39,304 nt of DNA from a virus. This document shows positions 1 to 39,304 of this stretch, in pieces. Location of the stretch: IMG/VR virus record IMGVR_UViG_3300036795_000114, positions 1 to 39,304 of that record; one strand, 5' to 3'. Each line of letters starts with the position of its first letter. Position 1 is the stretch's first letter. The position numbers were made by a program, and so were the translations under genes. The notes beneath the pieces were generated by a model. The model was not told the DNA's origin. It did no database searches and saw only the letters and a list, made by a program, of their open reading frames with translations.

Positions 1-127
1 CCGTGGTGGCCGTGGTGCCGCTCAGCGTGTCCATGGCCGAGGACAGCTCGGTGGTCGGCTTGACCGTGGCGGCGCTGGCCGAGGCGAGATCCTTGTTGTC
101 CTGCGTGGCCTTGGCGAAGTCACCCGA
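1..127. repeat. Terminal 127-bp direct repeat, copy A
   Basis: Bases 1-127 are identical to bases 39178-39304. Both copies lie in the same frame of the tape measure gene, which stays open through the join. An exact 127-base overlap at both ends of a contig is the usual footprint of a de Bruijn assembler closing a circle with k=127. The repeat is most likely an assembly overlap and not a biological end; unique length is 39,177 bp. Confidence 0.95.
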
Positions 128-1828
128 GTTGATGTTGTCCTTGAGCTGCTGGTACGCGACCCCCTCGGAGTCCAGCACCTTGCGCGTACCGGCGTGCGTG
201 GCCTCGAACGTGGTGTGCGCCTTGATCGACGCGTCGAGCGAAGTGTTCAGGCTGCCCAGCGCCACGCCGCTGCCGAGGTAGGCCGAGGTGAGCAGGGGCA
301 GCGAGACGCCCAGCTGACGTGAGTCCTCCAGCAGGTTCCGGGTGCCGTCTCCGGCCTTGAACTGCTGGAGGTTCTGGGCCGCGGTCGCGCGGACGTTGTC
401 ATCGATCGCGCCGTTCGACTCGCGCAACGCCTGCGCGAGTGCCTGGACGCGCTCGGTCTGTGCCTGTGCGGCGGCGGCGGCGTCGCGCTGCTGCTGGCCG
501 AGTAGCTGGAGCCCGATACCGAACGCCGCCGTGGCGAGCATGGCCGGATTGAACGCCGTAGTGGCCAGCTCGGAGATGCTGTTCTTCAGCGGCTCGGACG
601 ACGCCTTAGCCGCCTTCATCCGGTCGCCCAGTCCGTCGAACGCCTTGGTGCCGTCGATGCCGAACTTCGAAAGGACGAGCCCGGCCGCGGTCATGGAGCC
701 CGCGAACTGCGTCACCTGCGGGGGGAGCAGGGACAGCCCGTTGGCCAGCAGATTGACGATGGTGAGCATGCCCGTGGCGCCCGAGCTGAACCCCTGCAGG
801 AACCCGAGCGCGCCCGATCCGGACGACGTGAGCGCGATCAACGCCCCCTCGGCTTGGTGCAGCATGGCCTGAAGCTGGCTCATCGCCGGCACGCCGTTGT
901 TCGAGACGTTCGCGAACAGCTGGCCGAGGAAACCCAGCGCCTGCTGCACAATGCCGCCGAGCGTCGAGAGGTTCTGGCCGGCCGAGTCCGCGCCGGTGCT
1001 CGCGTTGGTGAAGAAGTCCGTCAGGCCCGAGCCGGTCTGGGCGGCCAGCGAGCGCAAGCCCTGCAGCGGCGCCTGCATGTGCTCGGTGGCGGTGACGAGC
1101 CCCGGCATGGCGTTCTCGGCCAGATCGGTGACGGCGCCGGTCAGAGGCGCGATGGCCTGGTCCGAGTTGATGAACGCGGTCTGAATCTGGGGCTTGAGCC
1201 GGTTGAAGGCGGCGCCCACCTGGTCCGCCGCGGGTGCCAGCGAGCCCGCGAGCCCGCCGGACATCGCCTCGGTGGACGAGGTGACGTTGCTTTCCAGCGC
1301 GGCGAACGACCGGCCTATCTGGTCGTTCGACTTCTGTGCGGCGTACTGGGCGCCGATGAACGCGGCACCGGCGGCGGCCATGGAGAGCCCGACACCGGCC
1401 GCGCCCACGGCGGCGGCCGCGGGCAAGCCGACGGACAGGGCGCCGAACGCCAGCGCGCTGAATTGGGCGTTGGTGCGGGCCGCCGCGCGGGACATCGGCG
1501 TGACGATGTCCTCTTCGGCCTTGCGCGCGGCGGCCTGGTCCACCTCGGGCTTGATCTTGGGGACGGTGACCTTGTCGTCACCGAGGCCCTTGAGCTTCGC
1601 GCGGGCGAGCGCGGTGTCGGCGTCCACCTGGACGGTGGCCTTTTCCTTGGAGTCGCCAAGGCCCTTGATCTTGGCCTTGGCCTCCGTGGTGTCGGCGTCG
1701 AGCACCACCTTGGCAGTGGTGTCGAATTCCTTTCCGCGCGCCTTGATCTTGGCGAGAGCGGCGTCGATCCCCTCGTCTACCTTGACTTCGAAATCGGCAT
1801 ACGCCGACGCGACCTTGAACTCAGCCAC
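1..1828 (-). CDS. Tail tape measure protein, N-terminal part (residues 1-609 of 1034)
   Basis: Sets tail length and is expected to fill the tail tube before DNA ejection. The start is the GTG at 1828; its first 8 bases overlap the end of the chaperone frame (stop 1821-1823). The frame is open to the window edge and resumes at 39177, giving 1034 residues in all. The N-terminus has repeated Lys/Ala/Asp-rich stretches (VKVDEGIDAALAKIKARGKE, VVLDADTTEAKAKIKGLGD, VQVDADTALARAKLKGLGDD) typical of siphovirus tape measures, followed near residues 120-165 by a long Ala/Gly-rich hydrophobic stretch that could be membrane-active. Position downstream of the frameshifted chaperones and upstream of the distal tail gene is canonical. 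No peptidase or lysozyme domain was recognised. Confidence 0.93.
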   Translation of the reverse strand, partial: MAEFKVASAYADFEVKVDEGIDAALAKIKARGKEFDTTAKVVLDADTTEAKAKIKGLGDSKEKATVQVDADTALARAKLKGLGDDKVTVPKIKPEVDQAAARKAEEDIVTPMSRAAARTNAQFSALAFGALSVGLPAAAAVGAAGVGLSMAAAGAAFIGAQYAAQKSNDQIGRSFAALESNVTSSTEAMSGGLAGSLAPAADQVGAAFNRLKPQIQTAFINSDQAIAPLTGAVTDLAENAMPGLVTATEHMQAPLQGLRSLAAQTGSGLTDFFTNASTGADSAGQNLSTLGGIVQQALGFLGQLFANVSNNGVPAMSQLQAMLHQAEGALIALTSSGSGALGFLQGFSSGATGMLTIVNLLANGLSLLPPQVTQFAGSMTAAGLVLSKFGIDGTKAFDGLGDRMKAAKASSEPLKNSISELATTAFNPAMLATAAFGIGLQLLGQQQRDAAAAAQAQTERVQALAQALRESNGAIDDNVRATAAQNLQQFKAGDGTRNLLEDSRQLGVSLPLLTSAYLGSGVALGSLNTSLDASIKAHTTFEATHAGTRKVLDSEGVAYQQLKDNINSGDFAKATQDNKDLASASAATVKPTTELSSAMDTLSGTTATT

Positions 1829-2554
1829 CGGCCATCCTCGCCATCTCTTCTGCGCTCACGGTCTCGATACCGCCGGCGATGTGATCCGGGAACTCGCGCG
1901 CCAGCACGGCCGCCCACTGCCGCTCGACCTCATCAGGCGGCGTGTCCCCCGGCGCGCCCGCGGGCTCGGCGGCTGTGGTGGCCTCTGAGCGCCGCGCCTG
2001 CGCGCGCTGGAGCGATTGGACGTACGCGCCGCCGTAGGCGTGCAGGTGCTCCAGCAGGGCCACGAACCGCGGCATGCCGATGTCGTCCACGTCGTCGATC
2101 CGGTGGTAGACGGACAGGTCCGACGAGATGGCGCCGAAGTGGGGAGCGATCCACGGCAGGTTTTCCGCGGCTGTCCTCACCTCGGCCACCCTCTCTATCA
2201 GCGTTTGCGGCGCTTCGCCGCCGTCGGTTTTGGGTCGGTGGCCCCCGGCGCCGAGATCGTGAGACCTTGGATCTTGCCGATCACCACGGCGAGCATCTTG
2301 ACGAACTCCTCCTTCGGGACGTCCACCGAGCAGAGCGCGGCGAACCCATCGACACCGAGCGCGAGCTGCATGGCCCACGTCGTGGCGTACTCCGAGCCGC
2401 CCGTGCCCAGCACGTTCGCGTAGAGCATGGCCGCGGTCGGGGGGAACTCCACGGGGATCGTGTACTCGGTGTCGTCGATGGAGAACAGCACCTCGCGGGG
2501 GCCGTCCTTGAGGATGCCGGCGAGACCGCCCGGCCTACTGGTCAGTTCGAACAC
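1821..2554 (-). CDS. Tail assembly chaperone, -1 frameshift product (G-T type, about 244 aa)
   Basis: The long form of the tail chaperone is made by slipping back one base at CCCAAAA (2234-2228). It has 109 residues of the upstream frame, then 135 residues of the -1 frame beginning TDGGEAPQTLIERVAEV and ending at TGA 1823-1821. The second frame has no good start of its own, yet encodes a sensible acidic/helical protein (PWIAPHFGAISSD, PPDEVERQWAAVLAREFPD), which supports frameshifting. In the family (lambda G/GT, mycobacteriophage equivalents) the extension recruits tape measure and tail tube subunits during assembly. The stop overlaps the tape measure start by 8 bases. Confidence 0.88.
2198..2554 (-). 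CDS. Tail assembly chaperone, short form (118 aa)
   Basis: This is the unshifted product of the chaperone gene. It begins at GTG 2554 (residues MFELTSRPGGLAGIL), preceded by GAGGT about nine bases upstream, and ends in a basic tail (TAAKRRKR) at 2198. Between tail tube and tape measure is the standard site of this gene. Length and a helical acidic middle (SVDVPKEEFVKMLAVVIGKI) fit short chaperones. Most ribosomes should terminate here; a minority shift at CCCAAAA near codons 108-109. Confidence 0.9.
   Translation of the reverse strand: MFELTSRPGGLAGILKDGPREVLFSIDDTEYTIPVEFPPTAAMLYANVLGTGGSEYATTWAMQLALGVDGFAALCSVDVPKEEFVKMLAVVIGKIQGLTISAPGATDPKPTAAKRRKR
2207..2234 (-). promoter_or_regulatory. 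-1 programmed ribosomal frameshift site with downstream stem-loop
   Basis: On the minus strand CCCAAAA occupies 2234-2228 and is read C CCA AAA in the upstream frame, a correct X XXY YYZ heptamer. Six bases later a GCGGCG/CGCCGC stem with an AAG loop (2221-2207) could pause the ribosome. After slipping, the frame is open for 136 codons including the stop to 1821. Confidence 0.88.
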
Positions 2555-2565
2555 GGTGCGTTACC

Positions 2566-3126
2566 TCAGTTCTGCGTGTACATCACGAACGGAGCGGAGG
2601 TGTCCGACACGAAGTGACCCGCGAACGAGAGCGAGTACATCGTCTTCGCGTCCTTCTTCATGTCGAACGCGACCGAGTCGACGTTCAGCACCTTCCGGAC
2701 GACGACGATGACCGACTTGCCGTCGAGCGACTTTCCCTCGGCGGCCACGGCGATGTACGTCTCCTGCGTGGCGATCAGGTCGGTGGTCGGCTCGTACTTC
2801 TGCCACGACGCGTTGGGGCTCGCGGTCACGCCGCCGTTGTTGACGAGGGAGAGCTTCGCGAGGTTGCCGGACTCGACCACCGAGGTCTGGATGGTGAAGT
2901 GACGCTCGGTGATGGTGGAAGCAACCCAATCGGCCGTTTGGTCCACCGTGTGATTGGCGTAGTTCTTGGCGATGGACATCCCGAGCCCGCCGTCGGTCAG
3001 GCCGACGTCGGTCCAGTTCGTCCAGCTCGGAACCGCGCCCGCGATGATCAGCGAGTCGTCGGTGCCGACGGGGGCCCAGCGGAGTTTGCCCGGCCCCACC
3101 ATCAGCTTCGCCGTGGTAATGGTCAT
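2566..3126 (-). CDS. Major tail tube protein (186 aa)
   Basis: Structural subunit that polymerises into the siphovirus tail tube. Length, beta-rich composition and position just upstream of the chaperone pair are typical. The N-terminus (MTITTAKLMVGPGKLRWAPV) resembles actinobacteriophage tail tube proteins that open with a short strand followed by a GPG turn. The start ATG at 3126 follows GAAAGGTAACAAC. No C-terminal Ig-like domain is seen, so this is the minimal form. Identification rests on synteny and sequence character. Confidence 0.85.
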   Translation of the reverse strand: MTITTAKLMVGPGKLRWAPVGTDDSLIIAGAVPSWTNWTDVGLTDGGLGMSIAKNYANHTVDQTADWVASTITERHFTIQTSVVESGNLAKLSLVNNGGVTASPNASWQKYEPTTDLIATQETYIAVAAEGKSLDGKSVIVVVRKVLNVDSVAFDMKKDAKTMYSLSFAGHFVSDTSAPFVMYTQN

Positions 3127-3144
3127 GTTGTTACCTTTCCGTTA

Positions 3145-3618
3145 CTACAGGTTGACGGCCGGAGCCTGTTCCGCCCAGCGGAGCTGAATGTCCACCGAGA
3201 AGTGCGCGTAGCCGTTGGCCGGCTCGGGGATCCACCGGACCTCTGAGATGGGCACCACGGACTCAATCCAGACCGGGAGGAACTGGGCGCCCAGCGTCAC
3301 CCGCGGGCCGTTCAGCGCGTACGTGGCCAGCACGACGATGTCCGCCAGCTCATTCGCTTTCTGGCGCGGCGTCTTGCGTGACGTCGTCTTCGCGCCGGCC
3401 GCTGCGGCGTTCGCCGCCCAGCAGTCCACCTGAAACACGGGCGCGCGCTCGGGGTTGTAGATGTCCGGATTGCCCCCCACCGGCGTCACCGTGGTCATGC
3501 CAGTGGCAAGCCAGCTCTCGGGCGGCGCCAGCACGGTGGCCGCGGGAACGCCCGCGATCTGCTGGAGCCACGCGGTCATCACGATGGTGCTGCTCGGGTG
3601 GTGCAACGGGCCCGTCAT
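3145..3618 (-). CDS. Probable tail terminator / tail completion protein (157 aa)
   Basis: Lies between the HK97-gp10-like gene and the tail tube gene, where the tail terminator sits in HK97-like phages. The protein has a helical N-terminal part (SSTIVMTAWLQQIAG), a central motif PVFQVDCWAANAAAAGAKTT, then a helix and a beta-rich C-terminus (YAHFSVDIQLRWAEQ), matching the alpha/beta layout of this family. It is expected to cap the tube and join it to the neck. The start (GTG/ATG region at 3618) overlaps the end of the upstream gene. Function is inferred mainly from synteny. Confidence 0.68.
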   Translation of the reverse strand: MTGPLHHPSSTIVMTAWLQQIAGVPAATVLAPPESWLATGMTTVTPVGGNPDIYNPERAPVFQVDCWAANAAAAGAKTTSRKTPRQKANELADIVVLATYALNGPRVTLGAQFLPVWIESVVPISEVRWIPEPANGYAHFSVDIQLRWAEQAPAVNL

Positions 3619-3974
3619 AGTGAGCGCTCCCGGTAGACGGCGTGCCGGATGTAGGCGCGCGGCTCGATGTGTCCGGGGCGATGGCCCTTCAGCGGGCTGA
3701 AATCGGTGTCTACGAACGTGGGCTGGTAGAACTCACCGCCGGTGCCGACTTCCTGGTAGACCGCGCGGGCGTCGGGCAGGCCCTCACCGAAGGAGATGCG
3801 CCACAGCTCGGCGCCCATCCGGATCACGCGGCCACTGGCCTTCAGCGCGCCGGACTCCACGGGGGCGTAGCGCCGGGCGTCGTCCACCATCTGCCCGGCC
3901 AGCCGCCCGATCCTGTCCTGCGCGAAGCTGCGGAGGGCATCCATGCCGGTCTGGTAGATCTCGATGCTCGACAT
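3615..3974 (-). CDS. HK97 gp10-like neck/tail component (119 aa)
   Basis: Small alpha/beta protein starting at ATG 3974 (MSSIEIYQTG); a GTG six bases upstream (3980) is possible, but AGAGG is better placed for the ATG. The helix SFAQDRIGRLAGQMVDDARR followed by YAPVESGALKASGRV closely resembles the 'ARxxAPVdTGxLrxSi' signature of HK97-gp10-like neck proteins. It sits between the head-closure gene and the tail terminator and overlaps the latter by 4 bases. Likely a head-tail joining component. Confidence 0.75.
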   Translation of the reverse strand: MSSIEIYQTGMDALRSFAQDRIGRLAGQMVDDARRYAPVESGALKASGRVIRMGAELWRISFGEGLPDARAVYQEVGTGGEFYQPTFVDTDFSPLKGHRPGHIEPRAYIRHAVYRERSL

Positions 3975-4004
3975 GATCACCCCACCTCTTCGGTCGGATC
4001 GGGC

Positions 4005-4031
4005 GCCCCTCGCGCGGTTTTCCCGCGGGGC
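4005..4031 (-). terminator. Hairpin between head-closure and neck genes
   Basis: In the 86-bp gap (3975-4060), minus-strand GCCCCGCGG-GAAAA-CCGCG-CGA-GGGGC can fold into an inner CGCGG/CCGCG stem with an outer GCCC/GGGC stem and a bulge. It could be a weak terminator or an mRNA-processing/stability hairpin that separates connector from tail expression. No U-tract follows. Confidence 0.4.
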
Positions 4032-4060
4032 TTGAGCGGATACTACCGTGCGTTACGGGA

Positions 4061-4402
4061 TCAACTGACCTGCGTGCAGTACAGGTGGATCACGCCTTGC
4101 ATCAGCCGGGCGGGGCTCACGTCCACGGTCTCCACCTGGTAGACCTGGCCGGTCTCCTCGTCCACCACGCGATCGGTCACGCGGAAGTCGAACGCGCGCG
4201 GCCGGAACGAGATGGCCCAGCTCTGCCGGCTGATGCGCTGCCCCGACCCGGGATCGAACGTGGTGCTGTTCACCGCGCGGATTGCCGCGGGGAGCCTGAT
4301 GGCCACGGTGGTGTCCGAGTCGATCGGGTCACCCCACTCGTCCACGGCGGGGTTGTCCTCGTCGCCCCTGAGCACGCTCACGATGGTGGTGGGGATGATC
4401 AT
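4061..4402 (-). CDS. Probable head-closure / head-tail stopper protein (113 aa)
   Basis: A short beta-rich protein (MIIPTTIVSVLRGDEDNPAV ... DFRVTDRVVDEETGQVYQVE) in the slot of SPP1 gp16-like stoppers, directly after the connector adaptor gene. Its ATG at 4402 overlaps the adaptor stop as TAATG, so the two are translationally coupled. The stopper closes the portal channel after packaging and gives the docking surface for the tail. The assignment is positional with supportive sequence character. Confidence 0.65.
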   Translation of the reverse strand: MIIPTTIVSVLRGDEDNPAVDEWGDPIDSDTTVAIRLPAAIRAVNSTTFDPGSGQRISRQSWAISFRPRAFDFRVTDRVVDEETGQVYQVETVDVSPARLMQGVIHLYCTQVS

Positions 4403-5016
4403 TAGTCCGCGCTCCTGGCCTGCACGTGGCGGTACAGCCGAATCTGCGCTCGCAGGCTGGCCGGGATACCCGAGGAGCCGCCGAGCGCGCGACCCGAGAA
4501 GCTCTGGGTAGCAGCGCCGCCGGTCGTGACGGACGTGACGCCCGCCGGGACGCCGCGCGTGTCGGCCGGTGCGGCGTAGCGCGAGGCCAGCTCACAGATA
4601 GCGTCCACGAGGCCCTGAGGTGCCGAGCCGGGAGCGTAGCCGCCCGTGTAGCTCGTCGGCACCGTGCGTGCGGTGAGGCCCGTAGAGCCCGAGCCGGGCA
4701 GCTGATCCACGGGGAAACCCCACACGTCCTCGAACAGGTCGGCGAACCCCACTGCACCCGGGCCGAGGAGGGAGAACCCATCATCGGCAATCGTCGCGCC
4801 GTCGGGCACGGTGACCGCGGTGATGGGGTAGGCCAGCGGCCAGATGTGGCCGTCCGCGTCGATCGGCGCGGTTTCAGTTCGGGACTGAAGATCGAACTCA
4901 CGCTCGCACAGCTCCTCGGCCCGCGCCTGCGCGCGCTCCAGCGCCGCCGTCACGTCCGGGTCTGACGTGGCGGCGTCGCCGGTGACCAGGCGGTAATCCG
5001 CCACGGTGGCGATCAC
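4402..5016 (-). CDS. Head-tail connector adaptor (HK97 gp6 / SPP1 gp15-like, 204 aa)
   Basis: The N-terminus MIATVADYRLVTGDAATSDP followed by a helix (VTAALERAQARAEELCEREF) is typical of adaptor proteins that ring the portal. It is followed by a beta insert (GHIWPLAYPITAVTVPDG), another adaptor hallmark, and C-terminal helices (PQGLVDAICELASRYA). GTG at 5016 overlaps the preceding stop as GTGA. The glycine-rich region near residues 165-190 may be an extra surface segment. Confidence 0.75.
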   Translation of the reverse strand: MIATVADYRLVTGDAATSDPDVTAALERAQARAEELCEREFDLQSRTETAPIDADGHIWPLAYPITAVTVPDGATIADDGFSLLGPGAVGFADLFEDVWGFPVDQLPGSGSTGLTARTVPTSYTGGYAPGSAPQGLVDAICELASRYAAPADTRGVPAGVTSVTTGGAATQSFSGRALGGSSGIPASLRAQIRLYRHVQARSAD

Positions 5017-5183
5017 TGAGCGTCCTTGCCCTCTCGCGGGTCCTTCTTCGCCGAGCGGGTGCGCTTGGGCTTATCGGTGCCATCGTCCTGCTCGGGCACC
5101 TCGGGCTCGCCCGCGGTCGGGGCGTCGCTCAGGTCGATCGGGTTGCCCTCGTGGTCGACCCACTGGCCGTGGTGAAAGTGCAT
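5013..5183 (-). CDS. Small charged head-region protein (56 aa)
   Basis: Starts at ATG 5183 after a strong GGAGGAAT site (MHFHHGQWVDHEGNPIDLSD). The C-terminal half is charged and disordered (DGTDKPKRTRSAKKDPREGK). No family was recognised. The position between capsid and connector genes is where many actinobacteriophages carry short head-associated proteins. Its stop overlaps the adaptor start (GTGA). Confidence 0.72.
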   Translation of the reverse strand: MHFHHGQWVDHEGNPIDLSDAPTAGEPEVPEQDDGTDKPKRTRSAKKDPREGKDAQ

Positions 5184-5187
5184 GGCG

Positions 5188-5391
5188 TTATTCCTCCCCA
5201 TCCGGGACACAACACGATTTCGTGCACCGCCCATGTTCGCATGTGCAGTACGCGTTCACCGAGAGCGAGCCGGCGGCGCGCGCCCGCGCGTTGCACCGCT
5301 GGTGCGGGTCGTCCGCGGTGAGGAGCGGCGTCACGCGCGCCAGCCACTCGTCCTCGGGGGAGACGGCCACGTCGTCCGGTACGAAGTCCAT
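5188..5391 (-). CDS. Cysteine-rich small protein (67 aa)
   Basis: Starts at ATG 5391 behind AAGGAGG. The C-terminal third packs six cysteines and a histidine (YCTCEHGRCTKSCCVPD) with a seventh cysteine at residue 33 (HQRCNARAR), which suggests a metal or iron-sulfur site. The N-terminus is acidic (MDFVPDDVAVSPEDEW). Function is unknown. Its location inside the head operon, four bases upstream of the next start, suggests co-expression with virion proteins. Confidence 0.7.
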   Translation of the reverse strand: MDFVPDDVAVSPEDEWLARVTPLLTADDPHQRCNARARAAGSLSVNAYCTCEHGRCTKSCCVPDGEE

Positions 5392-5405
5392 GGCCGTCTC
5401 CTCCT

Positions 5406-5621
5406 TCAGGCGTCCAGCACGTGGCAGCCCACGGCCGAGACGACGTCGAGCGCGTCCACCTCGGCGGCGGCCACGGTGTCGTACGTCTTCACGAGCGAGC
5501 CCGCGATGAACAGTCGTCCACCGGCGCCGCCGTTCGTGTCCGTGTGCACGGTCTCCCAGGTGGAGTCCAGCGGCAACCAAGCGCGGTCACCGCTGGACGT
5601 CCGGGTACCTACGTAGATCAC
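5406..5621 (-). CDS. Small unknown protein downstream of major capsid (71 aa)
   Basis: GTG at 5621 overlaps the major capsid stop (GTGA). The product (MIYVGTRTSSGDRAWLPLDS ... VVSAVGCHVLDA) is short, without membrane segments or cysteine clusters, and apparently beta-rich at the N-terminus. A head decoration or accessory protein is plausible from position, but nothing in the sequence proves it. Confidence 0.68.
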   Translation of the reverse strand: MIYVGTRTSSGDRAWLPLDSTWETVHTDTNGGAGGRLFIAGSLVKTYDTVAAAEVDALDVVSAVGCHVLDA

Positions 5622-6850
5622 GGCAGGGTGACGTTGACGAAGAAGTCCGGACGGTTGACGGCGAGCGCCAAGCGCTCCTCCGCTCGGAGCAGAACCTTGT
5701 TCTCCGCCGCGAAGGTGCCGTGCTGCTCGAACACCCGGACACCGGACTGCGAGCGGTCGAACAGCGTCGCGCCCATCGAGTAGTTGCCCACGATGGTCTG
5801 CTTCGCGGTGAGCGAGTTCGAGCGCACGACGGGCAGGCCCCAGACGAACTGGGCGGGGCTGGTGGTGAACGCCTCGGCGTCGAACTGGCCGGTGTTGGCC
5901 GTCGCGGACTGCGTGGTCCGGCGGGTCATCATCGCCCAGAAGTCGCCCGGATTCATGGCCACGCCGTCCGCGAAGCCGTCCACGAGTTCGATCTTGCCGA
6001 TGGCGGTACCGATGGCCACGAGCGCGTCCGTCGAACCGGTCACGGTCTGCACGCCCGAGTACGAGAGGATGCCCTTCAGGTTCGGCGTGGTGCCCGAGCC
6101 CGAGAGAATTTGGCCTTCCTCGCGGATCTTGAGCATGTAGGTCAGGCGGCCGTTGATGTAGCCCATCAGCGTGAGGCCGTCTTCCACGATCTGCGTGGTG
6201 ACGGGCAGCGTGACGGCGATGACCTGCACGGGCGCCAGGTCCGGGGTCAGCTGGATCGTGGCCTCGGGCTTGGTGCCACCCTCGGAGACGACGTTCGCGC
6301 CGAGCTGATTCGCGATCGGGTTCAGTTCCCGGACGTACGGGATCGCGGCCAAGCCGGTCTGCTGCACGCCGATCAGATCACGAATGAACAACCGCTGGCG
6401 CCGCTGGTTGACCAGGAACGGCTGACCGACCGGGAGCAGGCCCGAGGAGCCGTTCGAGTCGTTCTCGGCCACGAGCGCGCGCAGCTCGACGCTGGGCGAC
6501 TCGCCGCGGGCGCCACTGCCGGCCCACGCCTTGAACGCCTCGTCTTCGATCACGATCTGCCCGGCCGAGCGCAGCTCACGCTGGTCACCGGCGCCGATGG
6601 TGCCGTTGTCGCCGCCACGCACCTGTCCGCGCAGGCCGGCGGGCATGGCCTCGATGCCACGCAGGGTCATGTTGACGTCGATGTCCTCGACCTCGGCGAG
6701 GAACGCCGAACGGGCGGTGTCGAACGCGGCCGAGTCGCCGCTGCGCAGGGTCTCGGACGTGGTGGCCCACTCCGAGCGCATCTCTGCCGCTCGGGTGGCC
6801 AGTTCATCGGCGCTCGCCTCGGAACGCCACTTGGCTGTGGTCTGGGGCAT
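5618..6850 (-). CDS. HK97-fold major capsid protein (410 aa)
   Basis: Forms the icosahedral shell. The first ~105 residues are charged and helical (MPQTTAKWRSEASADELATR), consistent with a delta/scaffold domain removed by the prohead protease. The rest matches HK97-type capsids: GGLLPVGQPFL-like E-loop entry region (GSSGLLPVGQPFLVNQRRQR), FIRDLIGVQQTGLAAIPYVRE, the P-domain region EEGQILSGSGTTPNLKGILS, and an A-domain with PAQFVWGLPVVRSNSLTAKQ and the C-terminal RAEERLALAVNRPDFFVNVT. The start ATG at 6850 follows TAGGAGT. It is preceded by a 99-bp gap that may hold a separate promoter. Confidence 0.95.
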   Translation of the reverse strand: MPQTTAKWRSEASADELATRAAEMRSEWATTSETLRSGDSAAFDTARSAFLAEVEDIDVNMTLRGIEAMPAGLRGQVRGGDNGTIGAGDQRELRSAGQIVIEDEAFKAWAGSGARGESPSVELRALVAENDSNGSSGLLPVGQPFLVNQRRQRLFIRDLIGVQQTGLAAIPYVRELNPIANQLGANVVSEGGTKPEATIQLTPDLAPVQVIAVTLPVTTQIVEDGLTLMGYINGRLTYMLKIREEGQILSGSGTTPNLKGILSYSGVQTVTGSTDALVAIGTAIGKIELVDGFADGVAMNPGDFWAMMTRRTTQSATANTGQFDAEAFTTSPAQFVWGLPVVRSNSLTAKQTIVGNYSMGATLFDRSQSGVRVFEQHGTFAAENKVLLRAEERLALAVNRPDFFVNVTLP

Positions 6851-6949
6851 TGCTACTCCTAGTAGTCAGGATGTCACTGGTACAGCATCCGCACCCGGCA
6901 GTCACAACAGCCCGTCACGAGTGGCTACGGCGGATCATAACGCCGTTTC

Positions 6950-7900
6950 TCAGTCGAACCACACCGCGCGCCAGTCGGCCGCGTGCGCCTCGTACGTCTG
7001 CGTGGCCGCCCACGCCTTGCCGCGCGCGGCCTGCGCCCGTCGTGCCTCTGCGTCACGGAGCAGCAGACGCCCCCAGTTCGCCCAGTCACGCGGCGTCTTG
7101 GCCGTCACGCACGCGCCGAACTCGGCCATGCGCTTGTACTCGGACGTGGGCGAGGCGATGACCGCCACGCCGGCGGCGGCCAGCTCCATGCCCTTGAGCC
7201 CGCTCTTCGCCTCGTTGAACGCGGACAGCTCCAACGGCACGATGCCGAGGTCCCATTCGGCGATGGCGCGCATGACGCCGTCCATCGAGTAGTAGCCGAA
7301 CGGGTGCGTTACCCCGTCGTGACCAAGGTGGCCGGCCACGATCGGCACGTCCTTCTCCGGCCCGAACATGGCGAACTCGGCGCCGGTGTCGCGCATCGGC
7401 GCGCCGAGCCCGCCGCCCACCTGAGCGGGGTCGTCCGGGTGCGACCACAGCGAGCCGTACCAGCCCACCCACAACGGCGCCTCGGGTCCGCGCGCATCAC
7501 GCCGGACGTCCAGGCGCCACGCCGGCACGCGGTTGCGCAGCACGGTGCCGTGGCCGTAGCCGTACCGGCGCGCGAGTGCGGGCGTGCTCGTGGTGACCAC
7601 GGTGGCGTACTTGCACGCGAGGTGCATGTGCTCGGTCGTGTACCGCCCGTACACGGCGTGGTTGGGCGAGACGGTGTCGAAACAGTCGTCCTGGTCCACG
7701 ATGACCCGGCGCCCCTCGGCCACCCACAGCCGTATCTGCTCGGCGATCCCGCCGTCGAACGGCCGGTTGAGGATCACCGTCTCAGCGTCGCCCACCTGCG
7801 GGAGGTGCTCGACCACAGGCACGCCCAGCACGCGCGCGGGTTCGAGCAGCCGGTAGAACGCCGACGCGTCCGCGTACGGCGCGTAGACGACGGCGCTCAC
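6950..7900 (-). CDS. GT-B type glycosyltransferase in the capsid operon (316 aa)
   Basis: Starts at GTG 7900, overlapping the MuF-protease stop as GTGA. The N-terminal half has VIVDQDDCFD (67-76) and VTTSTPALARRYG (102-114), patterns common in GT4-like enzymes. The C-terminal half has GWYGSLWSHPDD (146-157) and AFNEAKSGLKGMELAAAG (227-244), the family's E-rich nucleotide-sugar loop. It lies between the protease and the major capsid gene, so it should be expressed with head proteins. Phage-encoded transferases of this kind are known to glycosylate capsid or tail proteins in some actinobacteriophages. Donor and target cannot be read from sequence; modification of host wall glycans is the alternative. 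Confidence 0.82.
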   Translation of the reverse strand: MSAVVYAPYADASAFYRLLEPARVLGVPVVEHLPQVGDAETVILNRPFDGGIAEQIRLWVAEGRRVIVDQDDCFDTVSPNHAVYGRYTTEHMHLACKYATVVTTSTPALARRYGYGHGTVLRNRVPAWRLDVRRDARGPEAPLWVGWYGSLWSHPDDPAQVGGGLGAPMRDTGAEFAMFGPEKDVPIVAGHLGHDGVTHPFGYYSMDGVMRAIAEWDLGIVPLELSAFNEAKSGLKGMELAAAGVAVIASPTSEYKRMAEFGACVTAKTPRDWANWGRLLLRDAEARRAQAARGKAWAATQTYEAHAADWRAVWFD

Positions 7901-9120
7901 TTGTCGGAACCGATGCCGAACTTCTTCGCCGCCGCGTTGATCGCGGCCTTGACCTTGGCCAGGTCGCCCGAGCTGTACTGGCTCGCGTTCTTCTGCTGGC
8001 CGATGTAGCTCAGCGCGGCCTGGACGTGCTCCTTGGTGTCGAGCGGGTAACGCTTCTTCTTGTCCTTCTGGTAGCCGGGGTCGGCGTACTTCACGTCGCC
8101 GTACGGCTTGGCGGGCATCTTCGCGCGCACGGTGTGTCGAGCCGAGCGGGTGTTCAGCGGAGACGTGAGCGCGGCCGCCCACTCGTCGTCGGCCGCTGCC
8201 TGTGCCATGCGCAGCACGGCGGGATCCTCGCGCAGTTCGGCGTTGAGCAGCGGGTCCGGGTCGGACGGCTTGCCCGCGCCGCGCCAGTCGCCGTACGGGT
8301 CGCTGTCCACGGTGGGCACCATGCCGAGCAAGTACTGCAGCTCGGAGAGCCGGCTCGCGGCCTGGCTGAAGTAGCGCCGCGCAGCCTCCACGTCCTCCTT
8401 CGCCAGCTGATCGGCCACCCCGGACATCGCAGCGTCCACGGCGGCGAGCACGCCCGCCGGGTCCACCCCGTCGGTCTGCGTGCCGTCCAGGGCGCGGAAT
8501 TCGAACTTGGCCGCGGTGCGCGTCTCGGCGCTGCGGATCTCGGCCAGCGCGTGCGCGACGTCGATCTCCCCCTTCGCGTGCCGGGCGAACACGTCAGTCA
8601 TGGCGTCCAGGTCGACCTGTGCCGAGCGGACCGACTGCACGCCGGTGCCCGGCACCGCGCCGTTGAGCACGATGGAGAATTCCTGAACGGCGGCCACGCT
8701 CGTCTGCTTCATGACGCCGCGGTGCTGGCCGTCTTCCTCCTCCTCGCCGCGCCCGAATGCGAAGCTGAACTGCCCCATCGTTCCCGAGCGCAGCTGGGCG
8801 TGGGCCTGCCGGGCGCGCGGCACGGCGTCGAAATCGTCGAACTCGACGTCGCCGTAGAAGCCGTCCGACTCGTCGCGGTAGGACACCACCCGGCCGACGG
8901 GGTCCGCCCAGTCGTGGTTCCACACCACGGGGATGGCGTGGCCCTCGCCGGCGCGCTGCTCCAGAGCGCGGGTGAACACGCCCTTGGTCCAGCTCGTGCG
9001 GTAGGAGTCCGGCACGCCGTAGCTCACGAGCTTGGCGGTGAACCCTGGCTTGGCCTCGGGCTGCTCGGTGCCCGGCCCGCGGATCTCTACGATCTTCGCT
9101 GCCCTGGTCTCGGTCTCCAT
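7897..9120 (-). CDS. Possible internal start: free prohead protease/scaffold (407 aa)
   Basis: ATG 9120 (METETRAAKIVEIRGPG) lies exactly where the MuF-like part ends and the protease begins, preceded by GGGACGGAGCACC with a purine-rich GGAG five bases from the ATG. Nested same-frame products from head protease genes are known (lambda C/Nu3). The full-length fusion and a short form could both be made. This is inference from one ribosome-binding-like site. Confidence 0.5.
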   Translation of the reverse strand: METETRAAKIVEIRGPGTEQPEAKPGFTAKLVSYGVPDSYRTSWTKGVFTRALEQRAGEGHAIPVVWNHDWADPVGRVVSYRDESDGFYGDVEFDDFDAVPRARQAHAQLRSGTMGQFSFAFGRGEEEEDGQHRGVMKQTSVAAVQEFSIVLNGAVPGTGVQSVRSAQVDLDAMTDVFARHAKGEIDVAHALAEIRSAETRTAAKFEFRALDGTQTDGVDPAGVLAAVDAAMSGVADQLAKEDVEAARRYFSQAASRLSELQYLLGMVPTVDSDPYGDWRGAGKPSDPDPLLNAELREDPAVLRMAQAAADDEWAAALTSPLNTRSARHTVRAKMPAKPYGDVKYADPGYQKDKKKRYPLDTKEHVQAALSYIGQQKNASQYSSGDLAKVKAAINAAAKKFGIGSDK

Positions 9121-10038
9121 GGTGCTCCGTCCCTTGCCCTGGTGGTGGGCCTTGAACAGCGCCCGGCCTGCCGGTGTGGCCATCATAATGTTGGTGGCGA
9201 GCCCATCCGCCTGCGTCGCGGGGACACCTTCGCTGAGCAGCGCGTCCCGAAGCGTCGTCCACGGGTTGGGTGATCCGCCGAACCGGGCGAACCCCTCGGC
9301 GCCCGTCCAGTACTTCCACAGCTTGCTGCCCTTGCCGAACTCCAAGTTGCTCGCGCGCAACGTCGGGCTCACGTCGTCCACGTTCCCGCCCCCCTTGTGA
9401 GGTGGCCCCGCTTCGCAGAAGCAATGCGGGTGCACCCACCCCGGCCACCCGATCGGCGGCGGCGTGAGCGCATCGAAGTTCTTCCCGTCGGCCGCCGAGC
9501 AGCGCGCGCACTGATTCGGGTTGTCATCGCCGTACCAGCCCATCAGCACCTTGCCGTCGGCGTCCGGCTCCTGGCCGGCCACGGCGTCGGCCAGCTGCTT
9601 GAGCTGCTCGTCGCGGTGCGCCACGGCGTCCTTGTGCGCGGCGAGCAGCTGATCTTCGCGCGCCTTGGCCTTCGTGACCGTGTCGAAATCGCCCGTGGCG
9701 TACGCCTTGCTGAGCCGAATCGTGGCGGTCACGAGGTACGCTGCCCGAGCCCGCGCTTGCTCTTCCCCCGCGATGCGCTCGACGCTCTCCCCGACCCCCT
9801 CGGCGGCGTCACCATCGGGAGCAGGCGCGGGTACCGCCTTGAGTGCGTCGGTGATGAACGCCCCGAACTTGCGCTCGGTGAAGATCTTCTTCATGACCGC
9901 GGACGTCACGCCGGTGATGCCCGCCAGCGCCGCCTGCACGGTGGCCACGGACCCGGCCGCGAGCAGTGCCGTGGACACGGCCGCCGTCACGTCCCCCGCG
10001 TTACCGCCGATCGGCGGGGGCGGCTTGGGCGCGGTCAC
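7897..10038 (-). CDS. MuF-like minor head protein fused to prohead protease (713 aa)
   Basis: One chain holds several head-assembly parts. Residues ~80-210 are a MuF-type region with helices and a CxxC/HPHC cluster (C177, C180, H203, C206, C208). Residues 231-300 carry the actinobacteriophage head-protein motif GKGSKLWKYWTGAEG and NPWTTLRDALL. Residues ~330-465 are an S78-type prohead protease with candidate catalytic His375 (VVWNHDW) and Ser425 (MGQFSFAFG). A helical region follows, then a basic C-terminal module (YADPGYQKDKKKRYPLDTKE, DLAKVKAAINAAAKKFG) of the kind often found at protease or scaffold ends. GTG 10038 overlaps the portal stop. Met307 (ATG 9120) after GGGACGGAG could start a free protease/scaffold. 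Confidence 0.88.
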   Translation of the reverse strand: MTAPKPPPPIGGNAGDVTAAVSTALLAAGSVATVQAALAGITGVTSAVMKKIFTERKFGAFITDALKAVPAPAPDGDAAEGVGESVERIAGEEQARARAAYLVTATIRLSKAYATGDFDTVTKAKAREDQLLAAHKDAVAHRDEQLKQLADAVAGQEPDADGKVLMGWYGDDNPNQCARCSAADGKNFDALTPPPIGWPGWVHPHCFCEAGPPHKGGGNVDDVSPTLRASNLEFGKGSKLWKYWTGAEGFARFGGSPNPWTTLRDALLSEGVPATQADGLATNIMMATPAGRALFKAHHQGKGRSTMETETRAAKIVEIRGPGTEQPEAKPGFTAKLVSYGVPDSYRTSWTKGVFTRALEQRAGEGHAIPVVWNHDWADPVGRVVSYRDESDGFYGDVEFDDFDAVPRARQAHAQLRSGTMGQFSFAFGRGEEEEDGQHRGVMKQTSVAAVQEFSIVLNGAVPGTGVQSVRSAQVDLDAMTDVFARHAKGEIDVAHALAEIRSAETRTAAKFEFRALDGTQTDGVDPAGVLAAVDAAMSGVADQLAKEDVEAARRYFSQAASRLSELQYLLGMVPTVDSDPYGDWRGAGKPSDPDPLLNAELREDPAVLRMAQAAADDEWAAALTSPLNTRSARHTVRAKMPAKPYGDVKYADPGYQKDKKKRYPLDTKEHVQAALSYIGQQKNASQYSSGDLAKVKAAINAAAKKFGIGSDK

Positions 10039-11864
10039 GCCCCGTCCAGTAGCAGCGTGGCCGGTGCCAGCGGACGGAGACGGCCGAGCACCTCGTCCAC
10101 ACCGAAGCTGGCCTGCCACGGGTCGTCCGGCGTCAGGCCGCTGATCGACTCGAACACGGCGCTCGTGATGTCCTCGCTCCAGCCGTCCGGCTCGCGCACG
10201 CCGGCCGCCGCGAGCGCGGGCCCGAGGTTGCGCGCCATGCGCTCGCGCCAGTGGTCTGCCTCATACGCCAAGCCGAGGTCCAGCCCGGCGTGGGCGCGCT
10301 TCCGGCCGCCGCGCTTGCCCTCGATGCGGGCGCGCAGCTCGGCCGCCTGGTCTGCCAGCTCGACGGCCAGCTGACCACGAACCACGCCGAGCAGGTCGGT
10401 GCGCACGGCGTCGGCCCGCTTGGGCGACGGCGCCGGCGGCGGTGCGGCCTTGCCCGGCGTCTTGGTGGGCGGCTCGGTGCCTGCGTTGTCCGTGCCCCCG
10501 GCCGCCTTGTCCGCGGCGGCGAGCGCGGCCGCCGGGTCCGCACCGTTGCCGAGCACGTCGGACAGGCGGAGCACCGCGGTCGGGCGCGGCTTGGCCACGT
10601 CGGCGTCCGGGTCCGTGAGCTTGTCGAGCCCGCGATCGGCGCGGTACTCGTTGAGCGTGATGGTCCCGGCGGCCACGGCGGCGAGGCCCTCGTGCGCGTC
10701 GAACACGGGCGGCCGCCGCATCTCCGGCACGTTGGACGTGTCGAACCATCCGATGTCCTGCGGTCCGTCCACGAGCGGCCCGAACGCGGTGTTGAGCCCG
10801 TCGGCCAGCGTGCGGATGTGGCCGCCCACCGTGTCGCGCCAGTAGTTGGTGCGGTCCGTGGCCATGTTCGTGAACTTGGCGTCGGCCGAGTTGCCGAGGA
10901 TGGACAGCGGCACGCCGAACGCCACGCACATGTCGGCTATCCGGTTGTTGCGCAGGACGTCGAGCTGCGCGTCCTTCTGCGACGTGCCGATGACCTGCAC
11001 GCTCACGCTCTGCGTGGAGCTGGGCACCGTGCCGACCTCGCCTGGCTCGACGTCCGTCTCGGCGAACAGCGCCTTGTTGGCATTGGACGGGCCACCGAAG
11101 CGGCGGCGGAATTGATCACGGAACGAGCGGCGTGACTTCTGGTCCGCGAAGCTGGGCGTCGTCACCAGGTAGGCCGGCACGCCGCCGTTGCTCAGGAACG
11201 CGTCGTCGTACGCGTCGAGCAGCTGGCTGATCTTGATCCCCCAGTTCGCGAGAGAGAGCGGCGCCCGCGGCAGACGCACGTCCTCGTCACTGGGGTTCCA
11301 CACGTACGTGATGTCCGCCGGCTTGAACTCGCGGTAGCCGGGGCTGCCCTGCACGCCGTAGCGGAAGAGATCGAAGTAGCCGGGCGCGCCGATCGGCGCC
11401 ACCACCGGCACCACGTACTGGGCCATCAGCGGCCACAGCGCCACGATCTTGCCGGCGTCGTTGTACTCGTGCAGCCACGCGTACTTGCCGAGGATGAGCC
11501 ACTGTCGTGCGGTGTAGTTCCACAGTTTCGCCGCGCTCCACTGCGGGTTTGGCGAACCTGGTGCCGGCCCGAGGAGCTGCTGCATGGCCGTGGTCGGCCG
11601 GGGCGTGCGGCTCTTCATGTTGCCCGCGTAGAACGGCAGACCGCTGATGTCGTTGGCGATGCGCTCGATGCAGCGCGCGGCGTAGACGTTGCGGTTGCCC
11701 ACGCGCACGGCCTGAGGGCCCTCGTACGCAGGCCAGAGGGGCTGGTGCGGCAGGCCGTTGAACGACGGGTTGGCCAGCGCGCCGAGCGGCGGACGGCTCG
11801 ATGCGAGCGCCGGCGGCCGGGCGCGGTAGCCCGCGGCACGCATCGCCCAGTCAGTCAGTGCCAC
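10035..11864 (-). CDS. Portal protein (609 aa)
   Basis: Dodecameric portal for packaging and ejection. HK97/lambda-type features are visible: RCIERIANDISGLPFYAG near residue 66, KLWNYTARQWLILGKYAWLH, the wing-stem region DAYDDAFLSNGGVPAYLVTT, and the family core VAFGVPLSILGNSADAKFTN with FTNMATDRTNYWRDTVG. The C-terminal ~170 residues are an extension: a Pro/Ala linker (PPTKTPGKAAPPPAPSPKRA) and a helical domain. GTG 11864 is chosen because GGAGG stands nine bases upstream, within the end of the upstream small gene. Confidence 0.93.
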   Translation of the reverse strand: MALTDWAMRAAGYRARPPALASSRPPLGALANPSFNGLPHQPLWPAYEGPQAVRVGNRNVYAARCIERIANDISGLPFYAGNMKSRTPRPTTAMQQLLGPAPGSPNPQWSAAKLWNYTARQWLILGKYAWLHEYNDAGKIVALWPLMAQYVVPVVAPIGAPGYFDLFRYGVQGSPGYREFKPADITYVWNPSDEDVRLPRAPLSLANWGIKISQLLDAYDDAFLSNGGVPAYLVTTPSFADQKSRRSFRDQFRRRFGGPSNANKALFAETDVEPGEVGTVPSSTQSVSVQVIGTSQKDAQLDVLRNNRIADMCVAFGVPLSILGNSADAKFTNMATDRTNYWRDTVGGHIRTLADGLNTAFGPLVDGPQDIGWFDTSNVPEMRRPPVFDAHEGLAAVAAGTITLNEYRADRGLDKLTDPDADVAKPRPTAVLRLSDVLGNGADPAAALAAADKAAGGTDNAGTEPPTKTPGKAAPPPAPSPKRADAVRTDLLGVVRGQLAVELADQAAELRARIEGKRGGRKRAHAGLDLGLAYEADHWRERMARNLGPALAAAGVREPDGWSEDITSAVFESISGLTPDDPWQASFGVDEVLGRLRPLAPATLLLDGA

Positions 11865-12018
11865 GCTCAGCCGCCTCCACCTGGTCCAGCAACCGCTCAC
11901 GGTCCGTGCTGCTCATCCGGCTGATGATAACCGGAAGACGACGTAGCGTTACCACGCTTCCAGCCATGATGCCCGCGGCACACGAGAGCACCACAATCAA
12001 GATCCACACGATGGTCAC
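11851..12018 (-). CDS. Small single-pass membrane protein between terminase and portal (55 aa)
   Basis: GTG 12018, shortly after the terminase stop, opens a 55-residue frame with one strong hydrophobic segment (VWILIVVLSCAAGIMAGSVV) and a charged C-terminus (STDRERLLDQVEAAERGTD). Its end overlaps the portal start by 14 bases. The frame fills the only space between the two genes and supplies the portal's ribosome-binding sequence. The role is unknown; a packaging-complex anchor or an accessory lysis peptide are both guesses. Confidence 0.6.
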   Translation of the reverse strand: MTIVWILIVVLSCAAGIMAGSVVTLRRLPVIISRMSSTDRERLLDQVEAAERGTD

Positions 12019-12022
12019 GAGA

Positions 12023-13417
12023 TCAGCCCTCCTCGAACACGGCGCGTGTGCGCCTGCGTGCCGGCTTCAGCGCCAGCTCGGTGACCGCCCAGACCATGGC
12101 GTCCACGCGGTCGGGCGACTCGTCGGACGCCGGGATGGCGTCGCCCTCCTCGTCGAACCTGCCCGGCGGCACCCACGAGGTCATCTGCTGTTCGAGGTCT
12201 GCGAACGTGCCGGCGTGCACCACCTGAGCGCGCTCGTACAGCGTCACCACCGGCGAGGCGCGGACGTCCTTGCCCCGGCTGGCGTGCACCGCGACGAACG
12301 GCACGCGGCGCTCGGTGTCCGCGCGCAGGTTGGCCGCCACCATGTCCGCCCCGAAGTTGACCTCCGCCACGATCGCGTCCGCCTGGTGCTCGTCGAACGC
12401 GTCGACGGCCACGCGCCGCCACTCCTCGGGGCTGTACCGGCCGCTCTTGTCGGCCAGCACCCAACACCGCCCTATCTCGTCGAGCCCCACCACCACGATG
12501 CCGGTCAGGTCCGAGGTGCGGTGTGCCGTGCCGGCGGGGTCGATGGACACCACGATGCGCACCAGGCGCGGCACATCGAAGTCCTTGCGGATCATGTCGT
12601 ACGTCCACAGCGCACCCTTGGCGCCGTCAAGCAGCACTCCCGCGATCTCCTGCTCACCGAGCGTGGTTCCCTCGTACCGCGCCTTGATCCGCGCCAGCAT
12701 GGCCGGTGCCAGGTTGGCCGCGTTGTCGTACGTCGAGCCGCCCGCCAGGCGCACGGCGTCGTCGGCCGCGAGCTGGCGGATCAGCTTGGTCGGGCGGGGC
12801 GTGGTGGTGATGACCACGCGCGGGTCGTCGCCGAGGCGTAGCGCGAACGTGAGCATGTCCCACGCCACCTCGCCGTACACCTGCGTGCCCAGCTCCTCGA
12901 ACCACGCCGTGTGGCACTGGTAGCCACGCAACTGCTCGGCGTCCTTGCGCTTGTCGGTCCCGAAGATCTTGAGCATTGATCCATTGTGGAGCGTCAACTC
13001 GCCGATGGAACGATTCCAGTTCTTGACCGTGCCGGGCGGGAACAGGCCGGGCTCGGCGCCGCCGCCCACGAGACCGCTCTCGCCTTCCATGCACACATCG
13101 CGCCCGACGGCGAACGTCGGCACGATGCAGGCCACACGGTGCCCATCCTCGGCCATCATGCGGCGCTTGACGTACTCGCCGCCCGATCGCGTCTTGCCGT
13201 ACCCGCGGCCGGTCATGAGCAGCCACGCCCACCAGTCCCCCTCGGGCGGGAGCTGGCCGGCACGGGCGTGCGGATGCGGCATGGCGGTGAGGATGTCGCC
13301 GCCATGCGGCGTGCCGTCACAACCGGGGACGTGACAGTCCCACTGGTAGGGCTTGATCGCCTTGACCCGCTTGAGCCGAGCGAGCTTCTCGGCCGGTGTG
13401 AGCGTGGCGGTGGTCAC
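12023..13417 (-). CDS. terL: Terminase large subunit (464 aa)
   Basis: DNA packaging motor. The ATPase has Walker A LMTGRGYGKT (67-76), Walker B HTAWFEELG (169-177) and the coupling motif TTTPRPT (204-210). The RNase H-like nuclease has D293 (VVSIDPAG), the AEVNFGAD segment (351-358) and a final acidic motif SPDRVDAMVWA (434-444). GTG 13417 overlaps the small-subunit stop (GTGA). The protein is of the Terminase_6 kind often found in headful packagers, consistent with a circularly permuted genome, although the packaging mode is not proven. An unusual early C28/C33/H38 cluster (WDCHVPGCDGTPH) may bind zinc. Confidence 0.95.
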   Translation of the reverse strand: MTTATLTPAEKLARLKRVKAIKPYQWDCHVPGCDGTPHGGDILTAMPHPHARAGQLPPEGDWWAWLLMTGRGYGKTRSGGEYVKRRMMAEDGHRVACIVPTFAVGRDVCMEGESGLVGGGAEPGLFPPGTVKNWNRSIGELTLHNGSMLKIFGTDKRKDAEQLRGYQCHTAWFEELGTQVYGEVAWDMLTFALRLGDDPRVVITTTPRPTKLIRQLAADDAVRLAGGSTYDNAANLAPAMLARIKARYEGTTLGEQEIAGVLLDGAKGALWTYDMIRKDFDVPRLVRIVVSIDPAGTAHRTSDLTGIVVVGLDEIGRCWVLADKSGRYSPEEWRRVAVDAFDEHQADAIVAEVNFGADMVAANLRADTERRVPFVAVHASRGKDVRASPVVTLYERAQVVHAGTFADLEQQMTSWVPPGRFDEEGDAIPASDESPDRVDAMVWAVTELALKPARRRTRAVFEEG

Positions 13418-13959
13418 GCCTGGTCCGCGGGTGCCTCGGCCGGGTCGTTCAGGCGCAGCTCGGCGGCCAGCGCGTTCAGCTCATCGTCGACCGAGCCGTG
13501 CACTGTGACGTCCACGTGCTGCTCGGTGCGGCTGATCTTCTCGTCCAGGTCGGCCAGCTTGGCCGTGCGCTCGTCCCACGCGCGCAGCTCTCGGATGGCC
13601 GCCACCTGGCCGCCGTAGTCCCGCACCACGTCGCCGCTCTCGGGATCGCGGACCACGAATCCGTCCTTGCCCGCGGTGACCGGCGCGCCGGCGAGGGTGA
13701 TCAGCTCCTCCAGCTTGACCCGCATCATGCGAGCGCGCTCGTGGTGCTCACGACGCATCTCCTCGCGGTCCAGCGGCGTGAGGCCCTTGCGGTAGTCGGC
13801 GAGGTCCGTGCTGATCTGCTGCTGCGACACGCCGAGGTGGTCCGCGATCCGCTGTTGCGGCCAGCCCATGCACGACTTCTCAAACGCGAGACGGCGGCGT
13901 AGGGCTGCCTCAGCCTCGCTGCTGCGTCGTCCGCCCTGCGGTCCTGGTGGGTACCCCAT
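13414..13959 (-). CDS. terS: Terminase small subunit-like HTH protein (181 aa)
   Basis: Immediately upstream of terL and coupled to it. The N-terminus contains a helix-turn-helix (GWPQQRIADHLGVSQQQIST) that could bind the packaging site. It is followed by a charged helical region (REEMRREHHERARMMRVKLE) fitting an oligomerisation domain, and an acidic tail (DDELNALAAELRLNDPAEAP) that may contact TerL. ATG 13959 has AAGGGGG upstream. It is the first gene after the terminator at 14008-14045, so a promoter in 13960-14007 is likely, but none is clear. Confidence 0.82.
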   Translation of the reverse strand: MGYPPGPQGGRRSSEAEAALRRRLAFEKSCMGWPQQRIADHLGVSQQQISTDLADYRKGLTPLDREEMRREHHERARMMRVKLEELITLAGAPVTAGKDGFVVRDPESGDVVRDYGGQVAAIRELRAWDERTAKLADLDEKISRTEQHVDVTVHGSVDDELNALAAELRLNDPAEAPADQA

Positions 13960-14007
13960 CTCGCCCCCTTGGTCACTCGTTGATACTGGTTGTCACTAAG
14001 CGTAAGG

Positions 14008-14045
14008 GGCCAGGGTGGACGGACCAGTAGACGCCCACCCCGGCC
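14008..14045 (-). terminator. Terminator hairpin downstream of the replication gene
   Basis: GGCCGGGGTGGGCG (14045-14032) pairs with CGTCCACCCTGGCC (14021-14008) over 14 bp with two G-U pairs and a 10-nt loop on the minus strand. It sits 20 bases past the stop of the replication fusion and before the terminase operon. U-tracts are often absent from high-GC actinobacterial terminators. It separates replication from late transcription. Confidence 0.7.
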
Positions 14046-14064
14046 AGCTCAGCTTACGGCCTGA

Positions 14065-17000
14065 TTACGCCGCACTCGCCCAGCGATCCACCGGTGCGTC
14101 CACCTCGGCGGTGATGGCCACGCCGTACAGGCTGGTGGTCATGCACTCGCCGAGGTAGGCAGCGGCCGCGTCGGCGTCCTCCTCGCGCACCATCGCCACC
14201 ACCTCGTCGTGCACCGGCAGGATCACGCCGCCGGCGTACGGGCCTGCGTCCCATCGCACGAGCGCGTCGATGAGCAGCTCTCGCGCGGTGCCCTGAATGG
14301 CGAAGTTCGGGCCCTTGTGCGGCAACGAGGTGTCGAGGTGGATCACGCGCCCGGCGTAGGTCGGGAACTCCGCCATACCGCCGCGGATGGCCGTCTTCAG
14401 CCCCTCGCTCCAGCCCTTGAGCCCCGGCGTCATGGCGTCGAGCACGTCCAGGCACCGCTGCGTGACCTCGTCGCTCAGCCCGGCCTGCCGGGAGAGGGTT
14501 TCCAGCCCGCCGCCGTACAGGCGCCCGAACACGATCCGCTTGACCGAGTAGCGCTGGGCCTTGGTCCAGCCGTCGCCGAACACGAGCGCGGCGATCTCAC
14601 CGTGCAGGTCGCGGCCTTCGTGCACGAACTGCATCAGCGTCGGGTCCTGGCTGAGCGCGGCGGCCACGCGCACCTCCACCGAGCTGAAGTCGGCCGCGAT
14701 GATCTTCATACCGGGGTCGGCCACGAGACACTCACGCATCCCGCCTTCACGCGCCACCTGCTGCAGGTTCGGCCGGACGCAGGACATGCGTCCGGTGTCC
14801 GCGCCGAGCGTGTAGATCGTCGGGTAGGTCCGGCTGTCTCCGCCCTGCGTGCTGCGCGCCCACGGCCTGATCATGTTCTTCAGCACCGTGGCGTCCCCGC
14901 GGTAGTCCAGGATCGTCTGAGCCAGCTCGCCCAGCTCGCCCGGCGCCGCGGTGAGCTTCTCCAGCACGTCGCCCGCGCCGCTGGCGTTGCCGCTCTCGGT
15001 GCGGGGGAGCGCCGCGCCCAGCGCGGTCAAGCGCTCGGTCACCTGCTTGGGGCTGTCCGGATTGTCCACTCCGAGCGCGTTGATGCGCGCGAGCTTCTCC
15101 GCGGCGCGCGGTTCCCGGGCGCTGAGCTGCTCACTGACGGCCTCTCCGTCCAGCTTGATGCCGAGCAGGGGCACCACGGCCGTGACGCGCTGTGCGAGCC
15201 GCTCACGCTCATCCACGGCCGGTGCGGGCTCGGGCAGCACACGCCGGATCGCCGTGCAGTCGAGCACGTCCGAGATCGCGTACCGGACCATCGTCGCGCA
15301 GCGCTTGTCGATCTGGAGCCACCCGTTCTTGGTCTCGGGGGTGTCCGGCTTGAGCTTCCATATCCAGCCGGCCGCCTTGCCGAGTTCGTCCTTGGCTGCC
15401 TCGGCCGCCGGGCTCACCGCGCGGTCACCAAGCAGCGTGCCGCTCAGCTCCTTCAGCCCGTCACCGTTGCCGGTCAGGTGCGGGTCGGCCAGCTTCGCCC
15501 GCGTGGCGGTGTCCACCGTCTTGGCGCACGCCGCCGCGTAGTCGGTGATCACGCCGAGCTTGGCCAGCGGCGCGAGGTCGGCCGTGTACGAGTGGGCGTT
15601 CAGCTCCAGCGCCTCGGACAGGAACCGATTGGCGAGGTCGCGGTGATCCTCATCGTCGGCGTCCAGATCAACGCCTTCCTGCCAGTCGCCGAGCTGGATC
15701 GACGTCACGGCGTACCGCGGGTCCCACTGCGGCAGCGCGTTCGTCTCGATGTCCACCCCGAGCGCGCCGCCGTTGCGCTCCAGCGCCATGCGCAGGATCG
15801 ACGCGGCCATCTCCAACGAGACCGAGCGGGGCTCCTCGCCCCGGCGCATGGCCGCGGGGAGCGTGAGCATCTCGCCGGCCAGCTCGGTCACCTTGGCCGC
15901 GCGGGCTGCCTGTGCCGGGGTGACGAAGCCGGGGACCACGCGGCCCGAGCCCTCGCACTTCACGCCGTTGACCTTGTGGGCCCGGATCTTGCCCTGTGTG
16001 GTCACGCCCGGCTCGTCGTTGCAGACGGGGCACCGGCTCATGAACGCGATATTGGTGGCGCGCGCCCCGGCGTCCGGGCCGAGAGGCTCCGGCGGGGGGG
16101 CTGGTGAGTTGGATGGTCGGTTTCCCGTTCCACTTACTTGTACTTTTTTCTCTTTATGATCTTGTGTGTTGTTGTTGTAGTGAATAGTACTGTGTTTACT
16201 ATCCATACCCTCCACAACAACAGTAGAATTAGGGTCTGACCTGCCGTTTTCCGGTGTGGTGGGTTTCGGCTCGGACCCACCACCACCGTCCACATCTCCC
16301 GAGGTGGACCCACCATTAGGAAAATTATTCACCCAACTGACATCGCCGCCGTTAGAGATTTTCAGCTGACGGACGTTGTGCATGGTGCGTTTGATGGAGG
16401 GAAACCCCAAACGGTTCATCGCCCGGCCCCACGCGGTCTCCGTAGGAATCGCGGTCCGCCGGCGGGTAGGCGCGTCCTCGTGCCAGGCCGCGAACGCGGT
16501 GTAGAGCGCCCGGCTCGCGGTGCCCTGGTCGTCCGGCGTGGTGCGCTCGAACACCCACTGCGCGAACACGTCTTGCGCCTCGGCGATCTCGTCGGCCACG
16601 GTGATCACGGCCATGGGAGCGGCGGCGGTAAGCGCGGACGTCCGGTCACCGAGCCACGCCGCGGTCTCCCGCATCAGCGCGGCCAGTACGCCCGGCGCCT
16701 CCTCGGCCCAGATAGCGGGGGTGAGTGCCCCGCGCGTGGCCATCACGGTGTCCCTGTCCCCCTCGCACGGGATGATCCGCATGCGGGCGCGCAGCGCGGC
16801 GTCCGCGATCTGCGGCTCATCGTTGGTGGACATCACGAGGGTGTGCGTGGGGTCGAACGTCACCGGATTGGCCCGCATGGCGTTGCCCGTGAGCGGCGCC
16901 CCGCCGGTCAGCTGCTTGAGCCGCTCGGCGGCCAGCCCCCCGCGGCGCGGGCCCTCGTCGATGAAGGAGAGCCGCCGTCCCTTGAGCGCGTAGATCACCG

Positions 17001-18768
17001 AGGCGTGGGCGTTGTCCGCGCCGGCCAGCAACCGGGGGTCCGCGGCGTGGGCGTAGGTGCCGAGCGCCCGCATGATCAGGGAGATGGTGGCCGACTTACC
17101 GGTGCGCTCGGACCCGTACAGGATGGGCAGCGCGGCGTCCGGATAGCCCGCGAGCGAGATGGAGAGCACGCGCAGCGCCCACGCCCGCACCTCGGGGTCC
17201 GGCCACACCGAGGCGATGAAGGCGTCCCACGCCGGCGTCGGCACCAGGGCCGGGGCGCACAGCGCGGCGTGCAGGTGGGGCGTGCCGGGGTCCAGGTGGC
17301 TGACCACGGGCTGCTCACCGGATGCGCGCAGGTCCCACGGCACGCCACCGGCCCAGAGCACCTCGGCCTCGGTGTCCAGCTCGGACAGCCGCACCGTGGC
17401 GAAGTGGTCCGCCCCGCGGGTGATATCGCGAATCTTCTTCGCGACCCGGCCCGAGCCCGCCGAGGAGGTGAAGATCTTGCGGCGCTCGAACTGCCAGTGC
17501 GCCTCGCCTTTCTCCTCGTCGGCACCGGCTTTGGCCCCGACGGGCATCAGCCGGGCGAGCACCGAGACTGCCCAGCCGGCCATGTCCTCGGACTCCCGCC
17601 ATACCTCGGGCCCGCGCACGACGTACGTGCCGGCGTCGGTGCTGGCGCGCAGGCCGGGGTAGGCGCGTTCGAGCACCTGATCGGCCAAGCCCTGGTCCGA
17701 GGTGTCGCGGTCGGGGTCGAACGGGTGGCGCCCGATCACGTCGTAGAACTGCCACTTGGCCTCATCGGAGGTCTCGGCTCCCGGCGGCCCGGACACGTCG
17801 TGTGCGGCGTACACGCTGAACGGGCGATCGCCGCCGTCCCGGAGACCCTGTTCGATCCACAGATAGTCGTCCTGGTCCACCGAGCCCCAGCAGTCGCGCA
17901 CCGCGCACGAGAGGACGTCGAACGCGTCGTCGGCCGAGAGGTGCCCGGCACCGACGTAGCCGCCCAGCGTCATGGCCGCGCGCATCAGCACGGTACGGAA
18001 GCCGGTGCCGGTGGCGGGCTGGTGATGGGCGACCTCGGCCAGCTTGGCGGCGATCACGCGATCGGCGACCTGCGAGGAGTGCGGCTCGCCGCGGGTGACC
18101 TGCTCGGCGTAGGCGGCCAGCTCGGGCGTGAGGTTCGTGGTGTCCGGTTTGTCTGAAAACCTCGAGCTTTTTCCGCTGCGAGCCTTGGCCGCCAGCACCG
18201 CGGCGGCGAGCACCTCGGACCGCGGGCGCGGCGTGAAGTCCGGTACTCGCTGCCACCGGTACGACGCGGGCTCACCGCTGGCCTTGCTGATCTTGACGGT
18301 GGGAGCGATGAACGCGAATCCACGGCCCGAGCCGTCGGGCATGCCGCCCTTGACGTCGACGCCGGGGTAGACGCCGTCCCGGGAGCCCTCGCCGAGCGGG
18401 TGCACGAACAGGTGGAAGCCGCCGGACGGCGTAGTCTGCCCGGCCAGCACTGAGGGGTTGACGTCGTCCATAACGTTCGCGGGGAGCGTGCCGCCCGAGC
18501 GGGGGTCGACGTCCAGGCAGTCCATGGTGTGCCCCATCACAGCGCAGAGCGCGTATCCGGGCTGCCACCGGTCGACTACCGAGGGGTCGGGTTGGGTCTG
18601 CTGCCAGCCCTTCGGGAGGACGAACCCCACCTTGTGCCAGTGGGCATCGTCGTCGGGCTGGACGGGACGGGCGAGGAAGAGCGGCACCCCTGACTCGACG
18701 AGACCCCGGGCCACCTGTAGGGCTTCCGAGGTCTCGGGGTCGAACATGTTGGGGTTCTGTGGGTACAC
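14065..18768 (-). CDS. Fused primase-polymerase / SF3-like helicase / family A DNA polymerase (1567 aa)
   Basis: Three replication activities in one chain. Residues ~13-190 form a bifunctional primase-polymerase with catalytic-type LDVDPRSGG (85-93) and TTPSGGFHLF (112-121). Residues ~500-700 form a D5/SF3-like ATPase: Walker A YGSERTGKSA (551-560), Walker B LSFIDEG (600-606), sensor VMSTNDEP (645-652), arginine stretch ALRARMRI. A low-complexity linker (812-905) leads to a zinc knuckle (C913, C916, H931, C938). The 3'-5' exonuclease follows with D1006/E1008 (VDIET), D1064 and Y1163/D1167. The polymerase has TGRMSCVRPNLQQ, motif A D1360 (DFSSVEVR), motif B R1406/K1410/F1414/Y1418, and motif C H1520-D1521-E1522. 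All key residues are present. GTG 18768 follows AAAGG. One continuous frame; no stop in the linker. Confidence 0.93.
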   Translation of the reverse strand: MYPQNPNMFDPETSEALQVARGLVESGVPLFLARPVQPDDDAHWHKVGFVLPKGWQQTQPDPSVVDRWQPGYALCAVMGHTMDCLDVDPRSGGTLPANVMDDVNPSVLAGQTTPSGGFHLFVHPLGEGSRDGVYPGVDVKGGMPDGSGRGFAFIAPTVKISKASGEPASYRWQRVPDFTPRPRSEVLAAAVLAAKARSGKSSRFSDKPDTTNLTPELAAYAEQVTRGEPHSSQVADRVIAAKLAEVAHHQPATGTGFRTVLMRAAMTLGGYVGAGHLSADDAFDVLSCAVRDCWGSVDQDDYLWIEQGLRDGGDRPFSVYAAHDVSGPPGAETSDEAKWQFYDVIGRHPFDPDRDTSDQGLADQVLERAYPGLRASTDAGTYVVRGPEVWRESEDMAGWAVSVLARLMPVGAKAGADEEKGEAHWQFERRKIFTSSAGSGRVAKKIRDITRGADHFATVRLSELDTEAEVLWAGGVPWDLRASGEQPVVSHLDPGTPHLHAALCAPALVPTPAWDAFIASVWPDPEVRAWALRVLSISLAGYPDAALPILYGSERTGKSATISLIMRALGTYAHAADPRLLAGADNAHASVIYALKGRRLSFIDEGPRRGGLAAERLKQLTGGAPLTGNAMRANPVTFDPTHTLVMSTNDEPQIADAALRARMRIIPCEGDRDTVMATRGALTPAIWAEEAPGVLAALMRETAAWLGDRTSALTAAAPMAVITVADEIAEAQDVFAQWVFERTTPDDQGTASRALYTAFAAWHEDAPTRRRTAIPTETAWGRAMNRLGFPSIKRTMHNVRQLKISNGGDVSWVNNFPNGGSTSGDVDGGGGSEPKPTTPENGRSDPNSTVVVEGMDSKHSTIHYNNNTQDHKEKKVQVSGTGNRPSNSPAPPPEPLGPDAGARATNIAFMSRCPVCNDEPGVTTQGKIRAHKVNGVKCEGSGRVVPGFVTPAQAARAAKVTELAGEMLTLPAAMRRGEEPRSVSLEMAASILRMALERNGGALGVDIETNALPQWDPRYAVTSIQLGDWQEGVDLDADDEDHRDLANRFLSEALELNAHSYTADLAPLAKLGVITDYAAACAKTVDTATRAKLADPHLTGNGDGLKELSGTLLGDRAVSPAAEAAKDELGKAAGWIWKLKPDTPETKNGWLQIDKRCATMVRYAISDVLDCTAIRRVLPEPAPAVDERERLAQRVTAVVPLLGIKLDGEAVSEQLSAREPRAAEKLARINALGVDNPDSPKQVTERLTALGAALPRTESGNASGAGDVLEKLTAAPGELGELAQTILDYRGDATVLKNMIRPWARSTQGGDSRTYPTIYTLGADTGRMSCVRPNLQQVAREGGMRECLVADPGMKIIAADFSSVEVRVAAALSQDPTLMQFVHEGRDLHGEIAALVFGDGWTKAQRYSVKRIVFGRLYGGGLETLSRQAGLSDEVTQRCLDVLDAMTPGLKGWSEGLKTAIRGGMAEFPTYAGRVIHLDTSLPHKGPNFAIQGTARELLIDALVRWDAGPYAGGVILPVHDEVVAMVREEDADAAAAYLGECMTTSLYGVAITAEVDAPVDRWASAA
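16131..16240. other. AT-rich island inside the replication fusion gene
   Basis: Bases 16141-16200 contain only 18 G/C of 60, against about 70% elsewhere. The stretch encodes the Asn/Ser/Thr/Lys-rich linker (around residues 843-880) between helicase and polymerase modules. It has short inverted repeats (TTGTTGTTG and CAACAACA on the plus strand). It may mark the fusion joint, a relaxed linker, or a duplex-unwinding element of an origin; none is proven. Confidence 0.6.
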
Positions 18769-18810
18769 TGGCGGTACCTTTCTGGTCGTGTGGGAGCGCT
18801 GGAGGGAATC

Positions 18811-18841
18811 GGCCCCCGTTGGTGTCTGTCCGGCGGGGGCC
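18811..18841 (-). terminator. Hairpin between HTH regulator and replication gene
   Basis: GGCCCCCG (18811-18818) pairs with CGGGGGCC (18834-18841) around a 15-nt loop, and the stem can be extended by a few pairs. It lies in the 117-bp gap between the HTH stop (18886) and the fusion start (18768), where it could attenuate read-through from the HTH promoter into the replication gene. Confidence 0.5.
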
Positions 18842-18885
18842 TTCTCATGCCCGCGCCGCGCCGGGGTCTGCGATCATAACGCCGA

Positions 18886-19095
18886 TCAGCCGGGCGGAGA
18901 CGCGTCCACGGGAGCGCCGTAGCGCTCGCGGCGCCGGGTCATGAGGGCCGACAGTTCGCCGAGGTCGATCAGCACGTGATAGCCGTCCTTGGCGCGGTAG
19001 CGGGTGAGGTGGCCCTTCGTGAGCCACGAGCGCAGCGTGCGCGGGGCCACGCCGGCGATCTCGGCGGCCCGCGCGGGCGTGATCCAGGTAGTCAT
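18886..19095 (-). CDS. Small MerR/excisionase-like HTH protein (69 aa)
   Basis: A minimal DNA-binding protein: ITPARAAEIAGVAPRTLRSW forms a helix-turn-helix, TRYRAKDGYHVLIDLGELSA gives the small wing and following helix, then a basic tail (TRRRERYGAP). This layout is shared by excisionases, MerR-like N-terminal domains and small phage regulators. ATG 19095 is the likely start, only seven bases after the -10 of its promoter, so its mRNA would be leaderless. It is encoded divergently from the plus-strand early operon and next to repeated promoter elements, so a repressor or switch role is plausible. No integrase accompanies it, which argues against excisionase. Confidence 0.8.
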   Translation of the reverse strand: MTTWITPARAAEIAGVAPRTLRSWLTKGHLTRYRAKDGYHVLIDLGELSALMTRRRERYGAPVDASPPG

Positions 19096-19102
19096 GGTCA
19101 AT

Positions 19103-19131
19103 ACCGTACACAGTTGACACACTAGGCACAA
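19103..19131 (-). promoter_or_regulatory. Promoter of the HTH gene (divergent, leaderless)
   Basis: Minus strand: TTGTGC (19131-19126), 17-bp spacer, TACGGT (19108-19103), then seven bases to ATG at 19095. The -35 lies inside the plus-strand promoter spacer, so the two promoters should compete. Prediction by motif and spacing only. Confidence 0.6.
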
Positions 19132-19142
19132 GCGCGTACGTT
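19114..19142 (+). promoter_or_regulatory. Early promoter P1 (plus strand)
   Basis: TTGACA (19114-19119), 17-bp spacer CACTAGGCACAAGCGCG, TACGTT (19137-19142). It lies 32 bases before GTG 19174, which has CGGAGGA upstream. The sequence TTGACACACTAGGCAC belongs to a set of five similar elements along the plus arc. Confidence 0.75.
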
Positions 19143-19173
19143 CGACCGCACACCGACCACGGAGGACAGACCA

Positions 19174-19596
19174 GTGCAGTACGACGTTGCCAAGCTGAAA
19201 GCGGCCGTCCGCGCCGCCACCACGGCACACCGGGCCGAGCGCCTGGCCGAGTACACCGCCGCCGCCGAAGAGTACGAACGCGAGCTGGCCGAGCACGCTG
19301 AGACATACGGCGAGGCGTGGGCCAAGGCCGCGACGGTCATCCGGGCGAAGGTCCGCAAGGGGCGGCCGGTCCTGAAGAGCGACCTCCCCACCGATCACCG
19401 CGGCTGGAGCATCGCGGCCTACGACGGCCGGGCCGTGAAGCCGTTCGCGTACAGCCCGCCGTCCGCGTTCCAGGTGGTGGCGGCCGCGCTGGACATCATC
19501 ACGGACGAGACCGTTGCGCCGTACGAGCTGAGCAAGCTGGGCGTCACGCCCACCCGCCTGCACGACGTGCTCGCGTACGTTCCCACCGACCTGTGA
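19174..19596 (+). CDS. Unknown coiled-coil early protein (140 aa)
   Basis: First gene of the plus arc. GTG 19174 follows GGAGGACAGACCA. The first ~60 residues are alanine/glutamate/arginine-rich and probably a coiled coil (AERLAEYTAAAEEYERELAE). The C-terminal half is mixed and ends with SKLGVTPTRLHDVLAYVPTD, which resembles a small helix-turn-helix-like segment. No family was recognised. Its position suggests an early, replication-associated or host-directed role. Confidence 0.75.
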   Translation: MQYDVAKLKAAVRAATTAHRAERLAEYTAAAEEYERELAEHAETYGEAWAKAATVIRAKVRKGRPVLKSDLPTDHRGWSIAAYDGRAVKPFAYSPPSAFQVVAAALDIITDETVAPYELSKLGVTPTRLHDVLAYVPTDL

Positions 19597-19676
19597 ACGC
19601 CCCCAACGACAACGGCGCCTGCCAGACGTGCGGGGGCATGTGGGGCTCGCACGTCGGCAATTGCCCCCGCCGCTAA
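19593..19676 (+). CDS. 27-aa zinc-knuckle peptide
   Basis: GTG 19593 overlaps the previous stop (GTGA). The peptide contains CQTCGGMWGSHVGNC, a C-x2-C-x6-H-x3-C pattern able to bind zinc. The overlap, the in-frame stop at 19674-19676 and the following 34-bp gap support a real mini-gene, but its size makes this tentative. Confidence 0.5.
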   Translation: MNAPNDNGACQTCGGMWGSHVGNCPRR

Positions 19677-19710
19677 CCGTCACCACACGACTACAGAGAA
19701 CGAGGCACGA

Positions 19711-19968
19711 ATGACCACGCTGGTACCGCCGGGCATGACGCCCGACAAGCCCCTGTACATCGAGGGCTCCGCATCCGAGGACGGCGTGCGAGCTCGCGCG
19801 GCCGCGCTGCAGGCTGCCGCCACCATCACCGTGGGGACGCTCGGCTCCCCGCCGGCTTCTGGATGGACCGTGCGGCAGGTAAGCGAGCACGGACGCGCGT
19901 ATGGCTCGATGGTCTGGGCCCTCGTTGCGACGTTCGAGAACTACATCCTGACAGGAGAGCACCCGTGA
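19711..19968 (+). CDS. Unknown small protein (85 aa)
   Basis: ATG 19711 follows GAGAACGAGGCACGA. The product (MTTLVPPGMTPDKPLYIEGS) is alanine-rich in the middle, with no cysteines or clear membrane segment. Its stop overlaps the next start (GTGA). No family was recognised. Confidence 0.7.
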   Translation: MTTLVPPGMTPDKPLYIEGSASEDGVRARAAALQAAATITVGTLGSPPASGWTVRQVSEHGRAYGSMVWALVATFENYILTGEHP

Positions 19969-20336
19969 CCACCCCGGAACCGCAGACCGTGAACGAGTTC
20001 GCGTACACGGGCGGCCGGACGCCGTCCATGACTCCGCTCGACGTCCTGCTCGCGCAGTACGACGACGCCAAGGACGCCGCCGATGAGGCCAAGGCCAAGC
20101 TCGACGCCGTCACGGCCGCGATCAAGGCCGAACTCACCGGCGGCCACGTCCGCCCCGACGGCACGCCCTACGCCGCCTACCATCTCGCCAGCCCCGCGCT
20201 GGCCAAGCCGCTGCACCTGCGCTGGACGGTGAGCGGCCGCCTGGACACCAAGGACCTGCGCGCCGCCTTCCCGGAGATCGCGGACCGCTTCACCGTGCAG
20301 AAGGGCACGTGGGTCCTCGCCCGTGACCGCAAGTGA
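19965..20336 (+). CDS. Unknown protein, possible recombination accessory (123 aa)
   Basis: GTG 19965 overlaps the previous stop. A helix rich in Asp/Ala/Lys (QYDDAKDAADEAKAKLDAVT) precedes a beta-rich C-terminus with WTVSGRLDTKDLRAAFPEIA and FTVQKGTWVLARDRK. The 'R-x-D-x-K-x-L-x-x-x-x-P' pattern resembles short proteins and C-terminal segments near phage YqaJ/RecB-type nucleases, and such a nuclease is encoded three genes downstream. The link is weak. Confidence 0.68.
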   Translation: MTTPEPQTVNEFAYTGGRTPSMTPLDVLLAQYDDAKDAADEAKAKLDAVTAAIKAELTGGHVRPDGTPYAAYHLASPALAKPLHLRWTVSGRLDTKDLRAAFPEIADRFTVQKGTWVLARDRK

Positions 20337-20557
20337 CCAAGTACAGCGTGATGATGCTCCGTGAGATGAGCCAAGTGGTCACCGTCGAGGCTGACTCGAT
20401 TGACGAGGCCGCCCGGATGGCGTTCGACCAGAACAACCTGTCTGCGAACATCGGCAACGACTTCGATGACTCCGGCGAGGTGGAGATCTACAACGTCTCG
20501 GACGCCAAGGGCAACGAGGTCTGGAACATGGACACCGGACGGGAGCTGGAGTTGTGA
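20333..20557 (+). CDS. Small unknown acidic protein (74 aa)
   Basis: GTG 20333 overlaps the preceding stop and its own stop overlaps the next GTG. The protein (VTKYSVMMLREMSQVVTVEA, then SIDEAARMAFDQNN) has the look of a small alpha/beta fold, with a strand followed by a helix and an acidic DDSGEVEIY hairpin. No family was recognised. Confidence 0.72.
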   Translation: MTKYSVMMLREMSQVVTVEADSIDEAARMAFDQNNLSANIGNDFDDSGEVEIYNVSDAKGNEVWNMDTGRELEL

Positions 20558-21009
20558 CCCCCGAGGAGCACTACCCGCGACCGATGAGCTACCCGCCGGA
20601 ATCGCACGTTCCCGAGCCCCCTGAGGAACGCTTCTGGGAGCAGCACAAGCTCGACCCCGTTAACCACCCGGCCCACTACACGAGCCACCCGTCGGGCGTG
20701 GAGTGCATCACGATCACCGAGCACATGTCGTTCCTGATCGGCAACGTGATCAAGTACGTGTGGCGCGCGGACGGGAAGAACGGCGTGGAAGACCTGCGCA
20801 AGGCGCGCTGGTACCTGGATCGCGAGATCGCCAAACGAGAGCCCGTCGCGGCGGACGATCAGCTGAACGCTGTGTCCTCGTACCCCCCTAACGGCGTCAC
20901 GGCGGCCGACGAGACCGGTGTACGTGCGCCGTGCGGTTTCGTGTCCAGCAGGGGCGACACGTGCACGAAGCCCCTGGACCACAAGGGCGTCCACGGGATG
21001 TTCGCGTGA
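20554..21009 (+). CDS. DUF3310-domain protein (151 aa)
   Basis: Residues ~37-95 match DUF3310: VNHPAHYTSHPSGVECITIT, then FLIGNVIKYVWRADGKNGVE and DLRKARWYLDREI. DUF3310 proteins include T7 gp1.7-like nucleotide kinases, so a role in the nucleotide pool is possible. The N-terminus is proline-rich. The C-terminus adds CGFVSSRGDTCTKPLDHKGV, a small Cys/His cluster that may bind metal. GTG start overlaps the previous stop. Confidence 0.85.
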   Translation: MTPEEHYPRPMSYPPESHVPEPPEERFWEQHKLDPVNHPAHYTSHPSGVECITITEHMSFLIGNVIKYVWRADGKNGVEDLRKARWYLDREIAKREPVAADDQLNAVSSYPPNGVTAADETGVRAPCGFVSSRGDTCTKPLDHKGVHGMFA

Positions 21010-21863
21010 GCCTCGCCGAGTGGGCATCCGGCGCGCGGCCGGTGCCGGTGGCCACGCAGGGCAACTCGCCGTGGGCTGTGGCCAAGGCGCGCGAGCTGGC
21101 CGACCTGGTCACCCGCTACTCGGCCCGGCGGCCGCGCTCCATGCAGCGCCACCTCGGCCCGTCCGAACTGGCCGTGGAGTGCGATCGGCAGGTGGTGGGC
21201 AAGCTCGTGGGCGAGCCCGCCACCAACCACGTGACGGACCCCTGGCCGTCGTTCATGGGCACCGCCGGCCACGCCGAGATGGAGAACGTGCTCGCGTGGG
21301 AGAACGCGCGGCTCGGCTACCAGCGGTTCATGTCCGAGCAGCGCGTCCAGCCGCCGGGCCCGTTCATCGCCCACCCCGGCACCGCGGACTGCGTCGACCT
21401 GCAGGACAAGGCCCTGCTCGACTGGAAGTTCCTCGGCAAGTCGAGCATGGGCAAGCTCCAGAAGCCGGCGGGGCCGCCGCGGAAGTACCGCGGTCAGGTG
21501 TGGATCTACGCCGTGGCGCTGATGAGCATGGGCTACACGGTCGAGCGCGCGGCGCTGGTGGCGTGGCCGCGCACGTCCTCGTCGATCCATGACGTGTACG
21601 TGTGGGAGGAGCCCTTCGGCGACGCCGCCGTCGCGCTGCTGACCGAGGTGGCGGCCGACACCGAGCGCCGCAAGGCGTTCGCCGCTCAGCTCGGCTCCTA
21701 CGATCAGTGGGCGCCGGCCGTGGCCGAGGAGTTCATGCGCCAGGTTCCGCGAGCACCCGATCACGAAGAATGCTTCTTTTGTCCGTTTTACCGGCCGAAC
21801 GCCAAGGATGGCGTGGGCTGTCCGGGGCCGGTGAAGGACGACGTTCGTGGGGGCTTGACATAG
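21006..21863 (+). CDS. Cas4/RecB-like PD-(D/E)XK exonuclease with probable Fe-S cluster (285 aa)
   Basis: Nuclease core: HPGTADCVDLQDKALLDWKF supplies D128 and the D139-x-K141 pair, followed by the QxxxY motif YRGQVWIYA (Q164, Y168). Four cysteines (C59 in VECDRQ; C256, C259 and C272 in CFFCPFY...GCPG) are placed as in Cas4/AddB-type proteins with an iron-sulfur cluster. Likely digests or processes DNA ends in phage recombination or replication, working with the SSB-like protein and SNF2 helicase downstream. GTG 21006 overlaps the DUF3310 stop. Promoter P2 begins in its last codons. Confidence 0.88.
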   Translation: MSLAEWASGARPVPVATQGNSPWAVAKARELADLVTRYSARRPRSMQRHLGPSELAVECDRQVVGKLVGEPATNHVTDPWPSFMGTAGHAEMENVLAWENARLGYQRFMSEQRVQPPGPFIAHPGTADCVDLQDKALLDWKFLGKSSMGKLQKPAGPPRKYRGQVWIYAVALMSMGYTVERAALVAWPRTSSSIHDVYVWEEPFGDAAVALLTEVAADTERRKAFAAQLGSYDQWAPAVAEEFMRQVPRAPDHEECFFCPFYRPNAKDGVGCPGPVKDDVRGGLT

Positions 21864-21884
21864 CTGCCACAGCTGGCATACTGG
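21855..21884 (+). promoter_or_regulatory. Promoter P2 with inverted repeat
   Basis: TTGACA (21855-21860) is formed by the last two sense codons of the exonuclease gene. CATACT (16-bp spacer) or TACTGG (18-bp spacer) can serve as -10. The spacer contains TGCCA-CAGC-TGGCA, a palindrome suitable for a dimeric regulator. It drives the SSB/SNF2 module through a long leader. Confidence 0.65.
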
Positions 21885-22162
21885 GCACATCCCCGGCAAC
21901 CCCGACGCCTCTCCCAGTGAAACGCCGGACCGCAGGGGATAAGGGCAGCGGCGGGAAAACGTCAGTCTGTGGTCACCGAGTACGGAGCGTGCGGGCGCGG
22001 TGACCGGATTGGTCCGCACCGGCGCGAGGTACCGCCGTTGCCCGTAACAGGGTGGCGGGGCAGTCAGCCGGCTAGCGCGCGGCAGAAAGCGCGTGGCTGC
22101 CCCGCCACCCGTTCAACGCAAACGCAGACCGTAACGCTCCACCTAACAGAAAGTCACAAGCC
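21864..22162 (+). ncRNA. Structured non-coding leader of the SSB/helicase module
   Basis: This 299-base gap has no convincing gene. It holds promoter P2, a stem GGTCACCG/CGGTGACC (21971-22005), and a strong composite hairpin at 22050-22110. The leader could be a structured 5' UTR, an attenuator, a processed small RNA, or an origin region. Possible frames at 21917-22003 and 21969-22166 look non-coding. Confidence 0.5.
22050..22110 (+). terminator. Long perfect hairpin in the P2 leader (attenuator-like)
   Basis: GGGTGGCGGGGCA (22050-22062) pairs perfectly with TGCCCCGCCACCC (22098-22110). Four further pairs, one of them G-U, extend the stem to 17 bp, and an inner CGCGC/GCGCG stem carries an 8-base loop GGCAGAAA. 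It lies about 50 bases before the SSB start. No U-tract follows, so attenuator, RNA-stability element and origin structure are all possible. Confidence 0.6.
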
Positions 22163-23029
22163 ATGACGGCACCGCAGTTTCCGGCTGGTTGGGGACAGGC
22201 TCCCGCGCCTGCTCCTCAGCCCCCGGCCCAGTACCCGAACCCCGCGTACGCCCCGCAGTTCCCCCCGGGCCAGATGCCCCCGCAGCAGTACGCCCAGCCC
22301 CAGTACGCGCCGCCGATGCAGGCGTACGCCCAGCCCCAGTACGCGCCCCCGCCGCAGGAGCAGTTCACCCCCGCGGGCGGCACGCTGGACGGCTACCTCG
22401 CGCAGCGTTCGGCCGGGACGGCGTACTGGAAGTTCCCGCAGGAGGGCTTCGTCAACATCGGCATGGTGGCCCGCGAGCTGCGCGACACCGACGTCGCCCA
22501 GGTCACGTTCAAGGGCCAGCCGGTGCGGCGTCAGGACGGCTCGATCAACCAGGAGAAGGCGCTCACCATCCCGCTGATCAACGCCGATGGCTCCGAGGCG
22601 GTGTGGGAGGTCAAGGGCAAGAACCGCGACGTGCTCACCGCGGCCGTGCAGGCGGCGGGCGTGCCGAGCGGCATTCCCGAGGCGCACGGCATGCTGCGCG
22701 TGCAGTTCGTCCGTAAGGAGCAGGTGCCGAACTCCTCGGCCACCCGCCACGTCCTGGACGTCCAGTACGCCCGTCCTCAGGGCGCGGACGGCTACGGCAA
22801 CACCGCGCCCGCTGCTCCGGCCGCCCCCGCTCCGCAGACCGCCCCCGCGGCACCGGTGGCACCGGTGGCACAGGCGCCCGTTCCCCAGCCGCAGGCCCCG
22901 GTTCAGCCCGTCGCGCAGGTTCCGCCGATGCCCACAGCGGCACCGGTCCCCGCGCCCGTGGCCGCCCCCGGCCTGTCCCCCGAAGCCGCCGCGCAGTTCC
23001 AGAACATGCTCGGTGGCGCGCAGCAGTAA
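22163..23029 (+). CDS. SSB-like single-stranded DNA-binding protein with low-complexity arms (288 aa)
   Basis: A core of about 115 residues (TAYWKFPQEGFVNIGMVARE, VTFKGQPVRRQDGS, LRVQFVRKEQVPNSSATRHV) resembles phage ssDNA-binding OB-type proteins of actinobacteriophages, which carry KxWxFP-type starts. It is flanked by an N-terminal Pro/Tyr/Gln-rich arm with repeated YAQPQYAPP units and a Pro/Ala-rich C-terminal arm ending QFQNMLGGAQQ. ATG 22163 fits the start of the conserved low-complexity arm. The neighbouring SNF2 helicase, and the exonuclease one module upstream, suggest work at replication or recombination intermediates. Confidence 0.75.
   Translation: MTAPQFPAGWGQAPAPAPQPPAQYPNPAYAPQFPPGQMPPQQYAQPQYAPPMQAYAQPQYAPPPQEQFTPAGGTLDGYLAQRSAGTAYWKFPQEGFVNIGMVARELRDTDVAQVTFKGQPVRRQDGSINQEKALTIPLINADGSEAVWEVKGKNRDVLTAAVQAAGVPSGIPEAHGMLRVQFVRKEQVPNSSATRHVLDVQYARPQGADGYGNTAPAAPAAPAPQTAPAAPVAPVAQAPVPQPQAPVQPVAQVPPMPTAAPVPAPVAAPGLSPEAAAQFQNMLGGAQQ
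22288..22347 (+). repeat. Two 24-bp direct repeats in the SSB N-terminal arm
   Basis: Bases 22288-22311 and 22324-22347 are identical 24-mers with a 36-base period, encoding YAQPQYAP-type units. Slippage within this array would change arm length without breaking the frame. Confidence 0.85.
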
Positions 23030-23100
23030 CCCCGTGACGCGGGCGGCCCGGCGCGGGAACACCCGCCGGGCCGCCCGTTTCCATCTGACCAGGAGGAATA

Positions 23101-24876
23101 GTGGCGCTCGACTTCGCCATTCACGGGGAACTGCACGCCGATGGCGCGACGTTGATCCTGTTCGGCGCGGGCAACATCGAGAAGGCGATCGGCTACCTGC
23201 AGCTGATGACACCGCACTTCGGGCCCACGGACCCGCCGGGCGGGCTGCAGGCGCCAGTGCACTGGGCCACGGTCGTGCAGCTGGCCAGCCTCGGACCGGC
23301 GTGGGTGCCAGGCCCGCGGCTGCAAGCATGGATGCTCGCGCAGACGCAGCGCCGGATCGACCTCGCGCCGCTCACCGTGGAGGCCAACGCCGGCGCGCCC
23401 GGCCGGCCGCGGAGCTACCAGGAGGACGGCGCGCGGATGATCGCCGCCGTCGGCTCGGCCCTGATCTGCGACGATCCCGGTACCGGGAAGACGCTCACCA
23501 CCCTGCTCGGCCTGATGCAGCTACGCGCGGACGGCACGCTGCCCGCGGACCGCCCGATCCTCGTGGTGGCGCCCAACAGTGTGGTGGACAATTGGGTCCG
23601 CGAGGCGCACACCTGGACGGACTTCCGGGCCAAGGCGTGGCGCGGCTCAGCGACGGCGCGCCGCCGGCTGCTGCAGACCCGCGGGCACTGGGACGTCTAC
23701 GTGGTGGGCTACGGCACCGTCGCGAAGGACGCCGACCCGCACGACAAGCACGCGCCGCTGTTCGGCCTGGACCCCGGCGCCGTGGTGGTGGACGAGTGCC
23801 ATTGGGTGAAGAACCCCAACGCCGTGCGCACCAAGGCCGTGACCAAGCTGTGCCACAAGGCCGACGTGGTGATCCCGCTGTCCGGGACGCCCATCACCCA
23901 CCACACGGGCGACCTGCACCCCATCCTGCGCGCGATGAGCCCGGCGGCGTACCCGAGCCGGGAACGCTTCCTCGCGCGCTACCTCGACTCGGTGCCGGGC
24001 GACTACTCGGACACCGTGCTGGGAATCAACGTCGCCGCCGAGCCCGAGTTCCGCGCGAGCCTGGCCGGGCAGTACCGGCACCTGGCCAAGGCGGACGTGC
24101 TCGCCGAGCTCCCGCCGAAGGTCTACTCCGTGCGCCGCGTGACGCTGCCCGCCGGCGCGCGCAAGGCGTACAACTCGATGCGTGACGACATGATCGCGGA
24201 GATGGACAACGGCGACGAGATGCCCGCCATGAACGTCATGACGCAGCTACTCCGGCTGCTTCAGCTGGCGTGCGCGTCGGCCGACGTCACGACCACCATG
24301 GAGATGGTGGACACCGAGTACGGCCCCGAGGAGCGCGAGCGGGTGCACGTCCACCTCCGTGAGCCGAGCTGGAAGGTCGACGAATTCATGGACGTGCTCG
24401 ACGAGCGGCCGGGTAAGCAGGTGCTCGCGTTCGCGCCGTCGCGTCAGCTGATGGTGCTGTGCGGGGAGCGCGCGGCGAAGGAGGGCTACCGCGTCGGCTA
24501 CATCATCGGCGGCCAGAGCCCGGCCGAGCGCACCGCGGCCGTGGACGCCTTCCAGGCCGGCGAGCTGGACGTCATGTGCGCCACCACGCAGGCCGGCGGC
24601 GTGGGCCTGACGCTCACGGCGGCGTCGACGGTGTGCTTCGTGCAGCGGCCGTGGTCGTTCGTGGAAGCCAGCCAGGCCGAGGACCGGGCGCACCGCATGG
24701 GCTCGGAGATCCATGAGTCCATCGAAATCGTGGACATCGTCGCCGTCGACACCATCGACTCGCAGGTGCGTTCGGTGCTGCGCGGGAAGTCCGAGGCGCT
24801 GGCCGAGCTGCTGCAGGACCCGCGGATCGCGGCGCAATGCCTCGGCGGGCGCGGCAGTGATGAGCCCGTTACTTAG
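23101..24876 (+). CDS. SNF2-family helicase/translocase (591 aa)
   Basis: SF2 ATPase. After a ~100-residue N-terminal region come motif I ICDDPGTGKT (122-131), VVAPNSVVDNW (155-165), motif II VVDECHW (229-235), and motif III SGTP (261-264). The second RecA-like domain has VLAFAPSRQLMVL, TTQAGGVGLTLTAAS, and motif VI SQAEDRAHRMGS. These define a compact phage SNF2-like protein, expected to remodel or branch-migrate DNA. GTG 23101 follows AGGAGGAATA, an optimal site. Its stop at 24874-24876 overlaps the first bases of the P3 element. Confidence 0.92.
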   Translation: MALDFAIHGELHADGATLILFGAGNIEKAIGYLQLMTPHFGPTDPPGGLQAPVHWATVVQLASLGPAWVPGPRLQAWMLAQTQRRIDLAPLTVEANAGAPGRPRSYQEDGARMIAAVGSALICDDPGTGKTLTTLLGLMQLRADGTLPADRPILVVAPNSVVDNWVREAHTWTDFRAKAWRGSATARRRLLQTRGHWDVYVVGYGTVAKDADPHDKHAPLFGLDPGAVVVDECHWVKNPNAVRTKAVTKLCHKADVVIPLSGTPITHHTGDLHPILRAMSPAAYPSRERFLARYLDSVPGDYSDTVLGINVAAEPEFRASLAGQYRHLAKADVLAELPPKVYSVRRVTLPAGARKAYNSMRDDMIAEMDNGDEMPAMNVMTQLLRLLQLACASADVTTTMEMVDTEYGPEERERVHVHLREPSWKVDEFMDVLDERPGKQVLAFAPSRQLMVLCGERAAKEGYRVGYIIGGQSPAERTAAVDAFQAGELDVMCATTQAGGVGLTLTAASTVCFVQRPWSFVEASQAEDRAHRMGSEIHESIEIVDIVAVDTIDSQVRSVLRGKSEALAELLQDPRIAAQCLGGRGSDEPVT

Positions 24877-24882
24877 GCACAC

Positions 24883-24912
24883 TTGACACACTAGGAAGAT
24901 CACGCGTACCGT
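24883..24912 (+). promoter_or_regulatory. Promoter P3 (predicted leaderless transcript)
   Basis: TTGACA (24883-24888), 18-bp spacer, TACCGT (24907-24912). ATG 24920 begins seven bases after the -10, at or next to the expected transcription start, so the first message should be leaderless. Upstream TAGGCACAC (24874-24882) is shared with P4 and P5. Confidence 0.7.
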
Positions 24913-24919
24913 CGTCTCC

Positions 24920-25117
24920 ATGACCAGGGACGGAACCCCGCACAAGCACCGCATCGTCGTGGGGCGCAAGCCCTACCGCGGCCCGAACTACTCCCTCCGC
25001 ATCGCCGTCGTGACGGTGCTGTTCGTGCTGGGCCTGATCGCTTCTGTCGCTCGCTCCTGCTCCCCCGATTGCGCGGGTCAGCCGACCCGTTGCCCGACCA
25101 GTGAGGTAACCCGATGA
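24920..25117 (+). CDS. Small single-pass membrane protein (65 aa)
   Basis: ATG 24920. A basic N-terminus (DGTPHKHRIVVGRKPYRG) precedes one hydrophobic segment (SLRIAVVTVLFVLGLIASVA) and a short C-terminal tail with three cysteines (RSCSPDCAGQPTRC). Topology is probably N-in, with the cysteine-bearing tail outside. The first gene of the P3 module, probably expressed early. The stop overlaps the next ATG (ATGA). Function is unknown; envelope modification is a guess. Confidence 0.7.
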   Translation: MTRDGTPHKHRIVVGRKPYRGPNYSLRIAVVTVLFVLGLIASVARSCSPDCAGQPTRCPTSEVTR

Positions 25118-25356
25118 AGATCTATGCACCCGTGCCGGCCGACGGCGAGGCACACGCCATCGTCACGGACGACATGGTCACCGTGTACACCCGCACCGGC
25201 GCCAAGACGACTGACGGCCAGGTGCCGCGCGGCTGGAAGGAGTTCCGTCCGTTCGCGCCGTTCGCCGACGTGGTGGAGCAGTACGACTCGGGCGCGTTCC
25301 CGGACAAGGGCGAGGCGTTCGACTGCATCCGCGAGATCGTCGAGGATGAGGCGTGA
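25114..25356 (+). CDS. Unknown small protein (80 aa)
   Basis: ATG 25114 overlaps the previous stop. The product (MKIYAPVPADGEAHAIVTDD, then VPRGWKEFRPFAPFADVVEQ) appears alpha/beta with an acidic end (IREIVEDEA). Its own end overlaps the start of the methyltransferase remnant (GTGA). No family was recognised. Confidence 0.7.
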   Translation: MKIYAPVPADGEAHAIVTDDMVTVYTRTGAKTTDGQVPRGWKEFRPFAPFADVVEQYDSGAFPDKGEAFDCIREIVEDEA

Positions 25357-25605
25357 TCGTCGTCGGTGATGCCCGGGAGACCAAGCTCCCGTCCCGCTCG
25401 GTGGACCTCGTCGTCACCAGCCCGCCGTACTTCGGTCTCCGGACGTACGGCGCGCTGGGCGAGATCGGCGGCGAGGCCACCCCAGCCGAGTACGTCAAGG
25501 CCATGACCGACGCCGGCCGTCGCGCGTCGCATGGGCCGGGCCTTCCACGGCGTCGAGCTGAACCCCGAGTACGCCGCCATCGCCCGCACCCGGGTGTACG
25601 GGTGA
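25353..25605 (+). pseudogene. Deleted DNA methyltransferase remnant
   Basis: The N-terminus is clearly a site-specific amino-methyltransferase: IVVGDARETKLPSRSVDLVV followed by TSPPYFGLRTYG (motif IV) and TPAEYVKAMTD. At about 25508-25520 the sequence jumps, and in the +1 frame reads AVARRMGRAFHGVELNPEYA then AIARTRVYG and TGA (25603-25605), the usual C-terminus of the same family. The target-recognition region and the DPFxGSGT motif are missing, so most of the enzyme has been deleted with a frame change. The old stop still overlaps the RuvC start (GTGA). The current upstream frame instead reads straight into the RuvC gene, giving a possible 239-residue read-through product. Confidence 0.85.
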
Positions 25606-26072
25606 CCGCCGTGCTGGGCGTTGACCCCGGCGGCACCACCGGCGTGGCGCTCGTGGCGTTCAAGCGCGGGCGCTACCACCTGTACGCGCACCGCGGACTC
25701 GTCGGCACCGCGGCGGAGGTGGCCGCTGATCTACAGGACAAGGGCACCGAGCTGATGATGCTGGGCGTACCCGTGGCCGTAGAGCGGTTCGTGGTGAGCC
25801 GACGGGCGGGACGCAGCTCCTCGGCCGCCGCGGGGGAGAAAGCGCGCCACATCATCGGCGCCTTGGAGACCTCGGGCGCCCACCTGCACCGCGCCACGGC
25901 CAGCGAGGTGAAGCGCTGGGCCACCGACAAGCGGCTCGCCGCCGCCGGCCTCCGCCCCACGCAGGGCCTCCCGCACACCCGCGACGCGTGCCGTCACGCG
26001 CTCTACACCCTCGTCAAGCACTACGGATGTCCCGACCCGTTGGGCCGCCGGTACCAGGAGGCAGACCAGTGA
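25602..26072 (+). CDS. RuvC-like Holliday junction resolvase (156 aa)
   Basis: RNase H-fold nuclease: first Asp in LGVDPGGTTGVALV (D8), Glu in VAVERFVV (E61) and a C-terminal acidic motif HTRDACRHALYTLV (D128, H132), the catalytic pattern of RuvC/phage resolvases. Expected to resolve branched DNA before packaging. GTG 25602 is chosen from the GTGA overlap with the ancient methyltransferase stop. Because the deletion put the methyltransferase start in the same frame, an 83-residue N-terminal extension may also be made. Confidence 0.85.
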   Translation: MTAVLGVDPGGTTGVALVAFKRGRYHLYAHRGLVGTAAEVAADLQDKGTELMMLGVPVAVERFVVSRRAGRSSSAAAGEKARHIIGALETSGAHLHRATASEVKRWATDKRLAAAGLRPTQGLPHTRDACRHALYTLVKHYGCPDPLGRRYQEADQ

Positions 26073-26713
26073 CCACCAGATACGCAATCAAGCTCACGGA
26101 CATGCCCACCATCGGCATCGCCGTCGTCCGCTCGGGGCTCTGCCCGTTCGGCCATGACCTCACGCTCCCGGACTCCGTCTCCCGCACGCAGGGCGTGCAC
26201 CGGTGCCGGGCGTGCTGGGCGGCCGTGCGCGGGCCCGAGCTATGCAAGGCCGGCCTGCACCCGAAGAGCCCCGGCGTCCGGTCGTGCGGGGCGTGCGCCG
26301 CCGAGACGCACGAGGGCCCCAAGGACATGAGCTACCTGTTCGTCGGCCTGCCGCCGGTGGACGTGCTGAACGGGGCGTCGTGCAGCCCGGAGATGGCCGA
26401 TTGGTTCGACCCGATGGAGCGCGGCGGCCGGCTGGTCGGGGGCGCGACCACGGGCCAGCTCTCGGCCGACGTGGCGAGGGCCATGGACATCTGCGCGCAG
26501 TGCCCCGTCCGGGCGGCGTGCCTGGAGGACGCCTTGCGCTGGCGCCGGGAAGGCGTCTACGGCGGCGCGTACTTCACTCGCCGCTGGCACCAGGCGTTCC
26601 GCTCGGCCCTGCGCAACGACACCACGCCGCCGCCCCTGCGCACGCGGGACCTCGTCCGCGCGAGCCCGCGCAAGGCGGCCGACGCGCTGGCCGAGCTGCC
26701 GGACGCCGGGTAG
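26069..26713 (+). CDS. WhiB-like transcription factor with N-terminal zinc-binding module (214 aa)
   Basis: Residues ~100-175 form a Wbl domain: C105 (GASCSPEMADWF), C142/C145/C151 in ICAQCPVRAACLEDA, and the G-rich turn EGVYGGAYF (161-169). Wbl proteins bind a [4Fe-4S] cluster and the primary sigma factor; phage copies (TM4 WhiBTM4) can interfere with host division genes. The N-terminal 80 residues carry two Cys/His sets (C25/H29/C46/C49 and C59/H64/C73/C76), probably zinc-binding and unusual for short phage Wbl proteins. A basic C-terminus (RTRDLVRASPRKAADALAEL) could contact DNA. GTG 26069 overlaps the RuvC stop. Confidence 0.87.
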   Translation: MTTRYAIKLTDMPTIGIAVVRSGLCPFGHDLTLPDSVSRTQGVHRCRACWAAVRGPELCKAGLHPKSPGVRSCGACAAETHEGPKDMSYLFVGLPPVDVLNGASCSPEMADWFDPMERGGRLVGGATTGQLSADVARAMDICAQCPVRAACLEDALRWRREGVYGGAYFTRRWHQAFRSALRNDTTPPPLRTRDLVRASPRKAADALAELPDAG

Positions 26714-26714
26714 C

Positions 26715-26759
26715 CCATCCGGGTGGTTCAGAAGTAGGCACACTTGACACACCTGGCAC
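26715..26759 (+). repeat. Promoter-associated 45-bp repeat, copy P4
   Basis: Matches 29796-29840 at 42 of 45 positions; the last 25 bases (TAGGCACACTTGACACACCT...) are identical. It holds TTGACA (26744-26749). No good -10 is seen at 17-18 bp (GAAGCT at best), so P4 may be weak or activator-dependent. It precedes the gene at 26780. Confidence 0.85.
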
Positions 26760-26779
26760 GCATAGGGGAAGCTACTCCC

Positions 26780-27157
26780 ATGAACGAAACGAAGCGTTAC
26801 CGCACCGAACAGATCTCAGGCGTGGGCTGGGCGGTCGTCGACACCGAGAACGGCCGCAAAACCGTCGCACAGCGCAAGTTCGCCAGCGACGCCGATGCGG
26901 TTGCGGCCAACCTGAACAGTGCCCTCCCGGCCGAGACGGTGGCGAAGTTCGAGGGCATGCGCGACCTGGAGTTCGCGGTCATGGGCGACCGCGCGTCGGT
27001 CGCTTTCGCCCCGTCCAACCTCCCGGGCTACCTGCACGACATGCGGACGAACGCGCTGCTGAAGTCCCGAGCGCGCCTCTCGGCCGCTGTGGACGCGCTC
27101 ACGCCGACCGAGCTGGCCGCGTACGGCCCGTGGCGCCACGCGGACTTGCTCCGATGA
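26780..27157 (+). CDS. Unknown protein (125 aa)
   Basis: ATG 26780 is preferred, with AGGGGAA upstream; an ATG further upstream would fall inside the promoter repeat. The first half is beta-rich (RTEQISGVGWAVVDTENGRK), the second helical (LLKSRARLSAAVDALTPTEL). It is the first gene of the P4 module. No family was recognised. Confidence 0.72.
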   Translation: MNETKRYRTEQISGVGWAVVDTENGRKTVAQRKFASDADAVAANLNSALPAETVAKFEGMRDLEFAVMGDRASVAFAPSNLPGYLHDMRTNALLKSRARLSAAVDALTPTELAAYGPWRHADLLR

Positions 27158-27264
27158 ACGAGATGACCAACGTCTCGGCCGCCTGCTTCTTCCTCGCGTT
27201 CGTCGCGGTGCTGTTCACCGTGGCGTACGTGCGGGGCCTGATCGTCGCCAAGGGGACCAAGTGA
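27154..27264 (+). CDS. 36-aa single-pass membrane peptide
   Basis: ATG 27154 overlaps the previous stop (ATGA) and its own stop overlaps the next start (GTGA). One hydrophobic segment (SAACFFLAFVAVLFTVAYV) fills most of the peptide, ending with a short basic tail (GLIVAKGTK). Double coupling supports translation. Function is unknown. Confidence 0.62.
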   Translation: MNEMTNVSAACFFLAFVAVLFTVAYVRGLIVAKGTK

Positions 27265-27440
27265 TCACCGGAGTCTGGATCAGCCCGGACCGCCTGCGCA
27301 TGGCCGTGCAGTTCGAGGAAGACAGCATCGCCATCGTGGACGCCCAGTTCGAACAGCTGCTCGACATCGAAGAGGCGTGCGTCAGTGGTCAGGTGCCCGT
27401 CGGTTGGGAGCCGCTGTACGAGCCCGAGGAGGGCACGTGA
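27261..27440 (+). CDS. Unknown acidic protein (59 aa)
   Basis: GTG 27261 overlaps the upstream stop. The protein (VITGVWISPDRLRMAVQFEE, then QLLDIEEACVSGQVPVGWEP) is acidic with no membrane segment. It is coupled to the next small gene by GTGA. No family was recognised. Confidence 0.65.
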   Translation: MITGVWISPDRLRMAVQFEEDSIAIVDAQFEQLLDIEEACVSGQVPVGWEPLYEPEEGT

Positions 27441-27553
27441 TCGGCGCCGCTGGGTTCATCCTGTATCTGCTACTGCTCCGCCCGGAGACCGTGCTCGCGG
27501 CCACCGTCATTACCGCGATGGTGCGCTGGCACCGCCGGTTACCGAAGGGTTGA
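27437..27553 (+). CDS. 38-aa membrane peptide
   Basis: GTG 27437 overlaps the preceding stop. Two short hydrophobic stretches (IGAAGFILYLLLL and ETVLAATVITAMV) and a basic end (RWHRRLPKG) suggest a small membrane hairpin or a single slanted helix. It is followed after two bases by the lipoprotein gene. Function is unknown. Confidence 0.6.
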   Translation: MIGAAGFILYLLLLRPETVLAATVITAMVRWHRRLPKG

Positions 27554-27555
27554 TC

Positions 27556-27942
27556 ATGTACAAGGGTTATTACGCCTGGTGGTTCGGGGTGACGATCGCC
27601 CTGGTGGTCGTGCTCACCGGCTGTGCCGGGCCGTCGGCTCCCGTGGCCGCACCGCCCACCACCTGGAGCAGTACCACGGCCGCCGCGCCGATCGACGCCG
27701 CGATCGCCCACCCGACCTCGTACGCCGAGCTGAAGGCGGACGTCACCGCGCTGGACTCGAACATCGGCGTCGCGCTCACCCCGGGCCTGCCCGCCAAGGT
27801 GTGCGAGGCGCTGCCGCTGCTCGGCCAGTCGCAGGTCACGGCCTCTCTCATCGACGGCTTCAACCAGGGCTCGGGCTACTCGTTCCCCGCGTACACCGTC
27901 GCCCAGTACGCCCGCCTGATCATCGACTACTGCAACCACTGA
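27556..27942 (+). CDS. Lipoprotein, DUF732-like (128 aa)
   Basis: A typical lipoprotein signal peptide: basic start (MYKGYY), hydrophobic core (FGVTIALVVVL) and lipobox LTGC with Cys23 as the lipidation site. A Pro/Thr/Ser/Ala linker follows. The last ~60 residues (AKVCEALPLLGQ ... YTVAQYARLIIDYCNH) have two cysteines spaced as in DUF732 proteins of mycobacteria and relatives. Exported lipoproteins of phages often block receptors or DNA entry of competitors; superinfection exclusion is a reasonable but unproved role. ATG 27556 follows GAAGGG. Confidence 0.8.
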   Translation: MYKGYYAWWFGVTIALVVVLTGCAGPSAPVAAPPTTWSSTTAAAPIDAAIAHPTSYAELKADVTALDSNIGVALTPGLPAKVCEALPLLGQSQVTASLIDGFNQGSGYSFPAYTVAQYARLIIDYCNH

Positions 27943-27955
27943 GAGGACCAGACCA

Positions 27956-28471
27956 GTGAAACTCAACCGTTACATCTACGCCGCCGCGTTCATCGTCACC
28001 GTCGCGTTCGTCGTATGGCTCGCCATCGGCGTCACGCAGGCGCTCGGCTGGACGGCGTGGGCTACCGTCGTCGGGTCCGGAGTGGCCGTCATGCTCTTGC
28101 TGTGGATCGTGGCCGCCGAGCTGGCCGTACGGGATGCCCGCGCCGCCGTGGCCCGCATCGTCCGCGAGGAGCTGCACCGTGACGACGTCGACGCGCTGGC
28201 CGACTCGCTCACCGCGGACGTGCTCGCCGAGCAGACCGCTGAGGAGTTCGTGGCGGAGAAGCTGGTGGGCTACCGCCCCGGCGCCGAGCAACTCGGAATC
28301 CGGCAAGGGCAGCAAGCTGTGGAAGTACTCGGCGAGCGCCCTGGCCGCCACACGCTGATGGACGACACGCAGCAGTTGTTCACCCACGACGAACTGTTCG
28401 GTGACGGCACGCACGCCTACAACGACGTGACCGAGGCGTTCCCCGGCCGCCTGTTTCCCGACGGCGAATGA
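27956..28471 (+). CDS. Membrane protein with two helices and charged C-terminus (171 aa)
   Basis: GTG 27956 follows GAGAGGACCAGACCA. Two hydrophobic helices near residues 7-26 and 33-55 (YAAAFIVTVAFVVWLAIGV; VVGSGVAVMLLLWIVAAELA) precede a helical cytoplasmic region (VARIVREELHRDDVDALADS). At 28285-28329 it contains a 45-base tract nearly identical to the MuF gene, but read in a different frame. The other frame there gives SESGKGSKLWKYSAS and stops at 28358, directly overlapping ATG of MDDTQQLFTHDEL. The gene may therefore be frameshifted or may end by frameshifting; the continuous frame is annotated. Confidence 0.68.
   Translation: MKLNRYIYAAAFIVTVAFVVWLAIGVTQALGWTAWATVVGSGVAVMLLLWIVAAELAVRDARAAVARIVREELHRDDVDALADSLTADVLAEQTAEEFVAEKLVGYRPGAEQLGIRQGQQAVEVLGERPGRHTLMDDTQQLFTHDELFGDGTHAYNDVTEAFPGRLFPDGE
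28285..28329 (+). repeat. 45-bp tract shared (inverted) with the MuF-protease gene
   Basis: Plus-strand 28285-28329 matches the reverse complement of 9309-9353 at 42 of 45 positions, with the last 29 bases identical. In the MuF gene it encodes SNLEFGKGSKLWKY. Here the same peptide would be made only in the frame offset from the annotated one. Confidence 0.9.
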
Positions 28472-28644
28472 CCACCGTGGAGCGGCGGCCGGTCTGCGAA
28501 GCCACGCCGCAGAAGATCAAATACCTGACGGCGCACGACGCGCTCACCGGCCGCCACGCCCGGAAGTTCCCCCTCCTGCACAGCTACCACTGCACGTCGT
28601 GCGGGTACCACCACCTCACATCACAGAGAGTGAAGGACCAGTGA
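28468..28644 (+). CDS. Small zinc-ribbon-like protein (58 aa)
   Basis: ATG 28468 overlaps the previous stop (ATGA); the stop overlaps the glycosyltransferase start (GTGA). C10 (RPVCEATP), and C42, C45 (YHCTSCGYHH) with two adjacent histidines may bind zinc. The rest is basic (QKIKYL, GRHARKFP). Function is unknown; nucleic acid binding is possible. Confidence 0.65.
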   Translation: MTTVERRPVCEATPQKIKYLTAHDALTGRHARKFPLLHSYHCTSCGYHHLTSQRVKDQ

Positions 28645-29459
28645 CCACAGCATTGATCATCCCGTTCGGGGCCGACGCCTCGGAGAACGGCCGGGCGCGC
28701 ATGGCGATCTGGGGGCGCGTCTTCCAGCTCTGGACGGACGACATGCACTCGGACGGCGGCTTTCACTACGTCTACGACGGAAACACGGTGGTGAGCGCGG
28801 ACCCGCGCACGCTCATCGTGGCCAGCGACCCGTGGTTCGGCCAGCCCACCCCCGAGCAACCGCCGGGAGCCCGCGCCGGCGATTACTACCGCATGCACCC
28901 CTTCAGCGTGGCCCGCGCGATCAACCGGGCCGTGCGCCTGGCTCCGCCCGAGGTGGACAGCTTCGTGTGCGTCGGCGCCGACGCCCTGCCGGACTGGCGC
29001 GTGGTGGACTGGGCGGCCGAGCAGCTGGAGACCCGGCCGTGGACGCTGCTGTTCAGCAAGGGCGGCACGATCCCGGCGGACGCGACGACGTGGCACGAGG
29101 CTGACGTACACGAGCACCAGACCCCCACCGTCGGCCCCATCGCCTTCACCCGTGAGGCGTTCATGGCCGTGCGCGGCTTCGATGAGCGGTTCGAGGGCTG
29201 GGCCTACGAAGACGTCGACTTCTGGAGCCGGCTGAGGACGCACCCCGCGACGCGCCAGGTCATCGAGGCGCGCACGTCGCCGTACCCGCTGCTCCAGTTC
29301 GAGCACCCGGTGGACCACCACGACGGCACCGAGGCGAACCCGAACATCCGGCTGTGGCGGGCGAAGTGCAGCGCCATGCCGCTGCCCGACGGCTCGCGGG
29401 ACAACGACCACCCGGCCACCCAGCTGTTCAGCCTGGACTACACGGGGCAGGCGTCGTGA
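28641..29459 (+). CDS. GT-A type glycosyltransferase, galactosyltransferase-like (272 aa)
   Basis: Residues 165-198 carry the acceptor/metal signature of GT2/GT7C-type enzymes (GPIAFTREAFMAVRGFDE and RFEGWAYEDVDFWSRL). VCVGADALPDW (109-119) is the DxD-like nucleotide-sugar region. A typical Glyco_transf_7C pattern (GFDE-x-GW-x-EDxD) is visible. It should transfer a sugar from a nucleotide donor to a phage protein, DNA base or host glycan; the substrate cannot be told. GTG 28641 is chosen from GTGA coupling and GAAGGA upstream. Unlike the capsid-operon transferase, this one is in the early arc. Confidence 0.83.
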   Translation: MTTALIIPFGADASENGRARMAIWGRVFQLWTDDMHSDGGFHYVYDGNTVVSADPRTLIVASDPWFGQPTPEQPPGARAGDYYRMHPFSVARAINRAVRLAPPEVDSFVCVGADALPDWRVVDWAAEQLETRPWTLLFSKGGTIPADATTWHEADVHEHQTPTVGPIAFTREAFMAVRGFDERFEGWAYEDVDFWSRLRTHPATRQVIEARTSPYPLLQFEHPVDHHDGTEANPNIRLWRAKCSAMPLPDGSRDNDHPATQLFSLDYTGQAS

Positions 29460-29662
29460 CGCCCCGGCTGGACCGCGCCCGGCCCGTGGAGACCGGTGAG
29501 CAGATGGTCCTGCGTTACCACGTCGAACTGCAGCGCGAATGCGAGCGGGGCACGTGCGGCCACGCCGGCGCGCCGGGCGTCGTCTGGTCGCAGGTCATGG
29601 GGGCGCGACGGCCCGGCGGCCGAGGCGACACCTTCCACCAGATGCTCCGGGGCCTGCGGTGA
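29456..29662 (+). CDS. Small unknown basic protein (68 aa)
   Basis: GTG 29456 overlaps the glycosyltransferase stop; the stop overlaps the next start. Arg-rich, with ECERGTCGHAGAPG giving two Cys and one His in a short span. No family was recognised. Confidence 0.65.
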   Translation: MTPRLDRARPVETGEQMVLRYHVELQRECERGTCGHAGAPGVVWSQVMGARRPGGRGDTFHQMLRGLR

Positions 29663-29850
29663 GCGCCGCACACAGACAGCGGACGTGCGCCGCGTGCGGC
29701 GGCGAGCTGGCCGAGGATGATCCCGTGAGCGTGGAACCGCTGATCGACCCCTCGGTTCGGTACGTCGCCGTCCACTGGGATCACTCCACGTTCGTCCATC
29801 CGGGTGGTGCGGAAATAGGCACACTTGACACACCTGGCACCGCCGCGTAG
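29659..29850 (+). CDS. Small CxxC protein carrying promoter P5 in its 3' end (63 aa)
   Basis: GTG 29659 overlaps the previous stop. TCAACGGELAEDD gives a CxxC knuckle, followed by a beta-rich region (VRYVAVHWDHSTFVH). The last 18 residues are encoded by the promoter repeat, and its TAG stop is the first half of the P5 -10 hexamer. The C-terminus may have been rewritten when the repeat was copied here. Confidence 0.65.
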   Translation: MSAAHRQRTCAACGGELAEDDPVSVEPLIDPSVRYVAVHWDHSTFVHPGGAEIGTLDTPGTAA

Positions 29851-29853
29851 TCT
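29796..29853 (+). promoter_or_regulatory. Promoter P5 with 45-bp repeat
   Basis: TTGACA (29825-29830), 17-bp spacer CACCTGGCACCGCCGCG, TAGTCT (29848-29853). Bases 29796-29840 repeat those at 26715-26759. It lies 36 bases before ATG 29890, which has GGAGG upstream. Confidence 0.78.
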
Positions 29854-29889
29854 TGCCTTATCAGCAAGAACGAAGCCACGGAGGCCAGG

Positions 29890-30060
29890 ATGACCAGCAA
29901 CCGCCACCCGCTCACCAAGCAGGACACCCCCGAACTCCGCCAGACCATCGCGGGGTACGAGCAGAAGATCGCCTACTGCGAGTCGATCGGCCTGGACCAG
30001 TCGGACCGCCGGGTGGTGCTCACGGACCTGCTCACCGAGCTGGCCGAACGCGAAGCCTAA
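29890..30060 (+). CDS. Small helical protein (56 aa)
   Basis: First gene behind P5. ATG 29890 follows CACGGAGGCCAGG. The product is helical (TPELRQTIAGYEQKIAYCES, then VVLTDLLTELAEREA), looking like a helical hairpin with leucine-rich faces. It is followed by a hairpin at 30068-30091. No family was recognised. Confidence 0.65.
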   Translation: MTSNRHPLTKQDTPELRQTIAGYEQKIAYCESIGLDQSDRRVVLTDLLTELAEREA

Positions 30061-30067
30061 GCCCCTC

Positions 30068-30091
30068 GGGGGCGGCCACCCAGCCGCCCCC
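30068..30091 (+). terminator. Hairpin after the first P5 gene
   Basis: GGGGGCGG (30068-30075) pairs with CCGCCCCC (30084-30091) around an 8-base loop. It could partially terminate transcription, so the 56-aa gene would be expressed more than those behind it. No U-tract. Confidence 0.5.
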
Positions 30092-30113
30092 GCGGCTCGC
30101 GGGAAGGAGCGCC

Positions 30114-30257
30114 GTGAACGAGCTGGAGCCCACGCGCAGCGGTTTCGAGAGCCTCGCCGAGGCCGTGCGATCGCTTGCTGAGATCTTCACCCAGACGCCG
30201 CCCGTGCAGGCCACGGCCGAGCGGGTGGACGAAACACCGTTACAAATCGAGTCCTGA
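30114..30257 (+). CDS. Small acidic helical peptide (47 aa)
   Basis: GTG 30114 follows GGGAAGGAGC, a strong site. The product (VNELEPTRSGFESLAEAVRS, LAEIFTQTPPVQ) is acidic and probably one long helix. Its last codons contain the first copy of the GAAACACCGTTA repeat. Function is unknown. Confidence 0.62.
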   Translation: MNELEPTRSGFESLAEAVRSLAEIFTQTPPVQATAERVDETPLQIES

Positions 30258-30274
30258 AACACCGTTATAAAACG
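30231..30274 (+). repeat. Two GAAACACCGTTAYAAAWCG direct repeats
   Basis: GAAACACCGTTACAAATCG (30231-30249) and GAAACACCGTTATAAAACG (30256-30274) differ at two of 19 positions and are spaced 25 bases apart. They stand just upstream of the helical-paralogue genes and are AT-richer than their surroundings, so they may be a regulator-binding site. Confidence 0.7.
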
Positions 30275-30291
30275 CGAAAGGATCATGACCA

Positions 30292-30633
30292 GTGTCGATC
30301 CAGGAAAACGCCGAGCGGTTGTTCGCCACAGCCGATGCGATTCCCGCCGGGCTCGCAGACCAGGCGCACGAAGCCTCTGCCGATTTGGAAGCCGCCGCAC
30401 AGGGCGCGTACGGCGGAATGGGCGAGATCGCCGGACAGATCATGGAGACCCTCGGCGAGTCCCACGGCGCCACGCCCGAACTGACCGGCCGCGCGCAGCA
30501 GTTGAACGCGGACGCCGAGAGCATCGCCACCCGCGCCACTCAGCTGGAGAGCGACGCCACCACGCTCAGCCTCGGCATGAAGCAGCTGGCCGAGCAGATT
30601 CGCACGGTGGCCCGCTCGTTCATGGGCCAGTGA
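30292..30633 (+). CDS. Helical protein A of a tandem small-protein cluster (113 aa)
   Basis: GTG 30292 follows AAAGGATCATGACCA; an ATG at 30285 is in another frame. The protein is almost entirely alanine-rich amphipathic helix (QENAERLFATADAIPAGLAD, then AQQLNADAESIATRATQLES) with a Gly-rich turn (GAYGGMGEIAG), suggesting a long helical hairpin. It heads four coupled genes of similar size. No WXG motif is visible. The role is unknown. Confidence 0.72.
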   Translation: MSIQENAERLFATADAIPAGLADQAHEASADLEAAAQGAYGGMGEIAGQIMETLGESHGATPELTGRAQQLNADAESIATRATQLESDATTLSLGMKQLAEQIRTVARSFMGQ

Positions 30634-30926
30634 GCGCCCGCTGGCGAGACGCGCCGGTGAGCGTCACGGCGCACGCCGCGCGCGTCAACGCGCTCGCCGC
30701 CGAGCTGCTCGACGAGGGCCACGCCGCGGTGAACGCGGTGAGCCTGGTGATGGAGGCCAAGCGCGACGCGCTCAAGGACGCGCTCGGCAACTCCCCGGCC
30801 GCCACGGACTTCGCCCGCGGCGTGGCCGAGGCCGGGTCGGTGGTGACCGAGCTGGAGCAGCGGATCAACGGCCTAGCCGAGGTGCTGGCCGAGACGGCGG
30901 CGCACCTGCTCCGGGGCGGTGCCTGA
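30630..30926 (+). CDS. Helical protein B, paralogue of C (98 aa)
   Basis: GTG 30630 overlaps the previous stop. Residues 10-98 align with the next protein: VTAHAARVNALAAELLDEGH, LGNSPAATDFARGV, INGLAEVLAETAAHLLRGG. The LG-x-x-P-x-x-T-x-F turn separates two helices, giving a four-segment helical hairpin. An in-frame GTG at 30657 is an alternative start that would give the same length as protein C. Confidence 0.72.
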   Translation: MSARWRDAPVSVTAHAARVNALAAELLDEGHAAVNAVSLVMEAKRDALKDALGNSPAATDFARGVAEAGSVVTELEQRINGLAEVLAETAAHLLRGGA

Positions 30927-31195
30927 TGTCGGTCACCGGCGACGCCGCCGAGCTGAAGCACATCGCGGCCACCTTGTCTCAGGACGGCCACGCCGCTGCT
31001 CAGGGGGTCGTCCGGGCGGTTGAAGCGCACCTGATGGTGGTGCGCGGAATCCTCGGCGACACGCCCATCAGCACCGAATTCGTCACCTGCGTCAATCAAA
31101 TCGGGCATTCGATGGGCAACATTGACGCCTTGATCAACATCATGGCGGAGATCTTGGAAGCCACGGCGGACCGACTGCTCAAAGGGGGTAACTGA
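30926..31195 (+). CDS. Helical protein C, paralogue of B (89 aa)
   Basis: ATG 30926 overlaps the previous stop (TGATG). The motif order VTGDAAELKHIAATLSQDGH, ILGDTPISTEFVTCV and INIMAEILEATADRLLKGG mirrors protein B, so the pair arose by duplication. Its third codon positions appear less GC-rich than its neighbours'. No membrane segment is convincing, though the C-terminal helix is quite hydrophobic. Confidence 0.74.
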   Translation: MSVTGDAAELKHIAATLSQDGHAAAQGVVRAVEAHLMVVRGILGDTPISTEFVTCVNQIGHSMGNIDALINIMAEILEATADRLLKGGN

Positions 31196-31458
31196 TGTCG
31201 ATCTCCGAGGACGTCGCCGAACTGCGCTCGGCCGCAGTCAGGGGCGCTGAGGTGCTGGAGAAGGTCTCCGGCACGGACTTGATCTTTGACGAGATCTTGG
31301 CGATGGTGCAGCGGGCCAGCGGGATTACCCCGGACGCGATGGAAGTCGGGTCGATGATCGATGGATTGCACGACGCCATGGATCAGGTTCAGCAGCGGAC
31401 GCTGGTACTCACCACGCAGATCAAGGCCATGGCCGACCGCGCTGCAGGGTTGACCTGA
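31195..31458 (+). CDS. Helical protein D (87 aa)
   Basis: ATG 31195 overlaps the previous stop (TGATG). Same size and all-helical character as B and C (SEDVAELRSAAVRGAEVLEK, then VLTTQIKAMADRAAGLT), with a middle ASGITPDAMEVGSMID turn in place of LGxxP. It may be a divergent member of the same family. It is the last plus-strand gene before the convergent terminator. Confidence 0.72.
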   Translation: MSISEDVAELRSAAVRGAEVLEKVSGTDLIFDEILAMVQRASGITPDAMEVGSMIDGLHDAMDQVQQRTLVLTTQIKAMADRAAGLT

Positions 31459-31465
31459 CCGAACG

Positions 31466-31506
31466 AGAGAGCCCACACCGCGTCGGGGTTGCGGTGTGGG
31501 CTCTCT
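31466..31506. terminator. Bidirectional convergent terminator
   Basis: AGAGAGCCCACACCGC (31466-31481) and GCGGTGTGGGCTCTCT (31491-31506) form a perfect 16-bp stem with a 9-base loop. It lies between the ends of the plus-strand early arc (31458) and the minus-strand lysis genes (31545), so it can stop transcription from both sides. Confidence 0.9.
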
Positions 31507-31544
31507 GCTGCCCGGGGGACCCCGGCCAAGAAGTCCAGGGCAGA

Positions 31545-31787
31545 TCAGGGGGCGGGCGCGTTCTTCGGGGCGAGAGCGGCCCCCAGCGTGCCCAGGACGA
31601 GCGGAAGCAGCGCGACGAGCCACGGGGGCGAGGACACGCCCGCGCCCTCCAGCACGGCGAACACAGCCCCGGGAGTGAGGGTTCCGACGAGAGCGCCCAG
31701 CGCCTTGGCGTACCGGGTGTACCACGGCGCGGCAGCGGGGGCGGCGTGTGCGGGCTCGGCGGCCGGCACCGGCTCGGGCGCGGTCAC
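31545..31787 (-). CDS. Putative holin (80 aa)
   Basis: GTG 31787 overlaps the endolysin stop (GTGA). A Pro/Ala-rich N-terminus (EPVPAAEPAHAAPAAAPW) precedes two hydrophobic stretches (ALGALVGTLTPGAVFAVLEG and PWLVALLPLVLGTLGAAL), the two-helix layout of many actinobacteriophage holins. It is the last gene of the minus arc, next to the endolysin. It would form the membrane lesion that times lysis. Confidence 0.75.
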   Translation of the reverse strand: MTAPEPVPAAEPAHAAPAAAPWYTRYAKALGALVGTLTPGAVFAVLEGAGVSSPPWLVALLPLVLGTLGAALAPKNAPAP

Positions 31788-32752
31788 CGGAAACCGATCG
31801 TCGCGCGGGTGTCCGGCTTGTCGGCCGAGGCGGGGGCGAGCGAGTAGGTCAGTTCGACCGTGACGGCGTCGCCCTTGGCGCGCGCGGCGGCCAGTGCGAT
31901 CTGCCACGGCCGGCCGCCGTCGATCCGCTTGGGCGCGGCGGCGTAGTCCTCCACGTACAGGGTGTCGGTGCCCGTGGCGGGGGACGGGCCGTACACGGCC
32001 AGCTTGGTCACGAACATGGACACCCACCCGAGCGACACCACCACCTCGGCGGCGGACTTCGGGACGGGGAGGGTGACGGAACGCGTGCGCGCGCCGTCGG
32101 TGGGCAACAGCTCTCGGTCGGGCATGTCATCTTCCTTCTGGTCGACGGCCGGCACCGTGCCGCCCGTGGTGTTGAGCGGGATGGGGCCCACGTTCAGGTC
32201 CACCGTGTTGCCGATGCCCGGCACGCGCCCCGCACTGGAGTGCTGCCACACGTCGTACGCGCCGCCCGGCACCAGCCCGCCGTAGCGCGCCGCCCACACG
32301 ACGACGTCCGGCACCGCGGCCTTGACCGCCGGCAGGATGGCCGTGTTCACGCCGTAGAGCATCGAGTTGTTGGCGTATAGGCACGGACGGTAACCGCGCG
32401 CCTTCACCTGCGTGAGGAACGCAATGCTGAAGTCGATCGCTTCCTGCGTGCCCCACGTGTGGATCGCCGCGTTGCTCTCGATGTCCAGCGCGGGCGCGAG
32501 GTCCGAGAGCCCCTGCATGAACGCCTGGTCGCACAGCAAGTTCGCCTGCGACACGGGCGTGCCGGGCTGGGCGTACAGGTACGCGCCCATCTTCACGCCG
32601 GCGCGGCGCCCCTTGACGCCCCACCCGCCGGTGTCCTTCGGGTCCAGCCCGTCGGCCGCCTTCACGTAAGCGAACTCGATACCGGCGCCGCGGACGGCCG
32701 CCCAGTCCGTCACCGTCTGGTACTTCGTGTACAGATCAACACCGTTGGCCAC
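31784..32752 (-). CDS. Endolysin, GH25-type muramidase (322 aa)
   Basis: The N-terminal ~205 residues fit glycoside hydrolase 25: NGVDLYTKYQ with Asp6, FAYVKAADG, GAYLYAQPG, the catalytic DIE at 90-92 (LAPALDIESN) and VVVWAARYGG with YDVWQHSSAG. After a short linker, residues ~215-322 form a beta-rich domain (RTRSVTLPVPKSAAEVVVSL) that probably binds the wall; it is not a familiar LysM or PGRP. The enzyme cuts peptidoglycan glycan chains after holin action. GTG 32752 follows CAGGAGGTAGACCA. No mycolyl esterase (LysB) is seen next to it. Confidence 0.88.
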   Translation of the reverse strand: MANGVDLYTKYQTVTDWAAVRGAGIEFAYVKAADGLDPKDTGGWGVKGRRAGVKMGAYLYAQPGTPVSQANLLCDQAFMQGLSDLAPALDIESNAAIHTWGTQEAIDFSIAFLTQVKARGYRPCLYANNSMLYGVNTAILPAVKAAVPDVVVWAARYGGLVPGGAYDVWQHSSAGRVPGIGNTVDLNVGPIPLNTTGGTVPAVDQKEDDMPDRELLPTDGARTRSVTLPVPKSAAEVVVSLGWVSMFVTKLAVYGPSPATGTDTLYVEDYAAAPKRIDGGRPWQIALAAARAKGDAVTVELTYSLAPASADKPDTRATIGFR

Positions 32753-32769
32753 TGGTCTACCTCCTGGCC

Positions 32770-33132
32770 TCAGTGTCGCACGGCTCGGCGGCTGCTCTCG
32801 TTATCCGCGGGCTGGGCGCCGAACCTCAGGAACAGGGCGAACCGCCACACGATGACCGCGGTAATGAGGGTGAACAGCACCAGGCGGCCGATCGCCGAGG
32901 CCGAGCCGGAGTTGCCGGGCGCGGTGCCGGGAACGCCGTCCGCGATGGCCTTGGCCGTGATGTACAGGTAGAAGACGTAGAACAGCCACGCCACGCCGCT
33001 GAACGCGAAGAGGTGCTGCCCGAAGGTGTTGCGCCACCACCGGAACCGGACGGTGTACATAATCAGGAAGCCGCCACCGGCCACGGTCCCGATGATCAAT
33101 TCCAGCAGGTTGATCCAGCCGAGCGCGTTCAC
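32770..33132 (-). CDS. Three-helix membrane protein in the lysis cassette (120 aa)
   Basis: Hydrophobic segments near residues 6-27 (WINLLELIIGTVAGGGFLIM), 42-62 (FAFSGVAWLFYVFYLYITA) and 81-104 (AIGRLVLFTLITAVIVWRFA) suggest three passes. GTG 33132 overlaps the upstream stop (GTGA). Standing just upstream of the endolysin, it may be a second holin, an antiholin or a membrane accessory. Confidence 0.72.
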   Translation of the reverse strand: MNALGWINLLELIIGTVAGGGFLIMYTVRFRWWRNTFGQHLFAFSGVAWLFYVFYLYITAKAIADGVPGTAPGNSGSASAIGRLVLFTLITAVIVWRFALFLRFGAQPADNESSRRAVRH

Positions 33133-33344
33133 GCGTGTCTGCCTCTCTGTGTGGCCAGCACGCCGGCGGCGAACCGCTCGGCGAAGTGATTGTCTCGCAG
33201 GTGCTCGGCGTTGCGCTTGGCCAGCCGCTCGGTTTCGGGGCGCATGGCGGCGATCTCGTCACGCTGGCGCTTCGCCTCGGCGAGCTGTTCGTTGGCACGC
33301 TCCAGCCGATCAGGGCGCTGCGTGCGCTTCCACCACCGGATCAC
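33129..33344 (-). CDS. Small coiled-coil protein (71 aa)
   Basis: GTG 33344 overlaps the upstream stop. The sequence is strongly helical and charged (RLERANEQLAEAKRQRDEIA, then ERLAKRNAEHLRDNHFAERF). The 'LAx-xxRxNHFAE' ending is familiar from small actinobacteriophage proteins in lysis cassettes. A tryptophan pair near the N-terminus (IRWWKR) could associate with membrane. Function is unknown; a regulator of lysis is possible. Confidence 0.68.
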   Translation of the reverse strand: MIRWWKRTQRPDRLERANEQLAEAKRQRDEIAAMRPETERLAKRNAEHLRDNHFAERFAAGVLATQRGRHA

Positions 33345-33598
33345 GAGGGAGTCCCTTCCGCGGGTGCCAGCTGTGTGAACGTCCGGTCGACGATCACAGC
33401 CGTGCTCTGCAGGCGGGAGAGCTGGATCTTCAGGTCCACGTTCGCGTCTCTCAGCGTGTCGTTCGCCGCTTCCAGCCGCTCGATAGTCCTGTCCCTCTTG
33501 TCCGCTCTGCGCACAAATACTGGCACCATCACGGACAGGGTACCCATGAGTAGCGCAACAGCCACCCCGAGCAGTGCCACCCAATCAGTCGTGCTCAA
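33341..33598 (-). CDS. Membrane-anchored coiled-coil protein (85 aa)
   Basis: The frame opens at TTG 33598 with TAGGAG upstream. One N-terminal membrane helix (DWVALLGVAVALLMGTLSVM) is followed by a coiled coil (DRTIERLEAANDTLRDANVD). The layout resembles small lysis-cassette or spanin-like proteins, although the host is probably Gram-positive. It is the first gene of the lysis cassette after a 93-bp gap. Confidence 0.68.
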   Translation of the reverse strand: MSTTDWVALLGVAVALLMGTLSVMVPVFVRRADKRDRTIERLEAANDTLRDANVDLKIQLSRLQSTAVIVDRTFTQLAPAEGTPS

Positions 33599-33691
33599 TC
33601 CGGGCTCCTATCGATGTGGTCACCCCTCGCAGTTACCTACAGTGCAGAGTGTAACCGGTGTGCCGGAAACGTCGATCACCCGCCGAGCGCG

Positions 33692-34486
33692 TCAGTGCAG
33701 CGCCGGGTAGAAGTCGTACCAATTCTTGGGAATGCCCGAACACATGTACGGCATGGCCTGGATGGTAATGGCCGAACCGCCGGGGCTGAACGCGCGAATC
33801 AACGTCTGCACCCGGCTGGACATGTACTGTGCCGGGAGGGGCGCCATACGCTCGAAATCGAAAGCGGCGATGACAGATGCGCCAATGCTGAACGTCTGTA
33901 GCGAGGACTGCACGATCATATTACCGTTGAAATCCTGCACTTCCAGGAAACCGCTGGCAGTGGTGGCAGCACCGGTGTTCTTCACCCGGAAACGGGAAAT
34001 GACGTGACGGGCATAGTTGTACATGAAACCGATGTTCTTGCTCACTTCGGTGGCCGTGGCCTGCGTGGTGGATCCCGCCATGCCCAGCTCTTCGTACCCG
34101 CACATCGTGTAATTGAAGAATGGGTGCAGCAGTCCGTATCCGGCGTACGGGTCGGTTTCGATGATCTCGTTGCCCGACTGGTCCAGCACTTCCATGACCT
34201 CGTTCACCGCCACGCCGCTGGCCGCGGTAGGCCGAACCTGGAATACGGCGCCACCCTGCGAGTACGAAATGCGCGCCTTATTGCCGCCGTCCGACGGGTC
34301 ATTGCCGAGGAGCAGCGCTTCCGCTCCATTGGCGTACAGCCCGCGCAATCGGCCACCCTGCCCGATATTCGCGTTCGAGAGGTCTTTACGTGCCAGCTCC
34401 TCCACTATTCGGCGAAGCTCGCGTACCTCCTGCTCCAGCGCAGTTGTGGGCTGGGACACCTGGCCGGGGGCAATGGGGTTGGTCAT
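33692..34486 (-). CDS. Minor tail protein / candidate receptor-binding protein (264 aa)
   Basis: ATG 34486 overlaps the upstream stop (ATGA). An N-terminal coiled coil (LEQEVRELRRIVEELARKDL) likely trimerises the protein. The rest is beta-rich with glycines (NIGQGGRLRGLYANGAEALL, GYGLLHPFFNYTMCGYEELG). It has visibly lower GC than neighbours, as is common for exchanged host-range genes. As the last tail gene before lysis it is a good receptor-binding candidate. Confidence 0.72.
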   Translation of the reverse strand: MTNPIAPGQVSQPTTALEQEVRELRRIVEELARKDLSNANIGQGGRLRGLYANGAEALLLGNDPSDGGNKARISYSQGGAVFQVRPTAASGVAVNEVMEVLDQSGNEIIETDPYAGYGLLHPFFNYTMCGYEELGMAGSTTQATATEVSKNIGFMYNYARHVISRFRVKNTGAATTASGFLEVQDFNGNMIVQSSLQTFSIGASVIAAFDFERMAPLPAQYMSSRVQTLIRAFSPGGSAITIQAMPYMCSGIPKNWYDFYPALH

Positions 34487-35772
34487 CGCAGCGTCCTCCC
34501 GAGGAGCTGGAGCGTGAGAGCGGTCTCTTGAACGGTATCGCCGTTACCGCGCCCGATCACCCGCACCTGGTAGTCACCGTCTTGGAACCGAGGGTGACGG
34601 CGTACGTGCAGGATGCCCGTGTCGCCCGCGAACACGCCCGCCTGGTGCGGCGAGCGGGTGAGGTTGCCCCGGCCGTCGTCCCCCGCGGTGCGCACGACGG
34701 CGTTCAGGCTCGGCACCGGCAGGCCCCCCGCGGCTACGGCGGCCGTGGCCCACGCGTTCAGCGTGGTCACGTCCGTGGCCGAGGTGTGCGCGCCCCCGAC
34801 GTCCTCGATCAGGATCGCCTCGGGGTCGCCCGCGGGGACAGGGTTGTCCGCGAAGCCCACGATCAGGTCTCGGTTCATGCCGTTGCCGCGCTCGAAATCG
34901 CGCGTGGCCATGGCCGTGCCGTCGATCCCGTAGTCGACGTCGATGAGGGCGCGGCCGCTGTCCCACGCGTGCGGGAACGTGAGGGTGCCGAGGTTCGGCG
35001 TCCCGATGCGCATGCGCCACTGGATGAATCCGCGGGTGAGCGGGTCGACGAACTCAGGCTGAAACTGGATCTCCGGGCCCTGGTCCACGGCGGCCAGGTC
35101 GCTGAGGCGCTGGCCAGGCGACGCGAGGTCATAGCCGGGGTACTCGCGGATGGCCGTGCCGGCGACGTCGGCCGGGTAGACGATGGGGAGGTCGCCGCCG
35201 GCGGCCAGCTCGATGCCCTGCACGATCCGCGCGGCGATGGTGCCGAGAGACAGATCACGGTTGCCTGCGGGCACGGTTCCGCCTACCACGGGCGTGTAGC
35301 CGGTCGGCCCGAACACGGTGTCGGCGTCGGTGCCGGTGATCTTGCCGAGGCTCGCGCGGCCGGCGTTGAGCAGCAGCCGCTTGTCCGTCAGGAACTTCCA
35401 CAGCCCGCCACCCGACAGAGTTGTCGAACTGGCGCCGCGCTGGTACTGCTCGGTGATGAGCGGCCCGGCCTCCCAGATCTTGGTTCCGGACACGACGGCG
35501 TAGGAGACGCGCCACGGCACCGCGAGCCCGTCCAGGTCGGCCGGTGTGAGCCCGGCGGATACCGCCGAGCTGCGCAGCGCCAGCGTGGCCTGCCAGGTGC
35601 CGAGCTGATTGACGCCGTTGCCCCACCTCGGCACGCCCACGAACGGGACCGAGGTGATGACACGGCCTGTGCGCGTGGCGAACGCCATCACCTCGGTAGG
35701 CGCGTACGTTACCTGCGGCACCGTGGGAGCGCGCAGCGTGAAAGCGTGCGCGGAGAACTGGGGCGTCGTCAC
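34483..35772 (-). CDS. Minor tail protein (429 aa)
   Basis: GTG 35772 overlaps the preceding stop (GTGA). The sequence (VTTPQFSAHAFTLRAPTVPQ, TEVMAFATRTGRVITSVPFV, LWKFLTDKRLLLNAGRASLG) is beta-rich and like the baseplate/hub-associated proteins found after Dit in actinobacteriophages, with a C-terminal region ending FQDGDYQVRVIGRGNGDTVQ. A role in the distal tail hub is likely; no enzyme motif was seen. Confidence 0.72.
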   Translation of the reverse strand: MTTPQFSAHAFTLRAPTVPQVTYAPTEVMAFATRTGRVITSVPFVGVPRWGNGVNQLGTWQATLALRSSAVSAGLTPADLDGLAVPWRVSYAVVSGTKIWEAGPLITEQYQRGASSTTLSGGGLWKFLTDKRLLLNAGRASLGKITGTDADTVFGPTGYTPVVGGTVPAGNRDLSLGTIAARIVQGIELAAGGDLPIVYPADVAGTAIREYPGYDLASPGQRLSDLAAVDQGPEIQFQPEFVDPLTRGFIQWRMRIGTPNLGTLTFPHAWDSGRALIDVDYGIDGTAMATRDFERGNGMNRDLIVGFADNPVPAGDPEAILIEDVGGAHTSATDVTTLNAWATAAVAAGGLPVPSLNAVVRTAGDDGRGNLTRSPHQAGVFAGDTGILHVRRHPRFQDGDYQVRVIGRGNGDTVQETALTLQLLGRTLR

Positions 35773-36965
35773 GGGCGCAACCAGCACGCCTGCATACGGT
35801 TGCTGTCCAGGCCCACGTTGGTGGCGAGGCTGCCGCCCGAGTTCTGCCAGAGCCACACCGCGAACTTGTCACCGACGGCGAACCGGCGCTTGCCCGCGAA
35901 CTGATACTGCGTCTGCACGTAGAACGGGGACGCCGCGCTGTTCAGGTTCGGGTCGTAGTTGTTCATGCCGCCGAACCGGTTGGTCGTAGCAGTCCCCATG
36001 GCCAGGACTACGGCCCGCTCGAACACACCGTTACCGGCGGCACCGTTGATCCGCATGGTGCCGGAGATGTCCCACACGCCCGCCCGGTTGACGGTGAACT
36101 CGGTACCGCCGGACACCGTGGCCGTGGAGAGGTCGCCACCCGCGGGAACCGGATTCGAGTCGAACAGCACGCGCTGGTTGTTGCTGGTGCCGATGGTCTG
36201 CGCCGCCGTCTGCGCCCACTCGCCGTAGCCGGATGAGCCGAGCGGGAACGTGATCGGGTCCCACAGGCTGGTGGAGATGTTCCAACGCTCCAGCTGGCTC
36301 GGCCCGAACCGGATCTCGTTCGGGTAGACGCCGGCCACGCCGGTGATGCCTGAGCCATTGACCTCCGAGCCCACGTACGGCCGGATGCCCTGATTCAGGC
36401 CGGTGACGTAGCGCCGGTCGGTGATCTCGCCGGCGCTGATCGCGTTGTCGTTCACCGCGCGGGTCAGTTCGGCGATCTTCAGCATGCCCGCGGGCGTGGC
36501 CGGGGCGCCGCCGCCGAGCGCGCCCTGCTCCACCCAAATCTGGGGGCCGTGGGCGACGTCGCCCACGAAGTTGCCCTTGTCGAACACGGCAATGCAGACG
36601 ATGTCCACGCGGCTGTTGCTCGCGCTGGCCGCGGGCATGGTCACGATCTGGTCGGTTTCCATGTTGACGATGTAGCCACCCTGGCCGGAACGGGCCACGA
36701 TCGCCCGGCCACGCTTAATCGTCACCGTCTGGTCCGGCGTGCCCTGCGGGAGCACGGCGAAGTCGTAGTTAGCGCCGTCCCAAAACGAGATCAGCACGCC
36801 CGCTCGCGGGGTGATGCCATCCGAGGACTGCTGAAACAAGGAGCCGAGCAGCCCGAGACGGATGTCATGCGCGGTGTTCCGGCCCTTGACGTAGACGCCC
36901 GAGCCGTTGTCATCGAGCAGCGGGGTAGCGTCGCCCACTGCGATCGCAACACCGGTTCCGGCCAT
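35769..36965 (-). CDS. Minor tail protein with C1q-like C-terminal domain (398 aa)
   Basis: ATG 36965 follows GAGGAGT. The N-terminal ~190 residues (LISFWDGANYDFAVLPQGTP, GQGGYIVNMETDQIVTMPAA) resemble baseplate-upper/minor tail proteins of actinobacteriophages. The C-terminal ~130 residues (EFTVNRAGVWDISGTMRING, KRRFAVGDKFAVWLWQNSGG) have the alternating beta pattern of C1q/jelly-roll tail-fibre knobs. It may contribute to host binding. Confidence 0.75.
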   Translation of the reverse strand: MAGTGVAIAVGDATPLLDDNGSGVYVKGRNTAHDIRLGLLGSLFQQSSDGITPRAGVLISFWDGANYDFAVLPQGTPDQTVTIKRGRAIVARSGQGGYIVNMETDQIVTMPAASASNSRVDIVCIAVFDKGNFVGDVAHGPQIWVEQGALGGGAPATPAGMLKIAELTRAVNDNAISAGEITDRRYVTGLNQGIRPYVGSEVNGSGITGVAGVYPNEIRFGPSQLERWNISTSLWDPITFPLGSSGYGEWAQTAAQTIGTSNNQRVLFDSNPVPAGGDLSTATVSGGTEFTVNRAGVWDISGTMRINGAAGNGVFERAVVLAMGTATTNRFGGMNNYDPNLNSAASPFYVQTQYQFAGKRRFAVGDKFAVWLWQNSGGSLATNVGLDSNRMQACWLRP

Positions 36966-36974
36966 AGTTACTCC

Positions 36975-37904
36975 TCAGTAGGCGTCGGACCACACGGCCG
37001 ACGCGATAGCTCCGGGTGCCGGGCCCCCGGCGGTGAACTGGACTATGTACGTGGTCTTGGGCGGCACTTCGAAGAAGTCCGCGCGCGCGAGCTGGCCGCT
37101 GCCGGTGGCGCCGTTGAGCAGCACCAGACCGGTGCCGGTGTCCACCGTGAGCGTGCTCCCCGCGGCCATGGTGCCGTTGTAGGAGATGGTGTCGCCGGTG
37201 GCCGCTACGATGAGCTGAGGCATCAGCATGGACTGCCCCGGCGGCGTGGTGATGGTGAACCGCACGGGCGTGCTCGCGGTGCCGTTGTTCGTGATCACCA
37301 TGATGCCGGGGCTGCCGGCCGTGGACTGGTAGACAAGGCCGGTGTTCGGGTCGGACGCGGGGCCCTGCCACTCGGTGCCGCTCGTGCCGGGCGCCGGGCC
37401 GTTCCACAGCACGCCGTCGGCCGGGTCCTGTGCCAGCGTGGTCTGCGCGAACTGCTGCGTGGTGCTGAACTTCCGCGGGTCCGACGCCACCACCTGGATG
37501 TTGAACGAGACGGTGACGCCGTCGGGCAGTTCGGTGACGTCGATGCGCGACTGACGCTCCACCCGGCACTTCAGTGACCGAGAGTACTCGTTACGCACCA
37601 GATCGTAGAGAGCGTCGGGGTCGACGCACAGCCCCTCCAGCCGATCGCACAGCGCGTCGCGGTCGGCACGCGTCGAGCACTGCGCGACGCCGTCCAGCTC
37701 GACCACGCGCGGGGCGGTGTAGTTCGGCCCGCGGTACGCGCCGTTGGCGTTCGGGCGCAAGGTCTGGTCCGGCCGCGCGGGCGCCGAGCCTTTCCACCCC
37801 TTGGTGGACTTGACCAGGAACGAGTGACCGAACCCGTCGGGTCCGGTGTTGAACGAGACGCCGTCCAGGGACCACGTGTTGACCGAGAACGCGGGGAAGC
37901 TCAC
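36975..37904 (-). CDS. Distal tail protein (Dit-like, 309 aa)
   Basis: GTG 37904 overlaps the tape measure stop. The N-terminal half (WSLDGVSFNTGPDGFGHSFL, ADRDALCDRLEGLCVDPDAL) fits the Dit ring domain. The C-terminal half (GTASTPVRFTITTPPGQSML, TLTVDTGTGLVLLNGATGSG) is the beta-sandwich (galectin/CBM-like) of siphovirus Dit proteins. Position right after the tape measure is diagnostic. It forms the hub at the tail end. Confidence 0.85.
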   Translation of the reverse strand: MSFPAFSVNTWSLDGVSFNTGPDGFGHSFLVKSTKGWKGSAPARPDQTLRPNANGAYRGPNYTAPRVVELDGVAQCSTRADRDALCDRLEGLCVDPDALYDLVRNEYSRSLKCRVERQSRIDVTELPDGVTVSFNIQVVASDPRKFSTTQQFAQTTLAQDPADGVLWNGPAPGTSGTEWQGPASDPNTGLVYQSTAGSPGIMVITNNGTASTPVRFTITTPPGQSMLMPQLIVAATGDTISYNGTMAAGSTLTVDTGTGLVLLNGATGSGQLARADFFEVPPKTTYIVQFTAGGPAPGAIASAVWSDAY

Positions 37905-39304
37905 GCTACCTTCCTCCTCAGCTCAAGCTCGCGGGACACCATCGTGGCCAGCACGTACGGATCCTGCCCGGGCGACTGGTAGACGTTGATCGTAATCGGC
38001 GCCGCCGTGGCAACCGGCGCGCTCGGGCGCCCGGTGTCCGGGTACTTGGAGTAGTCGCGCTGGCCGTTGTTGATGGCCGCCAGCTCGGTGACGTTCTTCG
38101 CGGTGTCTTTGGCGTTGATCACCGCTTCGGTGTTCGAGACGAGCGCGAGCATGCTGTCCGAGGTGCCGGTGCCGGGACCGCTCAGCTTCCCGCCGGCCGC
38201 CACGTCCACGGCGCCCAGTGACGCCGCCAGCCCGCCCGTCGCGAACCGCTGGATACCGCCGCCGCCCACGAGCCCGCCCACGCTGTTCGAGCCGAGCGGG
38301 AGGATGCCCCCGGGCGGCGTGCTCGTGCGCACCGGGATCGTGATCACGCTGTGCAGGTAGCTGTCCAGGAAGCCGTTCACGGTGCCGTACGCCGAACTGG
38401 CGTTCGCCTTCACGGTGATGGTGCCCACCGACCCATCGGCGTAGCGCACCGCCGAGAGAGTGCCGTCCTTGGCCGCTTGGTTCAGACCGTCGATGGTCAT
38501 GTAGCCGCGCGAGCCGTTGGCGTACTGCACGGCCGCCACCGTCTTGTTGGTCACGGGGTCCTTGAAGCCGTCCAGGGTGATGGTGCCCGTGGACCCGTCG
38601 GCATACTGCACCGTCTCGTTGATCTTGCCCGTGGCCGGGTCCGTCACCGCCGAGAGGATCATGGCGCCCTGCGTGCCGGCGGCGTACGCGGGCAGCGCGT
38701 CGATCGCGGCCTTGGCCTGCTTGGTGTCCGACGTGACGTCGGTGACGATGGTCTTCGGGATGAGCCCGTACTTGTCCGCGAGGGCCCCGGCCTCTTTCGA
38801 GGTGAGCCCCATCTTCTGCGCTACGTCGATGAACCGGTCCCGCTGCGTCTGCAGCGAGTCGTTGACCTGCTTGGTCGCCTGAGCGAACGGCACACCGCGC
38901 CGCACCATCTGGTCGATCCCGGACGCCGCGTTCACGAACGAGCCCTGCAGCCCCTCGGCGAGGCCCTGCAGCGAAGAGCCGTTCTTGCTCACCGTGTTGA
39001 TCGTGCCGTCCACGTTGATCAGCGACTTGCCCATACCGTCGGCCGAGGTGGTGCCGTTCTTGAGCCCGTCGGCCATGCCGCGCAACGCGTCGTTGCCCTG
39101 CTTGATCGCATCCTCGAACACGGGCGTCCGGCCCGATAGAATGTCGAGCGCGCTCTTCAGCGCGGTCACCTTGTCCGCCGTGGTGGCCGTGGTGCCGCTC
39201 AGCGTGTCCATGGCCGAGGACAGCTCGGTGGTCGGCTTGACCGTGGCGGCGCTGGCCGAGGCGAGATCCTTGTTGTCCTGCGTGGCCTTGGCGAAGTCAC
39301 CCGA
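37901..39304 (-). CDS. Tail tape measure protein, C-terminal part (to residue 1034)
   Basis: Continuation of the gene begun at 1828; the frame is continuous through 39177/39178 and ends at 37901. It contains a three-unit beta repeat (about residues 794-869: ETVQYADGSTGTITLDG, AAVQYANGSRGYMTIDG, SAVRYADGSVGTITVKA), a Gly-rich segment (SVGGLVGGGGIQRFATGGL) typical of tape measure C-termini, and a final helix (YVLATMVSRELELRRKVA). Only 37901-39177 is unique; 39178-39304 repeats 1-127. Confidence 0.92.
   Translation of the reverse strand, partial: SGDFAKATQDNKDLASASAATVKPTTELSSAMDTLSGTTATTADKVTALKSALDILSGRTPVFEDAIKQGNDALRGMADGLKNGTTSADGMGKSLINVDGTINTVSKNGSSLQGLAEGLQGSFVNAASGIDQMVRRGVPFAQATKQVNDSLQTQRDRFIDVAQKMGLTSKEAGALADKYGLIPKTIVTDVTSDTKQAKAAIDALPAYAAGTQGAMILSAVTDPATGKINETVQYADGSTGTITLDGFKDPVTNKTVAAVQYANGSRGYMTIDGLNQAAKDGTLSAVRYADGSVGTITVKANASSAYGTVNGFLDSYLHSVITIPVRTSTPPGGILPLGSNSVGGLVGGGGIQRFATGGLAASLGAVDVAAGGKLSGPGTGTSDSMLALVSNTEAVINAKDTAKNVTELAAINNGQRDYSKYPDTGRPSAPVATAAPITINVYQSPGQDPYVLATMVSRELELRRKVA
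39178..39304. repeat. Terminal 127-bp direct repeat, copy B
   Basis: Identical to bases 1-127; see copy A. Removing one copy restores a 39,177-bp circle in which the tape measure gene is intact. Confidence 0.95.

Follow-up and report, generated by a model that had tools for sequence, protein, structure and literature searches.

Single-chain replicases and embedded origins described to date

Proteins that join several replication enzymes in one chain are already known, as is an origin of replication that lies inside the gene of its own initiator. GP55 of the lactococcal phage 1706 is a four-in-one replicase with demonstrated activities, arranged in the order helicase, PriS-like domain, helical domain and polymerase; its polymerase belongs to family B, and the accessible part of its report makes no mention of an embedded origin (PMC12205980). 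OS3173 Pol, a 1,606-aa polyprotein of the Thermocrinis Octopus Spring virus, combines an N-terminal primase/helicase-like region with a 3'-5' exonuclease and a family A polymerase (PolA) and has relatives that are fused in some cases and separate in others, but its N-terminal region is of the DUF927/COG5519 type and a PrimPol is not described (PMC7689252). Pfprex of Plasmodium likewise unites a primase and a helicase with a family A polymerase capable of proofreading in one polypeptide (PMC7341739). It is, however, encoded by a nuclear gene, is cleaved and draws on primase and helicase families different from those of the protein analyzed here. Its primase is of the TOPRIM type and its helicase of the DnaB type.

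ORF904 of the pRN1 replicon unites an AEP primase with an SF3 helicase and has its origin directly downstream, but no polymerase domain is fused to it and the origin is a stem-loop without iterons (PMC4234260). The origin of phage lambda does carry iterons and lies inside gene O, which codes for the initiator itself (PMC3985674), though lambda O is an initiator only, without enzyme domains. In phage P4, the winged helix of the alpha protein binds the repeats of the origin, followed by unwinding and priming (PMC4234260), and the origins of related satellites place two sets of iterons on either side of an AT-rich region (PMC6092414).

Here we analyze the 39,304-base IMG/VR virus record IMGVR_UViG_3300036795_000114 over its whole length, which we refer to as the window. 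We are fairly confident that one of its genes encodes the single-chain replicase of a tailed actinobacterial soil phage and harbors its own P4-type origin within the DNA that codes for the linker of the protein. Our search of the open-access literature found no description of this domain set or of an origin within the linker of a replicase.

Genomic setting and domains of the replicase gene

The window carries a 127-bp direct terminal repeat (1–127 and 39178–39304), and deletion of one copy leaves the frame of the tape-measure gene continuous across the ends (1043 codons from stop to stop), so that the record resembles a complete circular genome. The strand of the replicase also encodes terminase, portal, head protease, major head protein, tail proteins and endolysin, whereas genes for an exonuclease, a helicase and a WhiB-like regulator lie on the opposite one. 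These neighbors point to a tailed phage, and the WhiB-like regulator supports an actinobacterial host.

An earlier note, made from the letters of the window alone, had drawn attention to an uninterrupted frame of 1567 codons with motifs for priming, an SF3/D5-type ATPase, 3'-5' exonuclease and Pol I-type polymerase. The frame is where the note had placed it, and all of the motifs that it named are present, with the catalytic ones conserved in relatives; the note had left out the strand, which is the minus strand. The gene and its surroundings are laid out as follows:

14065–18768, minus strand: single-chain replicase ORF of 1567 aa, with a GTG start at 18768 and the stop at 14065
18184–18768, minus strand: putative PrimPol (AEP-like) domain, aa 1–195, with DVD (86–88), TPSGGFH (113–119) and GVDVKGG (136–142)
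16369–17271, minus strand: SF3/D5-type helicase, aa 500–800, with Walker A GSERTGKS at 17092–17115
16324–16701, minus strand: post-helicase region, aa 690–815, proposed as origin-binding domain from its position only, by analogy with P4 alpha
15769–16368, minus strand: linker, aa 801–1000, disorder-prone, with low third-position GC (GC3), holding the origin-like DNA element
15955–16032, minus strand: zinc knuckle, aa 913–938 (CPVC...H...C), a subclade trait
15229–15771, minus strand: 3'-5' exonuclease domain, aa 1000–1180, with conserved catalytic residues
14080–15201, minus strand: family A DNA polymerase domain, aa 1190–1563, matching PF00476
26069–26713 and 23101–24876, plus strand: WhiB-like regulator and helicase (phrog_62), in a rightward block

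Across 30 aligned fused homologues, the catalytic residues are invariant or nearly so. The conserved set includes D86 and D88 of the PrimPol domain, while the SF3 motifs (G552, G557 and K558 of Walker A, D604 and E605 of Walker B, N649 of motif C) and D1360, K1410 and H1520-D1521-E1522 of the polymerase are invariant. The exonuclease is of the DEDDy kind, with D1006, E1008, Y1163 and D1167 invariant and D1064 conserved in more than 90% of sequences. Pfam matches the C-terminus of the window protein to DNA_pol_A (PF00476; 1.2e-46, 159.8 bits versus a cut-off of 34.3), placing it in family A and not in the family B of GP55, and DUF5906 exceeds its cut-off at 1.9e-7. The DUF927 region of OS3173 Pol was found in none of the 30 fused proteins scanned, whose matched families include DUF5906. 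DNA_pol_A_exo1 matches 16 of the 30 relatives but not the window itself, and the P4 primase C-terminal family of NCBIfam (TIGR01613) matches at 2.1e-29 and 102.4 bits, slightly below the cut-off of 108.7 that two other loci (L023 and L063) do reach. PHROGs profiles cover much of the chain with DNA primase (phrog_1156, aa 52–796, 2.3e-54) and DNA polymerase (phrog_17, aa 984–1565, 6.5e-80), and the solved relative of the helicase by sequence is "putative primase C962R" (8.5e-5).

For the N-terminal domain of the window, a Pfam match to Prim-Pol (PF09250) falls below detection; this family matched two of eight N-termini of the window type (best 1.7e-6) and 16 of the 30 fused proteins. A profile comparison of the window N-terminal type with the other one gave no alignment, and searching PDB sequences with the N-terminal types gave no match. 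Its motifs, the phrog_1156 match and its sister sequences nonetheless suggest that the window N-terminus is a PrimPol. The origin-binding part is proposed to sit just after the helicase, as in the P4 alpha analogy, and a profile of aa 690–815 returned no winged-helix or other solved-domain match among PDB sequences. AlphaFold models of the two halves, made before the deep set of relatives, had a mean pLDDT of 36 and 51 and were too poor for use.

The fusion recurs in uncultured and integrated actinobacterial phages

PrimPol, SF3 helicase and proofreading PolA in one chain, as the earlier note had read them, are found in the same order and in one frame at about 40 other loci, which lie on IMG/VR contigs and in prophages. 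Our first viral scans yielded two full-length relatives, L007 (1548 aa) and L009, together with L002 and L008 (5' end cut). All four span the joint in one frame, and no stop or frameshift was found at 16099–16335, where the note had proposed to look for one. A second viral scan used the primase-helicase half, and thus no selection for fusion, to recover 43 loci. Every two-domain locus among them is fused, with one ORF of around 1540–1910 aa from stop to stop, except where contig ends cut the locus. Generally, loci were picked by helicase or polymerase motifs and not by fusion. A first scan of genome contigs gave no match; a genome scan uncovered fused prophages in Micromonospora, Nocardioides, Labedaea and Haloactinopolyspora as well as two actinobacterial MAGs with the fused gene, one of them Jatrophihabitans. 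One member from the genome scan was rechecked within its genome and has an open frame of 1568 aa with no stop.

In the cultured phages that we inspected (of Microbacterium, Arthrobacter, Streptomyces and Curtobacterium), primase/helicase and polymerase are separate adjacent genes, either directly next to each other or set apart by small genes, HNH endonuclease genes or methylase genes. Three different queries of INPHARED gave, among the matches listed, no record covering 80% of the query. The view that the arrangement is unusual needs qualifying: the fusion is widespread in uncultured or integrated actinobacterial phages, and single-chain replicases with a different domain make-up have been published. 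The Streptomyces plasmid pS1D4-14.2 (L063, 2705–7045) encodes a 1446-aa protein with DUF3854, D5_N, DUF5906 and PolA that, judged by these matches, is a comparable fusion in which another N-terminal module, the primase-like DUF3854, takes the first place. It is annotated merely as "phage/plasmid primase, P4 family", which the domain reading corrects.

Two relatives have insertions in the polymerase domain. In L029 (ORF 5942–11398), this is an HNH intein with matches to Hint, HNH_3 and Intein_splicing at aa 1334–1575, and L048 (ORF 5909–11575) has an insertion of nearly 300 aa with no intein match.

The linker is variable as a protein and stays open as a frame

The linker protein is long, variable and disorder-prone, with an identity of 21–42% between relatives, and third-position GC is low in the linkers of all members. 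In the frame of the gene, 41 of 41 linkers are free of stops, whereas each of the 41 is interrupted in both other frames. Dinucleotide shuffles would leave only 1.8 of the 41 linkers open by chance, which argues that the frame has been selected to stay open. The zinc knuckle that the earlier note had seen at the joint is present in the window and in four relatives and absent from the other linkers; we therefore dismiss it as a conserved feature of the joint.

An origin-like DNA element within the linker-coding sequence

Beyond the contents of the earlier note, the linker holds an origin-like element at the level of DNA. The linker is the most repeat-dense 500 bp in most loci, with repeats in both orientations. 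The iteron ACCCnnCA (TGnnGGGT on the sense strand; longer sense consensus GGTGnnGGGTT) occurs 286 times in linkers (11.73/kb) versus 290 times outside (0.52/kb). About 30 linkers also carry a CAG[G/C]TCA box on the sense strand. This box falls into phases 0, 1 and 2 in 12, 8 and 7 loci, respectively, giving RS, AQ/AG or QV in the protein depending on the locus; being read in all three frames, it is conserved as DNA. Relative to the box, iterons occupy fixed sites at -70<, -49<, -38<, -20>, +29<, +38< and +116> (where < denotes TGnnGGGT on the sense strand and > its inverse), and a site at -60 is found in just 8 of 27 loci. Iteron copies within one genome share their core dinucleotide (0.89 versus 0.53 when shuffled), and this includes unpaired copies, as expected of iterons bound by a protein and not of RNA stems. 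The window shows the following parts of this element:

16308–16315, plus strand: iteron ACCCACCA (sense TGGTGGGT), conserved site near -70
16275–16282, plus strand: iteron ACCCACCA, conserved site near -38
16257–16264, minus strand: inverted iteron ACCCACCA, conserved site near -20
16237–16243, minus strand: CAGGTCA box, anchor of the element
16207–16214, plus strand: iteron ACCCTCCA (sense TGGAGGGT), conserved site at +29
16121–16240, unstranded: AT-rich stretch (37.5% GC), the AT-richest 120 bp of the window and the proposed unwinding site

The window has only four canonical iterons, i.e., four of the seven consensus sites, plus the box. With both strands of the window considered, box and four sites coincide at one place only, and nowhere else does the box go with a site pattern of this kind; the best arrangement elsewhere has two sites without a box, and 100 shuffled genomes had at most three sites, or at most one where a box was present. 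On its own, the 9-mer ACCCNNCAC is no more frequent window-wide than expected (9 found versus 9.1 expected); the unusual feature is the clustering and spacing. Not all members fit this picture, since L007 lacks both box and iterons, L009 lacks the box and has a single iteron, and in L020 and L023 the box is accompanied by degenerate iterons. L007 and L009 may use a different origin sequence. No iteron cluster was found between the separate genes of cultured relatives.

As side observations, the linkers of L007 (8365–8937) and L009 (7669–8271) are AT-rich, and these two loci share a distinct helicase type. The linkers of L029, L033, L035, L036, L042 and L067 have an alternating CA/CG-rich run (ACACACGCGCGC...) downstream of the iterons.

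The layout of the element closely follows the annotated origin of P4. The GenBank record of P4 lists type 1 repeats of ori at 9310<, 9320<, 9331<, 9353>, 9396< and 9406< (sequence GGTGAACAG), which translates to -21<, -10<, 0<, +22>, +65< and +75< relative to the third repeat. The linker element, when counted from its -38 site, reads -22<, -11<, 0<, +18>, +67< and +76<, where -22 is the -60 site of 8 of 27 loci, so the family consensus has the same order (<<<><<) at P4 spacing. The iteron of one locus (L030), GGTGACCAGTT, resembles the P4 repeat. In P4, the ori repeats recur in crr, which lies directly downstream of the alpha gene (L083, GenBank P4), a position that corresponds to that of the linker after the helicase in the window gene. 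The P4 system with alpha, ori and crr is alike in joining primase and helicase with what is here a proposed origin binder and in an iteron order and orientation that are the same at near-identical spacing, whereas alpha has a TOPRIM-type primase and no attached polymerase, and the origin is outside the gene.

Modules are exchanged and the iterons follow the helicase

Also new relative to the earlier note is a pattern of module exchange. The window and L007 are 90% identical in PrimPol and 95% in polymerase but only 40% in helicase, whereas L007 and L009 are 61% identical in helicase versus 33% in PrimPol and 65% in polymerase, and L008 and L009 are 95% identical in polymerase versus 43% in helicase. 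In the polymerase tree, the window and L007 are sisters, and joining their helicases is rejected (p 7e-6), as is joining the polymerases of L007 and L009 (p 5e-51). The helicases of L049 and L072 fall within the fused clade and their polymerases in another clade alongside the Streptomyces plasmid protein, and a single polymerase clade for all fused proteins is rejected (p 0.013). A common clade of the window, L007, L008, L009 and L002 helicases is not rejected (p 0.08), so that exchange is argued from three tests, those of window/L007, of L007/L009 and of the fused clade. L069 and L070 combine the same PrimPol type and PolA with a helicase of the D5_N/P4 type. These trees and identities mean that modules recombine among fused replicases.

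Across 26 loci, iteron similarity is correlated with helicase distance (rho 0.43, p 0.004; partial correlation given polymerase 0.42, p 0.001) and not with polymerase distance (rho 0.10, p 0.24; partial 0.00). The sequence of the iterons hence appears to follow the helicase and not the polymerase, although this could partly be simple linkage.

A proposed working of the replicase and its alternatives

On balance, we favor the reading that the gene is a complete replicon in one ORF, with all fork enzymes and a linker-embedded origin, and that phages exchange helicase and origin together as one cassette. The region that directly follows the SF3 ATPase, or a neighboring part, would bind the iterons in the linker-coding DNA, and the SF3 ring would melt the adjoining AT-rich stretch and then unwind the template. 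The PrimPol domain would lay primers for extension by the tethered proofreading PolA, and the frame through the origin would stay open to let a flexible linker join both halves. Plausibly, an alpha-like gene, a crr-like origin and a polA gene, arranged in this order, merged into one frame.

If true, this would be a minimal and portable replication system in which one gene gives origin, priming, unwinding and proofreading synthesis, and which could become a compact tool for primer-free DNA amplification. Its natural domain swaps would reveal for which modules an exchange is tolerated, and the way in which iterons covary with the helicase would offer a ready test of initiator/origin coevolution.

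One alternative, that misassembly, sequencing error or a chance open frame merged two genes, could appeal to the separate neighboring genes of the inspected cultured phages and to the odd codon usage of the window linker, yet its probability is negligible given the same join at about 40 other loci, isolate genomes included, and the 41 of 41 linkers that are open in frame; the independent loci and the stop statistics rule it out. The earlier note had named close relatives with the two halves always apart as a sign of misassembly; every locus of this clade in which both domains are present has them fused, and separate halves were seen in the inspected cultured phages. A chain that is cut in the linker into primase-helicase and polymerase would agree with the length, variability and disorder of the linker and has a precedent in Pfprex, whose polypeptide fragments such that the polymerase parts from the primase-helicase (PMC7341739). 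We consider such a polyprotein unlikely, given that the poor conservation of the linker makes no shared cleavage site evident and that GP55 was active as an intact chain (PMC12205980); an embedded origin could hold even then. Internal translation starts within the replicase ORF are possible as well.

The linker repeats could alternatively act in the mRNA by pausing, frameshifting or attenuation, as the -38< and -20> repeats are able to form a hairpin and the box is nearly always on the sense strand. This is very improbable, however, when all copies of a genome share one core including unpaired direct ones, spacings of around 10 and 21 bp fit proteins bound along one face of the DNA, the layout matches the annotated P4 origin, and frames +1 and +2 run into stops in 41 of 41 linkers. 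Somewhat less far-fetched, though still improbable, is an autoregulatory operator or partition site for a phage protein: Regulation is another possible role of iterons, and the element lies within a transcribed gene. An origin better accounts for the adjoining AT-rich stretch, the position in a replicase gene, the covariation with the helicase and the P4-like layout.
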